Shown here in pieces: positions 1-64,000 of a DNA stretch of 64,000 bases. The position numbers and the translations under genes are program-made. The stretch is taken from positions 124,001 to 188,000 of the forward strand of contig NZ_FNPZ01000002.1 of NCBI RefSeq assembly GCF_900107435.1, given 5' to 3'. Numbering within the stretch: position 1 is the stretch's first letter; each line of letters begins with the position of its first letter. Origin of the DNA: Herbiconiux ginsengi (GTDB lineage Bacteria; Actinomycetota; Actinomycetes; Actinomycetales; Microbacteriaceae). The notes beneath the pieces are model-generated. The model was given only the letters and a program-made list of their open reading frames with translations, made no database searches and was not told the origin of the DNA.

Positions 1-963
1 TATACCTCGTCGACGCTCGACGAACCGGCGCTGCACCAGCTGCGCTACCGGCTCGACACCTCCTACCGCGGAGCCCACCAGATCGGGCCGTTCGAGGTGA
101 CCCTCACCGATCCGTTCGGCTGCGCCATCCGCCGGGTGCGCTTCGGCGGCACCGATACCGTGCTGGTGACGCCGACGGTCTTCGAACTGGCGCGCATCGA
201 TCTGCGGCTCTCCACGGGCGACGGCGCCGAGCAGGTCTCGCGTCGTCTCGTGGGGGCGGGGGAGCAGGACGTGATCGCCCGTAAGTACCTGCCCGGCGAC
301 TCGATGCGGCGCGTGCACTGGCCCGCCACGGCCAAGCATGGCGAACTGATGGTGCGGCAGGACGACCAGCGCAACGACCAAGACGCCGTGATCGTGCTCG
401 ACGCCCACTCCTTCGTGCGCGACTCTGCGGTGCGCTGGAAGGCGGGTTCCGACGACGACACCGACCCGGCCTTCGAATGGGCGGTCAGTGCGGTTGGGTC
501 GGTCGCGGTGCACCTCATGAACGAGGGCTACGGCGTGCGTCTCGTCGGCCACGCGCCCGGCCAGGTCTCCGACGACGAGGAGGTCTTCACGGCCCCGCAC
601 GGACTCTCCCGCGCGGTGCGCGACCTGGCCTTCGCCACCCGCGACGCGCTGCACGACCCGCTCGACTTCCGCGAAGCCGTCGAGGCCGCCGCGTTGACCA
701 GTCCGGATGCGCCGCCGGTGTTCGCGATCGTGTCGTCGGCGCCGGGGGCCGCCGGCCGCATCCGTGAGCTCGCGGCGATGTCGTCGCATCCGATCGCTTT
801 CGTCGTGGGCGGAGACGCCGCGGCCGGCCGCGCGGGCCTCGGCACCGACCGCAGCGTGGCCACCGAGTTGCGCGCGGCCGGCTGGTCGGTTCTCGAGTGC
901 GGTGCCCACGACGACCTGCCCTCGCTCTGGAAGGCGCTGGGCGACGCGCGGGGGATCGGATGA
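1..963 (+). CDS. DUF58 domain protein, 5' truncated by window edge
   Basis: The reading frame is open from base 1, so the N-terminus lies outside the window and about 320 residues are visible. The motif PGDSMRRVHWPATAKHGELM is the signature of DUF58, a von Willebrand-A-like domain found beside MoxR ATPases and transglutaminases. No membrane helix is visible in this part; those are usually N-terminal. The stop codon overlaps the next start as ATGA, so the two genes are translationally coupled. By context it belongs to a moxR-DUF58-transglutaminase operon of unknown envelope function; moxR would lie to the left. The family call is firm, the exact role is not known. Confidence 0.85.
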   Translation, partial: YTSSTLDEPALHQLRYRLDTSYRGAHQIGPFEVTLTDPFGCAIRRVRFGGTDTVLVTPTVFELARIDLRLSTGDGAEQVSRRLVGAGEQDVIARKYLPGDSMRRVHWPATAKHGELMVRQDDQRNDQDAVIVLDAHSFVRDSAVRWKAGSDDDTDPAFEWAVSAVGSVAVHLMNEGYGVRLVGHAPGQVSDDEEVFTAPHGLSRAVRDLAFATRDALHDPLDFREAVEAAALTSPDAPPVFAIVSSAPGAAGRIRELAAMSSHPIAFVVGGDAAAGRAGLGTDRSVATELRAAGWSVLECGAHDDLPSLWKALGDARGIG

Positions 964-3287
964 GCGCCTCGCGCCGCCGTAGCGCGGCCCAGCAGCGCCG
1001 AGAGGAGAAGACCGGCGCGTGGAAGAGCACGCTCGCCGTCGCGGTGGCGATCGGCGCCGCCCTGATCGGCCTGACCCCGTTGCTGCAAGGCTTCGGATGG
1101 TGGTTCGCCACGATGGCGATGGTCGTGCTGCTGCTCGGCGTCGCGGCAACGCTGCGCGGGCGCGGGGTGCCGGAGGTCACCGTGGTCGCCGTCACCGCCA
1201 TCGTCTGGGGCGGTCTGGTGGTAGTGCTCTACGCCGGATCGACCCTGTGGTTCCTGCTTCCGACGCTCTCGACCCTCACCGACATCTCCGGCGATCTCGC
1301 CGACGCACGCCTCTCCATCGCGCAGCAGGAGGTGCCGGCGATCGCCGACGGCGCCATCACCCAGCTGATCGTGATGTCGGTGGGGCTGATCGCCGTGATC
1401 GCCGACGAACTCGCCACCGGCCTCCGCACCCCCGTCTTGAGCGGTATCGGGCCGCTGGCCGTGCTCGCCATCGCCCCTCTCGTGCGCAAGACGGAGCCGA
1501 ACGTGGCGGTGTACGTGCTCACCGCGGCGGCGTTCCTGGCGGTGATCTGGTGCAGTTCGCGCATCGGCTCCGGGCCGCCCCGGCTGAAGACGAGACCCAC
1601 GGTGAAGGGCGGCCGCAACCCCGCCCTGGCCTTCGGGATCGCCGCGGGCGCCGTCGCCACGATGATCGTGCTGCCGGCGATCACCCCCGGACTCACGGCG
1701 GAATCGCTCGCCGACGACGGTTCGGGCAACCGCTTCCCTTCGGTCTACGCGACCGGAATCGACCCCACCATCCAGCTCGGCCGCGACCTGCGGCGCAGTG
1801 ATCCGGTGCTTTCCCTGACCTACACCACCACCTCCACCGAGGGTCTCTACCTCAAGATGGTGAACCTCGGCGACTTCTCCGGGGGAACCTGGCAGCCCGA
1901 GCTGCCCCTCAACGCCGTCGGCTACGACGGGCAGGACTTCGGCACCCCTCCCGGCCTCGCGCCCGACGTTCCGGTCGAGGAGGTGGCGACCACGGTGTCG
2001 ATCGCCTCGCTCCGCAGCGACTGGCTTCCGCTGCCCTATCCCACCAAGAGGGTCGACGAGCTCGCGGGCACGTGGCTGCTCACCCCGACCTCGTTCACGG
2101 TGACCGATCTGCAGGGCGACACCCGGGGGCTGAACTACCAGGTGACGGGTCTCGCGGTGAATCCGACGGCCGGGCAGCTGGCCGAAGCCGGTGCCGTCGT
2201 TCCGGATGCGGTGCACGACTACCTGGCCTTGCCCGACGATCTGCCCGCCGTCATCTCCTCCACCGCCAGCGAGGTCGCGAGCGGCGCCGTCACGAACTAC
2301 GACCGTGCCGTGGCCCTGCAGGAGTACTTCCGTTCCGGACAGTTCCGGTACTCGCTGGCCGCCCCGGTGTCCGGCGGCTACGACGGCGACAACGCGCAGA
2401 TGATCGCGGCCTTCCTGGAGGCGAAGGAGGGCTACTGCGTGCATTTCGCCGCGGCGATGGCCGTGATGGCGCGCACGCTGGGCATCCCGTCGCGAATCGC
2501 CGTCGGCTACGCGCCCGGACAGACGGCCGACGGCACCACGGAGGGCAGGCCGGTCTTCGAGGTCTACACCGATCAACTGCACGCCTGGCCCGAGCTCTAC
2601 TTCGACGGCATCGGCTGGCTGCCGTTCGAGCCCACACCCGGTCTCGACATCACGCCACCCGACTACAGCCTGCCCGACTACGCCCTGGCGGGCGGGGCCG
2701 GCTCCTCGGCCTCGAATCAGAGCACCAGTACGGCGACCGCCGATCCGAACGCGCAGCGCGACGATCAACAGAATGCGTTCGGATCGCTCACGCCCGAGCA
2801 GATCCTGATGGGCCAGATCCGGGGTTGGGGTACCTTCGCGGCCGTGCTGGGCGGGATCTTCGTGGTCGTCATCGCTCCCTGGACCGTGCGCTGGGCTCGG
2901 CGACGGTCGCGCCTCCGCCGGTTGGCGACCGACGAGCTTCCGGGCACGCTGGCGTGGACCGAGTTCGAAGACACGCTCGACGACTACCGGGTGCAGCGCT
3001 CGGCCGGCGACACCATGTTCGATCTCGAACGGCGTCTGCGCGACGACGTCGAGCTGCCGGAGCCGGCGATCGACCGATTGCGCCGGCAGGTGGAATACGA
3101 GCAGTACGCTCCGCCCGGATCGGCCGACGGCCCGACGCGGGAACGCATCCGGAGCGACCTCGTGGCGTTGATCAGCGCGCTCGAAGGCCGGGCACCGACC
3201 CGGGAGCGCTACCGGGCTCGACTGCTGCCGGCGTCACTCTGGCGCCGGCGCCGGACGGCGACCCCGACGGGGACGCTCGTTCCGTAG
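960..3287 (+). CDS. Membrane-anchored transglutaminase-like protein (DUF3488 type)
   Basis: 775 residues. The N-terminal ~250 residues hold several hydrophobic helices. A periplasm-facing region follows, then a transglutaminase-like core with the Cys in EGYCVHFAAAMAVMAR (Cys493), a His in QLHAWPELYF and an Asp-containing WLPFEPTPG loop. One more membrane helix lies after a Ser/Thr-rich stretch, followed by a charged cytoplasmic tail. The start chosen is the ATG overlapping the DUF58 stop; the longer upstream frame is read-through. The family is the membrane transglutaminase paired with DUF58; substrate unknown, probably a cell-envelope peptide. Its last 54 bases overlap the 3' end of the convergent PadR gene. 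Confidence 0.88.
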   Translation: MSASRRRSAAQQRREEKTGAWKSTLAVAVAIGAALIGLTPLLQGFGWWFATMAMVVLLLGVAATLRGRGVPEVTVVAVTAIVWGGLVVVLYAGSTLWFLLPTLSTLTDISGDLADARLSIAQQEVPAIADGAITQLIVMSVGLIAVIADELATGLRTPVLSGIGPLAVLAIAPLVRKTEPNVAVYVLTAAAFLAVIWCSSRIGSGPPRLKTRPTVKGGRNPALAFGIAAGAVATMIVLPAITPGLTAESLADDGSGNRFPSVYATGIDPTIQLGRDLRRSDPVLSLTYTTTSTEGLYLKMVNLGDFSGGTWQPELPLNAVGYDGQDFGTPPGLAPDVPVEEVATTVSIASLRSDWLPLPYPTKRVDELAGTWLLTPTSFTVTDLQGDTRGLNYQVTGLAVNPTAGQLAEAGAVVPDAVHDYLALPDDLPAVISSTASEVASGAVTNYDRAVALQEYFRSGQFRYSLAAPVSGGYDGDNAQMIAAFLEAKEGYCVHFAAAMAVMARTLGIPSRIAVGYAPGQTADGTTEGRPVFEVYTDQLHAWPELYFDGIGWLPFEPTPGLDITPPDYSLPDYALAGGAGSSASNQSTSTATADPNAQRDDQQNAFGSLTPEQILMGQIRGWGTFAAVLGGIFVVVIAPWTVRWARRRSRLRRLATDELPGTLAWTEFEDTLDDYRVQRSAGDTMFDLERRLRDDVELPEPAIDRLRRQVEYEQYAPPGSADGPTRERIRSDLVALISALEGRAPTRERYRARLLPASLWRRRRTATPTGTLVP

Positions 3288-3779
3288 CGGGCGCACGAGG
3301 CCCTCCAGGCCACCGGGAAGGGCCTCGAGGTCGCTCAGCCAGCCCAGTGCGGCTTCGGCGAGCCGCTGACGCGCCAGGACCGCGGGGGAGGGGTCGCCGA
3401 CGGACTCGTGCAGCGACCGGGCCCAGGATCGGCGATAGCCGTCGACCACGACCTCCGCGCCTGCCCCGAGACTGGTGGCCAGCTGCACCTTGAACGTCAG
3501 GTCGCTCCAGGCCGATGCCGAGTCGACGCCGGTGTCGGCCAGCCAGTCGCGGGCGGCGCGTCGGCCTTCGGGGGTGATGCCGTAGAGCGGGAGCCCGTCA
3601 TCCGTTGCCCCGGATGCCTGCACCAGCCCCGCGGTCGACAGGCGGTCGAGTGTGGAGTAGATCTGGCCGACGTTGATGCGACCGCGACGGTCGGTGCGGT
3701 CTTCGAGCTCGCCGTGGATCTGCAGGCCGTAGGCATCTGCTTCGCACAGCACGAGGAGGATGCCCGCGCGAATCGACAT
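3234..3779 (-). CDS. PadR family transcriptional regulator
   Basis: 181 residues from the chosen ATG (MSIRAGILLVL), which has GAGGAGAG about eight bases upstream; a longer in-frame start at 3830 lacks such a site. The N-terminal 90 residues form the PadR winged helix: GLQIHGELE, then NVGQIYSTLDRLSTAGLV, then YGITPEGRRAARDWL. The C-terminal half is the helical dimerisation region. It is divergent from the DUF3145 gene, and a palindrome in the shared promoter region (3800-3814) is a likely autoregulatory operator. Ligand and targets cannot be told from sequence. Its 3' end overlaps the convergent transglutaminase gene. Confidence 0.85.
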   Translation of the reverse strand: MSIRAGILLVLCEADAYGLQIHGELEDRTDRRGRINVGQIYSTLDRLSTAGLVQASGATDDGLPLYGITPEGRRAARDWLADTGVDSASAWSDLTFKVQLATSLGAGAEVVVDGYRRSWARSLHESVGDPSPAVLARQRLAEAALGWLSDLEALPGGLEGLVRPLRNERPRRGRRPAPAPE

Positions 3780-3799
3780 CCCGCTGCCCTCTCCTCGAA

Positions 3800-3814
3800 A
3801 TACTCGCTCAGTAT
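3800..3814. promoter_or_regulatory. Inverted repeat ATACT-N5-AGTAT, candidate PadR operator
   Basis: A perfect 5-bp dyad with a 5-bp spacer sits 21 bp upstream of the padR start codon. It resembles the ATAC...GTAT dyads known for PadR-family operators. It lies between padR and the divergent DUF3145 gene, so it could control either. Binding is inferred only. Confidence 0.45.
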
Positions 3815-3955
3815 AGTTCTGTGAGTTCACGAACCGCGGATGACACGGTTGTCATTCCGGAACGGGGTCCGGCATACTATGAGCACAACTGCATACGCCG
3901 TTCGAATCCGTTCACAGGTCGTTGGGGAAGACGTACCTCACGAATGGAGAGAAAA

Positions 3956-4462
3956 ATGGCGGCAACCGTTGCTCGCGGGGTGGTCTACGTCCACTCCGCC
4001 CCACGCGCGCTCTGCCCCCACATCGAGTGGGCCGCAGGTCGCGCTATCGGTCGTGCAGTGAACTTCGACTGGATCGAGCAGCCGGTCTTGCGCGGCTCGC
4101 AGCGGGCCGACTTCTTCTGGGAGGGCGCGCCCGGCACGGGAGCCGCCATCGCCTCGGCTCTGCGCGGGTGGGAGCACCTGCGCTACGAGGTCACCGAAGA
4201 CGCGAGCGACGGCACCGACGGCGGCCGCTGGATGCACACCCCCGACCTGGGCATCTTCTATGCGCAGGTCGACAACGCGGGCAACACCGTCATTCCCGAA
4301 GACCGCATCCGCAACGCCATGGAGGCGGCGGGCACCAACGCGCTTGAGTTGCACCGCGAACTCCGCCTCGCCCTCGGCCAGGCCTGGGACGACGAGCTCG
4401 AGCCCTTCCGCTACGCCTCCGACATGTCCCCGGTCATCTACCTCCACCGGGGCGTCGGCTGA
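3956..4462 (+). CDS. DUF3145 family protein
   Basis: 168 residues beginning MAATVARGVVYVHSAPRALC, a very conserved opening of the actinobacterial DUF3145 family. The start at 3956 follows GGAGAG at a 4-base distance; an in-frame ATG 12 bases upstream is less likely. No membrane segment or known catalytic motif is visible. The family is of unknown function and is commonly found next to the type II fatty-acid synthesis genes, as here, where fabF is convergent. A strong inverted repeat ends the gene. Confidence 0.9.
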   Translation: MAATVARGVVYVHSAPRALCPHIEWAAGRAIGRAVNFDWIEQPVLRGSQRADFFWEGAPGTGAAIASALRGWEHLRYEVTEDASDGTDGGRWMHTPDLGIFYAQVDNAGNTVIPEDRIRNAMEAAGTNALELHRELRLALGQAWDDELEPFRYASDMSPVIYLHRGVG

Positions 4463-4467
4463 CTCTC

Positions 4468-4528
4468 CGCGAGACGCCAAAATCCGCCCCTAAACATGAC
4501 GTTTAGGGGCGGATTTTGGCGGCTCGCG
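4468..4528. terminator. Long hairpin between DUF3145 and fabF, bidirectional terminator
   Basis: A perfect 21-bp stem (4475-4495 with 4501-4521) has a five-base loop and extends by six more pairs after a single mismatch (4468-4473 with 4523-4528). The genes on both sides converge on it. The arms are GC-rich outside and contain AAAA/TTTT, so it could stop transcription from both directions. Confidence 0.8.
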
Positions 4529-4534
4529 AGGAGG

Positions 4535-5773
4535 TTACGCCGTCTTGAACGCCACAACGGCGTTGTGGCCGCCGAAGCCGAAGGAGTTCGAGATCGCCAA
4601 GACGTCGCCGGCGGGCAAGGCCCGCGGCTCGCGCACCACGTCGAGGGGGATCTCGGGGTCCTGCTCCGAGAGGTTGATCGTGGGCGGAGCCAGGCGGTCG
4701 TGCAGCGCCATCACGGTGAAGATCGCCTCGATGCCGCCCGCGCCACCCAGGAGGTGACCGGTGGACGCCTTCGTGGCCGAGACCGGGATGTCGTGCAGAC
4801 GGTCGCCGAAGGTGTGCAGCAGAGCCTTGTACTCCGCGATGTCGCCCACGGGCGTCGAGGTGGCGTGCGCGTTGATGTGCTGCACGTCGTCGAGCGAGTA
4901 GCCGGCGTTCGCGACCGCTGCGATCATCGCGCGCGCCGCCGCCGAACCCTCGGGGTCGGGAGCGGTGATGTGGTACGCGTCGCTCGTGACCGCCCCGCCG
5001 AGCAGTTCGGCGTAGATCTTCGCTCCGCGCGCCAGAGCGTGCTCCTCGGTCTCGAGCACGAGAGCTGCGCCGCCCTCGCCGAGCACGAAGCCGTCGCGGG
5101 TGAGGTCGTAGGGCCGGGATGCGGTGGCCGGGTCGTCGTTGCGCTTGGAGAGCGCCTGCATGGCCGCGAAGGAGGCGATCGGCAGCGGGTGGATCGCCGC
5201 CTCCGAGCCGCCCGCGATGATGATGTCGGCGTAGCCGGCCTGCAGGTGGTCGTAGGCGTTCACGATCGACTCGGTGCTCGACGCGCACGCCGAGACCACC
5301 GTGCGGGCTCCCGCCCGGGCGCCGAGCGCCATCTCGATCGCCGCGGCGGGGCCGTTGGGCATGAGCATCGGAACCGTCATCGGCAGCACGCGACGCGGGC
5401 CGCGCTCGCGCAGCGTGTCCCAGGCATCCAGCAGCGTCCACACGCCGCCGATGCCGGTGGCCCAGTCGACACCGAAGCGCTCCGGAACCACGTCGGGAGC
5501 GCCGGCATCCGCCCACGCCTCGCGCGCGGCGATCAGGGCGAACTGGCTACCCGGGTCGAGCCGTTTGGTCTCGATCCGCTCGAGCACCTCGCTCGCGGGA
5601 ACGCGAGCCTGAGCCGCGAACGTGATCGGCAGCGCGAGCTCGGCCACCCACTCCTGCTCGAGGGTGGTGGCGCCCGACTCTCCGGCGAGCAGGTTCTTCC
5701 AGCTCGAGGCTGCGGTGCCGCCGATGGGGCTCGTGGCCCCGATTCCGGTGACGACGATCTTCTTCGTGCTCAT
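4535..5773 (-). CDS. fabF: 3-oxoacyl-ACP synthase II (KASII)
   Basis: 412 residues, normal length. It elongates acyl-ACP with malonyl-ACP in the cytoplasmic type II pathway. The thiolase-fold triad is visible: Cys163 in VVSACASSTES, a His in INAHATSTPVGD and a His in KASTGHLLGGAGG. The N-terminus (MSTKKIVVTGIGATSPIGG) is standard. It is the last gene of the leftward fabD-fabH-acpP-fabF cluster, 113 bp after acpP. The active-site segment is CASST rather than the commoner CATGA, as seen in actinobacterial relatives. Confidence 0.95.
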   Translation of the reverse strand: MSTKKIVVTGIGATSPIGGTAASSWKNLLAGESGATTLEQEWVAELALPITFAAQARVPASEVLERIETKRLDPGSQFALIAAREAWADAGAPDVVPERFGVDWATGIGGVWTLLDAWDTLRERGPRRVLPMTVPMLMPNGPAAAIEMALGARAGARTVVSACASSTESIVNAYDHLQAGYADIIIAGGSEAAIHPLPIASFAAMQALSKRNDDPATASRPYDLTRDGFVLGEGGAALVLETEEHALARGAKIYAELLGGAVTSDAYHITAPDPEGSAAARAMIAAVANAGYSLDDVQHINAHATSTPVGDIAEYKALLHTFGDRLHDIPVSATKASTGHLLGGAGGIEAIFTVMALHDRLAPPTINLSEQDPEIPLDVVREPRALPAGDVLAISNSFGFGGHNAVVAFKTA

Positions 5774-5886
5774 GGCAAAACTTTCTGTGGGTGGTCAGTC
5801 CAGTGCGCGCCGGGATGGCGCAGTTCGGTCGACAGGATTGAAGGTTCGGGCCGCAATCCTGCCGACCAGGCGCTCGTGAGGTTGGG

Positions 5887-6135
5887 CTAGCCCTGTGCCG
5901 CGACGATGAAGGTCACGGCGTCGCCGACGGTCTTGAGGTTCTTGACCTCTTCGTCGGGGATCTTGACGTCGAACTTCTCTTCGGCGTTGACGACGATCGT
6001 CATCATCGAGATGGAGTCGATGTCGAGGTCGTCGGTGAAGGACTTGTCCAGCTCGACAGTGTCGGTCGCGATGCCGGTCTCGTCGTTGATGAGCTCAGCC
6101 AGTCCGGCCAGTACTTCTTCGGTGGACAATGCCAT
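5887..6135 (-). CDS. acpP: Acyl carrier protein
   Basis: 82 residues, acidic, with the phosphopantetheine attachment motif DIDSISM; the modified serine is Ser41. It carries the growing acyl chain between FabD, FabH and FabF. It is placed between fabH and fabF in the same direction, with an AGGAGA-type site before the ATG. Nothing unusual is seen. Confidence 0.95.
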   Translation of the reverse strand: MALSTEEVLAGLAELINDETGIATDTVELDKSFTDDLDIDSISMMTIVVNAEEKFDVKIPDEEVKNLKTVGDAVTFIVAAQG

Positions 6136-6195
6136 TGTTCTCTCCTTGGGGGTGTCGTTTGACCGAGACTTAGTTTAGTCAGGCCAGGGGGATGT

Positions 6196-7200
6196 CTAAG
6201 GCAGCACCACGACCTGGGCGCCGTACACGAGGCCCGCGCCGAAGCCGATCTGCAGGGCGAGACCGCCAGAGAGCGACGGGTTCTCGGCCAGCAGCCGGTG
6301 GGTGGCGAGCGGGATCGATGCCGCCGAGGTGTTGCCGGTGGTCTCGATGTCGCGGCCGATCGCGACGCTGTCGGGCAGTTTCAGCTGCTTCGCGAACTCG
6401 TCGATGATGCGCATGTTGGCCTGGTGCGGGATGAAGGCGGCCAGGTCGTCGACGGTGATGCCGGCGGCGTCGAGCGCCTGCTTCGCGACTTTCACCATCT
6501 CCCACACGGCCCAGCGGAAGACCACCTGGCCGTTCTGCCAGAGCGTCGGCCACTCGGCCTCCCCGTCGCGGAACTGGATGCTCGTGCCGGTCATGTGGAT
6601 CTCGTCGCGCTTGGTCGCATCCGACCCCCAGATGGTGGGGGAGATGCCCGCGAAGTCGCTGGGGCCGACGACCGCCGCACCCGCGCCGTCACCGAGGAGG
6701 AACGAGATGGAGCGGTCGGCGGGATCGACGTATTCGGAGAGCTTCTCGGCCCCGATCACGAGCACGTACTCCGCCATGCCGGAACGGATGAGCGAGTCGG
6801 CCTGGCCGATTCCGTAGGCGTAGCCGGCACAGGCCGCGCTGATGTCGTAGGCGGCGGCGAACGGCGCGTCGATCCGCTCGGCCACCTGGGTGGCGAGCGA
6901 GGGCGTGATCACCGGATTGCTGATGGTGGAGACGAGGATGGCCCCGATCTGCGAGGGCACGATGCCGGCGCCCTCGATCGCCTCTTTGGCCGCGGCCTCC
7001 GCGAGATCTACCGCGAAGACGTCGTGCGAGGCGCGCTTGCGCTCGACGATGCCGGTGCGCTGCCGGATCCACTCGTCGGAGGAGTCGATCGGGCCCACCA
7101 GGTCGTCGTTCGGCACCGAGAGGTCTCCTCGGGCGGCGCCGATCGCGTAGATGCGGGTGAACTGCGGGCCGGTGGCCTGCTTCAAGGGGGCGTGGGTCAT
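6196..7200 (-). CDS. fabH: 3-oxoacyl-ACP synthase III (KASIII)
   Basis: 334 residues. It starts chain synthesis by condensing acyl-CoA with malonyl-ACP. Catalytic residues are visible: Cys124 in DISAACAGYAYG, the His in FIPHQANMRIID and the Asn in GNTSAASIP. In branched-chain-fatty-acid actinobacteria this enzyme sets the use of branched primers; specificity cannot be read here. Its 5' neighbour fabD ends 48 bp upstream. Confidence 0.95.
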   Translation of the reverse strand: MTHAPLKQATGPQFTRIYAIGAARGDLSVPNDDLVGPIDSSDEWIRQRTGIVERKRASHDVFAVDLAEAAAKEAIEGAGIVPSQIGAILVSTISNPVITPSLATQVAERIDAPFAAAYDISAACAGYAYGIGQADSLIRSGMAEYVLVIGAEKLSEYVDPADRSISFLLGDGAGAAVVGPSDFAGISPTIWGSDATKRDEIHMTGTSIQFRDGEAEWPTLWQNGQVVFRWAVWEMVKVAKQALDAAGITVDDLAAFIPHQANMRIIDEFAKQLKLPDSVAIGRDIETTGNTSAASIPLATHRLLAENPSLSGGLALQIGFGAGLVYGAQVVVLP

Positions 7201-7248
7201 GGCGCTTCGGCGATGCCTTCCGTGCGTAGGGATGTCGGGAACGGTCGC

Positions 7249-8169
7249 TCAGGCGGCCTGGTCGATGAGGTCGAAGGCGGCGGCGAGGTCGTCGGGGGTC
7301 TTCACCGCGACCGCGGGCACGCCCTTGAGACCGCGCTTGGCGAGGCCGGTGAGGGCGCCGGCCGGGGCGACCTCGATGAGGCCGGTGACTCCGGCGGCCG
7401 CGAAGGCCGCCATGTCACGGTCCCACCGCACGGGCGACGAGACCTGGGCGACCAGCAGCTCCAGGAAGCGCTCACCGCTCTCGACCACCGAACCGTCGTT
7501 GTTGGTCCAGATCGTGAGTGTCGGATCGACGGGCTCGAGCGTCTGAGCCACCTCGGCCAAGTGGGCCACAGCAGAGTCCATGTAATGGGTGTGGAAGGCG
7601 CCGGCCACCTGCAGGGGGATGACGCGTGCGCCGCGAGGAGCGCGCTCGGCGAGCAGAGCCAGCGCGGCGGGCGGTCCGGCCACCACGATCTGGCCGCCGC
7701 CGTTGTAGTTCGCGGGCAGCACGCCCACCTCGTCGAAGAGAGCGAGCAGCTCGGTCTCGTCGCCCCCGACGACGGCGCTCATGCCGGTCTCGGTGATGGC
7801 CGCCGCCTCCGCCATCGCGCGACCGCGTTCGCCGACGAACAGCATCGCCTCCGCCGGGCTCAGGATGTCGGCCCCCACCGCCGCGGTGATCTCGCCCACC
7901 GAGTGCCCCGCGATGCCCCCGATCTTCTCCCGGCGTCCGTCGGCGAAGAGGGCGCTCAGCGTGAGCAGGCCGGCGGCCACGATGAGTGGCTGCGCCACCG
8001 CCGTGTCGCGGATGGTGTCGGCGTCGCTCACGGTACCGTGCTTCACCAGGTCGACCTCGGCGGCTTCGCCCAGCTCCTCGAGAGTGGTGCGGTAGGCCGG
8101 GTCGGCGATCCACGGCTCCAGGAAGCCGGGGGTCTGCGAGCCCTGTCCAGGACAAACGACGACGATCAT
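7249..8169 (-). CDS. fabD: Malonyl-CoA:ACP transacylase
   Basis: 306 residues. The N-terminal PGQGSQTPG and the nucleophile motif GHSVGE (Ser90) define the acyltransferase fold; the later His is in AGAFHTHYM. It loads malonate onto AcpP. It is the first gene of the fab cluster, with fasR 93 bp upstream in the same direction, as in M. tuberculosis. Confidence 0.95.
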   Translation of the reverse strand: MIVVVCPGQGSQTPGFLEPWIADPAYRTTLEELGEAAEVDLVKHGTVSDADTIRDTAVAQPLIVAAGLLTLSALFADGRREKIGGIAGHSVGEITAAVGADILSPAEAMLFVGERGRAMAEAAAITETGMSAVVGGDETELLALFDEVGVLPANYNGGGQIVVAGPPAALALLAERAPRGARVIPLQVAGAFHTHYMDSAVAHLAEVAQTLEPVDPTLTIWTNNDGSVVESGERFLELLVAQVSSPVRWDRDMAAFAAAGVTGLIEVAPAGALTGLAKRGLKGVPAVAVKTPDDLAAAFDLIDQAA

Positions 8170-8234
8170 TGCTTCAGTCTCCCAAGTGTTCGGTCGATGG
8201 CTGTGGTGGGCAGAGTCAAGAGATTGTGTGATTC

Positions 8235-8253
8235 GTTGTCGAAGCTCGACAAC
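8235..8253. promoter_or_regulatory. Perfect dyad between fasR and fabD
   Basis: GTTGTCGA-AGC-TCGACAAC is an 8-bp perfect inverted repeat about 65 bp upstream of the fabD start and just after the fasR stop. It could be a regulator site (FasR is the obvious candidate) or a short hairpin. It has no T run on either side, so I favour an operator, at low confidence. Confidence 0.35.
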
Positions 8254-8262
8254 GGCGTGCGC

Positions 8263-9546
8263 TCAGCGGCGGTGTCCGGGCGGCTCGTGGTCGTTCATCG
8301 AGCCCAGGATCAACGCCGACTGCAGGATCAGGGCCTCGCGGGCTCCCGTCGCGTCCCAGCCGATCACCTGGGTGACGCGCTTCAACCGGTAGCGCACCGT
8401 GTTCGGGTGCACGAAGAGCTCGCGGGCGGTCGCCTCGAGGGAGCGCCCGTTGTCGAGATAGCACCAGAGGGTGGTCATCAGCTCCGGCGACTGGTCTTGC
8501 AGAGGGCGGTAGACGCGGTTGACCAGGGTGGAGCGGGCGAGCGGATCGCCGGCGAGGGCGCGCTCGGGCAGCAGGTCGTCGGCGAGCATCGGCCGAGGAG
8601 CGTTGCGCCAGGCGCGCGCCACGGCGAAGCCGGCCAGGGCGGCCTTGGCGCTCCGGGAGGCCTCGACGAGGCTCGGCACCTCGTGGCCCAGCACCAGGTA
8701 GCCAGGGCCGAAGCCGGGTTCAAGCTGCTTCGCGATGTCGAGGAACGACAGCACCTGTTCGGCGCCGTTCGTGGGGGCGTCGTCGAGCGGCCCGCCGTTC
8801 TCGGCGATCAGGGGCGACATCGACGTCGCCGACGCATCCGCCGATCCCTCGCCGGAATGCTCCAGCGGGTTGCCGTTCACCGGATGCGCGCGCCCGATTA
8901 CGAGCACGAGCCGGCCGCCCTGCACCCCGATCAGCAGATCGGCGTTGAGGTGGCGAGCGGTGCGGCGCAGCTGGTCGACGTCGAGCTGGCGTGGCGTGGT
9001 GCCCACGAGCACGCTCACCTCGCCGTGCCCGTGCCAGCCGAGCGCTGCGATGCGGCTGGGCAGCTCGTCGTCGTATTCGCCGCTCAGGATGCTGTCGACC
9101 ACGAGTGCTTCGAGCCGCGCGTCCCACAGGCCACGGGCCTCCGCGGCGCGGGCGTAGACATCCGCGGCGGCGAAGGCGATCTCGCGGGAATAGAGGAGGA
9201 TGGCTTCGCGGAGCGAGGCATCCGCTCCGGCGACGCGTTCTTCCACGACCTCCACGACCACGCGGATGAGCTGCAGCGTCTGCTGCAGGCTCACCGAGCG
9301 GAGGAGTTCGCGGGGGGCCGAGCCGAAGACGTCGGCGGCGATCCAGGTGGTGGTGGTCGGGTCGTCATACCACTGGATGAACGACTTGATGCCGGCCTGG
9401 GCCACGAGGCCCACGGCAGAACGCCGCCCCGGCGGCATGTCGCCGTACCAGGGCAGCGTCTGGTCAAGACGCTTGATCGTCGCGGTCGAGAGCTCACCGG
9501 AGATGGTGCGGAGCCACGCCAGGGTCTGCGCCTTGGTCTTAGGCAT
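8263..9546 (-). CDS. fasR: PucR-type transcriptional regulator of fatty-acid synthesis (FasR-like)
   Basis: 427 residues. The C-terminal ~60 residues are the PucR helix-turn-helix (LEATARELFVHPNTVRYRLK), and the central part is the GGDEF-like/PucR dimerisation region. It lies directly upstream of fabD-fabH-acpP-fabF in the same direction. This is the position of FasR (Rv2242) in mycobacteria, which senses long-chain acyl-CoA and activates fatty-acid synthase genes. Function here is by family and context. aceE lies 44 bp upstream in the same direction. Confidence 0.88.
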   Translation of the reverse strand: MPKTKAQTLAWLRTISGELSTATIKRLDQTLPWYGDMPPGRRSAVGLVAQAGIKSFIQWYDDPTTTTWIAADVFGSAPRELLRSVSLQQTLQLIRVVVEVVEERVAGADASLREAILLYSREIAFAAADVYARAAEARGLWDARLEALVVDSILSGEYDDELPSRIAALGWHGHGEVSVLVGTTPRQLDVDQLRRTARHLNADLLIGVQGGRLVLVIGRAHPVNGNPLEHSGEGSADASATSMSPLIAENGGPLDDAPTNGAEQVLSFLDIAKQLEPGFGPGYLVLGHEVPSLVEASRSAKAALAGFAVARAWRNAPRPMLADDLLPERALAGDPLARSTLVNRVYRPLQDQSPELMTTLWCYLDNGRSLEATARELFVHPNTVRYRLKRVTQVIGWDATGAREALILQSALILGSMNDHEPPGHRR

Positions 9547-9590
9547 CCGCGCCCCCGACCGCGATCAATCGAAACGTCATCGGACTCGGA

Positions 9591-12317
9591 TCAGCTCTCG
9601 CCGCCTGCCGAGCCGGAGGTGCCGGCCGTCACGTCGTAGAGGCGGTACTTCTCGATCGCCCAGCTCGGGGCGTTCTGGTCGACCTCGCCACGCGCCGCGA
9701 GCTGCTCGAGCACGCGCACCACGACGGAGGGGCCGTCGATCTTGAAGTAGCGACGAGCGGCCGGACGCGTGTCGGAGAACCCGAAGTCATCGGCTCCGAG
9801 GGTCGCGAACTCACCGGGCACGAACTGGCGGATCTGATCCGACACCGCGTGCATGTAGTCGGTGACAGCCACGAACGGACCGTGTGCATCCTGCAGCTTG
9901 CGGGTGAGGTAGGGCACGTGGCGCTCTTCGGTCGGGTGCAGGAAGTTGTGCTCCTCGGCCTTCAGGCCGTCGCGGCGGAGCTCCGTCCACGAGGTGACCG
10001 ACCAGACATCGGCCGACACGCCCCAGTCGTTCGCGAGCAGTTCCTGCGCCTCGAGCGCCCACGGCACCGCCACGCCGGAGGAGAGGATCTGGGCCTTGGG
10101 GCCCTCGATCGTTCCGCTCTTCAGCTGGTAGATGCCGCGCACCACGCCCTCGACGTCGAGACCCTCGGGCTCGGCCGGCTGCACGTGCGGCTCGTTGTAG
10201 ACCGTGAGGTAGAACATGACGTTGGGGTCGGGATGCGTGCCGCCGTACATCCGGTCGAGACCGGCCCGCACGATGTGGTTCAGCTCGTAGCCGTAGGCGG
10301 GGTCGTAGGTGATGACCGCCGGGTTCGTGGAGGCGAGCAGCAGCGAGTGGCCGTCGGCGTGCTGGAGGCCCTCACCGGTGAGCGTCGTGCGGCCTGCAGT
10401 GGCGCCGATCACGAAACCGCGCGCCATCTGGTCGCCCGCCGCCCACAGGGCGTCGCCCGTGCGCTGGAAGCCGAACATCGAATAGAACACGTAGATCGGG
10501 ATGAGCGGCTCGCCCTGCGTCGCATACGACGTTCCGACCGCGGTGAACGAGGCCAGCGCGCCGGCCTCGTTGATGCCGACGTGGATGATCTGGCCCTGCG
10601 GGCTCTCCTTGTAGGCCAGGAGCAGCTCCCGGTCGACCGAGGTGTAGGTCTGGCCCTTGGGGTTGTAGATCTTGTTCGACGGGAAGAAGGCGTCCATGCC
10701 GAAGGTGCGCGCCTCGTCGGGGATGATCGGCACCACGCGGTTGCCGAAGTCCTTCGAGCGGGTGAGGTCTTTCAAGAGGCGCACGAAGGCCATCGTGGTG
10801 GCGATCTCCTGGTGACCGGAGCCCTTCTTGAGGGTCTGGTACGCCGAGTCGTCGGGCAGCGTGATGGCCGTGTGCTTCGTGCGGCGCTCGGGCAGGTAAC
10901 CGCCGAGCTCGCGACGACGCTCGTGCAGGTACTGGATGGCCTCGTCGTTCTCGCCCGGGTGGTAGTAGGGCGGGAGGTAGGGGTTCTCCTCGAGCTGCGC
11001 ATCCGTCACCGGGATGTGCATCTGGTCGCGGAAGGTCTTGAGGTTGTCGAGCGTCATCTTCTTCATCTGGTGGGTCGCGTTGCGACCCTCGAACGCCGGA
11101 CCCAGGCCGTAGCCCTTGATCGTGTGCGCCAGGATGACGGTCGGCTGGCCCTTGTGCTCCGACGCGGCCTTGAACGCGGCGTAGACCTTGCGGTAGTCGT
11201 GGCCGCCGCGCTTGAGGTTCCAGATCTGGTCGTCGGTGTAGTCCTTGACGAGCTCGAGCGCCCGCGGGTCGCGACCGAAGAAGTTCTCGCGCACATAGGC
11301 GCCCGACTCGGCCTTGTAGGTCTGGAAGTCGCCATCCGGAACCGTGTTCATCAGGTTCAACAGGGCGCCCTCGGTGTCGCGGGCGAGCAGGTCGTCCCAC
11401 TCGCGGCCCCAGACCACCTTGATGACGTTCCAGCCGGCACCGCGGAAGAAGCTCTCGAGCTCCTGGATGATCTTGCCGTTGCCGCGCACCGGGCCGTCGA
11501 GACGCTGCAGGTTGCAGTTGATCACGAAGTTGAGGTTGTCGAGGCCGTCGTTGGCCGCCACCTGCAGCTGGCCGCGGCTCTCCACCTCATCCATCTCGCC
11601 GTCGCCGAGGAAGGCCCAGACCTGCTGGTCGGAGGCGTCCTTGATGCCGCGGTTGGTGAGGTACTTGTTCAGCTGCGCCTGGTAGATCGCGTTGATCGGG
11701 CCGAGACCCATCGAGACCGTGGGGAACTGCCAGAACTCCGGCATGAGCCGGGGGTGCGGGTAGGAGCTGAGGCCGCCGCCGGCATGCGACTTCTCCTGGC
11801 GGAAGCCGTCGAGCTGGTTCGCGTCGAGACGGCCTTCGAGGTAGGCGCGGGCGTAGGTGCCGGGGGAGGCGTGGCCCTGGATGAAGATCTGGTCGCCACC
11901 GCCCGGGTGGTCGTGACCGCGGAAGAAGTGGTTGAAGCCCACCTCGTAGAGGGCGGCGCTCGACGCGTAGGTCGAGATGTGGCCGCCGACCGCGATGCCG
12001 GGGCGCTGTGCGCGGTGCACCAGCATCGCGGCGTTCCACCGGATCCAGGCGCGGTACTTGCGCTCCAGCGACTCGTCGCCCGGGAACTCGGGCTCGTTCT
12101 CGGGAGCGATGGTGTTGATGTAGTCGGTCGTCGGCACCATCGGCACGCCGAGGTGGAGCTCTTTCGATCGCTTCAGCAGGCTGAGCATGATGTCGCGCGC
12201 TCGGCCGTGACCGCGGGCTTCGACGAGTGCGTCGAGGGATTCGTTCCACTCGGCTGTCTCGTCGGGATCGGAATCGATGTGTCCCGCCGAGTAGGGGTCC
12301 TGGTCGTTGACAGTCAC
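9591..12317 (-). CDS. aceE: Pyruvate dehydrogenase E1, homodimeric type
   Basis: 908 residues, the length of the homodimeric AceE family. The thiamine diphosphate motif starts [14 protein letters not shown] and ends NCN. A histidine-rich region ([23 protein letters not shown]) and the C-terminal transketolase-like domain complete it. It decarboxylates pyruvate and passes acetyl groups to the E2 lipoyl domain. No pyruvate-specific E2 is in the window; the E2 at 45610 and E3 at 47120 may be shared, as in Corynebacterium. It is divergent from ahpE and precedes the fatty-acid genes, which use its acetyl-CoA product. Confidence 0.96.
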
Positions 12318-12523
12318 CGTCGACCTTTCTGTTGATTACAGATCGTTTCGTGATCGGACGACCGCGCCGGGATGTGGTGCGGAACGCCACAGAACAGCCT
12401 AGTGAGTTTAACCGGGAGCGCGGCGCGCGGGCGGGCCGCGGCCGTTTGGTGGAACACCGGAGCGGAGCTATGATGGGGGCGCTTTTGCCGGTGAGACGCC
12501 CCGGCGGTGGAAAGGAAGCCATC

Positions 12524-12997
12524 ATGGCTTTGGAGAACGACACTCTGGCCCCCGATTTCGAACTCCCCAATCAGTACGGGGAACGAATCCGCCTGAGTCA
12601 GTTCCAGGGAAAGAAGCCCGTTGCCCTCGTCTTCTTCCCCCTCGCATTCTCCGGAGTGTGCACCAGCGAGCTGTGCACGCTCGAAGACAACATCTCCCTG
12701 TTCAAAGACGCGAACGTCGAGCTGATCGGCATCTCCGTCGACTCCAAGGCCACACTCCGCGCCTGGGCCGAGAAGGAGGGCTACGACTTCACGCTCGTGG
12801 CCGACTTCTGGCCGCACGGCGACGTGGCCAAAGACTACGGCGTGTTCCTCGAGGAGAAGGGGTTCGCCAACCGCGCCACCTTCCTCATCGACGAGAACCG
12901 CATCATCCGCGCCTCCTTCATCACGGCGCCCGGTGAGGCCCGCTCGATCGCCGCCTACCGCGCCGCGCTCGAAGACCTGGTTCCCGCCCGCGTCTGA
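12524..12997 (+). CDS. ahpE: AhpE-type one-Cys peroxiredoxin
   Basis: 157 residues from the ATG at 12524, preceded by GGAAAGGAAG. The peroxidatic cysteine is in FPLAFSGVCTSELC. A second cysteine lies four residues later in the same helix. The fold continues with ADFWPHGDVAKDYGV and the thioredoxin-like RATFLIDENRIIR. It reduces hydroperoxides in the cytoplasm. Transcribed alone, divergent from aceE, with a terminator hairpin right after the stop. Confidence 0.92.
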   Translation: MALENDTLAPDFELPNQYGERIRLSQFQGKKPVALVFFPLAFSGVCTSELCTLEDNISLFKDANVELIGISVDSKATLRAWAEKEGYDFTLVADFWPHGDVAKDYGVFLEEKGFANRATFLIDENRIIRASFITAPGEARSIAAYRAALEDLVPARV

Positions 12998-12999
12998 AT

Positions 13000-13018
13000 G
13001 AAGCTCGGGGCTTCTTTT
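13000..13018 (+). terminator. Rho-independent terminator of ahpE
   Basis: A 5-bp stem GAAGC/GCTTC with a TCGGG loop is followed by TTTT, starting two bases after the ahpE stop. It is short but well placed. Confidence 0.65.
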
Positions 13019-13145
13019 CATCAGATATAAGTTCCTACCTTCTATTTGGACTTCCTCGTGGGCAGTCTCGTGAGCTGGGCGATCGGGCTCGGCGCCGCGG
13101 GGTTGCTCTGGATTTCGGCTCGCTAGCCGGACCGACGGGATTCCG

Positions 13146-13835
13146 TCAGCCGAGCAGGCTGACGCCGCGCGCGATCACCAGGGCGAGCATCACGAAGCCG
13201 GCGAAGGCCTCGAGTCCCATCAGCAGTTTCGCGCGATGCGTGAGCGGCATCGCATCCGTGGGGCTGAACGCCATCGAATCCGACAGCGAGAAATACAGGT
13301 AGTCGACGAAGCCGGGCAGCCAGTCGCTCGTCTTGGAGGAGTGCGCGGCCACCTCGGGGCTCGCGTCGTGATCCTCGTCCTGCGGAAAGCGGAAGTCGGC
13401 CGGAGGGATCTCCGAACGCGTGCGCTGGGTGCGCACGACCGGGCCGCCGCGGTCCAGTTCCCAGTAGAGCAAGGCGAACCCGATCACGTTCGTCAGCCAC
13501 ACCTGCAGGGCGGCCAGGAGCAGGGTCGGGCCGTCTTCGGTGTTCTGCACGAGCAGCTGCACCAGCACGACGAGCAACCCCTGGTTCGTCACGCCGATGA
13601 CGACCACCAGCACGACGCCGAGCCGCCGCGACCAGGCGGTCTGGCGCACCATCCGGTGCGGGTTGATCACGATCACCGCCACCAGCAGGGCGAGACACAC
13701 ACCGACCACGCCATAGCGCACCACGCCGAAGAAGTTCGGCGGCAAGAGCACGTAACTGCCGATGATCGCGAGCACACCGATGGCGGCGGGCCAACGGTGC
13801 TCGGCGTGCGCTCGCTCCTGCTGCACGTCGGCCAC
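13146..13835 (-). CDS. Membrane protein with ion-channel-like pore segment
   Basis: 229 residues. Four or five hydrophobic helices are visible, near residues 15-60, 75-100, 105-125 and 195-229. Between the last two lies DYLYFSLSDSMAFSPTDAMP, which resembles the pore loop region of two-helix potassium-channel-like proteins but lacks a TVGYG filter. Homologues of this type are annotated in actinobacteria only as hypothetical membrane proteins. Transport function is not shown. It is alone, convergent to ahpE, and ends about 50 bp before tRNA-Val on the other strand. Confidence 0.7.
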   Translation of the reverse strand: MADVQQERAHAEHRWPAAIGVLAIIGSYVLLPPNFFGVVRYGVVGVCLALLVAVIVINPHRMVRQTAWSRRLGVVLVVVIGVTNQGLLVVLVQLLVQNTEDGPTLLLAALQVWLTNVIGFALLYWELDRGGPVVRTQRTRSEIPPADFRFPQDEDHDASPEVAAHSSKTSDWLPGFVDYLYFSLSDSMAFSPTDAMPLTHRAKLLMGLEAFAGFVMLALVIARGVSLLG

Positions 13836-13883
13836 AGGCGGAGTCTAAGCCTGTATGCTTTTGCACGCGCCGAAGCGCGCGAG

Positions 13884-13956
13884 GGGCCTTTAGCTCAGTT
13901 GGTAGAGCGCCACGTTTACACCGTGGATGTCATCGGTTCGAGCCCGGTAGGGCCCA
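13884..13956 (+). tRNA. tRNA-Val (anticodon TAC)
   Basis: A cloverleaf folds from 13884: acceptor GGGCCTT with AGGGCCC, a D arm containing AGCTCAGTTGGTAGAGC, an anticodon stem CCACG/CGTGG with loop TTTACAC giving anticodon TAC, and a T arm with GGTTCGAGCC. The discriminator base is A at 13956 and CCA is not encoded. Confidence 0.96.
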
Positions 13957-13976
13957 CTCAGTCGGCGCGGGAGAGC

Positions 13977-14678
13977 ATGAAGATCGTCAGCCTCAACCTC
14001 CGCGGGTTCTTCGATTGGGCCGAGCGGATGCCGCACATCGTGCGTTACCTGCTGGACGAGCAGCCCGACCTCGTGATGCTGCAGGAGGTCGTGTATCTCC
14101 CGGGGGTCTCGCCACACACGCAGCTCCACCAGCTCAACGCCGTTCTCGGATACCCCTATCGACACGCCAGCGTGAGCAGGCTGCAGTCGAGCCCGGAGGG
14201 CCCCTACCGCGAGGGACTCGGCGTGCTCAGCCGGCACCCGGTGACGCAGAGCGAGACGCTCATCCTGCTGCACGAAGAGGGTGATCCGCACAACCGGATC
14301 GTGCAGTTCTTCGACGTGGACGTGGGGGCCGGCGTCGTGTGGCCCTTCGCCAACGTGCACCTGTCGGTGCGCGACGATCACGCGTTCCACCAGCTCGAAG
14401 AGGTGCTCGCCATCCTGCGGGCGCGCGGGGAGGACCGCATCATCGGCGGCGACTTCAACATCAACCATCTCGAACGTCGCGCCCGCCTGTGGCGTGACGA
14501 CTATTACGTGCTCACGACCGAGATCGAGCACTACGTGTCGTTCGCGGCGTCGAACCAGGCCGACGACTACTTCCTCGTGCCAAAGGAATTCACCGTGCGT
14601 TCGCTCGCAGTCTCGCCCGACGGACTCTCCGACCACCGGGCTCTGCTGGTCGAGATCACTCCCGGCCGCCCGTCGTGA
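13977..14678 (+). CDS. Endonuclease/exonuclease/phosphatase family protein
   Basis: 233 residues. The fold is shown by MKIVSLNLRG at the start, MLQEVVY (metal-binding Glu), ANVHLSV, GGDFNINH (Asp and Asn) and a terminal SDHRALLVE with the catalytic Asp-His. It is the metal-dependent EEP hydrolase superfamily; the substrate (nucleic acid, nucleotide or lipid headgroup) cannot be told. The start lies 20 bp after tRNA-Val. An SDR gene follows 15 bp later in the same direction. Confidence 0.82.
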   Translation: MKIVSLNLRGFFDWAERMPHIVRYLLDEQPDLVMLQEVVYLPGVSPHTQLHQLNAVLGYPYRHASVSRLQSSPEGPYREGLGVLSRHPVTQSETLILLHEEGDPHNRIVQFFDVDVGAGVVWPFANVHLSVRDDHAFHQLEEVLAILRARGEDRIIGGDFNINHLERRARLWRDDYYVLTTEIEHYVSFAASNQADDYFLVPKEFTVRSLAVSPDGLSDHRALLVEITPGRPS

Positions 14679-14693
14679 TCTAGCGTGGAGACT

Positions 14694-15557
14694 ATGAGCG
14701 AGAAGACTCCGCGCACGGTCGTGGTCACGGGAGCGAGTTCGGGAATCGGGGCCGTGGCAGCGGCACGACTGGCCGAGCGCGGCGATCGGGTGGCCGTCGT
14801 CGGCCGTAATCCGGAGCGCACTCGCGCCGTGGCCGAGAGCATCGGCGGCGCCGCCTTCGTGGCCGACTTCACCCGCTTCGACGAGGTGCGCGAGCTCGCC
14901 TCCGCCCTGTCGGAGCGCTACGAGGCCATCGACGTGCTGCTCAACAACGCCGGCGGGCTGATCTCCACCCGCACCGACACCGTCGACGGGCACGAGGCGA
15001 CCATCCAGTCGAACTACCTGTCGCCCTATCTGCTGACCCGGATGCTCCTCCCGCGTCTCGAGGAGTCGGCACGGCGCGGCGGCACGGCTCGCGTGGTCTC
15101 GACCTCGAGCATGGCCAACCGCTGGGGGCGGATCGATCTCACCGACCTCGACTCCACCGACCGCCCGTGGCGCGGCGGATGGCGTGGCTACGGCACGGCG
15201 AAACTCGCCGTCGTGCTGTTCATCCGCGAGCTGGCCCGCCGCACGGCTGCGCGCGAAGGCGTGCCCGGCGTCGACGCCTACTCCTTGCATCCGGGCACCA
15301 TCGTCACGAACTTCGGATCGGGCTCACCGCTCATCCGCTTCGGCACCAAGGTGACCGGAGGGCGCTGGGGCACCACCGCCGACGTGGGGGCCGCGCCCCT
15401 CGTCGCGCTCGCCGCCGACTCGCCGGTTCCGGCCGTGAGCGGCGTCTACTTCGACCGGCTGCGCGCGAACGGTGCCGTCGCTCGCGCGGCCGACGACGTC
15501 GAACTGCAGCATGCTCTCTGGGCGAAGACGGCCGAGATCGTCGGCCTGCCCATCTGA
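14694..15557 (+). CDS. Short-chain dehydrogenase/reductase
   Basis: 287 residues. The cofactor motif TGASSGIG is near residue 11 and NNAGG near residue 83. The usual Tyr-x3-Lys catalytic pair is present as Tyr171-Gly-Thr-Ala-Lys175 in GYGTAKLAVVLF, with STSSM before it supplying the Ser. It resembles retinol-dehydrogenase-like SDRs; the substrate is unknown. The ATG at 14694 is chosen over a GTG nine bases upstream, but the difference is small. Convergent with gadB. Confidence 0.85.
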   Translation: MSEKTPRTVVVTGASSGIGAVAAARLAERGDRVAVVGRNPERTRAVAESIGGAAFVADFTRFDEVRELASALSERYEAIDVLLNNAGGLISTRTDTVDGHEATIQSNYLSPYLLTRMLLPRLEESARRGGTARVVSTSSMANRWGRIDLTDLDSTDRPWRGGWRGYGTAKLAVVLFIRELARRTAAREGVPGVDAYSLHPGTIVTNFGSGSPLIRFGTKVTGGRWGTTADVGAAPLVALAADSPVPAVSGVYFDRLRANGAVARAADDVELQHALWAKTAEIVGLPI

Positions 15558-15623
15558 GGCACGATGCGCGGCGCGACGTGCTCTGCGCGGCCTGCTCAGT
15601 GCGGCTCCCTCAGCGCGGCCCCC

Positions 15624-17066
15624 TCAGTGCGTGAACGCGGTGACCTGGCCGTCGAGCGGCATCGGCGACTCCAAAGCGTCGAGGTGGGCCACCGCGTCGG
15701 TGATGTCCTGCACGAGGCTCTCGGCGAGGTTGCGGCTGAGGCCGTTGCGCACCACGATGCGCTGCACCACGAGATCGCTCAGATCGTCGGGCATCGGATA
15801 CGCCGGCACCAGCCACCCTTTGAGGCGCAGCCGCTCGGACAGGTGGGAGAGGTTCCACTTGTCGGTGTGGCCCTTGGCGAGTTGCCAGGCGAACACGGGG
15901 ATGTCGGTGCCGTCGTTCCAGAGATCGAATGCGGGCATCGCGCCGATGGCCTGGGACAGGTAGACCGCGACATCCTGCGATGCCTTCTGCACTTTGTAGT
16001 ACCCCTCCCATCCGAGGCGAAGGAAGAGGTAGTACTGCAGCAGCACCTGTGCGCCGGGGCGGGAGAAGTTGAGGGCGAAGGAGGGCATGTGGCCGCCGAG
16101 GTAGGTGACGTCGAAGACGAGGTCGGATGGCAGGTCGTCGACCGTGCGCCAGATCACCCAGCCGAGTCCGGGATACACGAGGCCGTACTTGTGGGCCGAG
16201 GTGCTGATCGACGCGACCCGTTCGAGCCGGAAGTCCCACACCAGGTCGGGCTGGAGGAACGGGGCGATCATGGCTCCGGATGCGCCGTCGACGTGGATGG
16301 GCACGTCGAGGCCGGTCTGGGTCTGGATGCGATCGAGGGCTGCGGCGATCTCGGCGACGGGTTCGTACATCCCGGTGTACGTGACGCCCATGATCGCGAC
16401 GACGCCGATGGTGTTCTCGTCGACGTATTTGTCGAGGTCGTGGCCGTCGAGCACGCGGTGCTCGTCGGTGATCGGCACGTAGCGGGGTTCGACGTCCCAG
16501 TAGTTGCAGAACTTCTCCCAGCACACCTGGACTGCGCTGGAGAGCACCAGGTTCGGCTTCTCGGTGGACAGCCCGGCGGCGCGGCGGGCGTGCTGCCAGC
16601 GTCTCTTCAGGGCGAGGCCGCCGAGCATGCACGCCTCGGAGGACCCGATCGTGGAGGTGCCGATCGCGCCTGTCGTTCCGGGAGCGTCGGGCGCATCCGG
16701 GGCGTTCCACAATTTCGCGAGCATCTTCCAGCAGCGGGTCTCGATCGCGGCGGTCTGCGGGTACTCGTCTTTGTCGACCATGTTCTTGTCGGCCGTGTCG
16801 GCGTAGAGCTTCTGCGCGAACGGGTCCATCCACGTGCCCACGAAGGTCGCGAGATTCAGCCGCGCGTTGCCATCGAGCATCGCCTCGTCATGCACCACCT
16901 GATACGCCGTTCCCGGCAGCGATTCGCCTCGCGGGATCTCGTCGAGCGGGAAGTCGGTGGCCTCACCCTCGCGCGCGAAGATCGGGTTCAGCTGGTTCTG
17001 CCCCGAGCCGCCGGTGAACCCGTGCCGGGCCTCGAAGTCGGGAGTGGTCGCGGGCGTGGACGGCAA
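15624..17066 (-). CDS. gadB: Glutamate decarboxylase
   Basis: 480 residues. A pyridoxal-phosphate enzyme that converts glutamate to GABA and consumes a proton. The PLP lysine is Lys293 in SISTSAHKYGLVYPG, with HVDGASGAM before it. FAREGEATDFP and TWMDP near the N-terminus are typical of GadB. The start is taken as TTG at 17066, which has GGAG five bases upstream; the nearest ATG (about 50 bases further up) has no clear site. The usual partner GadC is not adjacent. Confidence 0.92.
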   Translation of the reverse strand: MPSTPATTPDFEARHGFTGGSGQNQLNPIFAREGEATDFPLDEIPRGESLPGTAYQVVHDEAMLDGNARLNLATFVGTWMDPFAQKLYADTADKNMVDKDEYPQTAAIETRCWKMLAKLWNAPDAPDAPGTTGAIGTSTIGSSEACMLGGLALKRRWQHARRAAGLSTEKPNLVLSSAVQVCWEKFCNYWDVEPRYVPITDEHRVLDGHDLDKYVDENTIGVVAIMGVTYTGMYEPVAEIAAALDRIQTQTGLDVPIHVDGASGAMIAPFLQPDLVWDFRLERVASISTSAHKYGLVYPGLGWVIWRTVDDLPSDLVFDVTYLGGHMPSFALNFSRPGAQVLLQYYLFLRLGWEGYYKVQKASQDVAVYLSQAIGAMPAFDLWNDGTDIPVFAWQLAKGHTDKWNLSHLSERLRLKGWLVPAYPMPDDLSDLVVQRIVVRNGLSRNLAESLVQDITDAVAHLDALESPMPLDGQVTAFTH

Positions 17067-17171
17067 GGAGTCTCCAATCGACTGCGATGATCTCCAACAG
17101 TAGTGGCGGTGGGTGCACATGGGGTGCTCAGCAGCCCGGCACGTGCCGCGCTCGGCCAGTAGTCTGGGGAG

Positions 17172-17990
17172 ATGCCCACCACGCTCTCCGAATTCAACGC
17201 CACGGTCGAGAGACTGTGGCCGAGCGAGTTCGCCGAGACGTGGGATGCGCCGGGCCTCGTGAGCGGTGCACCCGACGATCGCGTCGATCGGGTGCTGCTC
17301 GCGGTGGATGCCGTGGCCGCCACCGTGGAGCAGGCCGTCGGAACCGGCGCCGACGTGCTGCTGGTGCATCATCCGCTCCTTCTGCGAGGCGTCACCAGCA
17401 TCGCCGAGACCGGGTACAAGGGCGCCCTGTTGGCCAAGCTCATCCGCTCGCGCTGCTCGCTGGTGGCGGCGCACACCAACGCCGACATCGTCGACGACGG
17501 AACCTCGTCCGTGCTGGCGTCCCGCCTCGGACTGGTGGAGCAGCAGCCGATCGAACCCGGGGTGCGCCCCGGCACCGGAATCGGACGGGTGGGCCGGATG
17601 CCCGAGCCCACGACACTCGGCCGGCTCGCCCTGGCTCTCGGCGAGATCTTGCCCGCCACCGCCACCGGAGTGCGCGTCTCGGGCGACTTCGAGCAGTCCG
17701 TGTCGACGGTCGCGCTCTGCGGCGGCGCCGGAGACTCGTTGCTGGCGAATCCGGCCGTTCGGGGCTCCGACGTCTACATCACCGCCGATCTGCGCCACCA
17801 CCCCGCCTCCGAGTCGCGCGAGCAGTCGTTGCTCGGCTCGGGCCCCGCCCTCGTCGACGTCTCGCACTGGGCGAGCGAGTGGCTCTGGCTCGAGACCGCG
17901 GCCCGGCAGCTCGCCGCTGCGCTCCCGGAGGTCGAGTTCATCGTGAGCGACCTCCGCACCGACCCCTGGGATTTCGTCATCACGCAATGA
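17172..17990 (+). CDS. Nif3-like dinuclear metal centre protein
   Basis: 272 residues. The family metal ligands are seen in LLVHHPLLLRG, in AAHTNADIVDDG and, C-terminally, in DVSHWASEWLW. These proteins form hexameric rings (YbgI/DUF34); some act as GTP cyclohydrolase I type 2 in other lineages, but the general role is unsettled. It is 46 bp upstream of the coiled-coil zinc-ribbon-family gene, a pairing that is common in actinobacteria. Confidence 0.9.
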   Translation: MPTTLSEFNATVERLWPSEFAETWDAPGLVSGAPDDRVDRVLLAVDAVAATVEQAVGTGADVLLVHHPLLLRGVTSIAETGYKGALLAKLIRSRCSLVAAHTNADIVDDGTSSVLASRLGLVEQQPIEPGVRPGTGIGRVGRMPEPTTLGRLALALGEILPATATGVRVSGDFEQSVSTVALCGGAGDSLLANPAVRGSDVYITADLRHHPASESREQSLLGSGPALVDVSHWASEWLWLETAARQLAAALPEVEFIVSDLRTDPWDFVITQ

Positions 17991-18036
17991 TCCGCGCGAC
18001 GACCGAATGCCACGACCTGAACACGAAGGAACCCAC

Positions 18037-18771
18037 ATGAAGGCTCCGGCCCTCGAACAGCGCAAGCTCCTCGACCTGCAAGCCGCCGACAACCGCATCG
18101 CGCAGTTGAACCACACCCTGCGCACCCTCCCGCAGGAGGCGCGGCTCGCGGAGCTGCAGCGCGACTCGATCGCCGCTCGGCAGGAGTTCGGCGGCGTCAA
18201 CGGCGAGCTCGAAGACGCGCGGGTCGAGATCAGCCGCGTCGAGGCCGACATCGAGACGGTGGCTGCGCGCGAGAAGCGCGACCGTGAGCGACTCCAGGCG
18301 AGCGCGTCGACGAAGGACATCCAGGGTCTCGAACACGAACTCGCGTCGCTGAAGGTGCGGCGCTCCAACCTCGAGGACATCGAGCTCGAGGTGATGGAGC
18401 GGGTGGAGGAGATCGAGGAGCGCCTCGCCGCGATCACGGCCCGCCGCGACGACATCGCGACCGAGGAGCGGCTGCTGGCCGCGCAACGCGACGAGCAGAG
18501 GGCGCGGATCAACGCCCAGCTCGCCGTGGCGCAGTCGGAGCGCTCTGCCATCGCCGCGGGAGTGGGCGCCGAACTGCTCGCCCTCTATGAACGACAGCGC
18601 GAGCGCTACGGCATCGGCGCCGCTCTGCTGCGCGGCGGCGTCTCGCTCGGCAGCAACGTGGCCCTGAACGGCACCGACCTCGCGCAGATCCGTGCGGCCG
18701 CCCCCGACGACGTCGTGCTCGACCCCGACAGCAACTGCATCCTGGTGCGCACGGAGGAATCGGGCATCTAG
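18037..18771 (+). CDS. Coiled-coil protein of the C4 zinc-ribbon family, zinc ligands lost
   Basis: 244 residues. Residues ~10-175 form a long charged coiled coil, followed by the short C-terminal domain ending DPDSNCILVRTEESGI. The family (DUF164, zf-RING_7) normally carries four cysteines in two CxxC pairs here. This protein has only one cysteine in its whole length, so no zinc ribbon can form. It is co-transcribed with the Nif3-like gene. Start at 18037 is supported by GAAGGA upstream. Function is not known; a nucleic-acid contact has been suggested for the family. Confidence 0.85.
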   Translation: MKAPALEQRKLLDLQAADNRIAQLNHTLRTLPQEARLAELQRDSIAARQEFGGVNGELEDARVEISRVEADIETVAAREKRDRERLQASASTKDIQGLEHELASLKVRRSNLEDIELEVMERVEEIEERLAAITARRDDIATEERLLAAQRDEQRARINAQLAVAQSERSAIAAGVGAELLALYERQRERYGIGAALLRGGVSLGSNVALNGTDLAQIRAAAPDDVVLDPDSNCILVRTEESGI

Positions 18772-19349
18772 GCGCACCGGGCGACTGGGGCGAGGACGAT
18801 TGGCGCTCTCCGCCTGGGGCGGCAGAACGGGGGTGCCGCCCCGCCGCCCCCTCGGGCTCGCCCGGCCTTCGGCTGGGCGGGCCCTTGTTGCTCGCGCCGC
18901 CGCTTCTGCGGCGCGAGGCGACATGCTCGGGTGAGGTCGCTGACGCGGCCTCGCCCTCACCCTGGGTCGTCTGAGCGCGGTACGTGGGTACCGCCTCGCC
19001 ACCTTTTCGGGCTCGCCCGGCCTTCGGCTGGGCGGGCCCTTATTGCTCGCGCCGCCGCTTCTGCGGCGCGAGGCGACATGTTCGGGTGAGGTCGCTGACG
19101 CGGCCTCGCCCTCACCCTGGGTCGTCTGAGCGCGGCCCGCGGCTCGCATTCCACCCTTTCGAAGTGTTTGGGGAACGAGAGCGCCGGCCGCGGGCCGCGC
19201 TCGACGACCCAGGGTGAGCGCGGGGCCGGAAGGCACGACCGCAGGCCGGGCCTTCCGACCCCACGCGAACATGTCGCGCGGCGCCGGGTAGGGACCGGCG
19301 CCGCCCGGGGACGCCGAGCGAAGCCCGGCGCCCCCGGCAGCAACAGAGT
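18772..19349. other. Non-coding GC-rich interval between the Nif3 operon and rnpB
   Basis: No convincing gene lies here on either strand; the open frames are GC-driven shadows. The interval holds the two-copy 155-bp-period repeat described separately. A partial inverted copy lies near 19200-19225, where the bases around ACCCAGGGTGAGCGCGG mirror part of the repeat. Both flanking transcription units converge on it. Confidence 0.7.
18852..19135. repeat. Two direct copies of a hairpin-rich repeat, period 155 bp
   Basis: Copy 1 (18852-18980) and copy 2 (19007-19135) match over about 129 bases with only a few differences, for example CTTGTTG versus CTTATTG and ATGCTCGG versus ATGTTCGG. Each copy holds hairpins such as CCCGGCCTTCGGCTGGGCGGG-type and CGCGCCGC/GCGGCGCG dyads. 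It resembles a REP/BIME-type intergenic element. It may act in termination or mRNA 3' end protection of the convergent units. Confidence 0.75.
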
Positions 19350-19729
19350 GAATGGGCCGGCGATACGCCGGGTTCTGTGGGGGAGCGGACTCCCTGACGG
19401 CCATCTATCTCGGGACTACGTTGCCGCAGCCCTCCAGCGGTCTACCCGGAAGCTGAGCGAGCAGCGTTAGCGCTTCCTGTCTGACCTTGCTCCGGGCGAG
19501 GTTTACCGAGCCGACTGCGTCACCGCAGCCTCTGGTGGTCTCTTACACCACCGTTTCACCCTTACCGCGGGCCGGAGCCCGTGGCGGTCTACTTTCTGTG
19601 GCACTGTCTCGCGGGTTGCCCCGGGTGGGTGTTACCCACCGCCCTGCTCTGTGGAGCCCGGACGTTCCTCGGCACCGCACTCGGCCCGGAAGCACGGATG
19701 CGGCGACGCGACCGTCTGCCGGCCCATTC
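19350..19729 (-). ncRNA. rnpB: RNase P RNA, type A
   Basis: About 380 nt on the minus strand. Read 5' to 3' from 19729, it shows the universal core: GAGGAACGTCCGGGCTCC, ACAGAGCAGGG, a P8-P9 segment GGGCAACCCGCG, GGTGTAAGAGACCACC, and near the 3' end ACAGAACCCGGCGTATCGCC. The two ends (GAATGGGCCGGC and GCCGGCCCATTC) pair as P1. It is the catalytic RNA that matures tRNA 5' ends. The exact ends are inferred from the P1 pairing. Confidence 0.95.
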
Positions 19730-19773
19730 ACGTGAACCAGCCTACGGCACGCCGCCGTCCTGCGTCGGAGGGA

Positions 19774-20553
19774 CTATTCGAGGAAGGTGGTCTTCATCGT
19801 CGACAGGCACGCCGCCCCGAGGATGCCCGCGTTGTTGCGCAGCGCCGCCGGAATGATGGGGGTGTTGAGCTCGAGCAGCGGGATGAACTCCTCGTAGCTC
19901 TTCGAGACACCGCCGCCCACGATGAAGAGATCGGGCGAGAAGAGGCGCTCGAGCGTCGAGTAGTACGTCTGCAGCCGCTCGGCCCACTTCTTCCAGCTCA
20001 GGTCTTCGCGTTCCTTCGCGGAGTAGGCCGCCTTGGTCTCGTAGTCGACACCGCCGATCTCGAGGTGCCCCAGCTCGGCGTTCGGGATGAGCACGCCGTC
20101 GTAGATGAGGGCGGTGCCGATGCCCGTGCCGAGCGTGGTCATGATGATCAGGCCGCCCTTGCCCTTGGCGGCGCCATAGTGCACTTCGGCGAAGCCGGCG
20201 GCATCCGCGTCGTTCACGAAGGTGATGTCACGACGGAGCACACCCTCGAACAGCTTCTCGGCCTCGAAGCCGATCCACTTCTTCGACACGTTCGCGGCCG
20301 ACATGGTGACGCCGTGACGCACCACGGCCGGGAAGCAGATGCCCACCGAAGCGGAGGCGGGGATCTCGCCGAGCGATTCCATCAGGTCGCTCACCGTCTT
20401 CGCGATGTCGTCGGGCTTGCCGCCCTCGGGCGTCGCGATCTTCTTGCGGTCGGTGAGGAGTTCGCCGGTCGTCACGTCGACGATGGCGCCCTTGATCCCG
20501 GTTCCCCCGATGTCGATGCCGACGGCGACGGTGTTGGGCATGTTCTCGGTCAT
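19774..20553 (-). CDS. ppgK: Polyphosphate glucokinase
   Basis: 259 residues of the ROK fold. The phosphate loop GIDIGGTGIKG is near residue 12. FVNDADAAG carries the catalytic Asp, and TLGTGIGTAL and ELGHLEIGG follow. Length and motifs match actinobacterial PpgK, which phosphorylates glucose using polyphosphate or ATP in the cytoplasm. A small SPOR-like gene is just upstream in the same direction. Confidence 0.93.
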   Translation of the reverse strand: MTENMPNTVAVGIDIGGTGIKGAIVDVTTGELLTDRKKIATPEGGKPDDIAKTVSDLMESLGEIPASASVGICFPAVVRHGVTMSAANVSKKWIGFEAEKLFEGVLRRDITFVNDADAAGFAEVHYGAAKGKGGLIIMTTLGTGIGTALIYDGVLIPNAELGHLEIGGVDYETKAAYSAKEREDLSWKKWAERLQTYYSTLERLFSPDLFIVGGGVSKSYEEFIPLLELNTPIIPAALRNNAGILGAACLSTMKTTFLE

Positions 20554-20578
20554 CTGCTCGTCTCCAGTCGGAACGGGG

Positions 20579-20770
20579 TCACGTGTTGTCGGCTGCGTCG
20601 TCTTCGGCCCACTTCGCGCTGTTCGCGCGGAGCTTCTCGAGAGCGTGCTCGGCCTCCTCGTGCGTCTCGAACGGCCCGACGCGGTCGACGACCGACGACA
20701 CGTAGCCCTTCTCGACCTCTCCGGTCTTCATGTTGTACCAATACTGGGTCGAGGGGTCTTCGCTCATCAT
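20579..20770 (-). CDS. Small SPOR-like conserved protein
   Basis: 63 residues. The sequence YWYNMKTGEVEKGYVSSVVD, then GPFETHEEAEHALEKLR, is the short 'SPOR domain-containing protein' common in Microbacteriaceae and relatives. It has no signal peptide or membrane helix, so it is probably cytoplasmic and the SPOR label is only structural. Two adjacent Met codons leave the start uncertain by one residue. It lies between panB and ppgK, all leftward. Confidence 0.8.
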   Translation of the reverse strand: MMSEDPSTQYWYNMKTGEVEKGYVSSVVDRVGPFETHEEAEHALEKLRANSAKWAEDDAADNT

Positions 20771-20823
20771 TCCTCCGTTGCGGTGGGTCTCGTCGTTCTC
20801 GTGGTTCGTCGTTCTTCGCGTGC

Positions 20824-21657
20824 TCAGTCGTAACTGTGCTCGGGGCCAGGGTAGCTGCGGTCGGCCACTTCTTCGCGGTACTGCAGCACCGCCGTGGTGA
20901 GCGCGCCGCGCAGATCGGCGTATTGCTTCACGAACTTCGGGATGCGCCCGGTGGAGAACCCGGCGAAATCGGTCCAGACGAGCAGCTGCCCGTCGACGTC
21001 GGGTCCGGCGCCGACCCCGATGGTGGGGATGCGCAACGCCTCGGTGACGCGCTTCGCGGCCACCGCGGGAACCATCTCGAGCACGACGGCGAACGCGCCG
21101 GCTTCCTCGACGGCCAGGGCATCGGCCACCAATTGCTCTTCGCCCTCACCCCGGCCCTGGATGATGTGGCCACCCAGTCCGTGCTCGCTCTGCGGCGTGA
21201 AGCCGATGTGCGCCATGACCGGGATTCCGGCGTCGACGATGCGGCGGATCTTGTCGGCGCTGCGCACGCCGCCCTCGAGTTTCACGGCGTGGGCGCCGGT
21301 CTCCTTCATGAACCGCACCGCGGTGTTCAGTGCCTCTTCCGCACTGTTCTCGTACGACCCGAACGGCATGTCGGCCACCACGAACGCGCGCTTGACAGCG
21401 CCGGCGACGGCACGCGCGAGGGGGATCAGGTCGTCGACCGTGACCGGGAGGGTGGTGTCGTAGCCGAGCACGTTGTTGCCGGCCGAGTCACCCACCAGAA
21501 GGAAGTCGATACCCGCTTCGTCGAAGATCTGCGCCGAGAGCTGGTCGTAACTGGTGAGCCCGGTGATCAGGATGCCCGTCTCCTTCGCATTCTGGAAATG
21601 ACGGGTGCGCACGCGCTTGATGACCGCCGTCTCGGCGGGCGATGACTGCTCTGGCAT
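20824..21657 (-). CDS. panB: 3-methyl-2-oxobutanoate hydroxymethyltransferase
   Basis: 277 residues. It makes ketopantoate from 2-oxoisovalerate and methylene-tetrahydrofolate, the first step toward pantothenate and CoA. Key motifs are present: LVGDSAGNNVLGY (metal Asp), MPFGSYE, KLEGG, AHIGFTPQ and IGVGAGPDVDGQ. Length is normal. It is divergent from the secreted hydrolase, with about 75 bp between. No panC is in the window. Confidence 0.95.
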   Translation of the reverse strand: MPEQSSPAETAVIKRVRTRHFQNAKETGILITGLTSYDQLSAQIFDEAGIDFLLVGDSAGNNVLGYDTTLPVTVDDLIPLARAVAGAVKRAFVVADMPFGSYENSAEEALNTAVRFMKETGAHAVKLEGGVRSADKIRRIVDAGIPVMAHIGFTPQSEHGLGGHIIQGRGEGEEQLVADALAVEEAGAFAVVLEMVPAVAAKRVTEALRIPTIGVGAGPDVDGQLLVWTDFAGFSTGRIPKFVKQYADLRGALTTAVLQYREEVADRSYPGPEHSYD

Positions 21658-21732
21658 GTCATCAGTCTAGTTCCGCGGCATCCTCTCGCTGATGCGTTAG
21701 GTTATGGCTTACGTAACCCGAATGCGTGAATC

Positions 21733-23682
21733 GTGAACCCAAGTCGAAAGGGAGACGTGGGCCGTCGAACTATTGCGCAGCTCGTGCTGGGGGCCGCCGT
21801 TGCGGCGTTGCTGATCGCGGGACAGGCGCCCGCCGCGAACGCGGCGACGATCGCCGAGCGCAGCTGTCAGGCCGGTCTGCCCGACACGGCGGTCTGCGGA
21901 GACCTCACCGTTCTGGAGAATCGAAGCAACCCGGCATCCCGGGGCATCGAATTGCCCTACGTGGTCATTCCGGCATCCACCCAGCCGGCCACGGGAACCC
22001 CGATCATCACCATGGCGGGCGGTCCGGGCCAATCGTCGACGGAGGTCGCCGAGGCCCTCGCCGCCGATCCACGTATCGGAGGCACCCGCGACATCGTGGT
22101 GCTCACCCAGCGCGGCAGCACCGAGTCGAGCGCGCCTCTGGACTGCCCGGCCGCCACGTCGGCCTACGTCGACACCTTCACCGAGGAGGAGTCGCCGGCC
22201 GACGAGATGGCCGAAGTCGGCCTCGCCATGAAGGACTGTCTGACGGCCTTCGCCGAAGACGGCGGAGACGTGCAGGGCTACACGAAGTCGGAGACGGCGA
22301 ACGACATCATCGAGCTGCGGCAGACGTTGCAGTACCCGGTCTGGACGCTGTTCGGCGACTCGTGGTCGACGAAGGTCATGGAACTGGTGGCCAACCGCGA
22401 CTCCGCCGGCGTCGACGCCCTGGTGCTCGATGCGTTCACCCCGGTCGATCGCGACCTGAAGGGCGACGCCTATTTGGCGCTGTCCGACACGCTCTCGCGA
22501 CTCTCGGAGCGCTCCGGCGGCGAATATCCCGACCTGAACGCCGATCTCGCCGAGGCCGCCGCCCTGTTCAGCGACGACCCGGTGCACGGCCTGATGACGA
22601 ATCCGGTCACCGGCAAACAGCGGTACTACTCGCTCACCGGCTCGGATGTCGTCACGATCGTGCAGCAGGCGCTCTACGACCCGGCCACGGCGGCCGCGGT
22701 GCCCTACCTGCTCTCCCGGTTGGCCGACGGCGAGACGGATGCGATCAACCCGTTCATCCCCGACGCCATGTCGCATCTGACGCGCACGAGCCTCGGGCAG
22801 TACTGGGTGGAAGCCTGCCGCGACGAGCAGCCGTTCTGGAGCGCGGATCCCACCGTTCCGGCCGCCGAGGGCGCCGAAGACACCGATCCGACGCCGCTTC
22901 CGGTGCTGACCTACCTCACCGCCGCCGACCAGATCTGCGGATCACTCGGGCTCGTGCCGGCTCCGGCGGAGAACCGTGCCGCGGCGTCGATCCCGCAGCC
23001 CACGCTGATCTTCGCGAGTGACACCGATCCGCTCATCTCGGTGGGTGCGGCCCAATCCGGGCAGGTGACCTTCCCGTCCAACCAGCTCGTCGTGCTGCAG
23101 TCCGGCGGTCGCGCCGGCGTGACGGCCGACGCCTGCGGCATGGATCAGCTCGCCACCTGGCTGGCCTCGCCCGGAACGGCGGTGGAGACGACGTGCACCG
23201 ATGGCGTCGCCGTGTACCCGATCCTCTCCGGCGACTCCGTGCATCCGACCTCCCGCTTCGCCTCGGTGGTGACGGCGGTGGATCAGAAAGACCTCTTCCA
23301 GCTGACCATCCCGCTCATCTTCGCCGTGTTCGCGGGGTTGTGGCTGGTGGGCTGGCTGATCGCCGTGCTCGTGCAGATCCTGCGCCACGAGCCGTTCGGT
23401 CTGATGATCGCGAGCGGTATCGCACCGGTCACCGGCGCCGTCTTCCTCCTCGCGCTCTGGCTCACTGTCTCGTCGGCGATGATCGCGACGCCTGCGTTCC
23501 CGCTTGCCGGGGTGCCCACGATCGTGCCCTGGCTCGGCATCCTGCTCGGGGTCGGCTTCCTCGGCATCATTCCGGTATGGCGCCTCGGCGGTCGCGGTAG
23601 CGCGGCCCTCGCGGCCGGGGCGACGCTGGTGTGGTTGGCGATGATCGTCTGGTTCGTGTGGGTAGCGGTGCTGCCGAGCTAG
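21733..23682 (+). CDS. Secreted/membrane alpha/beta hydrolase, proline-iminopeptidase-like
   Basis: 649 residues. A signal peptide is visible (VLGAAVAALLIAGQ, cleavage near ANAA). The hydrolase core follows: oxyanion MAGGPGQSS, nucleophile region TLFGDSWSTKVME with Ser in GDSWS, and a late FASDTDPLISVG supplying the acid. The C-terminal ~130 residues contain four hydrophobic helices, so the enzyme is probably anchored with its catalytic part outside. A GTG start is used; another GTG eight codons on is possible. Relatives are tripeptidyl aminopeptidases. The membrane tail is uncommon in that family. Confidence 0.8.
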   Translation: MNPSRKGDVGRRTIAQLVLGAAVAALLIAGQAPAANAATIAERSCQAGLPDTAVCGDLTVLENRSNPASRGIELPYVVIPASTQPATGTPIITMAGGPGQSSTEVAEALAADPRIGGTRDIVVLTQRGSTESSAPLDCPAATSAYVDTFTEEESPADEMAEVGLAMKDCLTAFAEDGGDVQGYTKSETANDIIELRQTLQYPVWTLFGDSWSTKVMELVANRDSAGVDALVLDAFTPVDRDLKGDAYLALSDTLSRLSERSGGEYPDLNADLAEAAALFSDDPVHGLMTNPVTGKQRYYSLTGSDVVTIVQQALYDPATAAAVPYLLSRLADGETDAINPFIPDAMSHLTRTSLGQYWVEACRDEQPFWSADPTVPAAEGAEDTDPTPLPVLTYLTAADQICGSLGLVPAPAENRAAASIPQPTLIFASDTDPLISVGAAQSGQVTFPSNQLVVLQSGGRAGVTADACGMDQLATWLASPGTAVETTCTDGVAVYPILSGDSVHPTSRFASVVTAVDQKDLFQLTIPLIFAVFAGLWLVGWLIAVLVQILRHEPFGLMIASGIAPVTGAVFLLALWLTVSSAMIATPAFPLAGVPTIVPWLGILLGVGFLGIIPVWRLGGRGSAALAAGATLVWLAMIVWFVWVAVLPS

Positions 23683-23774
23683 TCTGCGGTGGTTGGTACA
23701 GCTTCGCCGTCTTCCCGCGATGCGCGGCCTGCGGCCTGCGGTCTCGTGCCGATGTTGTTGGGAGTGGCGACGTT

Positions 23775-25514
23775 TCAGACCGCGGTGGGGCGGTAGGTGA
23801 TGGGGAGGCGTCGGTCTCGACCGAACGCGGTGCGGGAGATCTTCGGGCCGATGGCGCTCTGGCGGCGCTTCCACTCCGCGCGGTCGACGAGCTGTGTGAT
23901 GCGCTCGACCGTGGGGCGGTCGAAGCCGAGTTCCACGATGTCAGCGATGCTCAGGCCGCCGTTGATGTAGGCCTCGAGGATGGCGTCGAGCACGTCGTAC
24001 TCGGGCAGCGAGTCCTGATCGGTCTGGTCGGGGCGGAGCTCCGCCGAGGGCGGCTTCGAGATCGAGTTCTCGGGGATCGGCGGTGTCTCGCCGCGCGACG
24101 AGGCGTGCGCATTCCGCCAGCGCGCCAGCTCCCACACCAGCATCTTCGGCACGTCTTTCAGCGGCGCGAAACCGCCCACCGAGTCGCCGTAGATCGTCGA
24201 ATACCCGACGGCGAGCTCGCTCTTGTTGCCCGTGGTGAGCACGAGGTGCCCCTCCTGGTTCGACAGTCCCATGAGGATCACACCGCGGGCGCGCGCCTGC
24301 AGGTTCTCGGCCGCGATGTCGGTGAGCCCGAGTTGCACCTCGAAGGGCAGCACGAGGTCGGCGATGGGTTCGGTGCGGAAGTGCAGGCCGATCCGTTCGG
24401 CGAGGTCGTCGGCATCCGAGCGTGAGTGGCCCGACGAGTAGCGCGAGGGCATCGACACGCCGAAGACGCGCCCGGGCCCGATGGCGTCTGCGGCGATGGC
24501 CGCGCAGACGGCCGAGTCGATCCCGCCGGAGAGGCCGAGGATGACCGAGGGGAAATGGTTCTTCTCGACGTAGTCGCGGAGCGCCAGCACCAGCGCGTTC
24601 CAGATCTGCTCGCGGTCGTCGGGCAGCTCGGCGATCTCGGCTCGGATCTCGGGCTTCTCGTTCGACGGCGTGCCGGGGGAGAGCTCGACGCGACGCACGT
24701 CGTCGGGGAGTTGCGCATCCGTCGCCCCCTCCGGATCGAGGTCGACGACGAGCAGGTGCTCGACGAACTGCGGCGCCCGGGCGAGGATCGCGCCGTCGCT
24801 GCCGACCACGACGCTGTCGCCGTCGAAGACCAGGTCGTCCTGCCCGCCCACGAGGTTGACGTAGGCCACGATGGTGTCGGTCTCGATGGCGCGACGGGTG
24901 ACCAGAGGCAGGCGCACCTCGTCTTTGTCGCGCTCGTAGGGCGATCCGTTGATCACCACGAGCAGGCCCGCGTCGGCGTGCAGCACGCGCCCCACCGGGC
25001 CGCCGTCGCGCCAGAGGTCTTCGCAGATGATGAGGGCCACGTCGATGTCGCGGATGCGGAGCACGAGCAGTTCGTCGCCCGGGATGAAGATGCGGTACTC
25101 GTCGAAGACCGAGTAGTTCGGCAGGTGGTGCTTCGCGTAGCGGGCCACCACGCGACCTCCCTGGAGCACGCTGGCCGCGTTCTGCGCGATCGCGGTCGGC
25201 GCGTTCGAGGTGCCGAGCAGCCGGGGCTCGAACGGGCCGTCGGGGTGCCCGACGATCACCGGCACGTCGCCCAGACCGGCCTCGGCGAGCTCGCGGGCCA
25301 GCAGGTGCACGCGCTCGTGCGCCGCGGCCAGGAAGCTCGGTCGCATCGCGAGGTCTTCGATGGGGTAGCCGGAGATGGCCATCTCGCCGAAGGCAACCAG
25401 GTCGGCCCCCTTCGACGCGGCGTCGCGCACGGTGTCGATGATGGAGCGCGCGTTCCCGTCGAGGTCCCCCAGAACAGGGTTCGTTTGGGCCAACGCTAAG
25501 CGAAGTCTCGGCAT
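23775..25514 (-). CDS. nadE: Glutamine-dependent NAD+ synthetase
   Basis: 579 residues in two domains. The N-terminal nitrilase-like glutaminase has the Glu in FGEMAISGYP, Lys in YAKHHLPNY and Cys in IICEDLWRDG. The C-terminal synthetase has the PP-loop GLSGGIDSAVCAA. It makes NAD+ from deamido-NAD with glutamine as donor. The start is set at the ATG of MPRLRLALAQTNPVLGDLDG; the frame extends 30 codons further without a good site. It is divergent from glnA2, with 56 bp between starts. Confidence 0.95.
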   Translation of the reverse strand: MPRLRLALAQTNPVLGDLDGNARSIIDTVRDAASKGADLVAFGEMAISGYPIEDLAMRPSFLAAAHERVHLLARELAEAGLGDVPVIVGHPDGPFEPRLLGTSNAPTAIAQNAASVLQGGRVVARYAKHHLPNYSVFDEYRIFIPGDELLVLRIRDIDVALIICEDLWRDGGPVGRVLHADAGLLVVINGSPYERDKDEVRLPLVTRRAIETDTIVAYVNLVGGQDDLVFDGDSVVVGSDGAILARAPQFVEHLLVVDLDPEGATDAQLPDDVRRVELSPGTPSNEKPEIRAEIAELPDDREQIWNALVLALRDYVEKNHFPSVILGLSGGIDSAVCAAIAADAIGPGRVFGVSMPSRYSSGHSRSDADDLAERIGLHFRTEPIADLVLPFEVQLGLTDIAAENLQARARGVILMGLSNQEGHLVLTTGNKSELAVGYSTIYGDSVGGFAPLKDVPKMLVWELARWRNAHASSRGETPPIPENSISKPPSAELRPDQTDQDSLPEYDVLDAILEAYINGGLSIADIVELGFDRPTVERITQLVDRAEWKRRQSAIGPKISRTAFGRDRRLPITYRPTAV

Positions 25515-25570
25515 AGCCACTAGCCTAATAGGGGCATGAACCGATGCCGGAGAGAGGGTTTGTTCCGCCG

Positions 25571-26908
25571 ATGGATAAGCAACGGGACTTCGTTCTTCGC
25601 ACAATTGAAGAACGAGGCATCAAGTTCGTGCGACTGTGGTTCACAGACGTCGTGGGAACCCTGAAATCCGTCGCCATCGCTCCGGCCGAGGTGGAAGGCG
25701 CCTTCGCCGAAGGACTCGGATTCGACGGTTCGGCCATCGAAGGACTGACGCGCTCGTTCGAGGCCGACGTGCTCGCGCATCCCGACCCCACCACGTTCCA
25801 GATACTGCCCTGGCGGGGAGAGATCGACCCCACGGCGCGCATGTTCTGCGACATCACGACGCCCGACGGCCAGCCCGCCGTGGCCGATCCGCGCAACGTG
25901 CTGAAGCGCACTCTCGCGAAGGCCGCCGATCGCGGCTTCACGTTCTACACGCATCCGGAGATCGAGTTCTACCTGCTGAAGTCGTCGCAGTACGGGCCCG
26001 ACGGCCCCGAGCCGGTCGACTCGGCGGGCTACTTCGACAACGTTCCGGGTGGCACCGCCCACGACTTCCGTCGCCGTTCGGTGCGGATGCTCGAAGACCT
26101 CGGCATCTCGGTGGAGTTCAGCCACCACGAGGCCGGCCCCGGCCAGAACGAGATCGACCTGCGGTACGCGGATGCGCTCACCACGGCCGACAACATCATG
26201 ACCTTCCGCACGGTGATCAAGGAGGTGGCGATCGAGCAGGGCGTCTACGCGACGTTCATGCCGAAGCCGCTCTCGGGGCATCCGGGATCGGGTATGCACA
26301 CGCATCTCTCGCTCTTCGAGGGCGACGCCAACGCCTTCTACGAGGCGGGCGCCGAATACCAGTTGTCGAAGATCGGCCGCAACTTCATCGCGGGCCTCTT
26401 GCGTCACGCACCGGAGATCACCGCCGTCACGAACCAGTTCGTGAACTCCTACAAGCGGCTCTGGGGTGGCGACGAGGCTCCGAGCTTCGTCTGCTGGGGC
26501 CACAACAACCGTTCGGCGCTCGTGCGCGTGCCGCTCTACAAGCCCAACAAGGGGCAGTCCTCGCGCATCGAATACCGTGCCATCGACTCGGCGGCGAACC
26601 CCTACCTGTCCTACTCGCTGCTGCTGGCCGCGGGCCTGAAGGGCATCGAGGAGAACTACGAGCTGCCGCCCGAGGCCGAAGACAACGTGTGGAGCCTCAC
26701 CGATGCAGAACGCAAGGCACTCGGCTATGACCCGCTGCCCGCCTCGCTCGACCGCGCCATCAGCCTGATGGAGGAGTCGGAGCTGGTGGCCGAGACCCTC
26801 GGCGAGCAGGTGTTCAACTATGTGCTGCTCAACAAGCGGCAGGAGTGGAAGGCCTATCGCGCTCAGGTCACGCCCTACGAGCTCGAATCCAACCTCGAAA
26901 TACTGTAG
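25571..26908 (+). CDS. glnA2: Glutamine synthetase type I, GlnA2 form
   Basis: 445 residues. GS motifs are present: FDGSAIEG, HPEIEFYLL, GHPGSGMHTHLS and NRSALVRVP. It lacks the adenylylation loop tyrosine; the equivalent stretch ELPPEAEDNVWSL has none. This fits the shorter GlnA2 group, so it is not expected to be a GlnE target. The start at 25571 (MDKQRDFVLRTIEERG) follows GGAGAGAGG. It is followed 26 bp later by glnE in the same direction. Confidence 0.95.
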   Translation: MDKQRDFVLRTIEERGIKFVRLWFTDVVGTLKSVAIAPAEVEGAFAEGLGFDGSAIEGLTRSFEADVLAHPDPTTFQILPWRGEIDPTARMFCDITTPDGQPAVADPRNVLKRTLAKAADRGFTFYTHPEIEFYLLKSSQYGPDGPEPVDSAGYFDNVPGGTAHDFRRRSVRMLEDLGISVEFSHHEAGPGQNEIDLRYADALTTADNIMTFRTVIKEVAIEQGVYATFMPKPLSGHPGSGMHTHLSLFEGDANAFYEAGAEYQLSKIGRNFIAGLLRHAPEITAVTNQFVNSYKRLWGGDEAPSFVCWGHNNRSALVRVPLYKPNKGQSSRIEYRAIDSAANPYLSYSLLLAAGLKGIEENYELPPEAEDNVWSLTDAERKALGYDPLPASLDRAISLMEESELVAETLGEQVFNYVLLNKRQEWKAYRAQVTPYELESNLEIL

Positions 26909-26934
26909 AAGAGGCCTCGCCCTCTGAAGCACTG

Positions 26935-29934
26935 ATGCCTCGTTCCGCAACCACCCTCACCGACCTCGCCCGAGTGGGCTTCGCCCGACTCGGCTGGGCC
27001 GGCGAGGAGTTGCGCGCACTGGCATCGGCGACGGAGGTCGGCCTCGACGACCTGCTGCCGTCGTTCTCGCTGGCCGCCGACCCCGATCTGGCCCTCAACG
27101 GCGTGAAGCGGATGCTGCAGCGCGCCCCGTCGATCATGACGGCCGCGTTGCACGATCCGATCGCGCGGCAGCGGGTCATCCGGGTCTTCGGAGCGTCGGA
27201 GGGGCTGACCGACTTCTTCGCCCGGCATCCGGATCAGCTGTCCGTGCTGGGTGCGGCATCGCTCCGACTCCTCGACGAGGGGGGCGCCAAACGGGAACTG
27301 CTCGCCTCCGTCGGGGCGGTCGACGGCTTCTCTGCGCTGCTGGGCGAAGACGCCTGGACCGCCCTGCGCATCCGCTACCGCGCGCTGCTGGCCCTGGTGA
27401 CGGCCTATGACCTCGAGCAGCCGAATCCCGTGGCGGGGCTCGACACCATCGCGCGAGCGTTGGCCGACCTGGCCGCCGGCGCCCTCGAAGCCTCCCTGGC
27501 CGTGGCCCGATCGCAGGTGTCGACCAAGGGGCACGGGCTCTGGTACTTCCCCGTCGAAGAGGTGCGGGCCACGCGCTTCGCCATCATCGGCATGGGCAAG
27601 GCCGGCGCCGCGGAGCTGAACTACGTCAGCGACGTCGACGTGATCTTCGTGGCGGAGGGTTCGACCACGTCCGAGATCGACCTGCCCACCTCCACCGCGG
27701 TCGAGATCGGAACCCGCCTCGCCATGGTGACGATGCGCGGCATCGGGGAGACGGGTCTCGAACCGGGCCTCTGGGAGGTCGATCCGAACCTGCGGCCCGA
27801 AGGCAAGGCCGGCGCGCTGGTGCGATCGCTCGAGTCGCACGCGGCCTACTACGACCGGTGGGCCAAGAACTGGGAGTTCCAGGCCCTGCTGAAGGCCCGG
27901 CCGCTCGCCGGCGACGCCGCCCTCGGTGAGGACTACACCCGCGTCGTGGCGCCGAAGGTGTGGTCGAGTGCCTCGCGCGAGAACTTCGTCGAGTCGGTGC
28001 AGCGGATGCGCGAACGCGTCACCGAGCACATCAAACCCGACGACGTGGAATACCAGTTGAAGCTCGGCCCCGGCGGCCTGCGCGACATCGAGTTCACCGT
28101 TCAGCTGCTGCAGCTCGTGCACGGCCAGGTCGACGAGAGCGTGCGGCAACGCGGCACGCTGCCCGCGCTGGCGGCCCTGGCCGAGGGCGGCTACATCGGC
28201 CGGGTGGAGTCGGTGGAGTTCGCGCAGGACTACCGCATCCTGCGCCTGCTGGAGCACCGGATGCAGCTGCGCCAACTCAGTCGCACCCACCTGATGCCCC
28301 GCGACGAGGCGGAACAGCGAGTGCTTGCCCGCGGCAGCGGCCTCGCCACCAGCGCCGACGAGTTGATCGGGCGCTGGACCGACATCAAGGTGCGGGTGCG
28401 CAACCTGCACGAGCGCCTGTTCTACCGGCCGCTGCTCGCCGCCGTGGCGGCGCTCTCGCCCGACGAGCAGGCGCTCACCAGCGCCCAGGCCGAAGCGCGG
28501 TTGGCGGCCATCGGATTCCAGAACCCCGCCGGCGCGCTCGGCCACATCGCGGCGATGACAGCGGGCGTCTCGCGACGGGCGGCCATCCAGCGCACCCTGC
28601 TGCCGGTGATGCTGCAATGGTTCGCGAACGGCCCCGATCCGGACTACGGGCTGCTCGCGTTCCGGAGGCTCTCCGACACGCTCGGGGAGAGCTACTGGTT
28701 CCTCCGAATGCTGCGCGATTCCTCGGGCGCGGCTGCGCGGCTCACGCAGGTGCTCTCGGGCTCGCGTTTCGTGGGGGAGCTGCTCGAGCGCATCCCGGAG
28801 GCAGCCGCCTGGCTCGAGAACGACGAGGAGTTGCGCCCGCGCGGAATGGCGGTGCTCGAAGACGAGACGCGGGCCATCGTGGCCCGCCACGACACTCCGG
28901 ATGCCGCGGCGATGGCCTTGCGCACCCTGCGGCGCCGTGAGGTGCTGCGCCTCGCGATCGCGTCGATCCTCGGCATCGTGACGGTGGAGGAGCTCGGCCG
29001 GGGTCTCACCGACATCACGACCGTGCATCTTCAGGGAACGCTGAGTGTCATCCGGCAGTCCGCGGCACTCGTCAACGGCGACGGCATCGAGTTCGCGATC
29101 ATCGGCATGGGCCGCTACGGCGGCGGTGAGCTGGGCTTCGGGTCGGATGCCGACGTGCTCTACGTCTACCGCCCGGTGCGGGTCGACAAGCCCACCGCGC
29201 AGTCCGTCGCCCAGTTCATCGTGAACGAACTGGTGCGGCTCACGGATGACGCGCGCCTGCCGCTCGACCTCGACATCGATCTCCGGCCCGAGGGCAAGAA
29301 CGGCCCCGCCGTGCGCTCGCTCGACTCCTATGCCGCCTACTACGAACGCTGGTCGCTGACCTGGGAGGCGCAGGCGCTGCTGCGGGCGAACGGGGTGGCC
29401 GGTGATCGTGCGCTGATCGAGTCGTTCCACGCGCTGGCCGACACCGTGCGGTATCCGCGAGCGATCTCGGAGACCGAGATCCGCGAGGTGAAGCGCATCA
29501 AGGCGCGAGTGGAGAAGGAGCGGCTGCCGCAGGGCGCCGATCCGGCCCGGCACCTGAAGCTCGGGCGGGGTTCGCTCTCCGACGTCGAATGGTATGTGCA
29601 GCTGCTGCAGCTGCAGCACGCCGCGCGTTTGCCGGAGCTGCGCACGACCTCGACGCTGGCGGCCCTGTCGGCGGCCGAGGATGCCTCGCTCATCAACCAC
29701 GACGACGCCCGCAAACTGCACGACGCGTGGATCTTCGCCTCCCGCGCGCGCTCGGCGATGACGCTGTGGACCAACAAGACCTCCGACGTGCTGCCCGCCG
29801 ATCGCCGCCAGCTCGAGGGTGTGGCGAGGCTGATGGAGTACCCGCCGGGCTCCGCGACCCAGCTCGAGGAGGACTACCTCGGTGTGACGCGCCGTGCACG
29901 AACGGTCTTCGAACGCCTCTTCTACGGGGTCTGA
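26935..29934 (+). CDS. glnE: Glutamine synthetase adenylyltransferase
   Basis: 999 residues, the two-lobe bifunctional enzyme. The N-terminal nucleotidyltransferase lobe has GMGKAGAAELNYVSDVDVIFV and the C-terminal lobe GMGRYGGGELGFGSDADVLYV; each has the paired Asp metal ligands. LRPEGKAG and LRPEGKNG repeat in the two lobes. It adds and removes AMP on GlnA1, whose target Tyr402 is in this window. Its order after glnA2 is the usual actinobacterial one; glnA1 would be next but is now 11 kb away. Confidence 0.96.
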   Translation: MPRSATTLTDLARVGFARLGWAGEELRALASATEVGLDDLLPSFSLAADPDLALNGVKRMLQRAPSIMTAALHDPIARQRVIRVFGASEGLTDFFARHPDQLSVLGAASLRLLDEGGAKRELLASVGAVDGFSALLGEDAWTALRIRYRALLALVTAYDLEQPNPVAGLDTIARALADLAAGALEASLAVARSQVSTKGHGLWYFPVEEVRATRFAIIGMGKAGAAELNYVSDVDVIFVAEGSTTSEIDLPTSTAVEIGTRLAMVTMRGIGETGLEPGLWEVDPNLRPEGKAGALVRSLESHAAYYDRWAKNWEFQALLKARPLAGDAALGEDYTRVVAPKVWSSASRENFVESVQRMRERVTEHIKPDDVEYQLKLGPGGLRDIEFTVQLLQLVHGQVDESVRQRGTLPALAALAEGGYIGRVESVEFAQDYRILRLLEHRMQLRQLSRTHLMPRDEAEQRVLARGSGLATSADELIGRWTDIKVRVRNLHERLFYRPLLAAVAALSPDEQALTSAQAEARLAAIGFQNPAGALGHIAAMTAGVSRRAAIQRTLLPVMLQWFANGPDPDYGLLAFRRLSDTLGESYWFLRMLRDSSGAAARLTQVLSGSRFVGELLERIPEAAAWLENDEELRPRGMAVLEDETRAIVARHDTPDAAAMALRTLRRREVLRLAIASILGIVTVEELGRGLTDITTVHLQGTLSVIRQSAALVNGDGIEFAIIGMGRYGGGELGFGSDADVLYVYRPVRVDKPTAQSVAQFIVNELVRLTDDARLPLDLDIDLRPEGKNGPAVRSLDSYAAYYERWSLTWEAQALLRANGVAGDRALIESFHALADTVRYPRAISETEIREVKRIKARVEKERLPQGADPARHLKLGRGSLSDVEWYVQLLQLQHAARLPELRTTSTLAALSAAEDASLINHDDARKLHDAWIFASRARSAMTLWTNKTSDVLPADRRQLEGVARLMEYPPGSATQLEEDYLGVTRRARTVFERLFYGV

Positions 29935-29940
29935 CGTGTG

Positions 29941-30177
29941 CTATCGCAAGGCGGGGTGGTCGCGCCAAGCCGGCATGCCGGACATGAACTCTCGAGTCTG
30001 CGCCTCGGCCTCAGCGCGGGACTGACCCGGGTTCGAGCGCTGCTGCCACGAGACCATGGCGGCGAAACGGGTGTCGAAATCCTGCAGCGCGCCGTATTCG
30101 TCTGTGCAGTATTCGCAGTAGCGCCCGGTTTCGATCGGCATGCTGCAGCTCTCGCAGGTGGCGGTGTTCGTTGACAT
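29941..30177 (-). CDS. Small zinc-ribbon protein
   Basis: 78 residues. Cysteines in CESCSMPI and CEYCTDEYG form a CxxC-CxxC zinc site in the first 35 residues. The rest is a helical DFDTRFAAMVSW-type tail found in the putative zinc-ribbon (PF12674-like) proteins. The ATG at 30177 has GAGAGG upstream; the longer frame overlaps marR. It follows marR by 13 bp and is probably in its operon. Function unknown. Confidence 0.75.
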   Translation of the reverse strand: MSTNTATCESCSMPIETGRYCEYCTDEYGALQDFDTRFAAMVSWQQRSNPGQSRAEAEAQTREFMSGMPAWRDHPALR

Positions 30178-30190
30178 GGAGTGGATCCTC

Positions 30191-30715
30191 TCAGGGGTGA
30201 CGTGAATGGGCTCGGGCAGGAGGTGCTGCGGACTCGAGTGCGTCGCGCGGCGGCTCGGCTGCGACCACGAGTTCGTCGAGCGCAGCCAGGATGGCATCGG
30301 TCTGCTCCCGGCCCAGGCGGGCCAAGGCATGGGCGAGCAGCTCGTGACTCAGCACCGAGGCGTCGCGACGCAGGGCGGCGACCCCGGCCGGGGTGAGCCA
30401 CACGAGAACGCGCCGTCGATCATCGACATCACGGCGGCGCTCGACGAGGCCGTTGTGTTCCAGCTGCGTCATGATGTCGCTCACCACCGACTGCGCACGC
30501 CGGAGGTGACGGGATGCGTCGCCGATGGTGACGGGCCCGCTGAAGGAGAGGTGCCGCAACACGGCGCGGGAGACGCCCGACAGCTCGTGGTCGGTTCCGT
30601 CACGGCGATGGAAGGCGAGGTAGACCCGTTGGAACGCGTCGTCGAAGCGCTCGGCGCTCACGAGGAATGGTTCGTCGATCGACATGCCACTCAGCATCGT
30701 GGTTCGGTGATCCAT
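30191..30715 (-). CDS. MarR family transcriptional regulator
   Basis: 174 residues. The winged helix is shown by VSRAVLRHLSFSGPVTIGDASRHL, then QSVVSDIMTQLEHNGLVERRRDVDDRRRVLVWLT, the MarR wing signature DDRR. The start is uncertain: TTG at 30721, ATG at 30715 and ATG at 30685 are in frame. It probably controls itself and the downstream zinc-ribbon gene. The ligand is unknown. Confidence 0.82.
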   Translation of the reverse strand: MDHRTTMLSGMSIDEPFLVSAERFDDAFQRVYLAFHRRDGTDHELSGVSRAVLRHLSFSGPVTIGDASRHLRRAQSVVSDIMTQLEHNGLVERRRDVDDRRRVLVWLTPAGVAALRRDASVLSHELLAHALARLGREQTDAILAALDELVVAAEPPRDALESAAPPARAHSRHP

Positions 30716-30801
30716 CGTCAATCCCGATACATCTCCGCCGATCTCGTCGGCGTGGATGGAAAGTCCAAGGGCCTCGAAGGTCGGATTCTGCGGTCTCCGC
30801 G

Positions 30802-31509
30802 TCAGAGCGCGATGGTCTTGACGACCTCGGGCTGTCGGCGCGCCCAGAAGGTTTCGATGTCTTTCCGGGGGAGTGGGAGTGAGGGGTCGTCTTCGACGTC
30901 GTCGAGGAAGCCGAGGCCGCGCACCACGTTTGCGATGACGCCGGCGGCGGCTACGGGTCGGTACTTCTGCACGAGTAGGTTCAGACCTTCTTCGATGGAG
31001 ATGTACTCGTCGAGGACCATGAGGTCGAAGTAGTCGCGGAGTGCACCGCGATCCTGGATGACCTTGAGCTTCGTAGCGAGCACGTCGGCAAGACTCGCCA
31101 GACGGACACCGCCGAACTGCGTGGTCGGTTCGAGGAGTTGCTGAGACGAGGCGTCGAGGAACTGCACTTTCGTGTCCTCGAAGATCCCGTTGAGCGTCCC
31201 CTCCTCGGCAAGCGTCGGTGCGAACGTTCCCACTGTGTTCAGCGCCTCGCTAAGGGCGCGGACGTCGAATTGATTCTCGGTGAAGAAGTCGAGGTCGCGG
31301 CTTACTCGGTGCTGCAGGTGTGCGGTGAGCGCGGTGCCGCCGGAGAGGTAGGCAACCGGCGGCACGACAGGAGCGAGCGTGCGCCACGCAGCTAAAGTGC
31401 GCGCGGGGAGAAACGACGCGAGCGATGACAGGTGATCCAGGTCGGCTTCTGACGCTGCGTGCGTCTCGAGTCTGTGGTGTCCGTCGTTCTCACGTGGCTG
31501 CTCAATCAT
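30802..31509 (-). CDS. AbiEii-like nucleotidyltransferase toxin
   Basis: 235 residues. The nucleotidyltransferase signature is YLSGGTALTAHLQHRVSRDLDFF, with the paired Asp of the DNA polymerase-beta fold, then ATKLKVIQDRGALRDYFDLM. This is the AbiEii/AbiGii toxin family, thought to transfer nucleotides to RNA. Its start overlaps the stop of the upstream gene by 8 bp, as in bicistronic toxin-antitoxin operons. It lies just outside the left attachment site of the integrated element. Confidence 0.82.
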   Translation of the reverse strand: MIEQPRENDGHHRLETHAASEADLDHLSSLASFLPARTLAAWRTLAPVVPPVAYLSGGTALTAHLQHRVSRDLDFFTENQFDVRALSEALNTVGTFAPTLAEEGTLNGIFEDTKVQFLDASSQQLLEPTTQFGGVRLASLADVLATKLKVIQDRGALRDYFDLMVLDEYISIEEGLNLLVQKYRPVAAAGVIANVVRGLGFLDDVEDDPSLPLPRKDIETFWARRQPEVVKTIAL

Positions 31510-32194
31510 GGTGTGACCAGTTTTCGACCAGTGCCTTCGTGCGGGGGTTCACCCCGCGTCGGGACATCGCCGTTTGGATGTCGGTGGGGGAGATGTTGGC
31601 GAGCGCCCACCTCCATGCCCGAATGTCGGGCGCCTCAAGCAAGCGGCCCGCCATATAGCTGCCGTCGGCTTCGGGGGTGAGCTTCGAGGCGTCGGCGTTC
31701 CAGAAAAGGTGGCGAAGCGAACGTGGCAGCGGAGCCCGGGCGGCTTCTTGCGGTCGAGGTAGTCGCGTGCGCCGTACGGCGCGTCGGAGCTCCTCCGGCC
31801 AGACCGCGGTATCGGTCTTCCACCGCAACTCTCGTTTTGCGCGTCCGCTGGCGATCTCAGAAGGTACTCGGGTGACGAGTCGTCGCGCTTCGAGCGCACG
31901 GAGCGCTCTTGTCGCCGTGGTCGGGCTCAGACCTCCCTGGACCGCCACACTTCGCGCGCTCGGCAAGCCGAGCGGAGCGCGTGAGAGGGCAGCAAGCACC
32001 CGAAGCTCGGAGGCTGGGGTTTCATGCTGCGGTGCAGAACCATGCGCCGCGAGAAGGCGCTCCGATGCACCATCAGGGATCCGGCGCGTGTGGCCGCGAC
32101 CCGGGTGTGGGACACCGAGGGCGTCGAGGGCACGATGCACCGTGGGAAGGCTCACGCCGAGCTCCCTCGCCATCTGCGGCGCAGTAGTGTCCAT
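31502..32194 (-). CDS. Putative antitoxin with two helix-turn-helix regions
   Basis: 230 residues. The N-terminus (MARELGVSLPTVHRALDALG) is a helix-turn-helix. A second winged helix lies near residues 68-115 (ELRVLAALSRAPLG, GGLSPTTATRALRALEARRL). The C-terminal part is basic and unassigned. Being first in an overlapping operon with an AbiEii-like toxin, it is the likely cognate antitoxin and autorepressor. It does not clearly match AbiEi by eye, so the call rests on context. Its ATG may be the first transcribed base. Confidence 0.62.
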   Translation of the reverse strand: MDTTAPQMARELGVSLPTVHRALDALGVPHPGRGHTRRIPDGASERLLAAHGSAPQHETPASELRVLAALSRAPLGLPSARSVAVQGGLSPTTATRALRALEARRLVTRVPSEIASGRAKRELRWKTDTAVWPEELRRAVRRTRLPRPQEAARAPLPRSLRHLFWNADASKLTPEADGSYMAGRLLEAPDIRAWRWALANISPTDIQTAMSRRGVNPRTKALVENWSHHD

Positions 32195-32199
32195 AACGT

Positions 32200-32216
32200 T
32201 ATTCTACTCGGAGTAG
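32200..32216 (-). promoter_or_regulatory. -10 element and palindromic operator of the AbiE-like operon
   Basis: On the minus strand TAGAAT ends six bases before the ATG at 32194, a spacing expected for a leaderless transcript. It is preceded by the palindrome CTACTC-C-GAGTAG (32204-32216), which overlaps the -10. A DNA-binding antitoxin on this site would block transcription. Confidence 0.5.
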
Positions 32217-32306
32217 CGAGATCGACGGCGAGGGCGCCGGCACCCTGCGCGAGATGCGCACAGGGCGCTGACGAGCGCCAACGGGGAGCAACGAGGTGCC
32301 AGGAAG

Positions 32307-32352
32307 CATGAAGCCCCGGCTTCCCTTGTTCCAGGGAAGCCGGGGCTTCATG
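32307..32352. terminator. 20-bp perfect hairpin, likely former glnA terminator
   Basis: Bases 32307-32326 pair perfectly with 32333-32352 around a six-base loop. It lies about 60 bp outside the left attachment site. If the element is removed, it sits about 60 bp downstream of the glnA1 stop, so it was probably the glnA1 terminator. The antitoxin gene on the other side reads away from it. Confidence 0.75.
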
Positions 32353-32412
32353 AGGTGGTACCTGTTGCGCGCTGTTGCCGTGCGTCGGGTCCCGTGGGCC
32401 TTGTTGCCGCTC

Positions 32413-32439
32413 GCTACACGCCGTAGTACAGCTCGTACT
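32413..32439. repeat. attL core, 27-bp direct repeat
   Basis: Identical to 41331-41357. It reproduces 23 bp of glnA1 coding end plus its stop codon (CTA on this strand at bases 2-4 of the repeat). Bases on both sides differ between the copies, so 27 bp is the full identity. Confidence 0.92.
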
Positions 32440-32542
32440 ATTGACGACTAGTTGGCTGCTGTTGTGAGCATCCAACTTCCGCGTGATTCCGGGCATCTGC
32501 AATGGTGAAGCGTTGTGCGAGATTGGGCTAGATGGAGAATGC

Positions 32543-32565
32543 TGCGGACTTTTTGCGGACTAGAG
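32543..32565. repeat. Left arm-type repeat of the element
   Basis: A 23-bp sequence identical to 41276-41298, in the same orientation. It contains GCGGAC twice, 11 bp apart. It lies 103 bp inside attL and overlaps the end of xis. It is likely an integrase arm-binding site. Confidence 0.7.
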
Positions 32566-32814
32566 CCGGGTTCGAATGAACGCCTCAAGGTCGCTTCGCC
32601 GAATTCTCATCTTCCGTCGAGTGCCAGAGAGCGACACCGCCGCCAGTTCGCCGTCAGCAACGCGGTCGTACACATAATCAGGCGATGTTGAAAGAAGGGC
32701 AGCCACGGCGCCGATAGTTAGAAGCTCAAGCGGATCATGGGCCGAGAGCCGGTTCGGCGGAAGCCTAGACACTTCCTCGCGAACGATGTCTCTGATGATC
32801 GATTCGATAGTCAT
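32560..32814 (-). CDS. xis: Excisionase-like HTH protein
   Basis: 84 residues from MTIESIIRD (an alternative ATG is four codons upstream). Residues ~30-80 are a MerR-like/helix_turn_helix_17 fold: LLTIGAVAALLSTSPDYVYDRVADGELAAV, then RIRRSDLEAFIRTRL. Such proteins are recombination directionality factors or small repressors. It is the gene nearest attL, and its stop overlaps the arm repeat. The upstream small gene overlaps its possible start, so they are coupled. A second similar gene is at 39452, so either could be the true Xis. Confidence 0.78.
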   Translation of the reverse strand: MTIESIIRDIVREEVSRLPPNRLSAHDPLELLTIGAVAALLSTSPDYVYDRVADGELAAVSLSGTRRKMRIRRSDLEAFIRTRL

Positions 32815-32819
32815 GCCAA

Positions 32820-32987
32820 TCAGCATCCGTCACTTGCCGGATCAATATCGTTCCGATTCCATCGCCGCTTACGGCCGACCTTGCGGAGCACGGACGGAGG
32901 CGTACGCGAACTGGCGCCAGCACCTCGAATTTTGTGTGGCTTACAGAGCGCGCAGCCGCGCCATCGCCTGTGAGGTGAATGTGCCAT
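32820..32987 (-). CDS. Small basic protein with CxxC (GCALCKPHK)
   Basis: 55 residues with an excellent GGAAGGA site seven bases before the ATG. The sequence opens MAHSPHRRWRGCALCKPHK and ends with basic residues (VLRKVGRKRRWNRNDIDP). Similar short proteins occur in actinobacterial phages and mobile elements, often near integration or transposition genes; their function is unknown. The single CxxC plus His could bind zinc as a dimer. It overlaps the longer possible start of xis, which suggests coupled translation. Confidence 0.65.
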   Translation of the reverse strand: MAHSPHRRWRGCALCKPHKIRGAGASSRTPPSVLRKVGRKRRWNRNDIDPASDGC

Positions 32988-33047
32988 GAGTGATTCCTTC
33001 CGGTGCCTGCTCCCGCGCCGGTGGGCGGGATAGCAACGTGGCTTCAC

Positions 33048-33410
33048 TCTCTCTCATGCGTTGAGGGTATCAACATGGGTACTTTCCGCAAGGTGGGTCC
33101 GCGGTTCGTGTACCCATACCGGAATCTCAGGCGCCCTTCTGAGCGCTCGGGTAGCCGCACCATCCCCCTGTGTGGTGTCAGCCCTGCTAGGGCTTAAGGT
33201 GCCCGCTTCTGTGCTTCCTGTACCCACGTGGCATTTCACGGGATCGGGGAGAGGGAGAAGTGGGAACGCCGAGGGCTTCCCGTGGCGCTCAGGTGCAAAA
33301 ATGGTCGCGGTCACGCCCGCACCCCTGCACGGGACTGCACTAGACGGGACGAATGTGTACACGATTCCGTAATAGTGGATATGCGCGTTCTGGCTCAGTA
33401 CGGTTCAGGC
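33048..33410. other. No convincing gene, element left region
   Basis: About 360 bp with several open frames that lack start signals and look like shadows. It holds a GTGTACAC palindrome at 33355-33362 just upstream of the small rightward gene, which may be a regulatory site. Nothing else is supported. Confidence 0.5.
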
Positions 33411-33611
33411 ATGCTCACATTCCCTGTCACTGCTCTTGTCCACACCACTGACGGCCGCACGCTCGTCACCACCGATCCCGATGCTCGGTTCCTACGCAAG
33501 TGGGCCGATGGCTCTTCCGCCTGGGGCTATGACCTCTCGGTCGTTGGCTCGTTACTGCCCGTGCGACTCTACGTCGAGGACATCGCCGAGTTCGAGCTGA
33601 TTGCTTCGTAG
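33411..33611 (+). CDS. Small hypothetical protein of the element
   Basis: 66 residues from MLTFPVTALVHTTDGRTLVTT; an in-frame ATG at 33381 adds ten residues. The product is a compact mixed-fold protein (WADGSSAWGYDLSVVGSLLPVRLYVEDIAEFEL) with no Cys and no membrane segment. It is the only rightward gene between the capsid gene and xis. Codon use looks real, but I recognise no family. The Shine-Dalgarno signal is weak. Confidence 0.5.
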   Translation: MLTFPVTALVHTTDGRTLVTTDPDARFLRKWADGSSAWGYDLSVVGSLLPVRLYVEDIAEFELIAS

Positions 33612-33787
33612 CTTCACCCTCCGGGCGTAGCGGTTGGTGCGGCGACTGGCACCCCCTCCCTAAGGCGTTCTGAATTTAGGCGTGCCACCGCTTGTGCAAG
33701 CGCCGCACCGGCCCTGCTGATTGCCTTAGCCCGAGCTTTGTCTACTGCGTTCTCATCCATCTCTCAAGCTTCTGCCCGTTAACGCCG

Positions 33788-33818
33788 AATGGCCCACACC
33801 GTGAGAGTGTGGGCCATT
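33788..33818. terminator. Hairpin downstream of the capsid operon
   Basis: A 12-bp perfect stem (33788-33799 with 33807-33818) with a 7-base loop. It lies about 110 bp beyond the last gene of the leftward structural operon and beyond the end of the rightward small gene, so it can end transcription from both sides. The rest of 33612-33925 holds no gene I can support. Confidence 0.6.
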
Positions 33819-33925
33819 CATTGGGCGCTGATCAGGTCAGTGTCGGTAATCACACCGGCTCACTGATCATCCATCCGAATCACGCTGAAAGGAGAAGCGC
33901 GAACGGTGAGGTTGACGCCGGTGCT

Positions 33926-34153
33926 CTACGCGGTGGGCTTAGGCGCTGTGGCCCATTCCGGAATCGCCTCGCCTGGCACGAACACGACATCAAGGCCGGT
34001 GTCGGGATGCACGGTGTGAAGATAACCGTTAGCCAGAACAGCGGTCGCGGCTACGTGGCGCGGCCCTGACTCCCTTACGACGACGTTCTCAGCCTCGCGC
34101 GGCGTGAGCCCTGTACGCGCGGCGAGGTCTGCTACGGCTTCGCTTCGGGTCAC
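33926..34153 (-). CDS. Small phage-type protein downstream of capsid gene
   Basis: 75 residues. It begins MTRSEAVADLAARTGLTPREAENVV, a UBA-like or HTH-like helical start, followed by a beta-rich C-terminal part (LANGYLHTVHPDTGLDVVFVPG). Its ATG overlaps the capsid stop, so it is translationally coupled. By position it may be a head-completion or accessory protein, but no family is recognised. Confidence 0.6.
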   Translation of the reverse strand: MTRSEAVADLAARTGLTPREAENVVVRESGPRHVAATAVLANGYLHTVHPDTGLDVVFVPGEAIPEWATAPKPTA

Positions 34154-35457
34154 GCGGCGCCCTGCAAGCCTCGGTACACCGCAAATGCGCCGGGGCGCGC
34201 GGGCTGAATGTCGCCTCGCCAGTGGGCCACAACTCCGATCTTCCCCTCGTCGGCATAGCGCTCGTTCAGCACCTGGATGGTGAGGCCGAGGCGCTGCCCG
34301 ATGATGAGCTGCGAGAAGTCTCCCGCGAATAGGTCGGTCGCGCGGTTTGCCATCGTGCCGAGCGTGTACGACGGGATGGTGTTGCTGCTGTAGCGCGGAA
34401 CATCGGCCACGGCAGCAGGGATGCTCAGCGGCTGCCCGGTCGTGTCGTAGGCCTTGGCATACTGCTGATCGAGGCGACTGTTCCAGACGAGCCCGGTCGG
34501 GTTCTCGTTTCCGTTGCGAACTGTGTACAGCAGGTCGATGACCTCATTCCAGTACGCTCCCGTCGTCTGAGGCGTGCCATTCGCTGCGGCCGTGCCGAGC
34601 ACATTCGCGGGCTTGTTCGCGTTCAGCGCGGCAAGGATGCCCCGAGGGTTCGGAGGCGTGGGAAGGTTGATCGCACCGGCACCGGCCGTGATGGCGCCGT
34701 AGAGGGCCACCATATCGAGCTGCCCCGCGATGGCCTGAGCAATGGCCGCAGCGACGACCTGATCGGCGTTCTCGGCGTCTTGGAACCATTCGCGGGTTCC
34801 GATGACCAGCGCAGACATCGATTTCGACGTTAGTGTCACGTTGTCGAATGTGGGATCACTCGACGTGATCGCCGAGCCCTCGGCGCGGAACGCTGCGCTC
34901 GGGTCGCCCGTGATACGGCCGATGTTGACGGTCGGGGCGCCCATCGGGACGATGGTAGCCCCCGCCTGCGTCACGGCTGCTTTCGCTCGGGCCAGGTCGA
35001 TGAGCTGGCCGGCCCAATCGGTCGGGATGATCGCTGAGCCGCCCGTCGTGGTGAGGGCTCGGACCATTTCACCGACACCCGAATACTGCGCCTTGGCGAG
35101 GTCGTCACGCTCCGAACCGCGAGCTGCGACCGGGTGTGAACTGAACCGCTCATTTGACCGCAGGGCAGCGGGTGCCCCGGTGTCCACGTTGATCCAGTGC
35201 GCCGCGCTGTCGCGGCTCTCGGATTGCGAGTGTGCAAACTCGGCAATCTCGCGTTCCTGATCGAGCGAGAGGCGCAGTGACTTGATGCGCTCGGAGTAGG
35301 CCGCGTGGTCGGCCTCGGCGCGCTCCCAGGTCTGCCGCTCTTCGGCGGTGAACTCGCGGGTCTGCGCGATTTCGGCCAGCGGCTTGGCGGTGTTCTCCCA
35401 CGCGGCGGCACGCTCGTCCATGATGCGCTTGATGTTGGTTGCGATGGCTGATGTCAT
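34150..35457 (-). CDS. Phage major capsid protein, HK97-like
   Basis: 435 residues. The first ~90 residues are a charged helical scaffold-like region (MDERAAAWENTAKPLAEIAQ). The HK97 fold then follows, with EMVRALTT near residue 120, IPTDWAGQLIDLARAKAAV and IGTREWFQDAENADQVVAAA. A C-terminal SQLIIGQRLGLTIQVLNERYADEGKIGVV stretch (shown in part) is typical of these capsids. In HK97-type heads the N-terminal region is removed by a protease; none is encoded here. GAAAGGGGA precedes the ATG. Confidence 0.88.
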   Translation of the reverse strand: MTSAIATNIKRIMDERAAAWENTAKPLAEIAQTREFTAEERQTWERAEADHAAYSERIKSLRLSLDQEREIAEFAHSQSESRDSAAHWINVDTGAPAALRSNERFSSHPVAARGSERDDLAKAQYSGVGEMVRALTTTGGSAIIPTDWAGQLIDLARAKAAVTQAGATIVPMGAPTVNIGRITGDPSAAFRAEGSAITSSDPTFDNVTLTSKSMSALVIGTREWFQDAENADQVVAAAIAQAIAGQLDMVALYGAITAGAGAINLPTPPNPRGILAALNANKPANVLGTAAANGTPQTTGAYWNEVIDLLYTVRNGNENPTGLVWNSRLDQQYAKAYDTTGQPLSIPAAVADVPRYSSNTIPSYTLGTMANRATDLFAGDFSQLIIGQRLGLTIQVLNERYADEGKIGVVAHWRGDIQPARPGAFAVYRGLQGAA

Positions 35458-35544
35458 TCAGTTTCCCCTTTCGAGGGCGATTGAGGCCTGCAGGTGCAGG
35501 CCCGCGTTGATCACCCGGCGGGTGGCCGGGTGGGTACTGCTGGG

Positions 35545-35572
35545 GTGTGCCCACGGCCAACCGTGGGCACAC
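35545..35572 (-). terminator. Hairpin between tape measure and capsid genes
   Basis: A 12-bp perfect stem (35545-35556 with 35561-35572) with a CCAA loop starts three bases after the tape-measure stop. It may reduce read-through, so that the capsid gene would need its own promoter in the following ~85 bp, or it may stabilise the upstream mRNA. Confidence 0.6.
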
Positions 35573-35575
35573 GCT

Positions 35576-37510
35576 TTAGCGGCGTTTCAGCTCTACGGTC
35601 TTGAGCTGCTTGTAGACCCGCGCGCCGTCGAGGGTCACGTCGAGGTGTTGTTCTACGTAAATCGGCCCGTCGCGCTCGCCCGACCCGCGATATTGCGCGA
35701 GCGGAACGACGGCCTCCGGGCCAGCTTCACCAATGAGGGCAAGTGTCGGCGAGCTGACGATTCCACCCTCGGCGAGCGCCGGAATGTTTTGCAGCTTGTC
35801 GAACTTGATGTGGGCACCGCCGAGGATGTCGGGCAGCTTCACATCGAGTCCGCCGAGGGTGTTGTTCCAGGTGTCGATGACGAAGTTCGCGATATTCCGC
35901 ATCGTGCCGACTGCGAGGTCTTGCAGCCCTTGCCAGGCTTCGCCGACTCGATCCGGAATCGAGGTAAAGAATCCGACGAACTCGCTCACTTTGCCACCGA
36001 GCCAGTTCACGGCGTCGCCGGTCATTCCCTGGATGCCGCCCCACCAGCCACCGAACCATTCGGTGATTGCGCCCCAGTTCTTGATGATGAACCCGAGCGG
36101 GGTGAAGTTCAGGAACGCATCGGATATCACTCCGATGAACCACTGCGCCCCGGCGAGGATGTTCGCCCAAGCTTCGCCGAGCCATTTCACGACGCCATCC
36201 CAGTTTTGAACGAGCCATATACCGGCGAGCACGAGTAGGCCAATAGCGACCACAATTCCGGCGATGATCCATGTCACCGGGCTGGCGTACCAAGCGACGT
36301 TGTTCGCGGACTGCGCTGCCGTGTTCATGTTGGTTGCGGCGGTACCCGCGGTCTGTGCGCCTCGGAACGCGATCAAGGGAACGACGGCGGCGGCGACCTG
36401 CAAGGCTGCCGGGCCGAACGCCATCATTCCCGCTGCGATGTCCCCAAGTGGTCCGGGGATGCTCACGATCTGCAACAGCCACGAATCGAAGCCACGCTTC
36501 ACTTCCTCGATTCGATGCTCGGCGGTGTCGTTCAGCTTGTCGCCCACGGAATCCAGGCGCCCTTCGACCTCGCCGAGGCCACCAGCAGTGCCCTGTAGGG
36601 AAGCGAGGAATTTCGGGATTCCATCGGTTCCCAGATCCTCAAGCGGGGCGCCGAACAGGCCGACTGCGGCCTGCGCCTGCGCGGCCGGATCGGTCACGCC
36701 GAGCAGGGCACTCACGATCATCTGCGTGGCCTCGGCGCCCTGTTCGCCGCCCGCTAGGAGCTTCGCGGACATATCTCCGTAGTTCAGCCCCAAACCCTCG
36801 ATGATCGGCTGCGTGCGGCCGATATCGGTCGAGACGAGCACCGCGAATTCCTTCACCGCGTCGCCCGTCTTGTCGATTCCGTACATGCCTTTCGCACTGC
36901 CCGCGACGAGCATGCTCATGGCCTGCTCGCCCGAGAACCCGAGCTGCGCAAAGAACCCGCCGTACTCGTCTGTCGCGTCTAGCAGATCGGCGCGCAGCTC
37001 CACCGGCATCTTGTTCATGGCCGCGGTGAGCAGGTCGAATGCCTGCGCCCCGTCGACCGCGATGCCCTGCGTGATCATCTGGCTTGCGATCTGTGCAGAG
37101 CGCCCTACATCGACAGAGAACACATCCGCGAACGTCATCGCTTTGCCTGTCATCGACGCGAGGTCGGCTTCGCTGGCCTCGCGCATGCCGTCGAATGAAC
37201 CGATGACCGCCGTGACGGCCCCGTTCACCTCCTGCATGTTCTCGCCGTAGTTCTCGGCAAAGAGCTTGCCCGCAGCGCCACCGATTCGAGCGGACTCGGC
37301 GGCGGTCAGGTTCAGCTCGGCGTTCATGTGCGCCTGGGATGACTCGATGTCTAGGCTCTCGGCGAAAGCCTGTCCGATCTTCGCCCCAGCGAACGCCGCT
37401 GCTGCGCCCGCCGCGATCTTGCCTGCGTTCTTTTCGAAAAGTGAGAACGCCTTGTCCACGCCCCCGGTGTCACCCAGGATGCTGACAACGAAATCCTTAC
37501 CCGCCGACAT
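35576..37510 (-). CDS. Phage tail tape measure protein
   Basis: 644 residues, short for the family. The N-terminal 380 residues are helical and Ala-rich and include the TP901-type core (FADVFSVDVGRSAQIASQM, then DLLDATDEYGGFFAQLGFS). Two hydrophobic segments follow near residues 370-390 and 410-435. C-terminally, WYASPVTW, FVIDTWNNTLGG and ALAEGGIVSSPTLALIGEAG are the usual tape-measure end motifs. The protein sets tail length and helps DNA ejection in siphophages. It is transcribed before the capsid gene, the reverse of the usual order. Confidence 0.88.
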   Translation of the reverse strand: MSAGKDFVVSILGDTGGVDKAFSLFEKNAGKIAAGAAAAFAGAKIGQAFAESLDIESSQAHMNAELNLTAAESARIGGAAGKLFAENYGENMQEVNGAVTAVIGSFDGMREASEADLASMTGKAMTFADVFSVDVGRSAQIASQMITQGIAVDGAQAFDLLTAAMNKMPVELRADLLDATDEYGGFFAQLGFSGEQAMSMLVAGSAKGMYGIDKTGDAVKEFAVLVSTDIGRTQPIIEGLGLNYGDMSAKLLAGGEQGAEATQMIVSALLGVTDPAAQAQAAVGLFGAPLEDLGTDGIPKFLASLQGTAGGLGEVEGRLDSVGDKLNDTAEHRIEEVKRGFDSWLLQIVSIPGPLGDIAAGMMAFGPAALQVAAAVVPLIAFRGAQTAGTAATNMNTAAQSANNVAWYASPVTWIIAGIVVAIGLLVLAGIWLVQNWDGVVKWLGEAWANILAGAQWFIGVISDAFLNFTPLGFIIKNWGAITEWFGGWWGGIQGMTGDAVNWLGGKVSEFVGFFTSIPDRVGEAWQGLQDLAVGTMRNIANFVIDTWNNTLGGLDVKLPDILGGAHIKFDKLQNIPALAEGGIVSSPTLALIGEAGPEAVVPLAQYRGSGERDGPIYVEQHLDVTLDGARVYKQLKTVELKRR

Positions 37511-37913
37511 CGGGGCTTTCGGCCTCGCCGAGCCATTCGGCGAGAATCGTTTCGGGCCACCCGATCAGCACGAGCGAGAACTTCGCTGGTGCCACCTGAA
37601 TAATGCTTTGCCCCAGCGCCTCCGCGCCGACTCGGAGGAATTCTCCGTACTCGACATCGGGGCTCACGAGCGTAATCTTCCGTCCTGTCTCCGCGCCCTC
37701 GTGGCTGAGCATGACGAAGTGCTCTCGTTCCGCGAGGCCGATGGATAGGGACTCTTCTGCGCTGATCGGGCCGCAGTAGCGGCTCGAAACAGGCGGGTCA
37801 AGTTTGAACCCGCGCCAGCGACTCGATTTGGTTTCTCCTGTGATTCGGTACTTCCTTTCGCTAGGCGGCTTGCGCCGCGTCTCTGTCGTCACGCCAGTTC
37901 GGACGCTCTTCAT
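37497..37913 (-). CDS. Hypothetical protein between replication and tape-measure genes
   Basis: 138 residues from the ATG at 37913, which has GAGG four bases upstream but lies inside the end of the replication-type gene. The stop overlaps the tape-measure start by 14 bp. The first 50 residues are basic and the rest is a mixed domain (EHFVMLSHEGAETGRKITLV; IIQVAPAKFSLVLIGWPETI). No later start codon fits, so the long overlap is likely real. No family is recognised; a tail-assembly role is possible by position. Confidence 0.5.
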   Translation of the reverse strand: MKSVRTGVTTETRRKPPSERKYRITGETKSSRWRGFKLDPPVSSRYCGPISAEESLSIGLAEREHFVMLSHEGAETGRKITLVSPDVEYGEFLRVGAEALGQSIIQVAPAKFSLVLIGWPETILAEWLGEAESPDVGG

Positions 37914-38658
37914 CGCACCTCAGGCAACGGTCATTGAATGGCCCCCACCACTTGTGCCCGGCATCGCAGGAGACTGTGCGTGGGCGCTGACGCACTAGCC
38001 ACTCGTCAGGCGCCATACGAATCCCCTTCGCGACGTAGGCGGCAGGTCGAGCCACCGACACAGACGTTCGCCCGAGAATTCCGGAGATGGCGCGAGCGAT
38101 GTCGTACTGGTCGGGGTTCAGACCCTCGTTACGCAGGCAGACTGCGACAGCGGCCGTGTCGACACCCGGCTGCGAGGGTGTCTCCAACTCGACGTGCGCG
38201 CGGTCTGTACCTAGTAAGAGAGATTGATCAGTCTCATCGGTTAAGTAGATGGATCTGGCCCCGACAGATTGTCCGTTAGGGGCGGACAGGTTGTCGGGTT
38301 GTGGCCGACCACTACCCGACAGATTGTCCGGTTGCTTTTCCGGTGCGCCGTTGAGGTGCAGAACGTACCTGTCGGATGTTCGGGAGCCGTTGCCTCTGCG
38401 ACGTTGCTCGCGGGTCAGCAGCTCGCGGCGCTCGAGAATTTCGATGGCGCGGGAGACGGTCTTTGTCGACATGCAGCACATAGCTGACAGCGTGGCGTGC
38501 GAAGGAAAGCACGATCCCGCCTCGTCGGCGTAGTCAGCCAGCGCCATCAGAACGAGTTTCGCGGCCAGGGATGGCTTCGGCACTAGCGGGGGGCTACCGT
38601 CCTCACCGAGGGTAAGTGGCACCTGCCCCCATGCCCACACGAGAGCGCGAAGGCTCAC
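37861..38658 (-). CDS. Replication-initiator-like winged-helix protein
   Basis: 265 residues. Residues ~28-85 form a helix_turn_helix_36 domain typical of phage and plasmid replication proteins (ADYADEAGSCFPSHATLSAM, then TKTVSRAIEILERRELLTRE). A flexible middle follows with the repeat PDNLS, encoded by the iteron DNA. The C-terminal part has a CDAGHKWW...RCLRC cysteine set that could bind zinc. The architecture recalls lambda O, with its origin inside the gene. It overlaps the upstream gene by ATGA. Confidence 0.72.
   Translation of the reverse strand: MSLRALVWAWGQVPLTLGEDGSPPLVPKPSLAAKLVLMALADYADEAGSCFPSHATLSAMCCMSTKTVSRAIEILERRELLTREQRRRGNGSRTSDRYVLHLNGAPEKQPDNLSGSGRPQPDNLSAPNGQSVGARSIYLTDETDQSLLLGTDRAHVELETPSQPGVDTAAVAVCLRNEGLNPDQYDIARAISGILGRTSVSVARPAAYVAKGIRMAPDEWLVRQRPRTVSCDAGHKWWGPFNDRCLRCDEERPNWRDDRDAAQAA
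38263..38328. other. Three helically phased iterons, candidate replication origin inside the rep gene
   Basis: Three GACA-N3-TGTC sites lie at 38263-38273, 38285-38295 and 38318-38328. Sites 1 and 3 share the same 15-mer, ending in TTGTCCG. Centres are 22 and 33 bp apart, two and three helical turns. An AT-richer stretch (about 38205-38250) lies beside them, like a DNA-unwinding element. The sites are read in two different protein frames, so selection acts on the DNA. Confidence 0.65.
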
Positions 38659-39092
38659 AGGCCAGACTCGCCAGCGAACACGCGTTCCCTCTCCGGGTCG
38701 CTGAGCGGGTTCTGAGACTCGAACACCAGTTCTCTGGCACTCTCACCCGTCCCGCTCGTTACTGACGCGCCTACGGGGCGCGCAGCGCCTCGGGCGTTCA
38801 TCGACTTGGCTACGTGAACGAGTGCTGCGATGTCGGCGGCGAGTGCGGCGGTGGTGTCTAGATCAAAGCCCGTGTCGTGAACCGCGACATCGACGCGCCA
38901 TTGGCTCGCGTCGCTCAGGCGCTCGACCACGATTTCGTAGTCGGGAGTGAGTACGTGGGCGGCCTCGTGGATGAACAACTCGTCGTCGGCATCTAGCAGG
39001 GGGTGATCGTTGCCGTAGCGGATGCATCCGGGCTCGGCGCAACTTACGACAGCGGCCGGGGGAGCCTCGCCTGCTATGGTCTGTTCGTTCAT
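38655..39092 (-). CDS. DUF6907-like hypothetical protein
   Basis: 145 residues. It starts MNEQTIAGEAPPAAVVSCAE and has a central IHEAAHVLTPDYEIVVERL, WRVDVAVHDTGFDLDTTAALAADIAALV arrangement seen in small DUF6907-type proteins of actinobacterial mobile elements. A CAEPGCIRYG motif may bind metal. It is the first gene of the leftward operon, coupled to the replication-type gene by a 4-base overlap. Function unknown. Confidence 0.6.
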   Translation of the reverse strand: MNEQTIAGEAPPAAVVSCAEPGCIRYGNDHPLLDADDELFIHEAAHVLTPDYEIVVERLSDASQWRVDVAVHDTGFDLDTTAALAADIAALVHVAKSMNARGAARPVGASVTSGTGESARELVFESQNPLSDPERERVFAGESGL

Positions 39093-39123
39093 CTTCTCGA
39101 TTCCTCTCGGAGTTGCGAATGTC

Positions 39124-39152
39124 GGCCCGGCGTCTCTAGCGCCGGGCCTTTT
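39124..39152 (+). terminator. Rho-independent terminator, rightward
   Basis: A 9-bp GC stem (39124-39132 with 39140-39148) with a 7-base loop is followed by TTTT on the plus strand. No rightward gene ends here, so it may stop antisense transcription into the early leader. On the minus strand it forms a hairpin in the 5' leader of the leftward operon. Confidence 0.6.
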
Positions 39153-39162
39153 GCGTATTGCG

Positions 39163-39227
39163 TGCGTTCGCCGGAATCGAACCGGGGAACCTCCTGGCGA
39201 GGATGCAAACTCTCGCCGGGCGAACGC
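39163..39227 (-). other. tRNA-like hairpin structure lacking a D arm
   Basis: On the minus strand a 7-bp acceptor-like stem (GCGTTCG with CGAACGC, then A) encloses a 6-bp stem GGCGAG/CTCGCC with a 10-base loop and a T-arm-like CCGG-TTCGATT-CCGG. There is no D arm and the anticodon loop is too long, so it is not a functional canonical tRNA. It lies in the leader of the early leftward operon. The rest of 39093-39451 shows no gene. Confidence 0.5.
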
Positions 39228-39451
39228 TCCTGAACTCCCACCACGCAGATATCAACTCAGAGGGGTGAGCGAGAGGCTGAGCAAGCTCGGAGGCCCGCCA
39301 CTGTGGCGCGGATCATGCCCGCGTGCATCACTCACCCGATGGAGCTGACAGAGCCGCGCCGCGAGTGGGTAGTTCGTTCTCTATGGAGTTGTGAAGTTGC
39401 TAGCCCGTCTTGCGGGCAGCGAGTCAGCCTGACGGGCCGAGGATCGCCGTT

Positions 39452-39643
39452 CTACGCGAACGCCGCCGCGATGTAAGCGTCGACATCATGGGCACGGAAC
39501 ATCCGGCGCCCACCGATGAGAGCGGATTTTGGGGCAGTCCCGCGGTGGATGAGCCACCGCAGAGCGGCAGGAGTCTTGCGCAGTCTTTGTGCCGCTTCGT
39601 CCAGCGTTAGCAGCATGGGGGCTTCGTTCTGGTCTACTTTCAC
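39452..39643 (-). CDS. AlpA/excisionase-like HTH protein
   Basis: 63 residues with MLLTLDEAAQRLRKTPAALRWLIHRG and SALIGGRRMFRAHDVDAYI, the MerR-like helix-turn-helix of AlpA/Xis proteins. It is divergent from the repressor gene, in the position of a cro-like or excisionase regulator that opens the lytic or excision programme. AGGAGG-type bases precede the ATG. It may be either the true excisionase or a transcriptional switch protein. Confidence 0.75.
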   Translation of the reverse strand: MKVDQNEAPMLLTLDEAAQRLRKTPAALRWLIHRGTAPKSALIGGRRMFRAHDVDAYIAAAFA

Positions 39644-39664
39644 AGTTACCTCCTTTCGCAGCTT

Positions 39665-39699
39665 GTTGCGTTATAGCGAAGGTATAGCCAGTTGCGTTA
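39665..39699. promoter_or_regulatory. Divergent promoter region with two GTTGCGTTA direct repeats
   Basis: GTTGCGTTA occurs at 39665-39673 and 39691-39699, 26 bp apart, between the divergent AlpA-like and repressor genes. The first copy overlaps TATAAC, a -10-like sequence on the minus strand. They are candidate repressor operators. Confidence 0.5.
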
Positions 39700-39720
39700 G
39701 AAGTCAACTATGCTCAATGC

Positions 39721-40218
39721 ATGGCAACTACAGGCAGGCAGCGCGGAAACGATATCGGCGCCACAGGTGTGCGATTTGGGAATCGGGTACGTGAAGTTCG
39801 GCAGCACCTCGGGATGACGCAGGATCAGCTCTCCGCAGAGCTAGACCAAATCGGGCGCCCTATTCCGAAAGCCAGCATCGGCCGCATTGAATCCGGCGAC
39901 AGGAGAGTGGACATCGACGACCTGATGGCGCTTGCCTACGCGCTTAATGTCTCTCCACTCTCATTGCTGCTGCCGTTCCCAAACACTCCCTATGTGGCCG
40001 TCTCATTGTTAGAGAACGGCACGGAGATTCCGGCTGAGGATGCATGGCTCTGGGGGCTCGGGGTGAGCCCCCATTTCATGAGGAACAAGAATCATGACGA
40101 GGCTGCGCGAGCGGCTGAAAGGCAGCAATTCCAGGAAATGTCTAAGCCTTGGTGGCTCGACGTCCAGGCGGATTTCAGTGCCGACCTTCGCGCGTCGCGC
40201 CAAATCCGAGATCGCTAA
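39721..40218 (+). CDS. XRE family repressor of the element
   Basis: 165 residues. The HTH lies at ~22-75: VREVRQHLGMTQDQLSAELD, then IPKASIGRIESGDRRVDIDDLMALAYAL. The C-terminal part (WLWGLGVSPHFMRNKN) is not a recognised protease domain, so it is not an obvious LexA-type self-cleaving repressor. It is divergent from the AlpA-like gene and overlaps int by TAATG, so repressor and integrase are made together. It likely maintains the integrated state. Confidence 0.82.
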   Translation: MATTGRQRGNDIGATGVRFGNRVREVRQHLGMTQDQLSAELDQIGRPIPKASIGRIESGDRRVDIDDLMALAYALNVSPLSLLLPFPNTPYVAVSLLENGTEIPAEDAWLWGLGVSPHFMRNKNHDEAARAAERQQFQEMSKPWWLDVQADFSADLRASRQIRDR

Positions 40219-41390
40219 TGAGCATTAGACAGCGGCCCGATGGTTCGTGGCGGGCTCGTTTCCGCGACGCGGACGGCAAAGAGCACGCTAGGCACTTCAA
40301 GTACAAGAACAACCCCCGCCATCCTGAGGACAGCGCGCAGCACTGGCTCGATCACGTAACCACTTCGGTAGTGACGGGCACGTACGTCGACCCGAAATTG
40401 GCGAAGCTCACGGTAGGGGAGTGGTGCGACACCTGGCTATCGGCCTACGAACAGAATCGAGCATCATCAGTGCGTCAGGCGCGCTCGCACGTGAAGCACA
40501 TCAAGACGGCGTTCGGCTCTCGCCAGCTTCGTGATGTGCGTCCCTCGGATGTGAAGGCGTGGACGGCGGCGCTCAAGGCATCCGGGCTGGCAGATTCGAC
40601 CGTTTACGCGCTGCATTCGCGCCTGTCTCACATCTTCACCGACGCGGTGCACGACGGCCTCGTGCCGCGCTCTCCGGTCAGCAGACGTACCTCGCCGGGA
40701 CAGGCGAAGCAGCGAATGTACGTCGCGACCACTGAGCAGGTCTGGGAGCTGCACGAGCGGATGCCCGCCCATTTCAAGCCGGTGATCCTGCTTGGCGCCT
40801 TCGCCGGGCTTCGGATCGGAGAGATAGCGGCGCTCCGAACGAGCGATGTTGATTTCCTCCGGGGCATCATCACTCCGGAGGTTCAGTACCCGGCGCTACC
40901 TCTGAAAACCGAGACTTCGAAAACGCCGATCCCGATTCCGCTTGACCTCTGCACCGAGCTGTCGCGCGTCCCGGCGAAGTGGGGGAGTGCGACACTCGTC
41001 GTCGGTGCCTTCGGGCGCCCGGTGTCGCCGTACACAATCGAGACGGCTTTCCGGAAGGTGGCCGACTCGATCAAGGGGCTACCCGCGGGGTTCCGCATCC
41101 AGGACCTACGGCACTACTTCGCGTCGTTCCTGATCGCGTCGAACATGGACATCAAGACGGTTCAGAAGCTGCTGCGCCATGCGTCCGCGAAAGTCACCCT
41201 CGACACCTACGGGCACATGTGGCCGGACAAAGAAGAGTCCGCACGAGCTGCCATCGCGAAGACAATGGCAACTCGTGCGGACTTTTTGCGGACTAGAGGG
41301 GTCGAAACCCCCGGAATCCCGCGTGATCTAGCTACACGCCGTAGTACAGCTCGTACTCGAAGGGGTGCGGGCGCTGGGCGATCGGCTTGA
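40218..41390 (+). CDS. int: Tyrosine integrase whose C-terminus is encoded across attR into glnA
   Basis: 390 residues. An AP2-like arm-binding start ([20 protein letters not shown]) and SAM-like core-binding domain (~62-150) precede the catalytic domain with Arg199 (AGLRIGE), Arg298-His299 ([10 protein letters not shown]), His321 (LLRHASAK) and Tyr331 (TLDTYGH). Codons 372-380 are the attachment core and 381-390 are antisense of glnA1. In the excised circle the same frame would instead end three codons after the core. It overlaps the convergent glnA1 by 59 bp. Confidence 0.93.
41276..41298. repeat. Right arm-type repeat of the element
   Basis: Identical over 23 bp to 32543-32565. It lies 32 bp inside attR and within the int coding end (ADFLRTR). 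Two GCGGAC half-sites 11 bp apart suggest an integrase arm site. Confidence 0.7.
41331..41357. repeat. attR core, 27-bp direct repeat in the glnA 3' end
   Basis: Second copy of the 27-bp core. It overlaps the glnA1 stop and its last seven codons, and the integrase codons 372-380. The repeat keeps glnA1 intact after integration. Confidence 0.92.
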
Positions 41391-42756
41391 TCTCGTTCTC
41401 ACGCTTGTACGTGATCCAGGTCTCGATCAGGTCGGGGGTGAACACGTTGCCCTTGGTGAGGAACTCGTGGTCGGCCTCGAGCGCGTCGAGGGCCTCGCCG
41501 AGCGATGCCGGCACCTGGGGGATGTTCTTGGCTTCCTCGGGGGGCAGCTCGTAGAGGTCCTTGTCGACGGGCTCGTGCGGCTCGATGCGGTTCTGGATGC
41601 CGTCCAGGCCCGCCATCAGCTGCGCCGCGAAGGCGAGGTAGGGGTTGCCCGAGGCATCCGGTGCGCGGAACTCGATGCGCTTGGCCTTCGGGTTCGTTCC
41701 CGTGATCGGGATGCGGATCGACGCGGAACGGTTACCGGCCGAGTAGACCAGGTTGACCGGAGCCTCGAAGCCGGGGACCAGGCGGTGGTAGGAGTTCACC
41801 GTCGGGTTCGTGAAGGCGAGCACCGCGGGGGCGTGCTTCAGCAGACCGCCGATGTACCAGCGGGCGAGGTCGCTGAGTCCGCCGTAGCCGGCCTCGTCGT
41901 AGAACAGCGGGGTGCCGTCGTTCCACAGCGACTGGTGGGTGTGCATGCCCGATCCGTTGTCGCCGAAGAGCGGCTTCGGCATGAACGTCGCGGTCTTGCC
42001 CCAGAGGTTCGCCGTGTTCTTGACGATGTACTTGAACTTCAGGATGTCGTCGGCCGCGTGCACCATGGTGTCGAAGCGGTAGTTGATCTCACCCTGGCCG
42101 GCGGTGCCGACCTCGTGGTGGGCGCGCTCGAGGATGAGACCGGAGTCGATCAGCTTGAGCGAGATGTCGTCGCGCAGGTCGGCGTGCTGGTCGACCGGGC
42201 TGACGGGGAAGTAGCCGCCCTTGTAGGGGGTCTTGTTGGCGAGGTTTCCGCCTTCTTCGACGCGGCCCGTGTTCCAGGCGGCCTCGGAGGAGTCGACGGA
42301 GTAGAAGCTCGAGTTCTGCTTCACCTCGTAGCGCACGTCGTCGAAGATGTAGAACTCGGCCTCGGGGGCGAAGAACGCGGTGTCGGCGATGCCGGTCGAG
42401 GCGAGGTACTTCTCGGCCTTCTTCGCAACCTGACGCGGGTCGCGCGAGTAGATCTCGCCGTTGCGCGGGTTGTAGATGTCGAAGACGAGGATCAGGGTGC
42501 GCTCGGCCCGGAAGGGATCGATGTAAGCCGTGGAGACGTCAGGGATGAGCTGCATGTCCGACTCGTGGATCGACGCGAAGCCGCGGATCGAGGAGCCGTC
42601 GAAGAGCTGACCGACGGCGAAGAACTCCTCGTCGACGGTGGCGGCGGGGATGTTGAAGTGCTGCTGGACACCGGGAAGATCGGTGAACCGGATATCAAGG
42701 AACTTGACGTCCGTGTCCTTGATGAACTTGAGCACCTCGGAAGAGTCACTGAACAT
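41332..42756 (-). CDS. glnA: Glutamine synthetase type I (GlnA1, adenylylation type)
   Basis: 474 residues, the exact length of actinobacterial GlnA1. GS motifs: [40 protein letters not shown]. The adenylylation site is Tyr402 in [12 protein letters not shown], the GlnE target. The start ([20 protein letters not shown]) has GGAG eight bases upstream; the frame five codons longer lacks one. It makes glutamine from glutamate and ammonia. Its 3' end is the attachment site of the element, which has separated it from its likely terminator. A GlnR-type box lies upstream. Confidence 0.97.
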
Positions 42757-42828
42757 GTGAGAGATCTCCAAATGGCTTGGTACAGAAAACAGCTGCAGAT
42801 GCAGCCACCGCCACCCTAGAGGCGCGGC

Positions 42829-42866
42829 ATTACCCGGCGGTGTCGCAATTGTTTCCGGGATGTTAC
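42829..42866 (-). promoter_or_regulatory. GlnR-type box upstream of glnA1
   Basis: Read on the minus strand: GTAAC-N6-GAAAC-N6-GACAC-N6-GTAAT. All three spacers are exactly six bases. This matches the known actinobacterial GlnR consensus of alternating GTnAC and GaAAC half sites. It ends 72 bp upstream of the glnA1 start, the usual place for nitrogen control of glnA. Confidence 0.8.
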
Positions 42867-42891
42867 GAACCCTCCGAAGAGGCCCGGAATC

Positions 42892-43302
42892 TCAGCGTTT
42901 GACGAGCACCGTGCCCGCGAAGACGTCGTGGAGGCCCCGCTGATCGGAATCCCAGATGACCGCCGGGATGACCAGCATGAGCAGGAGCGTGCGCACGATC
43001 GGTCGCCACCAGCCCGCGTAGCTCCCGTCGAGCCGCACCACCCGCATCCCGAGGAGCAGATGCCCGAGCCCGCCGCCCAGCGTGATCATGAGCACGACCT
43101 GCTCGATGAAGAAGATGATGCTCGACGCGAAGGGATTCTCGAAGAAGAACGCGAAGTAGATCACGTAGCAGAAGGCGAAGTCGATCAGGAGGGCCGCGAT
43201 CCTGCGGCCGGAGCGAGCGATCGAACCGTGCCCCTCCCGGTTCAGGCCGAGACGTTCTCCTGGCCACTCGCTCGGAGCAGCACCTCCCGAGACGCTTGCC
43301 AC
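42892..43302 (-). CDS. RDD family membrane protein
   Basis: 136 residues from a GTG start. Two or three hydrophobic helices are visible (AALLIDFAFCYVIYFAFFF; SIIFFIEQVVLMITLGGGLG) plus RDD motifs including IARSGRRIAALLID and the C-terminal GLHDVFAGTVLVKR. It follows the DUF4191 gene by 7 bp in the same direction; this pair beside glnA is conserved in actinobacteria. The RDD family has unknown or transport-related roles. The start codon is chosen from its position after the upstream stop. Confidence 0.82.
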   Translation of the reverse strand: MASVSGGAAPSEWPGERLGLNREGHGSIARSGRRIAALLIDFAFCYVIYFAFFFENPFASSIIFFIEQVVLMITLGGGLGHLLLGMRVVRLDGSYAGWWRPIVRTLLLMLVIPAVIWDSDQRGLHDVFAGTVLVKR

Positions 43303-43309
43303 CCCGGTC

Positions 43310-44023
43310 TCAGCGGCCGCGCTGCGGACGCATCCGCATCGGGTCGATGCCCTTGGGGATGGGCAACGGAGACGACGACAGCGACGTGAGCCGGTTGGAG
43401 ACGGCCATGACCTCGGGCTTGGTGAGGTTCGGCTTGATGCGCGCCATCTTGGCGGCGACACGGTGCAGAGGCACCGCATCCGGATCCGGGCCGACCGAGA
43501 GGAAGGTCACGGGCACGTTCGGGAGGATGCGGAGCACCTTGCGACGCTCCTCCTCGAGCATCTTGTTGGTGCGGGAGCGGGGTCCTTCGCTGATCAGCAC
43601 GACGCCGCCACGGCCGACGGCACGGTAGACCGCATCCTGCGTCTTCCCGTTGACGGCCACGGGCATCTCGCTGCCGCGCCAGCTGCGCTTCAGCGAACTG
43701 CGCAGAACGGCGCCCACAGCGCCGGGCTGCCCTTCGATCTGCTTGTAGGCGGCGCGCTCGGCGCGGCGGCCGAGGATGATGAGAGCGGCCAGCAGACCGC
43801 CGAGAACGCCCGCGAGAATCCACATCACCATGGCGAACACGTTGTCGCGCGAGAAGATCAGGGCCAGAGCCACACCCACGAGCACGGGCACGCCGAAACC
43901 GAGGGCCATCAGCCACACGGCGTTCTTGTCGTAGCGGCGGGTCATCGTGAAGACCTGCCACATCTGTTTGATGCGGCCCGGCTCTTTCGGGGCTTTCGGT
44001 GTTGCGTCGGTCTTGCGTGCCAT
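43310..44023 (-). CDS. DUF4191 membrane protein
   Basis: 237 residues. A charged N-terminus (RIKQMWQVFTMTRRYDKNAVW) is followed by two hydrophobic helices near residues 37-57 and 65-85. A cytoplasmic domain follows with GRGGVVLISEGPRSRTNKML and ILPNVPVTFLSVGPDPDAVPL. This is the conserved actinobacterial DUF4191 family, usually next to lipoyl synthase/lipB or glnA; function unknown. Divergent from the pseudokinase gene. Confidence 0.9.
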   Translation of the reverse strand: MARKTDATPKAPKEPGRIKQMWQVFTMTRRYDKNAVWLMALGFGVPVLVGVALALIFSRDNVFAMVMWILAGVLGGLLAALIILGRRAERAAYKQIEGQPGAVGAVLRSSLKRSWRGSEMPVAVNGKTQDAVYRAVGRGGVVLISEGPRSRTNKMLEEERRKVLRILPNVPVTFLSVGPDPDAVPLHRVAAKMARIKPNLTKPEVMAVSNRLTSLSSSPLPIPKGIDPMRMRPQRGR

Positions 44024-44161
44024 GCCTCCAAGGATACTTCGTCGAACCGACGGCGGAAGCCACGATCCGAGCAGTCCTCCACAAGCGAACGGATGCGCGG
44101 ATCCGTCCCCAGATCGCGGCGACGAGGTGCGCGGAGGAGAATTGGAAAGGATGCTCGGGGC

Positions 44162-45613
44162 ATGACATTAGGCACGTCTCCGCCCGCTCTTTCCGCCCTC
44201 GGTCCTGCGGTCGCCGGGTATCGGCTGCACGAGCTGATCGGCGTCGGAGAGTCCGCGAACGTCTATGCCGGCGTGCTCGATGTGGGCGATGGCGGCGCGG
44301 ATGTCGCCGGGAGCGATCCGGTGGCGGTGAAGCTCTGCCTGACGTCGGGAGCCGACCCCGTCGCCGGAGAATTCGGGCGGGAGACGGAGTGCCGCGTGCT
44401 GGCGCTGCGCCCCATCGCTGCGATGCCGCGGCTGCTCGATCTCGGCACCACGGAACGCGGTGAGTTGGTGATGGTGATGACCCTGTGCCGAGGCCGCCCG
44501 GGGTCTTCGCCGGTGCCGCGCGCCGGCCGGCCGGCGGTGGACCCGGGCGAACTGTCCCGCCTGGTCGACGAACTGCACGAGGCGGGTGTCGCGCATGGCG
44601 GGCTGGATGCGGACGCGGTGCTCGTGGGCGACGACGGCGACCATTCCCTCGTGGGGTTCCGGTCGGCGCGATTCGCGGGGGAGGCCGGGTTCGACGCGCT
44701 CGTGGGCGACGACCTCCGCGCCGTCGCCGTGTTCACGCGTGGGCGGGGCATCGTGGCCTTCTCACGCCGGTCGTGGACTGGTGGGGAAGTCGAGTTGCGA
44801 GATCCGGTGGTGACGCCGCGGGCGGGCAGGCAGGATTCGCCCGGAGAAGGGTCCGCTTCGCACGACAGTGGATCGTCGACCTCCGGCCTCGACGAAGCCT
44901 GGCGGTGGACCGACGGTGCGGTGGAGGAGCCCGGCCACGAGCTCGCCTTCCTCGAGACGGTGGAGCCCGCGGTGCTCGCCCTCCGCGAGAGCGCGGCCGC
45001 GCTGCGGGGCCTGGTACGACGTCGCTCGGCGGGGGCGATGGCTCCACGGCGGAGGCGAATCCTGGCCGCCGCCGGAGTGCTCGTGGTGGCCGCCGCCGTC
45101 GCCGGCTGCCTGCTCATCCCGGCGAACGGGCACGCCGCCGCAGAGGCGGGCGACGAGTCGTCGGCAGCGGAGTCGTCGGCCCGAGGAGAGGCGCCCGGGG
45201 TCACGGGCTCGCCGAGTGGCGTCACGCTCCAGGGCGAAGAGGCCGGCTCCGCAGGGCCACCGTCGGCCATCGAATCCGATGATCCGGTCCGCGCCGCGTC
45301 GGCGCTCCTCGATCGGCGACGGGAATGCCTGCGAACCGATGAGCCGCGATGTCTCGACGCTGTCGATCAGTGGAACGCGCCGGCTCTGCTCGCCGACCAG
45401 GAGATCGCGCGAGCGACCGCGCCATCCGACGACCCGCTCGCTTCGATCACGGGGGTCGAACTGGTCGAGCGGATCGGCGCCACCGCCCTGCTGCGCGGCA
45501 CGATCGAGGGCGCGAGCCCCCCGGAGACGACGAAGCCGGTCTCGCTCCTCGTGATGAGGGGCGAGACCGGCTGGAGGCTTCGGTCGTACCGCGTCGGGCG
45601 GGGGCCCGACTAG
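44162..45613 (+). CDS. Membrane pseudokinase-like protein
   Basis: 483 residues. The N-terminus resembles a Ser/Thr kinase N-lobe ([21 protein letters not shown], then PVAVKLC with the Lys, then a Glu-rich helix). The catalytic loop is degenerate: [15 protein letters not shown] replaces HRDLKPxN and there is no DFG, so it is probably not a kinase. A membrane helix at ~300-320 ([20 protein letters not shown]) leads to an extracellular tail of ~160 residues with paired cysteines ([19 protein letters not shown]). It may act as a signalling scaffold. Its 3' end overlaps sucB by 4 bp. Confidence 0.65.
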
Positions 45614-47070
45614 ATGCCGAGGTCGGCTTCGAACGATCCGTCTTCGAGGCGGCTCTTCACAGCCGTGAGGAAGCGTGCCGCGTCGGCGCCGTCGACGATC
45701 CGGTGGTCGTAGCTGAGCGCCAGGTACACGATGGACCGGATGGCGATGGCCTCGCCGCCGTCGACCTTCACCACGGCGGGCTGCTTCACCACGACGCCGG
45801 TGCCGAGGATCGCGACCTGCGGCAGGAACACCAGCGGGGTGTCGAAGAGCGCGCCCCGCGAACCGGTGTTGGTGAGCGTGAACGTGCCGCCGGCCAGCTC
45901 GTCGGGCTTCAGCTTGTTGTTGCGGGTGCGGTCGGCGAGATCGGCGATCTGCGTGGCGAATCCGGCGATGTCGAGGTCGCCCGCGTTCTTCACCACGGGG
46001 GTGAGGAGGCCGCGCTCGGTGTCGACCGCGATGCTGATGCCCTCGTGGTCGGGGTAGACGATGTTCTCGCCGTCGACCGTGGCGTTGATGATCGGGTACG
46101 CCTTCAGTGCCTCGGCGGCCGCGAGGGCGAAGAACGGCAGGAAGGAGAGCTTGGTGCCGGTCTTCTCGAAGAAGCGGCCCTTCACCTGGTCGCGGAACGC
46201 GGCCACCTTCGTGACGTCGACCTGCACCACCGTGGTGAGCTGCGCCGACGCCTGCATCGAGGCGACGGCTCGTTCGGCCACGACCTTGCGCAGTCGCGAC
46301 ATCGGCTGCGTCGTTCCACGCAGCGGCGAGATCTCGAGCGGAGCGCGCGTCGACGGAGCGGCGGAGGCGGCCGGAGCCGACACCGCGGCGAGCACATCTT
46401 CTTTGCGGATGCGGCCACCGACGCCCGAGCCGGAGACGGTCGCGAGGTCGATGCCACGGTCGTGTGCGAGCTTGCGCACGAGGGGGGTCACGTACCCGGC
46501 GTTGCCGGCGCCGGCAACGGGCGCCTCGGCAGCCGGAGCCGGGGCGGAGGGAGCCGGAGCAGCAGCGGGTGCGGGTGCCGCGGCCGGTGCGGCGGCGACC
46601 GGTGCGGGGGCCGCAGCGATCGGCTCGGGAGCAGCAGCAGGCGCTTCCTGCACCGGTGCGGGAGCCGCGGCCGGTGCAGGCTCGGCGGGTGCCGGCGCCT
46701 CGGTCGACGGCGTCACGACCTGAACCGGAGCCTCCTGCGCGGGGGCGATAGGCTGGGCAGCGGCGACGGGTTCCGGCGCGGGAGCCTCGGTGGCGGCCGG
46801 TGCCGGAGCCTCGGCTGCCGGGGCGGCGCCCGATCCGTCTCCGATCGTCACGAGAGCCGTTCCGACCTCGACCGTCTCGTCCTCCTGGACGAGAATGGCC
46901 TCGATCACGCCCGCGACGGGCGACGGGATCTCGGTGTCGACCTTGTCGGTCGAGACCTCGAGCAACGGCTCGTCGACCTCCACCCGGTCGCCGACGTTCT
47001 TGAGCCAGCGGGTGACCGTACCCTCCGTGACACTCTCACCGAGTGCGGGAAGGTTGACGGATTCGCTCAT
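45610..47070 (-). CDS. sucB: Dihydrolipoamide acyltransferase E2 (2-oxoglutarate dehydrogenase type)
   Basis: 486 residues. One lipoyl domain at ~1-78 with the lipoylated Lys in [14 protein letters not shown] long Ala/Pro linker (~80-190) follows. The E1/E3-binding domain is [20 protein letters not shown], and the catalytic core ends with [15 protein letters not shown] carrying His and Asp. It transfers acyl groups to CoA. It follows lpdA by 49 bp. In related actinobacteria this E2 also serves the pyruvate complex, which would fit the presence of aceE and no other E2 here. Confidence 0.93.
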
Positions 47071-47119
47071 GACCTTGTCTCCTTATGGAACCGTTCGTTG
47101 ATACGCCGTGTTGGCAGGA

Positions 47120-48493
47120 CTAGATGGCGTGCAGGGGCTTGCCGGCCAGCGCGAGGTGCGCCTCGCCGAGCGCCTCGTTCTGGGTGGGGTGCGCGTGGAT
47201 GAGCGACGCCACGTCTTCGGGGTAGGCCTCCCAGTTCACGATGAGCTGGCCCTCGCCGATCAGCTCGCCCACGCGGGCGCCGATCATATGGATGCCGATG
47301 ACCGGCCCGTCGTTGACGCGCACGACCTTCACCGAACCCGTGGTGCCGATGATGTGGCTCTTGCCGTTGCCCGCCAGGTTGTAGTCGTAGGCCGAGATCT
47401 TGTCGGCGCCGTACTTCTCGGCCGCCTTCGCCTCGGTGAGCCCGACCGACGCGACCTCGGGGTCGGAGTAGGTGACCTTCGGGATGTTGACATCTTCGAC
47501 GATCTGGGGGTTGAGTCCCGCGATCTCCTCGGCCACGAAGATGCCCTGCTGGAAGCCGCGGTGCGCGAGCTGCAGGCCGGGAACGATGTCGCCCACGGCG
47601 TAGACGCCGGGAACGCTGGTCTCGAGGCGGTCGTTGGTGATGACGAATCCGCGGTCGATGGTGACACCGGCCTCTTCGAAGCCGAGGCCCTGGGTGGCCG
47701 GGCCGCGGCCGACGGCCACGAGCAGCAGCTCGCCGTCGAAGGTCTTGCCGTCTTCGAGCGAGACCACGACGCCGTTCTCGTTCTGGGTGACGCCCGAGAA
47801 CCGGACGCCGAGGTTGAAGTTGATGCCGCGCTTGCGGAACGCGCGCTCGAACTGCTTCGAGATGGCCTCGTCTTCGTTCGGCACCAGGTGGGGGAGCGCC
47901 TCGACGATGGTGACGTCGGCTCCGAACGACTTCCAGACACTGGCGAATTCGACGCCGATCACGCCGCCGCCGAGGATGACGACCTTCTGCGGAACGTAGT
48001 CGAGCGTGAGTGCCTGCTCCGAGGTGATGACCCGTCCGCCGATCTCGAGACTGGGGAGGGTGCGCGAGTAGGAGCCCGTGGCCAGCACGATCTTCTTGCC
48101 GACGATCGTGTCGTCACCGACCTGCACGGTGGTGGGGGAGGTGAGGCGGCCGGTGCCGGCGATGGTGGTGATGCCGCGGGCCTTCACGAGGCCCTCGAGG
48201 CCCTTGAACTTGCTGGAGACGATGCCCTCGCGGTAGGCGGTGACCGCCGCGATGTCGATGCCGCCGAAGGTGGTGTTGACGCCGTACTTGGCCGACTCGC
48301 GCGACACGTCGGCGACCTCGGCCGAGTGCAGGAGCGCTTTGGTGGGGATGCAGCCACGGTGGAGACAGGTGCCGCCGACTTTGTCCTTCTCGATCATCGC
48401 GACCGAGAATCCCAGCTGGCTGGCCCGCAAGGCGGCCGCATAGCCACCGCTGCCGCCGCCGAGAACCACAATGTCAAAATTCTGTTCCGACAC
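47120..48493 (-). CDS. lpdA: Dihydrolipoyl dehydrogenase E3
   Basis: 457 residues from a GTG with GGGAG seven bases upstream. FAD motif VVLGGGSGGYAAA, redox pair GGTCLHRGCIPTK, NAD motif VILGGGVIGVEFAS and the C-terminal HAHPTQNEA with the catalytic His-Glu. It reoxidises the E2 lipoyl arm. First gene of the lpdA-sucB unit; pepA lies 89 bp upstream in the same direction. Confidence 0.95.
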   Translation of the reverse strand: MSEQNFDIVVLGGGSGGYAAALRASQLGFSVAMIEKDKVGGTCLHRGCIPTKALLHSAEVADVSRESAKYGVNTTFGGIDIAAVTAYREGIVSSKFKGLEGLVKARGITTIAGTGRLTSPTTVQVGDDTIVGKKIVLATGSYSRTLPSLEIGGRVITSEQALTLDYVPQKVVILGGGVIGVEFASVWKSFGADVTIVEALPHLVPNEDEAISKQFERAFRKRGINFNLGVRFSGVTQNENGVVVSLEDGKTFDGELLLVAVGRGPATQGLGFEEAGVTIDRGFVITNDRLETSVPGVYAVGDIVPGLQLAHRGFQQGIFVAEEIAGLNPQIVEDVNIPKVTYSDPEVASVGLTEAKAAEKYGADKISAYDYNLAGNGKSHIIGTTGSVKVVRVNDGPVIGIHMIGARVGELIGEGQLIVNWEAYPEDVASLIHAHPTQNEALGEAHLALAGKPLHAI

Positions 48494-48582
48494 CAAGCAA
48501 CTCCCTCGTGCATCAGGATTCCGCCTCGCATCGTTCCGATGCTGACGGAGATGGGCGAGATTTTTTCGCCCATACGACCTTA

Positions 48583-50136
48583 CTACGCGCGGGAGGACCG
48601 CTCGGCAAATCGGAGCAGGGTGCGCACGGTCACGCCGGTCGGTCCCTTTCCGGTGAAGCCGTAGCCCGCATCCTTGTTCTGCGCGGCGCCGGCGATGTCC
48701 AGGTGAACCCACGGGATGCGTTCGCCTTCGTCGTCCTTGCCGACGAACTCCTGCAGGAAGACGCCGGCCACGAGCATCCCGCCCGCCGTGTTGCCGGGCT
48801 TGACGTTCGCGATGTCGGCGATGTCGGAGGCGAGCAGAGGACGGAGCTCGGCCGGCAGCGGCATGTGCCAGAGCGTCTCGCCCACCTCGCGCGCGGCCCC
48901 GAGCACCTCGGCCACCAGCGCCTCGTCGCCCATCGTGGCCACATAACGGTTGCCGAGGGCCACCACTGCGGCGCCGGTGAGGGTGGCGACGTCGATGATG
49001 GCGTCGGGCTTCTCCTCGCTCGCCGCGACCAGGCCGTCGGCCAGCACGAGCCGGCCCTCGGCATCCGTGTTCAGCACTTCGACGGTGCGTCCGCCGCGGA
49101 TGGTGAGCACGTCACCCGGACGGATGGCGTCGCCCGACGGCATGTTCTCGGCGAGGCACAGCCACGCGGTGAGGTGGACGGGCAGCTCGAGTTCGGCGGC
49201 GGCGAGCACCGTGGCGAGCACGGTCGCCGACCCGGCCATGTCGTACTTCATACCGATCATCGAGACCGGCGGCTTCAGGGAGAGCCCGCCCGTGTCGAAG
49301 GTGATGCCCTTGCCCACCAGAGCGACGTGACGCGTCGCGCCGGCGGGGGAGTAGTCGACCCGCACCAGGCGAGGCGGCCGGGCGGAGCCCTGCCCGACTC
49401 CGGCGATGCCGCCGAAGCCCTCGGCGACGAGCTCCTGCTCGTTCCAGACCTTCACGGTGAAGGGCCGTCCCTCCGCGAGCCGCTGCACGCGCTCGGCGTA
49501 GTTCGAGGGGTAGAGATCGAGGGCGGGGATGTTCACGAGGTCGCGCACCAGTGTCACGGCGTCGACGGATGCGCGTGCCCGGCGGAGCGCGCGGGCGTCG
49601 GCCTCGGCGTCGCCCGCGCCGATCACCGCGATCTCACGGGGCTCGCCCGAGCCGGAAGCGGAGCGGGTGCCGGAACCGGCCTCTGCGCCCGGCGTCGCGG
49701 CTGCGGCATCCTCGCGCCCCGCCCCCCGGTAGTCGCTGTAGTCGTACGCTCCGAGTCCGGCGCCTTCGAGCACTGCTTCGAGTTCGGTGGCCGAGGTGAC
49801 CCCGAAGTCGAGCACGAGTCGCTCGCGCCCACCGAGCCGGCGAGCGGCGACGCCGGCGGCGTAGCGGAGCTCGTCGGCGCCCGCCGTCGCGGTGCCCAGA
49901 CCGACGACCGCGATGCTCGCCGCAGTCGCACCGGCCGGTGCCGGAAGCCGCACCAGCTCGTCCTTCTTGCCCGTGAATCCGACGGCGCGCAGCGATTCTG
50001 CGAGCCCGTCGAGAACGTCGCCGCGCACCGCGGCCGTCTCCGCGCCGCGTTCGCCGCTCACGGATGCGGCGACGACGAGGAGATCGGTGGTGAGGGGCTC
50101 GGCGGTGAAGAGGAGGGAGACGGTCGCGGAGGTCAT
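48583..50136 (-). CDS. pepA: Leucyl aminopeptidase, M17
   Basis: 517 residues. The catalytic C-terminal domain shows LVGKGITFDTGGLSLKP, GMKYDMAGSATV and the family signature NTDAEGRLVLADGL, which supply the Lys, Asp and Glu ligands of the two-metal centre and the catalytic Arg. The N-terminal domain is more variable and Ala-rich. It releases N-terminal residues from peptides. Divergent from the PAC2 gene. Nothing unusual. Confidence 0.94.
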   Translation of the reverse strand: MTSATVSLLFTAEPLTTDLLVVAASVSGERGAETAAVRGDVLDGLAESLRAVGFTGKKDELVRLPAPAGATAASIAVVGLGTATAGADELRYAAGVAARRLGGRERLVLDFGVTSATELEAVLEGAGLGAYDYSDYRGAGREDAAAATPGAEAGSGTRSASGSGEPREIAVIGAGDAEADARALRRARASVDAVTLVRDLVNIPALDLYPSNYAERVQRLAEGRPFTVKVWNEQELVAEGFGGIAGVGQGSARPPRLVRVDYSPAGATRHVALVGKGITFDTGGLSLKPPVSMIGMKYDMAGSATVLATVLAAAELELPVHLTAWLCLAENMPSGDAIRPGDVLTIRGGRTVEVLNTDAEGRLVLADGLVAASEEKPDAIIDVATLTGAAVVALGNRYVATMGDEALVAEVLGAAREVGETLWHMPLPAELRPLLASDIADIANVKPGNTAGGMLVAGVFLQEFVGKDDEGERIPWVHLDIAGAAQNKDAGYGFTGKGPTGVTVRTLLRFAERSSRA

Positions 50137-50256
50137 TCGGCCATGTTAGGGCGACCGGACGATTCCGGCCCGAAGCCCGCCTATTCCCGATCCGTGTTCG
50201 CTCTCGGCATGCCAGGGGAGCCGGACGGTTCGAGGGCACCGGTTTAGAGTTGATGC

Positions 50257-51189
50257 ATGGAACAACCGAGCGGACTCTATGAAGTCGTGGCCGACGCCGG
50301 TCTCGTTCCCGACGGGCTGAACCTCGTCGCGGCTCTCACCGGATTCACGGATGCGGGCGGCGCGGTCGCCCAGCTGGGCGAGTACCTGCTCGACAACCTC
50401 GACAACACCGTGGTGGCCGAGTTCGACGCCGACACCCTGCTCGATTACCGCGCCCGCCGGCCCATCATCACCTTCGATCAGGATCATCTGAGCGATTACG
50501 AGCCGCAGAGCCTGCGCCTCTACCTGATGAGCGACGAGCTGGGGCAGCGCTTCCTCTTTCTCAACGGCTTCGAGCCCGACTTCCAGTGGGAGCGGTTCAG
50601 CGCGGCCGTGATCGAGCTGGTGCAGCGTTTCCACGTGAAGACCACCACCTGGGTGCACGCCATCCCGATGCCCGTTCCGCACACGCGGCCGATCAGCGTC
50701 ACCGTCAGCGGCAACCGCATCGAGCTGATCGATGCCATGTCGGTCTGGCGCCCGAGCACACAGGCGCCCGCCAACGCCCTGCACCTGGTGGAATACCGCC
50801 TGCAGGAACTCGGGCATCCGATCGCCGGATTCGTGCTGCTGGTGCCGCACTACCTCGCCGACACCGAGTTCCCGAGCACGGCCCTGGTCGCGCTGGAGAG
50901 CATCAGCTCCGCCACCGGACTCATCTTCCCGACGGATCGGCTCCGTGAGGAGGGCCGGGTGTTCATCGGCAAGATCGACGAGCAGGTGGAGTCGAACGCC
51001 GAGCTGGGTCGTCTCGTGCACACGCTCGAAGAGCGGCACGACACCTATATGGAAGGCAACGGCCTCCGTTCTCCGCTCACCGACATCGACGGTGAACTGC
51101 CCTCGGCCGACGAGATCGCCGACGAACTGGAACGCTTCCTCGCGGGCAACCGCCCGGGTGACGACCCGACCGACGGTCGGCCGCGCTGA
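50257..51189 (+). CDS. PAC2 family protein
   Basis: 310 residues. The PAC2 (proteasome assembly chaperone-like) signatures are seen: LNLVAALTGFTDAGGAVAQL, YRARRPIITFD and GFEPDFQWERF. The family is related to archaeal and eukaryal proteasome chaperones; its role in actinobacteria is not settled, and some members act near the proteasome. No proteasome gene is in the window. The MFS transporter follows 36 bp later in the same direction. Confidence 0.9.
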   Translation: MEQPSGLYEVVADAGLVPDGLNLVAALTGFTDAGGAVAQLGEYLLDNLDNTVVAEFDADTLLDYRARRPIITFDQDHLSDYEPQSLRLYLMSDELGQRFLFLNGFEPDFQWERFSAAVIELVQRFHVKTTTWVHAIPMPVPHTRPISVTVSGNRIELIDAMSVWRPSTQAPANALHLVEYRLQELGHPIAGFVLLVPHYLADTEFPSTALVALESISSATGLIFPTDRLREEGRVFIGKIDEQVESNAELGRLVHTLEERHDTYMEGNGLRSPLTDIDGELPSADEIADELERFLAGNRPGDDPTDGRPR

Positions 51190-51225
51190 TCGAAGGCCCC
51201 GCCGGGCGCGAGTAAGCTGACGGCA

Positions 51226-52542
51226 GTGAACTCCCGTCGCTCCTGGCTCGTCTTCGCCGTCGGCGTGTTCGCCTACATGGCGGCGGTGCTGCAGCGCACC
51301 ACGCTGGGCGTGGCGGGCGTCGACGCGGCCGATCGCTTCGACACGACGGCGGCGCTGCTCTCCAGCCTCGCCGTGGTGCAGCTGATCGTCTACGCGGCAC
51401 TGCAGATCCCGATCGGGCTCCTCATCGACCGGGTCGGGCCGAAGCTGCTGATCTGCACCGGCAGCGCGGTGATGGTGGTCGGCCAGACGATCCTCGCGTT
51501 CGCACCCGACATCTCCATCGCGATCATCGCCCGCATCCTGGTGGGGGCGGGTGACGCGGCCGTGTTCATCTCGCTCATCCGGTTGATCAACTCCTGGTTC
51601 CAGGGGCGACTGGTGCCGCAGCTGTCGCAATGGACGGGAAACGTCGGCGCGATCGGCCAGATCCTCTCGGCGCTGCCCTTCGCCTGGATCCTGCACCAGG
51701 CGGGGTGGTCGGTCGCGTTCTCGGCGGCGGCGTCGGTCTCTTTCGTGGGCTTCGTGCTCGGCGTCGTGCTGCTGGCGAACCGGCCGGCGCACGTACCGGA
51801 ACCCCCGCGCGCGGCGTCGGTGAAAGAAGCGCTGCAGGGGCTCGCCCAGACCATCCGTCGCCCCGGAACGCAGCTCGGGTTCTGGTCGCACTACACCACG
51901 CAGTCCTCCGGAACCGTGTTCGCCCTGTTCTGGGGATTCCCGTTCATGGTGTCGGCGCTCGGCTTCGACCCGGGGTTCGCCTCGTTCCTGCTCGTGCTGA
52001 TCGTGCTCTCCGGTTTGATCGCCGGGCCGGTGCTCGGCATCCTGACCGCCCGTTTCCCGCTGCGCCGCTCGAACCTGGTGCTCGGGATCACCGCCATCCT
52101 GGGTCTCGTCTGGGCGGTGCTGCTGCTCTGGCCGGGCGTGCCGCCGACCTGGCTCGTGATCGTGCTGGTCGTGGCGATGGGCATCGGCGGTCCGGGATCG
52201 CTCATCGGCTTCGACTTCGCGCGCTCCTTCAACCCGATCCGCTCACTCGGATCGGCCAACGGCATCGTGAACGTCGGCGGGTTCACCGCGAGCTTCGTGA
52301 CCATGTTCCTGATCGGTGTGCTGCTCGACCTGCAATTCGACACCGGAGTCAGTTCGAGCCTCTACGATCTCGACGCATTCCGGCGTGCATTCACCGTTCA
52401 ATACCTCGTGATCGGCTTCGGTGTCGTCATGTTCGTGCGCGCCAGGCGCCGCACCCGGCGCAAGCTCGAGGAGGACGAGGGAATATCCGTGGGCCCCATC
52501 TGGGTTGCACTGTACAGAGCATGGAGGCGCCGGGGGGCCTGA
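51226..52542 (+). CDS. MFS transporter
   Basis: 438 residues from a GTG start. About twelve hydrophobic helices are visible, with a cytoplasmic loop between helices 6 and 7 (NRPAHVPEPPRAASVKEAL). The loop 2-3 motif is GLLIDRVGPKLL, the MFS signature. The substrate cannot be told. A basic tail (ARRRTRRKLEEDEG) follows the last helix. It sits upstream of sigA with a 201-bp gap. Confidence 0.88.
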   Translation: MNSRRSWLVFAVGVFAYMAAVLQRTTLGVAGVDAADRFDTTAALLSSLAVVQLIVYAALQIPIGLLIDRVGPKLLICTGSAVMVVGQTILAFAPDISIAIIARILVGAGDAAVFISLIRLINSWFQGRLVPQLSQWTGNVGAIGQILSALPFAWILHQAGWSVAFSAAASVSFVGFVLGVVLLANRPAHVPEPPRAASVKEALQGLAQTIRRPGTQLGFWSHYTTQSSGTVFALFWGFPFMVSALGFDPGFASFLLVLIVLSGLIAGPVLGILTARFPLRRSNLVLGITAILGLVWAVLLLWPGVPPTWLVIVLVVAMGIGGPGSLIGFDFARSFNPIRSLGSANGIVNVGGFTASFVTMFLIGVLLDLQFDTGVSSSLYDLDAFRRAFTVQYLVIGFGVVMFVRARRRTRRKLEEDEGISVGPIWVALYRAWRRRGA

Positions 52543-52743
52543 CGGCGTTCTGACCGGTCATTCCATGCAATAATTGATAATCAAGACCCGTTCTTGTGCA
52601 CGGATGCAGCATCTCTTTTCGGCTGCGAAAACCCGGCACTTGACATGGGTCTTAGTAATGTCCAAAAACATCTTCACGTGACGGGAATCTTGCCCGGGAC
52701 CTTGCACCTCCCACCCCGGTCGCGTGGCATGAAAGGTGAAGTA

Positions 52744-54054
52744 ATGGCCACCCCCAAGTCCGCAGACATCCTCGAGAAGGCAACGGCGCCTGACGAGGTC
52801 GAGTCGGCAGCGCAGCGCCCCACGGCCAAGCGCGCGCCGGCCAAGAAGACCGCAGCGAAGGCTGCCCCGAAGAAGGCCACCAAGGCGACCGCGAAGAGCG
52901 ACGACTCCGACGACATCGAGCCCGATGACGAGGTCGTCGTCGTCGACGACGACGCGGTCGAAGAGGTCGCCGACGACGTCGAGGTGGTCGTCGACGACAG
53001 CGACTCCGACGACACGGATGCCGACGGCGACGACAAGCCCGCCAAGCCGGCCGCCGCCGAGGCCCCGCTGCCGAGCGGTGCCCTCGTGCTCTCGCTGGTC
53101 GACGACGAAGACGACGTTCCCGTCTACTCCTCCACGATCACGGGCGCCACGGCCGATCCGGTCAAGGACTACCTGAAGCAGATCGGAAAGGTCGCGCTCC
53201 TGAACGCGGCCGAAGAGGTCGAACTCGCGATGCGCATCGAGGCGGGTCTGTTCGCCGAAGACAAGCTGGCGAACAGCGACAACCTGACGCCGACGCTCAA
53301 GCGTGAGCTGCAGTGGGTGGCGAAAGACGGCCAGCGGGCCAAGAGCCACCTGCTCGGCGCGAACCTGCGCCTCGTGGTCTCGCTCGCCAAGCGCTACACC
53401 GGTCGCGGCATGCAGTTCCTCGACCTCATCCAGGAAGGCAACCTGGGTCTCATCCGTGCCGTCGAGAAGTTCGACTACACCAAGGGCTTCAAGTTCTCGA
53501 CCTACGCCACCTGGTGGATCCGTCAGGCGATCACGCGTGCGATGGCCGACCAGGCGCGCACCATCCGCATCCCGGTGCACATGGTCGAGGTCATCAACAA
53601 GCTCGCCCGTGTGCAGCGCCAGATGCTGCAGGATCTCGGCCGTGAGCCCACGCCCGAAGAGCTCTCGCGCGAACTCGACATGACCCCGGAGAAGGTCGTC
53701 GAGGTGCAGAAGTACGGCCGTGAGCCCATCTCACTGCACACCCCCCTGGGTGAAGACGGCGACAGCGAGTTCGGCGACCTGATCGAAGACACCGAAGCGG
53801 TCGTCCCGGCCGACGCGGTGGGCTTCACGATGCTGCAGAAGCAGCTGGAATCGCTCCTCGACTCCCTCTCGGAGCGCGAGGCCGGCGTCATCCGGATGCG
53901 TTTCGGTCTCGGCGACGGCATGCCCAAGACCCTCGACCAGATCGGCGACACCTTCGGCGTGACGCGCGAGCGCATCCGTCAGATCGAGTCGAAGACGATG
54001 GCCAAGCTCCGTCACCCCTCGCGATCGCAGTCGCTGCGCGACTACCTCGAGTAG
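52744..54054 (+). CDS. sigA: Primary RNA polymerase sigma factor
   Basis: 436 residues. A Lys/Ala-rich N-terminus, then an acidic stretch ([20 protein letters not shown]) as in actinobacterial SigA. Region 1.2 is [16 protein letters not shown], region 2 carries [20 protein letters not shown], region 3 [17 protein letters not shown], region 4.2 [20 protein letters not shown]. It directs housekeeping transcription. The ATG at 52744 follows AAAGGTGAAGT. The 5' region contains TTGACA at about 52638 but no convincing -10 at the right distance. murT starts four bases after the stop. Confidence 0.96.
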
Positions 54055-54058
54055 GCCG

Positions 54059-55348
54059 GTGGGGCTCCGCACTGCCACGGCCGTTCTCGTCGGGCGGGCC
54101 GTCCGTGTCGCCGCGCGCCTGCGCGGCGGCGGGTCGGCGATCCCCGGCAACATCGCGCTGAAGATCGATCCCGGGTTTCTCGAGCGCACCATCGCCCGCA
54201 TTCCCGATGGCGTCGTCGCGGTCTCCGGATCGAACGGCAAATCGACCACCACGAACATGCTCGCCGCCATCATGCGGCAGCACGGCCTGACGGTCTTCAC
54301 CAACCCGTCGGGCGGCAACCTCCCTCAGGGCATCGCGTCGGCGTTGCTCTCGGAGGTGTCGGTCAGCGGCCGGCTCGACTCCGACATCGCGATCCTCGAG
54401 GTGGACGAGGGCTACGGAACCCGGCTCGCCGAGTTGCTGAAGCCGCGTACGGTGCTGCTGCTGAACATCCAGATCGACCAGCTGAACCGCTACCACGAGC
54501 CCGATCGGGTGGCCGCGATGCTCGGCCGGGTCGCCGCCTCCGCCACCGAGGGTCTCGTGCTGAACCGGGAAGACAACTTCCTGGTCGACCTCGATCAGCG
54601 CATCCCGGCTCGCGACGGCCGGGCCGTGTCGTTCTTCGGCGGTGTGCCCGCGCTCGTGGACGCCGCGAGCCACGGCGTGGCGTCGGCCGACCGCTTCGGT
54701 GACTCCACCGTCGCACCCGGGTCGCGGCCGGCCGCGGTCGAGGTCGTCGCGCTCGAGGGCGCCCGGGCGGCGCTCGACATCGACGGCACCCTGGTCTCGG
54801 TGAAGCTGCCCGCCCGCGGCATGCACTACGCCCTCGATGCCGCCGGTGCCGCAGCTGCGGCACGCAGCGTGCTGGGCGATCGCTTCAAGCCGGAGTTGGT
54901 CACCCGTGCCCTCGACACCCTCGAGACGGTCTACGGTCGCGGCGAGTTGCTCGAGGTGGAGGGCGAGCAGATCGAGATCATCATGATGAAGAACCCGGCG
55001 AGCCTACAACTCAACCTCGACTCGCTCGAGGGCGCCCCCGAGCAGGTCTTCATGGCGGTCGACGAGGGCACCCCCGATCCGTCGTGGATCTACGACATCG
55101 ATTTCTCGGCGCTCGACCACGTCGACGGGATCACAGGATCGAAGGCCTGGCAGTTCGCGGTGCGCTTCGGCTACCTCGGCATCCCGGTCGGCTCCGTAGA
55201 CCTCGACGTGAAAGCCGCTTTGAAGGCCTTTCTCGCCCTGCCCGCTCCCACCACCGGCCACAAGGTGATGATCCTGAACTACGAGCAGATGATGCTGATC
55301 CGCAAGATCCTGGGCTTCAAGGAGCTCGAGGGCGGGGGACAACCGTGA
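54059..55348 (+). CDS. murT: MurT-like Mur ligase without the zinc ribbon
   Basis: 429 residues from a GTG start. The Mur-ligase ATP site is SGSNGKSTTTNML and the ligase core continues with ILEVDEGYG and LNIQIDQLNRYHEPDR. The C-terminal DUF1727 part has MMKNPASLQLNLDSL and DPSWIYDIDFSAL, which keeps the Asp that completes the GatD triad in S. aureus. The family normally has a Cys4 zinc ribbon in the central domain; this protein has no cysteine at all. It ends in a GTGA overlap with gatD. Normally the pair amidates D-Glu of lipid II; see the finding. Confidence 0.88.
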   Translation: MGLRTATAVLVGRAVRVAARLRGGGSAIPGNIALKIDPGFLERTIARIPDGVVAVSGSNGKSTTTNMLAAIMRQHGLTVFTNPSGGNLPQGIASALLSEVSVSGRLDSDIAILEVDEGYGTRLAELLKPRTVLLLNIQIDQLNRYHEPDRVAAMLGRVAASATEGLVLNREDNFLVDLDQRIPARDGRAVSFFGGVPALVDAASHGVASADRFGDSTVAPGSRPAAVEVVALEGARAALDIDGTLVSVKLPARGMHYALDAAGAAAAARSVLGDRFKPELVTRALDTLETVYGRGELLEVEGEQIEIIMMKNPASLQLNLDSLEGAPEQVFMAVDEGTPDPSWIYDIDFSALDHVDGITGSKAWQFAVRFGYLGIPVGSVDLDVKAALKAFLALPAPTTGHKVMILNYEQMMLIRKILGFKELEGGGQP

Positions 55349-56079
55349 CTCTGCGCATCCTGCACCTCTTCCCGCGCCTCCTCGGCCTGAACGGAGAGAG
55401 CGGTAACGTCGAGATCCTCCGGCTCCGATCGGAGTGGCGCGGGCTGCCGGTCGAGGTCATCAGCTACGACGGGGGCGATCCGCTCCGCTTCGACGAGGCG
55501 GACCTCGTGTTCATCGGCAGCGGCCCCGTCTCGGCCGAGGTTCGCGCGCATCCGCTCGTGCTCGGCATCGGTGCCGAATTGCGGGCTCTGGCTTCTGACG
55601 GCGTGCCGTTCCTGGCGATCGGCGCCGGCTTCCAGCTGCTCGGCGAGACTGTGACGCTCGAGGGCGGCGAGGTGCTCGAGGGCGCCGGCGTCTTCCCGGT
55701 CACCACCCGCCACGGCGGGATCCGGGTGGTCGGCGACTTCGTGGTGGAGTCAGCGCGGCTCGGCACAGTCGTGGGCTTCGAGAACCGCGGCTCGTTCGTC
55801 GACGTGGGAGGGCATCGGACGCTCGGCCGAGTCGTCTACGGGCGCGGCAACACCGAGACCCCCGGCGAGGAGGGCTTCTGGGAGGACAACCTCCTCGGCA
55901 CCCACCTGCACGGCCCCGTGCTGGCGAACAACCCCGGCCTCGCCGACTCCCTGCTCGACACCGCTCGCTCGCGCCGCGGCCTGTCGTACATCGACGCCGC
56001 CCCCGAGGCCCTGCGCGTGGTCGACGATCGGGCCCGCCACGCTCGGGAGACGATTGCGGCGGCCCCGCTCAGCGAATAG
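55345..56079 (+). CDS. gatD: GatD-like class I amidotransferase with catalytic Cys replaced
   Basis: 244 residues from a GTG overlapping the murT stop. The CobB/CobQ-like glutaminase fold is clear: LFPRLLGLNGESGNVEIL, LVFIGSGPVS, PFLAIGAGFQLLGE and LLGTHLHGPVLANNP with the catalytic-type His. At residue 94 the codon is GCC (Ala) where GatD has its nucleophile Cys (GxCxGxQ motif). No other Cys exists in the protein. Glutamine hydrolysis is therefore not expected. The frame is otherwise intact. Confidence 0.88.
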   Translation: MTLRILHLFPRLLGLNGESGNVEILRLRSEWRGLPVEVISYDGGDPLRFDEADLVFIGSGPVSAEVRAHPLVLGIGAELRALASDGVPFLAIGAGFQLLGETVTLEGGEVLEGAGVFPVTTRHGGIRVVGDFVVESARLGTVVGFENRGSFVDVGGHRTLGRVVYGRGNTETPGEEGFWEDNLLGTHLHGPVLANNPGLADSLLDTARSRRGLSYIDAAPEALRVVDDRARHARETIAAAPLSE

Positions 56080-56081
56080 CA

Positions 56082-56155
56082 GCTAGAAATTACGCAAATA
56101 GTGAGGACCGACCCCATATAGGGCGTCGGTCCTCACTATTTGCGTAATAACTAGC
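56082..56155. terminator. Very long hairpin between gatD and parE
   Basis: A perfect 24-bp stem (56089-56112 with 56125-56148) is flanked by five more pairs (GCTAG/CTAGC) after a two-base internal loop. The twelve-base loop can itself pair CCC/GGG. Both genes converge on it, so it is a strong bidirectional terminator. Confidence 0.85.
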
Positions 56156-56157
56156 AA

Positions 56158-58245
56158 TCAGACGTCGATGCGGTCACGCGACATGTTGTCGGAGCCGGCG
56201 ATGATGAACTCCTTGCGCGGGGCCACGTCGTCGCCCATCAGCAACTCGAACATCTTCTCCGCCACGGCGGCGTCGGCCACGCCCACCCGGCGCAGGGTGC
56301 GGAAGCGCTTGTCCATGGTGGTGGACGCGAGCTGGTCGGCATCCATCTCGCCGAGACCCTTGTAGCGCTGGATCGGGTCTTGGTACTTGCGGCCCGACTT
56401 CTTGAGCGCGGCGAGCACGGCGTTCAACTCGGCCTCGGAGTAGGTGTAGATCGTCTCGTTCGGCTTCGAGCCCGGGTTGATCGCCACCACCCGGTGCAAC
56501 GGCGGCACGGCGGCGTAGACCCGGCCGTCTTCGATCAGTGGCCGCATGTAGCGGAAGAACAGGGTGAGTAGGAGGGTGCGGATGTGCGCACCGTCGACAT
56601 CCGCGTCGCTCATCAGGATGATCTTGCCGTAGCGCGCCGCCGACAGATCGAAGGAGCGGCCGGAGCCCGCGCCGATGACCTGGATGATCGAGGCGCACTC
56701 GGCGTTCGAGAGCATGTCGGCGATCGACGCCTTCTGCACGTTGAGGATCTTGCCGCGGATGGGGAGCAGCGCCTGGAACTCGCTGTTGCGCGCGAGCTTC
56801 GCGGTGCCGAGGGCCGAGTCGCCCTCCACGATGAACAGCTCGCTCTGTGCCACGTCGGAGGATCGGCAGTCGACGAGCTTTGCCGGCAGCGTGGATGACT
56901 CGAGCGCGTTCTTGCGGCGCTGCGTCTCCTTGTGGGCGCGCGCCGAGATGCGCGACTTCATCTCGGCCACGACCTTGTCGAGCACGAGCGCCGACTGCGC
57001 CTTGTCGTCGCGTTTGGGAGAGCCGAAGCGGTCGGCCAGGCCCTTGGTGACCACCTGCGACACGATGGCGCGCACGGCCGGGGTGCCGAGCACCTCCTTG
57101 GTCTGGCCTTCGAATTGCGGTTCGGGCAGGCGCACGGTCAGCACGGCGGTGAGACCGGCGAGCACGTCTTCCTTGTCGAGCTTGTCGTTGCCGACCTTGA
57201 GGCGGCGGGCGTTGGCCTCGACGGCCTGCCGCAGGAACTTCAGTAGCCCGGCCTCGAAACCGGCCTGGTGGGTGCCGCCCTTCGGCGTCGAGATGATGTT
57301 CACGAAGCTGCGGAACTCGGTGTCGTAGCCGATGCCCCAGCGCATCGCGAGGTCGACCGCGCACTCGCGCGAGAGCTCGGTGGGCACCATCGCGCCGTGC
57401 TCCGAGAGCACCGGAACGGTCTCGGTGAACGTGCCCGTGCCCTGGATGCGCCAGGTGTCGGTGATGGGGGAGTCGGGAGCCAGGTGCTCCACGAACTCCG
57501 AGATGCCGCCCTCGAAGCGGAACGACTCGTGGCGCGGCTCCTCGCCCCGCTCGTCATCGATCGCGATCTTGAGTCCGGGCACGAGGAACGCGGTCTGACG
57601 GGCGCGCACGGTCAGCTCGTCGGTCTGGAACTCGGCACCGCGCGTGAAGATCTGGCGATCGGCCCAGTAGCGCACACGCGTACCGGTCTTGGCACGGGCC
57701 ACCTTGCCGACCACCCGCAGTTCGCTCTTCTTCTCGAACGGCGTGAAGGGCGCATCCGGGCTCGCCGGGCCGCCCTTGTCGTCGAAGATGCCGGGCTCGC
57801 CCCGGTGGAACGACATGGCCCAGGTCTTGCCGTCGCGGTCGACCTCGACGTCGAGGCGCTCGGAGAGGGCGTTGACGACGGAGGCGCCGACACCGTGCAG
57901 ACCGCCGGAGGCCGCGTACGATCCCGAACCGAACTTGCCGCCGGCGTGCAGCTTGGTGAAGACCACCTCGACACCGGAGAGCCCGGTCTTCGGCTCGATG
58001 TCGACCGGGATGCCGCGGGCGGTGTCGCGCACCTCGACGCTGCCGTCGTCGTGCAGCACCACGTCGATGTCGGTGCCGAACCCGCCGAGCGCTTCGTCGA
58101 CCGAGTTGTCGATGATCTCCCAGAGGCAGTGCATCAGACCGCGGGAGTCGGTGGAGCCGATGTACATGCCGGGCCGCTTGCGAACCGCCTCGAGGCCTTC
58201 GAGAACGGACAGGTGCCGGGCAGAGTAGTCGGACGGTGATGCCAC
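56158..58245 (-). CDS. parE: Type II topoisomerase subunit B (ParE-like)
   Basis: 695 residues from a GTG with GGAG five bases upstream. The GHKL ATPase domain shows EIIDNSVDEALGG, GRGI-like ARGIPVD and GGLHGVGASVVNALS. The TOPRIM domain has IVEGDSALGTAK and MSDADVDGAHIRTL; the C-terminus ends RKEFIIAGSDNMSRDRIDV. As it is paired with a gyrA-like gene near sigA rather than at the origin, I call it ParE, the topoisomerase IV-type set; gyrB is the alternative label. Confidence 0.92.
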   Translation of the reverse strand: MASPSDYSARHLSVLEGLEAVRKRPGMYIGSTDSRGLMHCLWEIIDNSVDEALGGFGTDIDVVLHDDGSVEVRDTARGIPVDIEPKTGLSGVEVVFTKLHAGGKFGSGSYAASGGLHGVGASVVNALSERLDVEVDRDGKTWAMSFHRGEPGIFDDKGGPASPDAPFTPFEKKSELRVVGKVARAKTGTRVRYWADRQIFTRGAEFQTDELTVRARQTAFLVPGLKIAIDDERGEEPRHESFRFEGGISEFVEHLAPDSPITDTWRIQGTGTFTETVPVLSEHGAMVPTELSRECAVDLAMRWGIGYDTEFRSFVNIISTPKGGTHQAGFEAGLLKFLRQAVEANARRLKVGNDKLDKEDVLAGLTAVLTVRLPEPQFEGQTKEVLGTPAVRAIVSQVVTKGLADRFGSPKRDDKAQSALVLDKVVAEMKSRISARAHKETQRRKNALESSTLPAKLVDCRSSDVAQSELFIVEGDSALGTAKLARNSEFQALLPIRGKILNVQKASIADMLSNAECASIIQVIGAGSGRSFDLSAARYGKIILMSDADVDGAHIRTLLLTLFFRYMRPLIEDGRVYAAVPPLHRVVAINPGSKPNETIYTYSEAELNAVLAALKKSGRKYQDPIQRYKGLGEMDADQLASTTMDKRFRTLRRVGVADAAVAEKMFELLMGDDVAPRKEFIIAGSDNMSRDRIDV

Positions 58246-58269
58246 CGGGTCTCCTTCGGGAATCGCGAG

Positions 58270-58287
58270 GGAACGCACGGGCGTTCC
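58270..58287. promoter_or_regulatory. Inverted repeat upstream of parE
   Basis: GGAACGC-ACGG-GCGTTCC is a perfect 7-bp dyad with a 4-bp spacer, 24 bp before the parE start. It could be an operator or a leader hairpin. Its GAAC-N8-GTTC spacing does not match the LexA box. Confidence 0.35.
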
Positions 58288-58454
58288 GATCTCCAAGGCT
58301 AACCGCCCCGGATGGGCTCACCGGCGTACGACACCCTCGGTGTATTCCCGGTACGCGCACAGCGAAACACAGCGGATTGTGGCTTGGCCGTTACAGAACA
58401 GTGCTTTGATGTGACTACCAGCCAGTTCACGTTCGAGTCGCTAAGGAGCCGAAG

Positions 58455-58688
58455 ATGCAGTCAGTTGCAGCAGAAACCAGCGCTGTGTCCGATCTGGAGA
58501 ACGCCTATCAGCTCACAGCGGCCGACCGTTGTGACAGTTGTGGTGCCCAGGCCTACATCCGCGTCGACATGCCCTCGGGTGGCGAGCTCCTGTTCTGCGC
58601 CCACCACGGGCGCAAATACCAGGAGAAGCTCTCCCAGGTGGCCACCGGATGGCACGACGAGTCAGCGAAGCTGAACGAGCGCCCCTAA
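58455..58688 (+). CDS. DUF7455 small zinc-binding protein
   Basis: 77 residues. Cys and His are arranged CDSCGAQAYIRV...LLFCAHHGRKY, a zinc-site pattern. The family is small, conserved in actinobacteria and typically located between the two topoisomerase subunit genes or next to sigA, as here. AAGGAG precedes the ATG by six bases. Function unknown. A terminator hairpin follows. Confidence 0.85.
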   Translation: MQSVAAETSAVSDLENAYQLTAADRCDSCGAQAYIRVDMPSGGELLFCAHHGRKYQEKLSQVATGWHDESAKLNERP

Positions 58689-58699
58689 CCGGATTCCGA

Positions 58700-58739
58700 A
58701 AAGGCCCCACTGCGATCTGATCGCGGTGCGGGCCTTTTT
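58700..58739 (+). terminator. Rho-independent terminator after DUF7455
   Basis: AAAGGCCC pairs with GGGCCTTT around an inner stem CACTGCGATC/GATCGCGGTG, and TTTTT follows. It lies 12 bp after the DUF7455 stop and also faces the end of the convergent parC. Confidence 0.85.
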
Positions 58740-58757
58740 CGTTCGGCGGGGCCGGGG

Positions 58758-61235
58758 CTAGACGCGCGCCGTGCCGATCGAGCCCACCACGCCGCTGAGC
58801 GCCACACCGGAGGCGTCGCGCTTGGCGCCGGCGTCCGGGAGCGTGCGGGCTGCGCCATCCGTTCCCACGGCCAACGCGGGTGCGCGACCCGCCCACGCCA
58901 CGGTGAGCACGTCTTCACCCTTCAGGAAGCGGTGCGCGCGCACGCCGCCGGTGGCCCTGCCCTTCGGCGGGAACTCGGCGAAGTCGGAGACCTTGCCCGA
59001 TCCGGCATCCGTGCCCGCGAGGGTCGAGGTGCTGCCCGAGACGGTCACCACCACCGCGTCGTCGCCGTCGGGCACCGAGCCGAACCAGATCACGGATGCA
59101 CCCGGCCCGAGGTTGATGCCCGCCATGCCGCCCGCGGCCACGCCCTGGGGCCGCACGCTCGCCTGGAAGAAGCGCAGCAGCTGCGCATCCGAGGTGATGA
59201 ACACGAGCTCGTCTTCCTCGGCGTGCTGGGCGACCCCCACGACGGAATCGCCGGGCTTCAAGGCGATGACCTCGAAGTCGGGTCGTGCCGGATAGGCGCC
59301 GGGCGTGACCCGCTTGACCACGCCCTGGGCGGTGCCGAGCGCGATCGGCACGCTCGAGGTGAGCGAGACGAGCCCCACGATCTTCTCGCGCTTGGTGTCG
59401 ATGGCGAGGTAGTCGCCCACCTTCACGCCGGCACCGAGCTGCACCGAGTTCGCGGGCACCGCGGGCAGGTCCATCACGGGCATCCGGATGAGCCGGCCCG
59501 TATCGGTGATCGCGCCCACCTCCGAGCGGCGGGTGGTGTCGACCTGGCTGCGGATGGCATCGTGCTTGCTGCGCCGCACGGTGACCGTCGGTCCGTCGCC
59601 CCGCTCCTCGTCGCTCTCTTCGCGGTCGACCCGCACCACGCGCCCGGTGGTGCTGAGGAGCACGGTGCAGGGAACGTCGGCGACCTCCAGAACGGGCTGC
59701 GCCTTCTTCGACGTGGCGGCGAGGGAGGGTCTGGCCTCGGTGAGCAGGGTGCGCCGCGGAGTGCCGTACTTCTCCGCCACCTCCTCCAGCTCGTTGGACA
59801 CGGTGGCCCGGATGAGCGCGGGGTCGGCGAGCAGGGCCTCGAGCTGTGCGATCTCCTCGCGCAGCTTGTCGCGCTCGGCCTCGAGCTCGATCCGCGAGAA
59901 CCGGGTGAGCCGGCGCAGCCGCAGCTCGAGGATGTAGTCGGCCTGCAGCACGCTGAGCTCGAAGACGTCGATCAGTCGCACCCGTGCCTGATCGGTGTCG
60001 TCGCTCGTGCGGATGACCTGGATCACCTCGTCGATGTCGAGGATCGCGATGAGGAGGCCCTCGACCAGGTGCAGCCGCTCCCGCCGCCGCTCGAGACGGA
60101 AGCGGGTGCGCCGGGTCACGACCTCGATGCGGTGGTTGACGTAGACGATGAGCAGGTCGCGGAGTCCGAGGGTGAGCGGACCGCCGTCGACTAGGGCGAC
60201 GTTGTTGATGTTGAAGCTGTCTTCGAGCGGGGTGAGCTTGTAGAGCTGCTCGAGCACGGCCTCGGGGTTGAACCCGGTCTTGATGCCGATCACGAGGCGC
60301 AGCCCGTGCGTGCGGTCGGTGAGGTCGGTGACGTCGCTGATGCCCTGGATCTTCTTCGACGTCACGCCGTCTTTGATCTTGGCGATCACCTTCTCGGGGC
60401 CCACGAGGTAAGGCAGCTCCGTCACCACGAGGCCGGTCTTGCGGGCGCTCAGGGTCTCGACCGAGACCTTCGCCCGCGTCTTGAAACTGCCGCGGCCGGT
60501 CTCGTAGGCGTCGCGCACACCGGCGAGACCCACGATGGTGCCGCCGCCCGGCAGGTCGGGCCCGGGGATGAACGACATCAGGTCGTCGAGGGAGGCATCC
60601 GGGTTCTCGATCAGGTAGCGCGCGCCGGCCACGACCTCGATCAGGTTGTGCGGAGCCATGTTCGTGGCCATGCCGACCGCGATGCCGCTCGCACCGTTCA
60701 CCAGGAGGTTCGGGATGGCCGCGGGCAGCACATCCGGCTGCACGAGCTGGTTGTCGTAGTTGGGGACGAAGTCGATGACGTCTTCGTCGATGTTCTCGAC
60801 CATCGCCATCGCGACCTGATCGAGGCGGGCCTCGGTGTAGCGGGAGGCGGCCGGTCCGTCGTCGAGGGAGCCGAAGTTGCCGTGGCCGTCGATCAGCGGA
60901 ACCCGCATCGTCCAGGCCTGGGCCAAGCGCACCAGGGCGTCGTAGATCGCGGTGTCGCCGTGCGGGTGGAGCTTTCCCATCACCTCGCCCACGACGCGAG
61001 CGCTCTTCACGTGACCGCGGTCGGGGCGCAGGCCCATGTCGCTCATCATGTAGAGGATGCGCCGCTGCACGGGCTTCAAGCCGTCGCGGGCATCGGGCAG
61101 CGCGCGGGAGTAGATGACCGAGTACGCGTATTCGAGGAACGAGTCCTGCATCTCCGTCGAGACGTCGACGTCGAGGATCTTCTCAGCGCCCGCGCCAGCA
61201 TCGGTGGACGTGGGATCGTTCGTGGCAGCTGTCAT
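58758..61235 (-). CDS. parC: Type II topoisomerase subunit A (ParC-like)
   Basis: 825 residues. The catalytic Tyr is in PAASRYTEARL, after the quinolone-pocket helix GEVMGKLHPHGDTAIYDAL. LRRLTRFSRIELEAERDKL is the coiled coil. The C-terminal beta-pinwheel has degenerate blades and no clear GyrA box (QRRGGKG), which favours ParC over GyrA. It forms the tetramer with the parE product to decatenate DNA. Confidence 0.92.
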   Translation of the reverse strand: MTAATNDPTSTDAGAGAEKILDVDVSTEMQDSFLEYAYSVIYSRALPDARDGLKPVQRRILYMMSDMGLRPDRGHVKSARVVGEVMGKLHPHGDTAIYDALVRLAQAWTMRVPLIDGHGNFGSLDDGPAASRYTEARLDQVAMAMVENIDEDVIDFVPNYDNQLVQPDVLPAAIPNLLVNGASGIAVGMATNMAPHNLIEVVAGARYLIENPDASLDDLMSFIPGPDLPGGGTIVGLAGVRDAYETGRGSFKTRAKVSVETLSARKTGLVVTELPYLVGPEKVIAKIKDGVTSKKIQGISDVTDLTDRTHGLRLVIGIKTGFNPEAVLEQLYKLTPLEDSFNINNVALVDGGPLTLGLRDLLIVYVNHRIEVVTRRTRFRLERRRERLHLVEGLLIAILDIDEVIQVIRTSDDTDQARVRLIDVFELSVLQADYILELRLRRLTRFSRIELEAERDKLREEIAQLEALLADPALIRATVSNELEEVAEKYGTPRRTLLTEARPSLAATSKKAQPVLEVADVPCTVLLSTTGRVVRVDREESDEERGDGPTVTVRRSKHDAIRSQVDTTRRSEVGAITDTGRLIRMPVMDLPAVPANSVQLGAGVKVGDYLAIDTKREKIVGLVSLTSSVPIALGTAQGVVKRVTPGAYPARPDFEVIALKPGDSVVGVAQHAEEDELVFITSDAQLLRFFQASVRPQGVAAGGMAGINLGPGASVIWFGSVPDGDDAVVVTVSGSTSTLAGTDAGSGKVSDFAEFPPKGRATGGVRAHRFLKGEDVLTVAWAGRAPALAVGTDGAARTLPDAGAKRDASGVALSGVVGSIGTARV

Positions 61236-61333
61236 TCCTGTGTTTCTCGAGCGTGTCGGGGTGGTTCCGGATGATTCCGGTCGGCGCGGAGGGCATCGGG
61301 CGACGACGAGGGTCGTGTGCCAGACTGGGCCGA

Positions 61334-62485
61334 ATGTCCACCATGCTACCGACGCGGGCGGCCGAGGAGCCCACGCTCGCCGACGTGTTGCCGAGTTGTG
61401 TGTCGTCGCTGGGTGGTGAACCGAACCGGTTCGAGCTGCCGCCGGCCGAGCGCGTCGTGGTGGTGCTGGTGGACGGGTTGGGCTCAGCCGCCCTCCGCGC
61501 GCGCGCTGGCCATGCCCGCGCCCTGAACGCGGGGCTCACGAAGCGCACCACCATCTCCAGCGGTTTCCCCACCACCACGGCCGCCGCGTTGGCCACCCTG
61601 ACCACCGGTGGCCGCCCCGGCGAGCACGGGATCGTGGGCTACACCGCGCTCGTGCCCGAGCTCGGCGAGGTGGTGAACCAGCTCTCCGGTTGGTCGGAGG
61701 CGATGCCGCCCGCCACGTGGCAGCGGCTGCCGACCGTCTTCGAACGGCTCCGCGCCGCCGGGGTGCCGTCGAACACGATCGGCCCGGCGAAATACGCCGG
61801 CTCCGGACTCACCAAGGCCATCCTGCGGGGTGCCGACTACGTCGCGGCCGGATCGATCGCCGAACGCTTCGCGGCCGCACGACGCCTCTTCGACGAAGGC
61901 GGCCGCCGTCTCGTCTATCTCTACGTTCCCGAACTCGATCAGCTCGCGCACGCCCGCGGCTGGCAGTCCGATCGCTGGCTCGCGACGCTCGAGCTGCTCG
62001 ACGCCGAGTACGCGCGCTTCACCTCGACCCTCCGCCGCGGCGAGGGGCTGCTGCTCACCGCCGACCACGGCGTGGTGGATGTTCCGGTGACCGGTCACAT
62101 CCTGTTCGGCGAGACGCCCGAGCTGGTCGACGGCGTGGTGAAGGTCGGCGGCGATCCGCGCTGTCTGCAGCTCTACCTCGGTGCGGAGGCGACGACGGAT
62201 GCGCGTACGCGGCTGGCCGAGACGTGGCGCGCCCGCGAAGGGCAGCGCGCCTGGATCGCCACGCGCGAGGAGGCGATCGACGCCGGCTGGTTCGGACCGG
62301 TCGACGCCGAGGTCGAACCGCGGATCGGCGACGTCATCGTGGCGGCGCGCAAGCTGGTCGCCTACTACGACGGGCGCGAGGGCGACACGACGGGTCGCTC
62401 GATGATCGGCCAGCACGGCTCGATGACGCCGGAGGAGACCTTGGTGCCGCTCCTACGGGCCGGGGCCTACCGCCTGGCGCAGTGA
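61334..62485 (+). CDS. Alkaline phosphatase/nucleotide pyrophosphatase family enzyme
   Basis: 383 residues. The metal Asp is in VVVVLVDGLGSAALR, the nucleophile Thr in ISSGFPTTTAAALATLTTG, and the second metal site in YVPELDQLAHARG and LTADHGVVDVP; the last His is in SMIGQHGSMTPEE. The substrate is probably a nucleotide or phosphodiester. No signal peptide is evident, so it appears cytoplasmic. The ATG at 61334 is used. Convergent with sepH. Confidence 0.88.
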   Translation: MSTMLPTRAAEEPTLADVLPSCVSSLGGEPNRFELPPAERVVVVLVDGLGSAALRARAGHARALNAGLTKRTTISSGFPTTTAAALATLTTGGRPGEHGIVGYTALVPELGEVVNQLSGWSEAMPPATWQRLPTVFERLRAAGVPSNTIGPAKYAGSGLTKAILRGADYVAAGSIAERFAAARRLFDEGGRRLVYLYVPELDQLAHARGWQSDRWLATLELLDAEYARFTSTLRRGEGLLLTADHGVVDVPVTGHILFGETPELVDGVVKVGGDPRCLQLYLGAEATTDARTRLAETWRAREGQRAWIATREEAIDAGWFGPVDAEVEPRIGDVIVAARKLVAYYDGREGDTTGRSMIGQHGSMTPEETLVPLLRAGAYRLAQ

Positions 62486-62536
62486 TGCGTCGAGCGCCTC
62501 GGACGCGCTGACGACACGACCCAGGGCTGCGCGAGC

Positions 62537-63757
62537 CTATGCCGGATCGTCGTCCGACCGGGCACCGAAGACGATCTCGTCCCAACTGGGCATGGCAGCG
62601 CGCTGACGCTTGGGCGCGGACTGCTTGCCCGCCGAACCGACGGAGGCGGGTGGAGACGACACCGAGGAGCCCGGCTGGATCACCGGGGGCACCATGATCT
62701 CGGGCTCCAGGCCCTCGAGGGGGGTGTCGACCGGATCGATCGGAACCGGACGCGGCCCGCCGAACACCGGCTCCTCGTCGTGCGCCGGTTCGAAGGCCGC
62801 CGCTTCGCGCTCTCCGCGCCGACGCCGCAGCGCCTCGAGCAGGTCGGCGGTCTGGTTGTGGTCGGCCGTGTCGGCGGTGTCGGGAGCGCGCTTCACGGCG
62901 AATCCGTCGTAGGGGCGCTGCGCCTCCTTCGCCGGGCGGCCCGGGGCGAAGAGGGTGGCCGGCGATGCTGCACCCGCGGAGCCGGAGGCCGAGGCGGCGG
63001 GCTCCGCGACGGGCGCCGGGTCGCCGGAGCGCGCATCCGTCGTCTCCGCAGCGGGACCGGACTCGGCGAGGGCGGGCGACGGGCCGGCGGGGGACGTCAC
63101 CCGTTCGAGCGGCGTGAACGACCCGCTGTCGAAGCGTTCGTCGCCGGCCTCGGCGGGAGTGGACACCGCGCGGAGCCTCGGGATCAGCCCTTCGCTCAGC
63201 TCGCCGTGCCGCGACAGCGTGGTGGCCTCGTTGTTCAGCGGCGTCAGCGCGTGCCGCTTCGGGTCGAACTGCCAGCGGGCATCGTGCTCGATCTCGCGGG
63301 AGCTGAAGGTGAGCTTCACGATCCAGCCGGTCTCGTCTTTCCAGCTCGCCCAGCGCACGTCTCTCGCGTCGAGACCCTCCAGGCGCTCCTCGAGGGCGTC
63401 GCCGAAGGTCGAGAGCGGTTCTTCGCCGAGCGGATCGGCGGGAGCGGTGGGTTGCACGGGAACACGGAGGGCGGAATCGACCATGAACTGGCGCTCGGCG
63501 ACCACGGGGCCCTCGAAGCGCTCGACGTATTCGACCGACGCCCCGGTGAGCTCTGCCACCTCGAACGCCGAGAGTCCGGCCCGGATGTGGGTTTGGATCT
63601 CGCGCGGCGAGACCTTCTTGCCGCCGGCCTGTGCGGCCACTCCCTGACGGAGTCGCGATTGGAGGACGTCGTCGATCACGATCCGAAAACGTTCGCCGCC
63701 GTCGCTCGACACGAGCAACGCGCCGTTCTCGACTCCGATTACCGTCAAATCCTGCAT
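62537..63757 (-). CDS. sepH: SepH-like septation protein (DUF3071)
   Basis: 406 residues from MQDLTVIGVENGALLVSSDG. The N-terminal ~165 residues are the DUF3071 domain with a helix-turn-helix-like segment (TGASVEYVERFEGPVVAERQ). The remainder is low-complexity, Ala/Pro/Glu-rich and likely disordered, ending with a short conserved PKRQRAAMPSWDEIVFG motif. In Streptomyces and mycobacteria SepH binds and stimulates FtsZ. It is divergent from a DUF4193 gene, the usual actinobacterial pair. Confidence 0.9.
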   Translation of the reverse strand: MQDLTVIGVENGALLVSSDGGERFRIVIDDVLQSRLRQGVAAQAGGKKVSPREIQTHIRAGLSAFEVAELTGASVEYVERFEGPVVAERQFMVDSALRVPVQPTAPADPLGEEPLSTFGDALEERLEGLDARDVRWASWKDETGWIVKLTFSSREIEHDARWQFDPKRHALTPLNNEATTLSRHGELSEGLIPRLRAVSTPAEAGDERFDSGSFTPLERVTSPAGPSPALAESGPAAETTDARSGDPAPVAEPAASASGSAGAASPATLFAPGRPAKEAQRPYDGFAVKRAPDTADTADHNQTADLLEALRRRRGEREAAAFEPAHDEEPVFGGPRPVPIDPVDTPLEGLEPEIMVPPVIQPGSSVSSPPASVGSAGKQSAPKRQRAAMPSWDEIVFGARSDDDPA

Positions 63758-63958
63758 GGTGAAAGGCCTCCAGAGGTCACTGTTCGCTGACAGGATGCCA
63801 CGGAGACGCCCCGGAAACCGGGAATGTTCCGGGCGTGCCGCAAGTTGCAAGGGCCGTGAGTAATAACTGCTCATGCGACGGTTTGCTATTCCCGCCCGTT
63901 TGATGCAAACTAACGCCGCCGATTTCGTTAATGGGCTGTATTCAAGAAGTGGATGGGC

Positions 63959-64000
63959 ATGGCGACTGATTACGACGCACCGCGTAAGACCGATGACGAT
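63959..64000 (+). CDS. DUF4193 family protein, 3' truncated by window edge
   Basis: Only 14 codons are visible: MATDYDAPRKTDDD. This opening, and the position opposite sepH, fit the small acidic DUF4193 protein. The rest lies outside the window. Confidence 0.72.
   Translation, partial: MATDYDAPRKTDDD

What the first reader, a model, noticed from the sequence alone, without database searches (positions are those of the whole stretch)
54059..56079. MurT-GatD pair has lost its glutaminase Cys and zinc ribbon: possible peptidoglycan bridge ligase instead of amidase
Seen: GatD has a GCC (Ala) codon at residue 94, the number of the nucleophile Cys in S. aureus GatD, within GAGFQLLG where GxCxGxQLLG is expected. 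There is no Cys anywhere in GatD or MurT, so the MurT Cys4 zinc ribbon is gone too. Frames, coupling (GTGA) and all other motifs are intact, so this is not decay. Known: MurT-GatD normally amidates the alpha-carboxyl of D-Glu in lipid II. Microbacteriaceae have B-type peptidoglycan, in which that carboxyl carries the cross-bridge amino acid. Inference: the pair was repurposed to ligate an amino acid (Gly or a diamino acid) or free amine to D-Glu, with GatD as a non-hydrolytic partner that supplies or channels the amine.
Basis: partly seen in the sequence, partly recalled or inferred. Interest (0 to 1): 0.86.

Follow-up and report, generated by a model that had tools for sequence, protein, structure and literature searches.

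The report
Cell-wall ligase with dead glutaminase
This gene pair makes a cell-wall enzyme whose ammonia-producing half has lost its key residue, and its gene neighbourhood suggests that it now attaches an amino acid, perhaps the cross-bridge, to the wall building block.

Summary
The cysteine loss is real but misnumbered: the S. aureus Cys94 position is window Gly93, not Ala94. Neither protein has Cys. The missing MurT zinc ribbon is uninformative, since many Cys-bearing relatives lack it too.

In the window's family (Microbacteriaceae) 103 of 119 genomes read carry a Cys-less GatD; 49 of 49 order- and phylum-level and 50 of 50 Bacilli GatDs read keep the Cys. The trees need two losses (clades I and II). 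In this family nearly all Cys-less pairs lie behind sigA, and clade I is under purifying selection.

In 21 other family genomes a non-homologous F420-ligase-like (CofE-like) protein occurs instead, never with MurT. Both versions often adjoin alanine-racemase-like and ATP-grasp genes. Rhodoluna lacicola (B2beta wall) and Clavibacter (B2gamma genus) carry clade I.

Best reading: a MurT ligase joining an amino acid, probably the first bridge residue, to the D-Glu alpha-carboxyl, with GatD kept as structural partner.

Against: Atopobium parvulum (A4alpha) has a clade II Cys-less GatD; 8 of 150 family genomes have neither system; S. aureus GatD-C94G still amidates with NH3, so an ammonia-dependent amidase is possible. 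No activity was tested.

The parts
52594..54054 (+). sigA-type sigma factor gene directly upstream of murT* (start codon as listed mechanically)
   Evidence: ORF; its C-terminus is found upstream of 98 of 106 Cys-less MurT loci of the family
54059..55348 (+). murT*: MurT-type ligase subunit, 429 aa, no Cys; equivalents of S. aureus MurT E108 (window E114) and D349 (window D340) kept
   Evidence: AlphaFold model pLDDT 92.9, nearest solved folds MurT and other Mur ligases
55345..56079 (+). gatD*: GatD-type subunit, 244 aa, without catalytic Cys; H189 and R128 equivalents kept, D19 equivalent is Glu
   Evidence: AlphaFold model pLDDT 95.8, nearest solved fold S. aureus GatD, TM-score 0.87
55621..55623 (+). 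codon GGC, Gly93: the column of the S. aureus GatD nucleophile Cys94 (Ala94, 55624-55626, is the next residue)
56082..56155 (.). inverted repeat between gatD* and the convergent parE-type gene, arms of 37 nt, 89% complementary; probably a two-way terminator (inference)
56158..58296 (-). parE/gyrB-type topoisomerase gene that closes the sigA-parE interval
   Evidence: ORF; named by sequence; homologues found after sigA in named and unnamed loci

Best explanation
The pair is a MurT-type ligase bound to a glutaminase-dead GatD. MurT* activates the alpha-carboxyl of D-Glu in the peptidoglycan precursor with ATP, as its relatives do, but in place of glutamine-derived ammonia it accepts the amino group of an amino acid, most likely the first residue of the Microbacteriaceae cross-bridge (a D-diamino acid such as D-Dab, or Gly). 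GatD* is kept because MurT needs a GatD partner to be active. Shown here: loss of the nucleophile, intact ligase residues, purifying selection, position behind sigA, mutually exclusive occurrence with a CofE-like ligase in the same interval, and shared racemase-like and ATP-grasp neighbours. Inferred: acceptor, amine donor, and role in the bridge.
For: Cys94 column lost in 105 of 122 family GatD copies against 0 of 49 order/phylum GatDs and 0 of 50 Bacilli GatDs read. E108 kept in 93 of 93 clade I and 11 of 11 clade II MurTs. dN/dS 0.04-0.27. sigA upstream of 98 of 106 Cys-less and 0 of 17 Cys-bearing copies. CofE-like protein in 21 of 150 genomes, overlap with MurT 0; seven genera hold both states. 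Racemase-like ORF beside gatD* in 14 of 30 loci and found by cofE-like in 12 of 21 genomes; ATP-grasp in 19 of 21 CofE-like genomes and behind gatD in 7 MurT genomes. Two Cys-less MurT-GatD pairs outside the family are followed directly by a PF01168-type or similar racemase gene (L407, L412). MurT of S. aureus is inactive without GatD even when GatD is C94G (PMC3266927, passages). B-type bridge residue sits on D-Glu in Clavibacter and Rhodoluna (passages).
Against: No activity tested. A. parvulum has a Cys-less pair but an A4alpha wall. 8 of 150 family genomes have neither ligase and 14 have only Cys-bearing pairs with nothing of these families between sigA and parE; their wall types are unknown to me. 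Leucobacter, a B-type genus (PMC4804768, passages), could not be placed among the handles. D-Glu amidation is reported in C. michiganensis. The window itself has no racemase or ATP-grasp gene in the interval.
Confidence: 0.5

Rival explanations
1. The pair is still a D-Glu amidase but uses free ammonia; GatD* is only a scaffold.
For: S. aureus GatD-C94G (the same residue as window Gly93) keeps NH3-dependent lipid II amidation at pH 8.5, and MurT still needs it (PMC3266927, passages). D-Glu amidation is reported in C. michiganensis muropeptides (PMC9603630, passages).
Against: The same paper finds no NH3 use at pH 7.5. Racemase-like and ATP-grasp neighbours and exchange with an F420-ligase-like protein are not expected for an amidase. 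Clade I MurT differs from 64 Cys-bearing pairs at several conserved columns, e.g. S. aureus R133.
Confidence: 0.2
2. The pair joins an amino acid to the D-Glu alpha-carboxyl, but as a pendant substituent and not as the cross-bridge; another enzyme builds the bridge.
For: Clade II Cys-less pairs occur in A. parvulum, an A4alpha species. 8 of 150 family genomes, whose walls may also be B-type, have neither system.
Against: In R. lacicola and C. michiganensis the published bridge residue occupies that carboxyl, leaving little room for a pendant one.
Confidence: 0.15
3. The pair acts on another carboxyl (another stem-peptide or cell-wall acceptor) or has a mainly structural or regulatory role.
For: GatD* evolves fast, and in two MurT-bearing genomes (G081, G144) no GatD was recognised. 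Nothing here fixes the acceptor.
Against: E108 and D349 equivalents are kept in 93 of 93 clade I MurTs, and the nearest families act on peptidoglycan or pseudomurein precursors.
Confidence: 0.12

Closest known systems
MurT-GatD, lipid II isoglutaminyl synthase (S. aureus, S. pneumoniae, S. pyogenes)
   Same: Two-gene operon, both folds, MurT P-loop, E108 and D349 equivalents, GatD R128 and H189 equivalents.
   Different: GatD Cys94 is Gly; MurT has no Cys4 ribbon; scores far below the NCBIfam equivalog cut-offs (MurT 109.9 of 800, GatD 144.9 of 450 bits).
Archaeal pseudomurein ligases and MurT-like proteins
   Same: MurT relatives; pMurC scores 62.7 bits. Archaeal MurT-like proteins occur in species without GatD (PMC11915815, passages).
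   Different: Archaeal; no GatD partner; pMurC cut-off (560 bits) not met.
F420-0:gamma-glutamyl ligase family (PF01996, CofE)
   Same: A carboxylate-amine ligase family; a member fills the same sigA-parE interval in Microbacterium, Salinibacterium and 21 of 150 family genomes.
   Different: Not homologous to MurT. The Microbacterium member is itself far below the CofE equivalog cut-off (30.7 of 180.65 bits).

Membership tests
MurT-GatD lipid II isoglutaminyl synthase (glutamine-hydrolysing) | GatD nucleophile Cys94 | tested here: not met
   Gly93 in the window
MurT-GatD lipid II isoglutaminyl synthase (glutamine-hydrolysing) | GatD His189 and glutamine-binding Arg128 | tested here: met
   H and R at these columns in the window
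MurT-GatD lipid II isoglutaminyl synthase (glutamine-hydrolysing) | MurT E108 and D349 | tested here: met
   E114 and D340 in the window
MurT-GatD lipid II isoglutaminyl synthase (glutamine-hydrolysing) | NCBIfam equivalog cut-offs | tested here: not met
   109.9 of 800 bits and 144.9 of 450 bits
MurT-GatD lipid II isoglutaminyl synthase (glutamine-hydrolysing) | Glutamine-dependent amidation of D-Glu | not testable with these tools
   needs enzymology; C94G abolishes it in S. aureus
MurT and GATase_3 families in the wide sense | Pfam gathering scores and fold | tested here: met
Proposed B-type bridge ligase | Occurs in B-type organisms | tested here: inconclusive
   R. lacicola and Clavibacter yes; clade II also in A4alpha A. 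parvulum; most genomes unnamed
Proposed B-type bridge ligase | Joins Gly or a diamino acid to the D-Glu alpha-carboxyl | not testable with these tools
   no activity data

The most novel reading that the evidence does not exclude
The sigA-parE interval of Microbacteriaceae holds the first step of B-type cross-bridge synthesis. It is filled by interchangeable, non-homologous carboxylate-amine ligases (MurT*-GatD* clade I; MurT-GatD clade II, in two genomes with a CofE-like gene; or a CofE-like ligase), with racemase and ATP-grasp partners that make the D-amino acid and add further residues.
Probability: 0.42. Interest if true: 0.87.

Novelty: new variant of a known kind. Interest (0 to 1): 0.73.

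Why it matters
I found no paper that assigns an enzyme to the bond between D-Glu and the bridge in B-type peptidoglycan, or that ties MurT or GatD to Microbacteriaceae (capped lists from an open-access library, so subscription papers are not covered). The locus names two candidate ligase systems with companion racemase-like and ATP-grasp genes, and a search listing (PMC11577799) reports genome editing in Rhodoluna lacicola, which carries the pair, so the question becomes directly testable. It is also a case of an amidotransferase glutaminase subunit kept under selection after losing its nucleophile, with two losses on the trees made here.

Tried and rejected
Zinc-ribbon loss as evidence: rejected, uncoupled from Cys loss. 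Decay: rejected. Strict link of Cys loss to B-type walls: rejected as stated (A. parvulum). Erysipelothrix or Eubacterium as independent B-type tests: not reached. Of 299 genomes of the class of Latilactobacillus graminis, 144 had a match; I read 50 GatDs (the 30 loci returned and 20 others) and all keep Cys. Naming Leucobacter and the genomes with an empty interval: failed. Aurantimicrobium minutum (G059 by exact length) keeps the Cys and has parE next after sigA, but I found no wall type for it. In Foldseek MurT* fits some MurF entries as well as or better than MurT entries; domain orientation can explain this, so it was not used.

Counts and dropped rows. 121 of 150 family genomes have MurT; 119 were read (G105 not fetched, G038 a contig-end fragment), two of them with no recognised GatD (G081, G144). 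L111 (G020, weak GatD-like, no MurT) was left out of the tallies. One search printed 52 of 52 outgroup loci with Cys; three of these (L165, L166, L169) are weak, CobQ-like matches (E 4e-13 to 4e-10), so I count 49 GatDs. One search left out MurT rows of 300 residues or fewer; one search set aside 6 rows; one search used 30 randomly drawn clade I family rows plus the window and named ones and left out 10 long-branch rows and 3 loci without a recognised GatD. The probability 1.9e-19 treats genomes as independent, which they are not.

Names. Exact replicon length against a paper named G010, G059, G030, G034 and G970. Recall only: G015 as Tropheryma whipplei, f56/g219 as Collinsella, the wall type of Microbacterium oxydans.

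Papers. PMC6346192 was read whole. PMC6085368, PMC5871853, PMC6113224, PMC9603630, PMC5358740, PMC6106888, PMC12027743, PMC4804768, PMC12738856, PMC4156110, PMC3035223, PMC11915815, PMC6113628 and PMC3266927 were seen as passages; PMC4929513 and PMC11577799 as listings.

Full report
WHAT IS THERE. Window 54059-55348 encodes a MurT-type protein (429 aa) and 55345-56079 a GatD-type protein (244 aa). They overlap at GTGA, follow a sigA-type gene and precede a convergent parE-type gene. Neither contains Cys. Pfam gives Mur_ligase_M, MurT_C and GATase_3 above cut-off. The genome search shows one MurT_C match and one GatD match, so no second pair was found.

THE RESIDUE. The Cys94 column of S. aureus GatD is window Gly93 (GGC, 55621-55623), and Ala94 follows it. 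The H189 and R128 columns are kept; the D19 column is Glu. In S. aureus, C94G abolishes glutamine-dependent amidation but leaves NH3-dependent amidation at pH 8.5 (none at 7.5), and MurT is inactive without GatD (PMC3266927, passages). C94A, H189A and R128A abolish glutaminase activity (PMC5871853, passages). So this pair should not use glutamine, and a dead GatD may still be needed.

FAMILY SURVEY. The same 150 family genomes were searched with GatD and MurT. Exact replicon lengths identify members of this family as Rhodoluna lacicola (1,430,433 bp), Clavibacter nebraskensis (3,063,596 bp), Pontimonas salivibrio (1,760,810 bp) and Aurantimicrobium minutum (1,622,386 bp), so the family is Microbacteriaceae. 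121 of 150 have MurT; 119 were read. 103 carry a Cys-less GatD (105 copies: 68 Gly, 18 Ala, 9 His, 4 Ser, 4 Asn, 2 Thr), 17 a Cys-bearing one, three both, and two no recognised GatD. Outside the family the Cys is kept in 49 of 49 GatDs of the order and phylum samples (52 of 52 printed, three being weak CobQ-like matches), in 50 of 50 Bacilli GatDs read, and in 17 of 18 from mostly named genomes. The exception is a termite-gut Propionibacteriaceae MAG, where MurT-GatD(Gly) is followed directly by a PF01168 racemase-family gene.

TWO LOSSES. On a MurT tree of 174 rows (FastTree) and one of 135 rows (IQ-TREE, quick) the Cys/no-Cys state needs two changes. Clade I holds the window and most of the family. 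Clade II holds two Microbacteriaceae groups, the termite MAG, and ten loci from two other families, f56/g219 and f33/g291. Clade II lost more: H189 is Leu or Ile, and the MurT D349 column is Asn in 10 and Met in 1 of 11 family rows, while clade I keeps D349 in 93 of 93. D349N strongly reduces S. aureus amidation (PMC6113224, passages). E108 is kept in all 104 rows of both clades. Twelve close clade I pairs show dN/dS of 0.04-0.18 (murT) and 0.08-0.27 (gatD).

THE LOCUS. A sigA C-terminus lies upstream on the same strand of 98 of 106 Cys-less MurT loci and of 0 of 17 Cys-bearing ones. The eight exceptions include one contig end, two second copies, two with a wider gap behind sigA, and one with a CofE-like gene in between. 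In named Microbacterium (three) and Salinibacterium (one) loci there is no murT-gatD behind sigA, and their genomes give only weak or no GatD-like matches. Their sigA-parE interval holds an F420-ligase-family protein (PF01996), an ATP-grasp protein (PF14397) and, in the three Microbacterium loci, racemase-like ORFs. Family-wide the CofE-like protein (E below 1e-90) occurs in 21 of 150 genomes, none with MurT (1.9e-19 if genomes were independent). Seven genera contain both states. Two clade II genomes (G053, G123) have a weaker CofE-like gene directly before murT-gatD, and one clade I genome (G147) has one elsewhere. ATP-grasp occurs in 19 of the 21 CofE-like genomes and behind gatD in 7 MurT genomes. 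Racemase-like ORFs adjoin gatD* in 14 of 30 loci (L002-L031) and were found near cofE-like in 12 of 21 genomes, a lower bound because stretches differ in length (ten proteins checked by Pfam). The window itself has neither neighbour. All 14 genomes with only a Cys-bearing pair have parE next after sigA with no match to these families in between; so do 5 of the 8 genomes with neither system.

MECHANISM. Mur ligases activate a carboxyl as acyl phosphate and couple an amine (established). In C. michiganensis D-Dab links D-Glu to D-Ala (PMC9603630, passages); R. lacicola has type B2beta with Dab (PMC4156110, passages). MurT* activating the same carboxyl, with an amino acid as amine, would make that bond, and a racemase would supply the D form. 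Acceptor and amine are inferred, not shown. Archaeal MurT-like proteins occur without GatD (PMC11915815, passages).

AGAINST. Atopobium parvulum (G970, 1,543,805 bp) has a Cys-less, His-less GatD of clade II and a published A4alpha L-Lys-D-Asp wall, so Cys loss is not a marker of B-type walls. 8 of 150 family genomes have neither ligase and 14 have only Cys-bearing pairs; their wall types are unknown to me. D-Glu amidation is reported in C. michiganensis. An ammonia-dependent amidase therefore remains a live rival (0.2).

MODELS. AlphaFold gives pLDDT 95.8 for GatD* and 92.9 for MurT*. Nearest solved folds are S. aureus GatD and MurT and other Mur ligases. No complex was modelled.

VERDICT. 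Observation partly confirmed, interpretation partly supported, new variant of a known kind. The exchangeable ligase locus is the stronger finding.

Noticed in passing
window 56082-56155: Inverted repeat with 37-nt arms (89% complementary) between gatD* and the convergent parE-type gene; looks like a two-way terminator.
   Followed up: partly
L173: A contig titled Stenotrophomonas maltophilia carries a Microbacterium-like sigA, CofE-like and ATP-grasp locus; probably contamination of that assembly.
   Followed up: no
L341 and L171 (Amnibacterium setariae); L074 and L088 (G122); L019 and L090 (G113): Genomes with two Cys-less MurT-GatD pairs, only one of them known to be sigA-linked; the second copies may have a different amino-acid substrate.
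   Followed up: no
window MurT E409 (S. aureus T419 column): An acidic residue (47 Asp, 46 Glu) replaces Thr in 93 of 93 clade I MurTs; a candidate for binding an incoming amine, if the alignment there is right.
   Followed up: no
L412 (G955) and L414 (G692): Outside the family, Cys-less MurT-GatD pairs of one genus code are followed by a racemase-like gene (L412) or adjoin a CofE-like fragment (L414).
   Followed up: partly
L310, L311 (G119, G049): Genomes with neither ligase where the gene after sigA looks like an ABC-type amino-acid-binding lipoprotein (named by eye).
   Followed up: no
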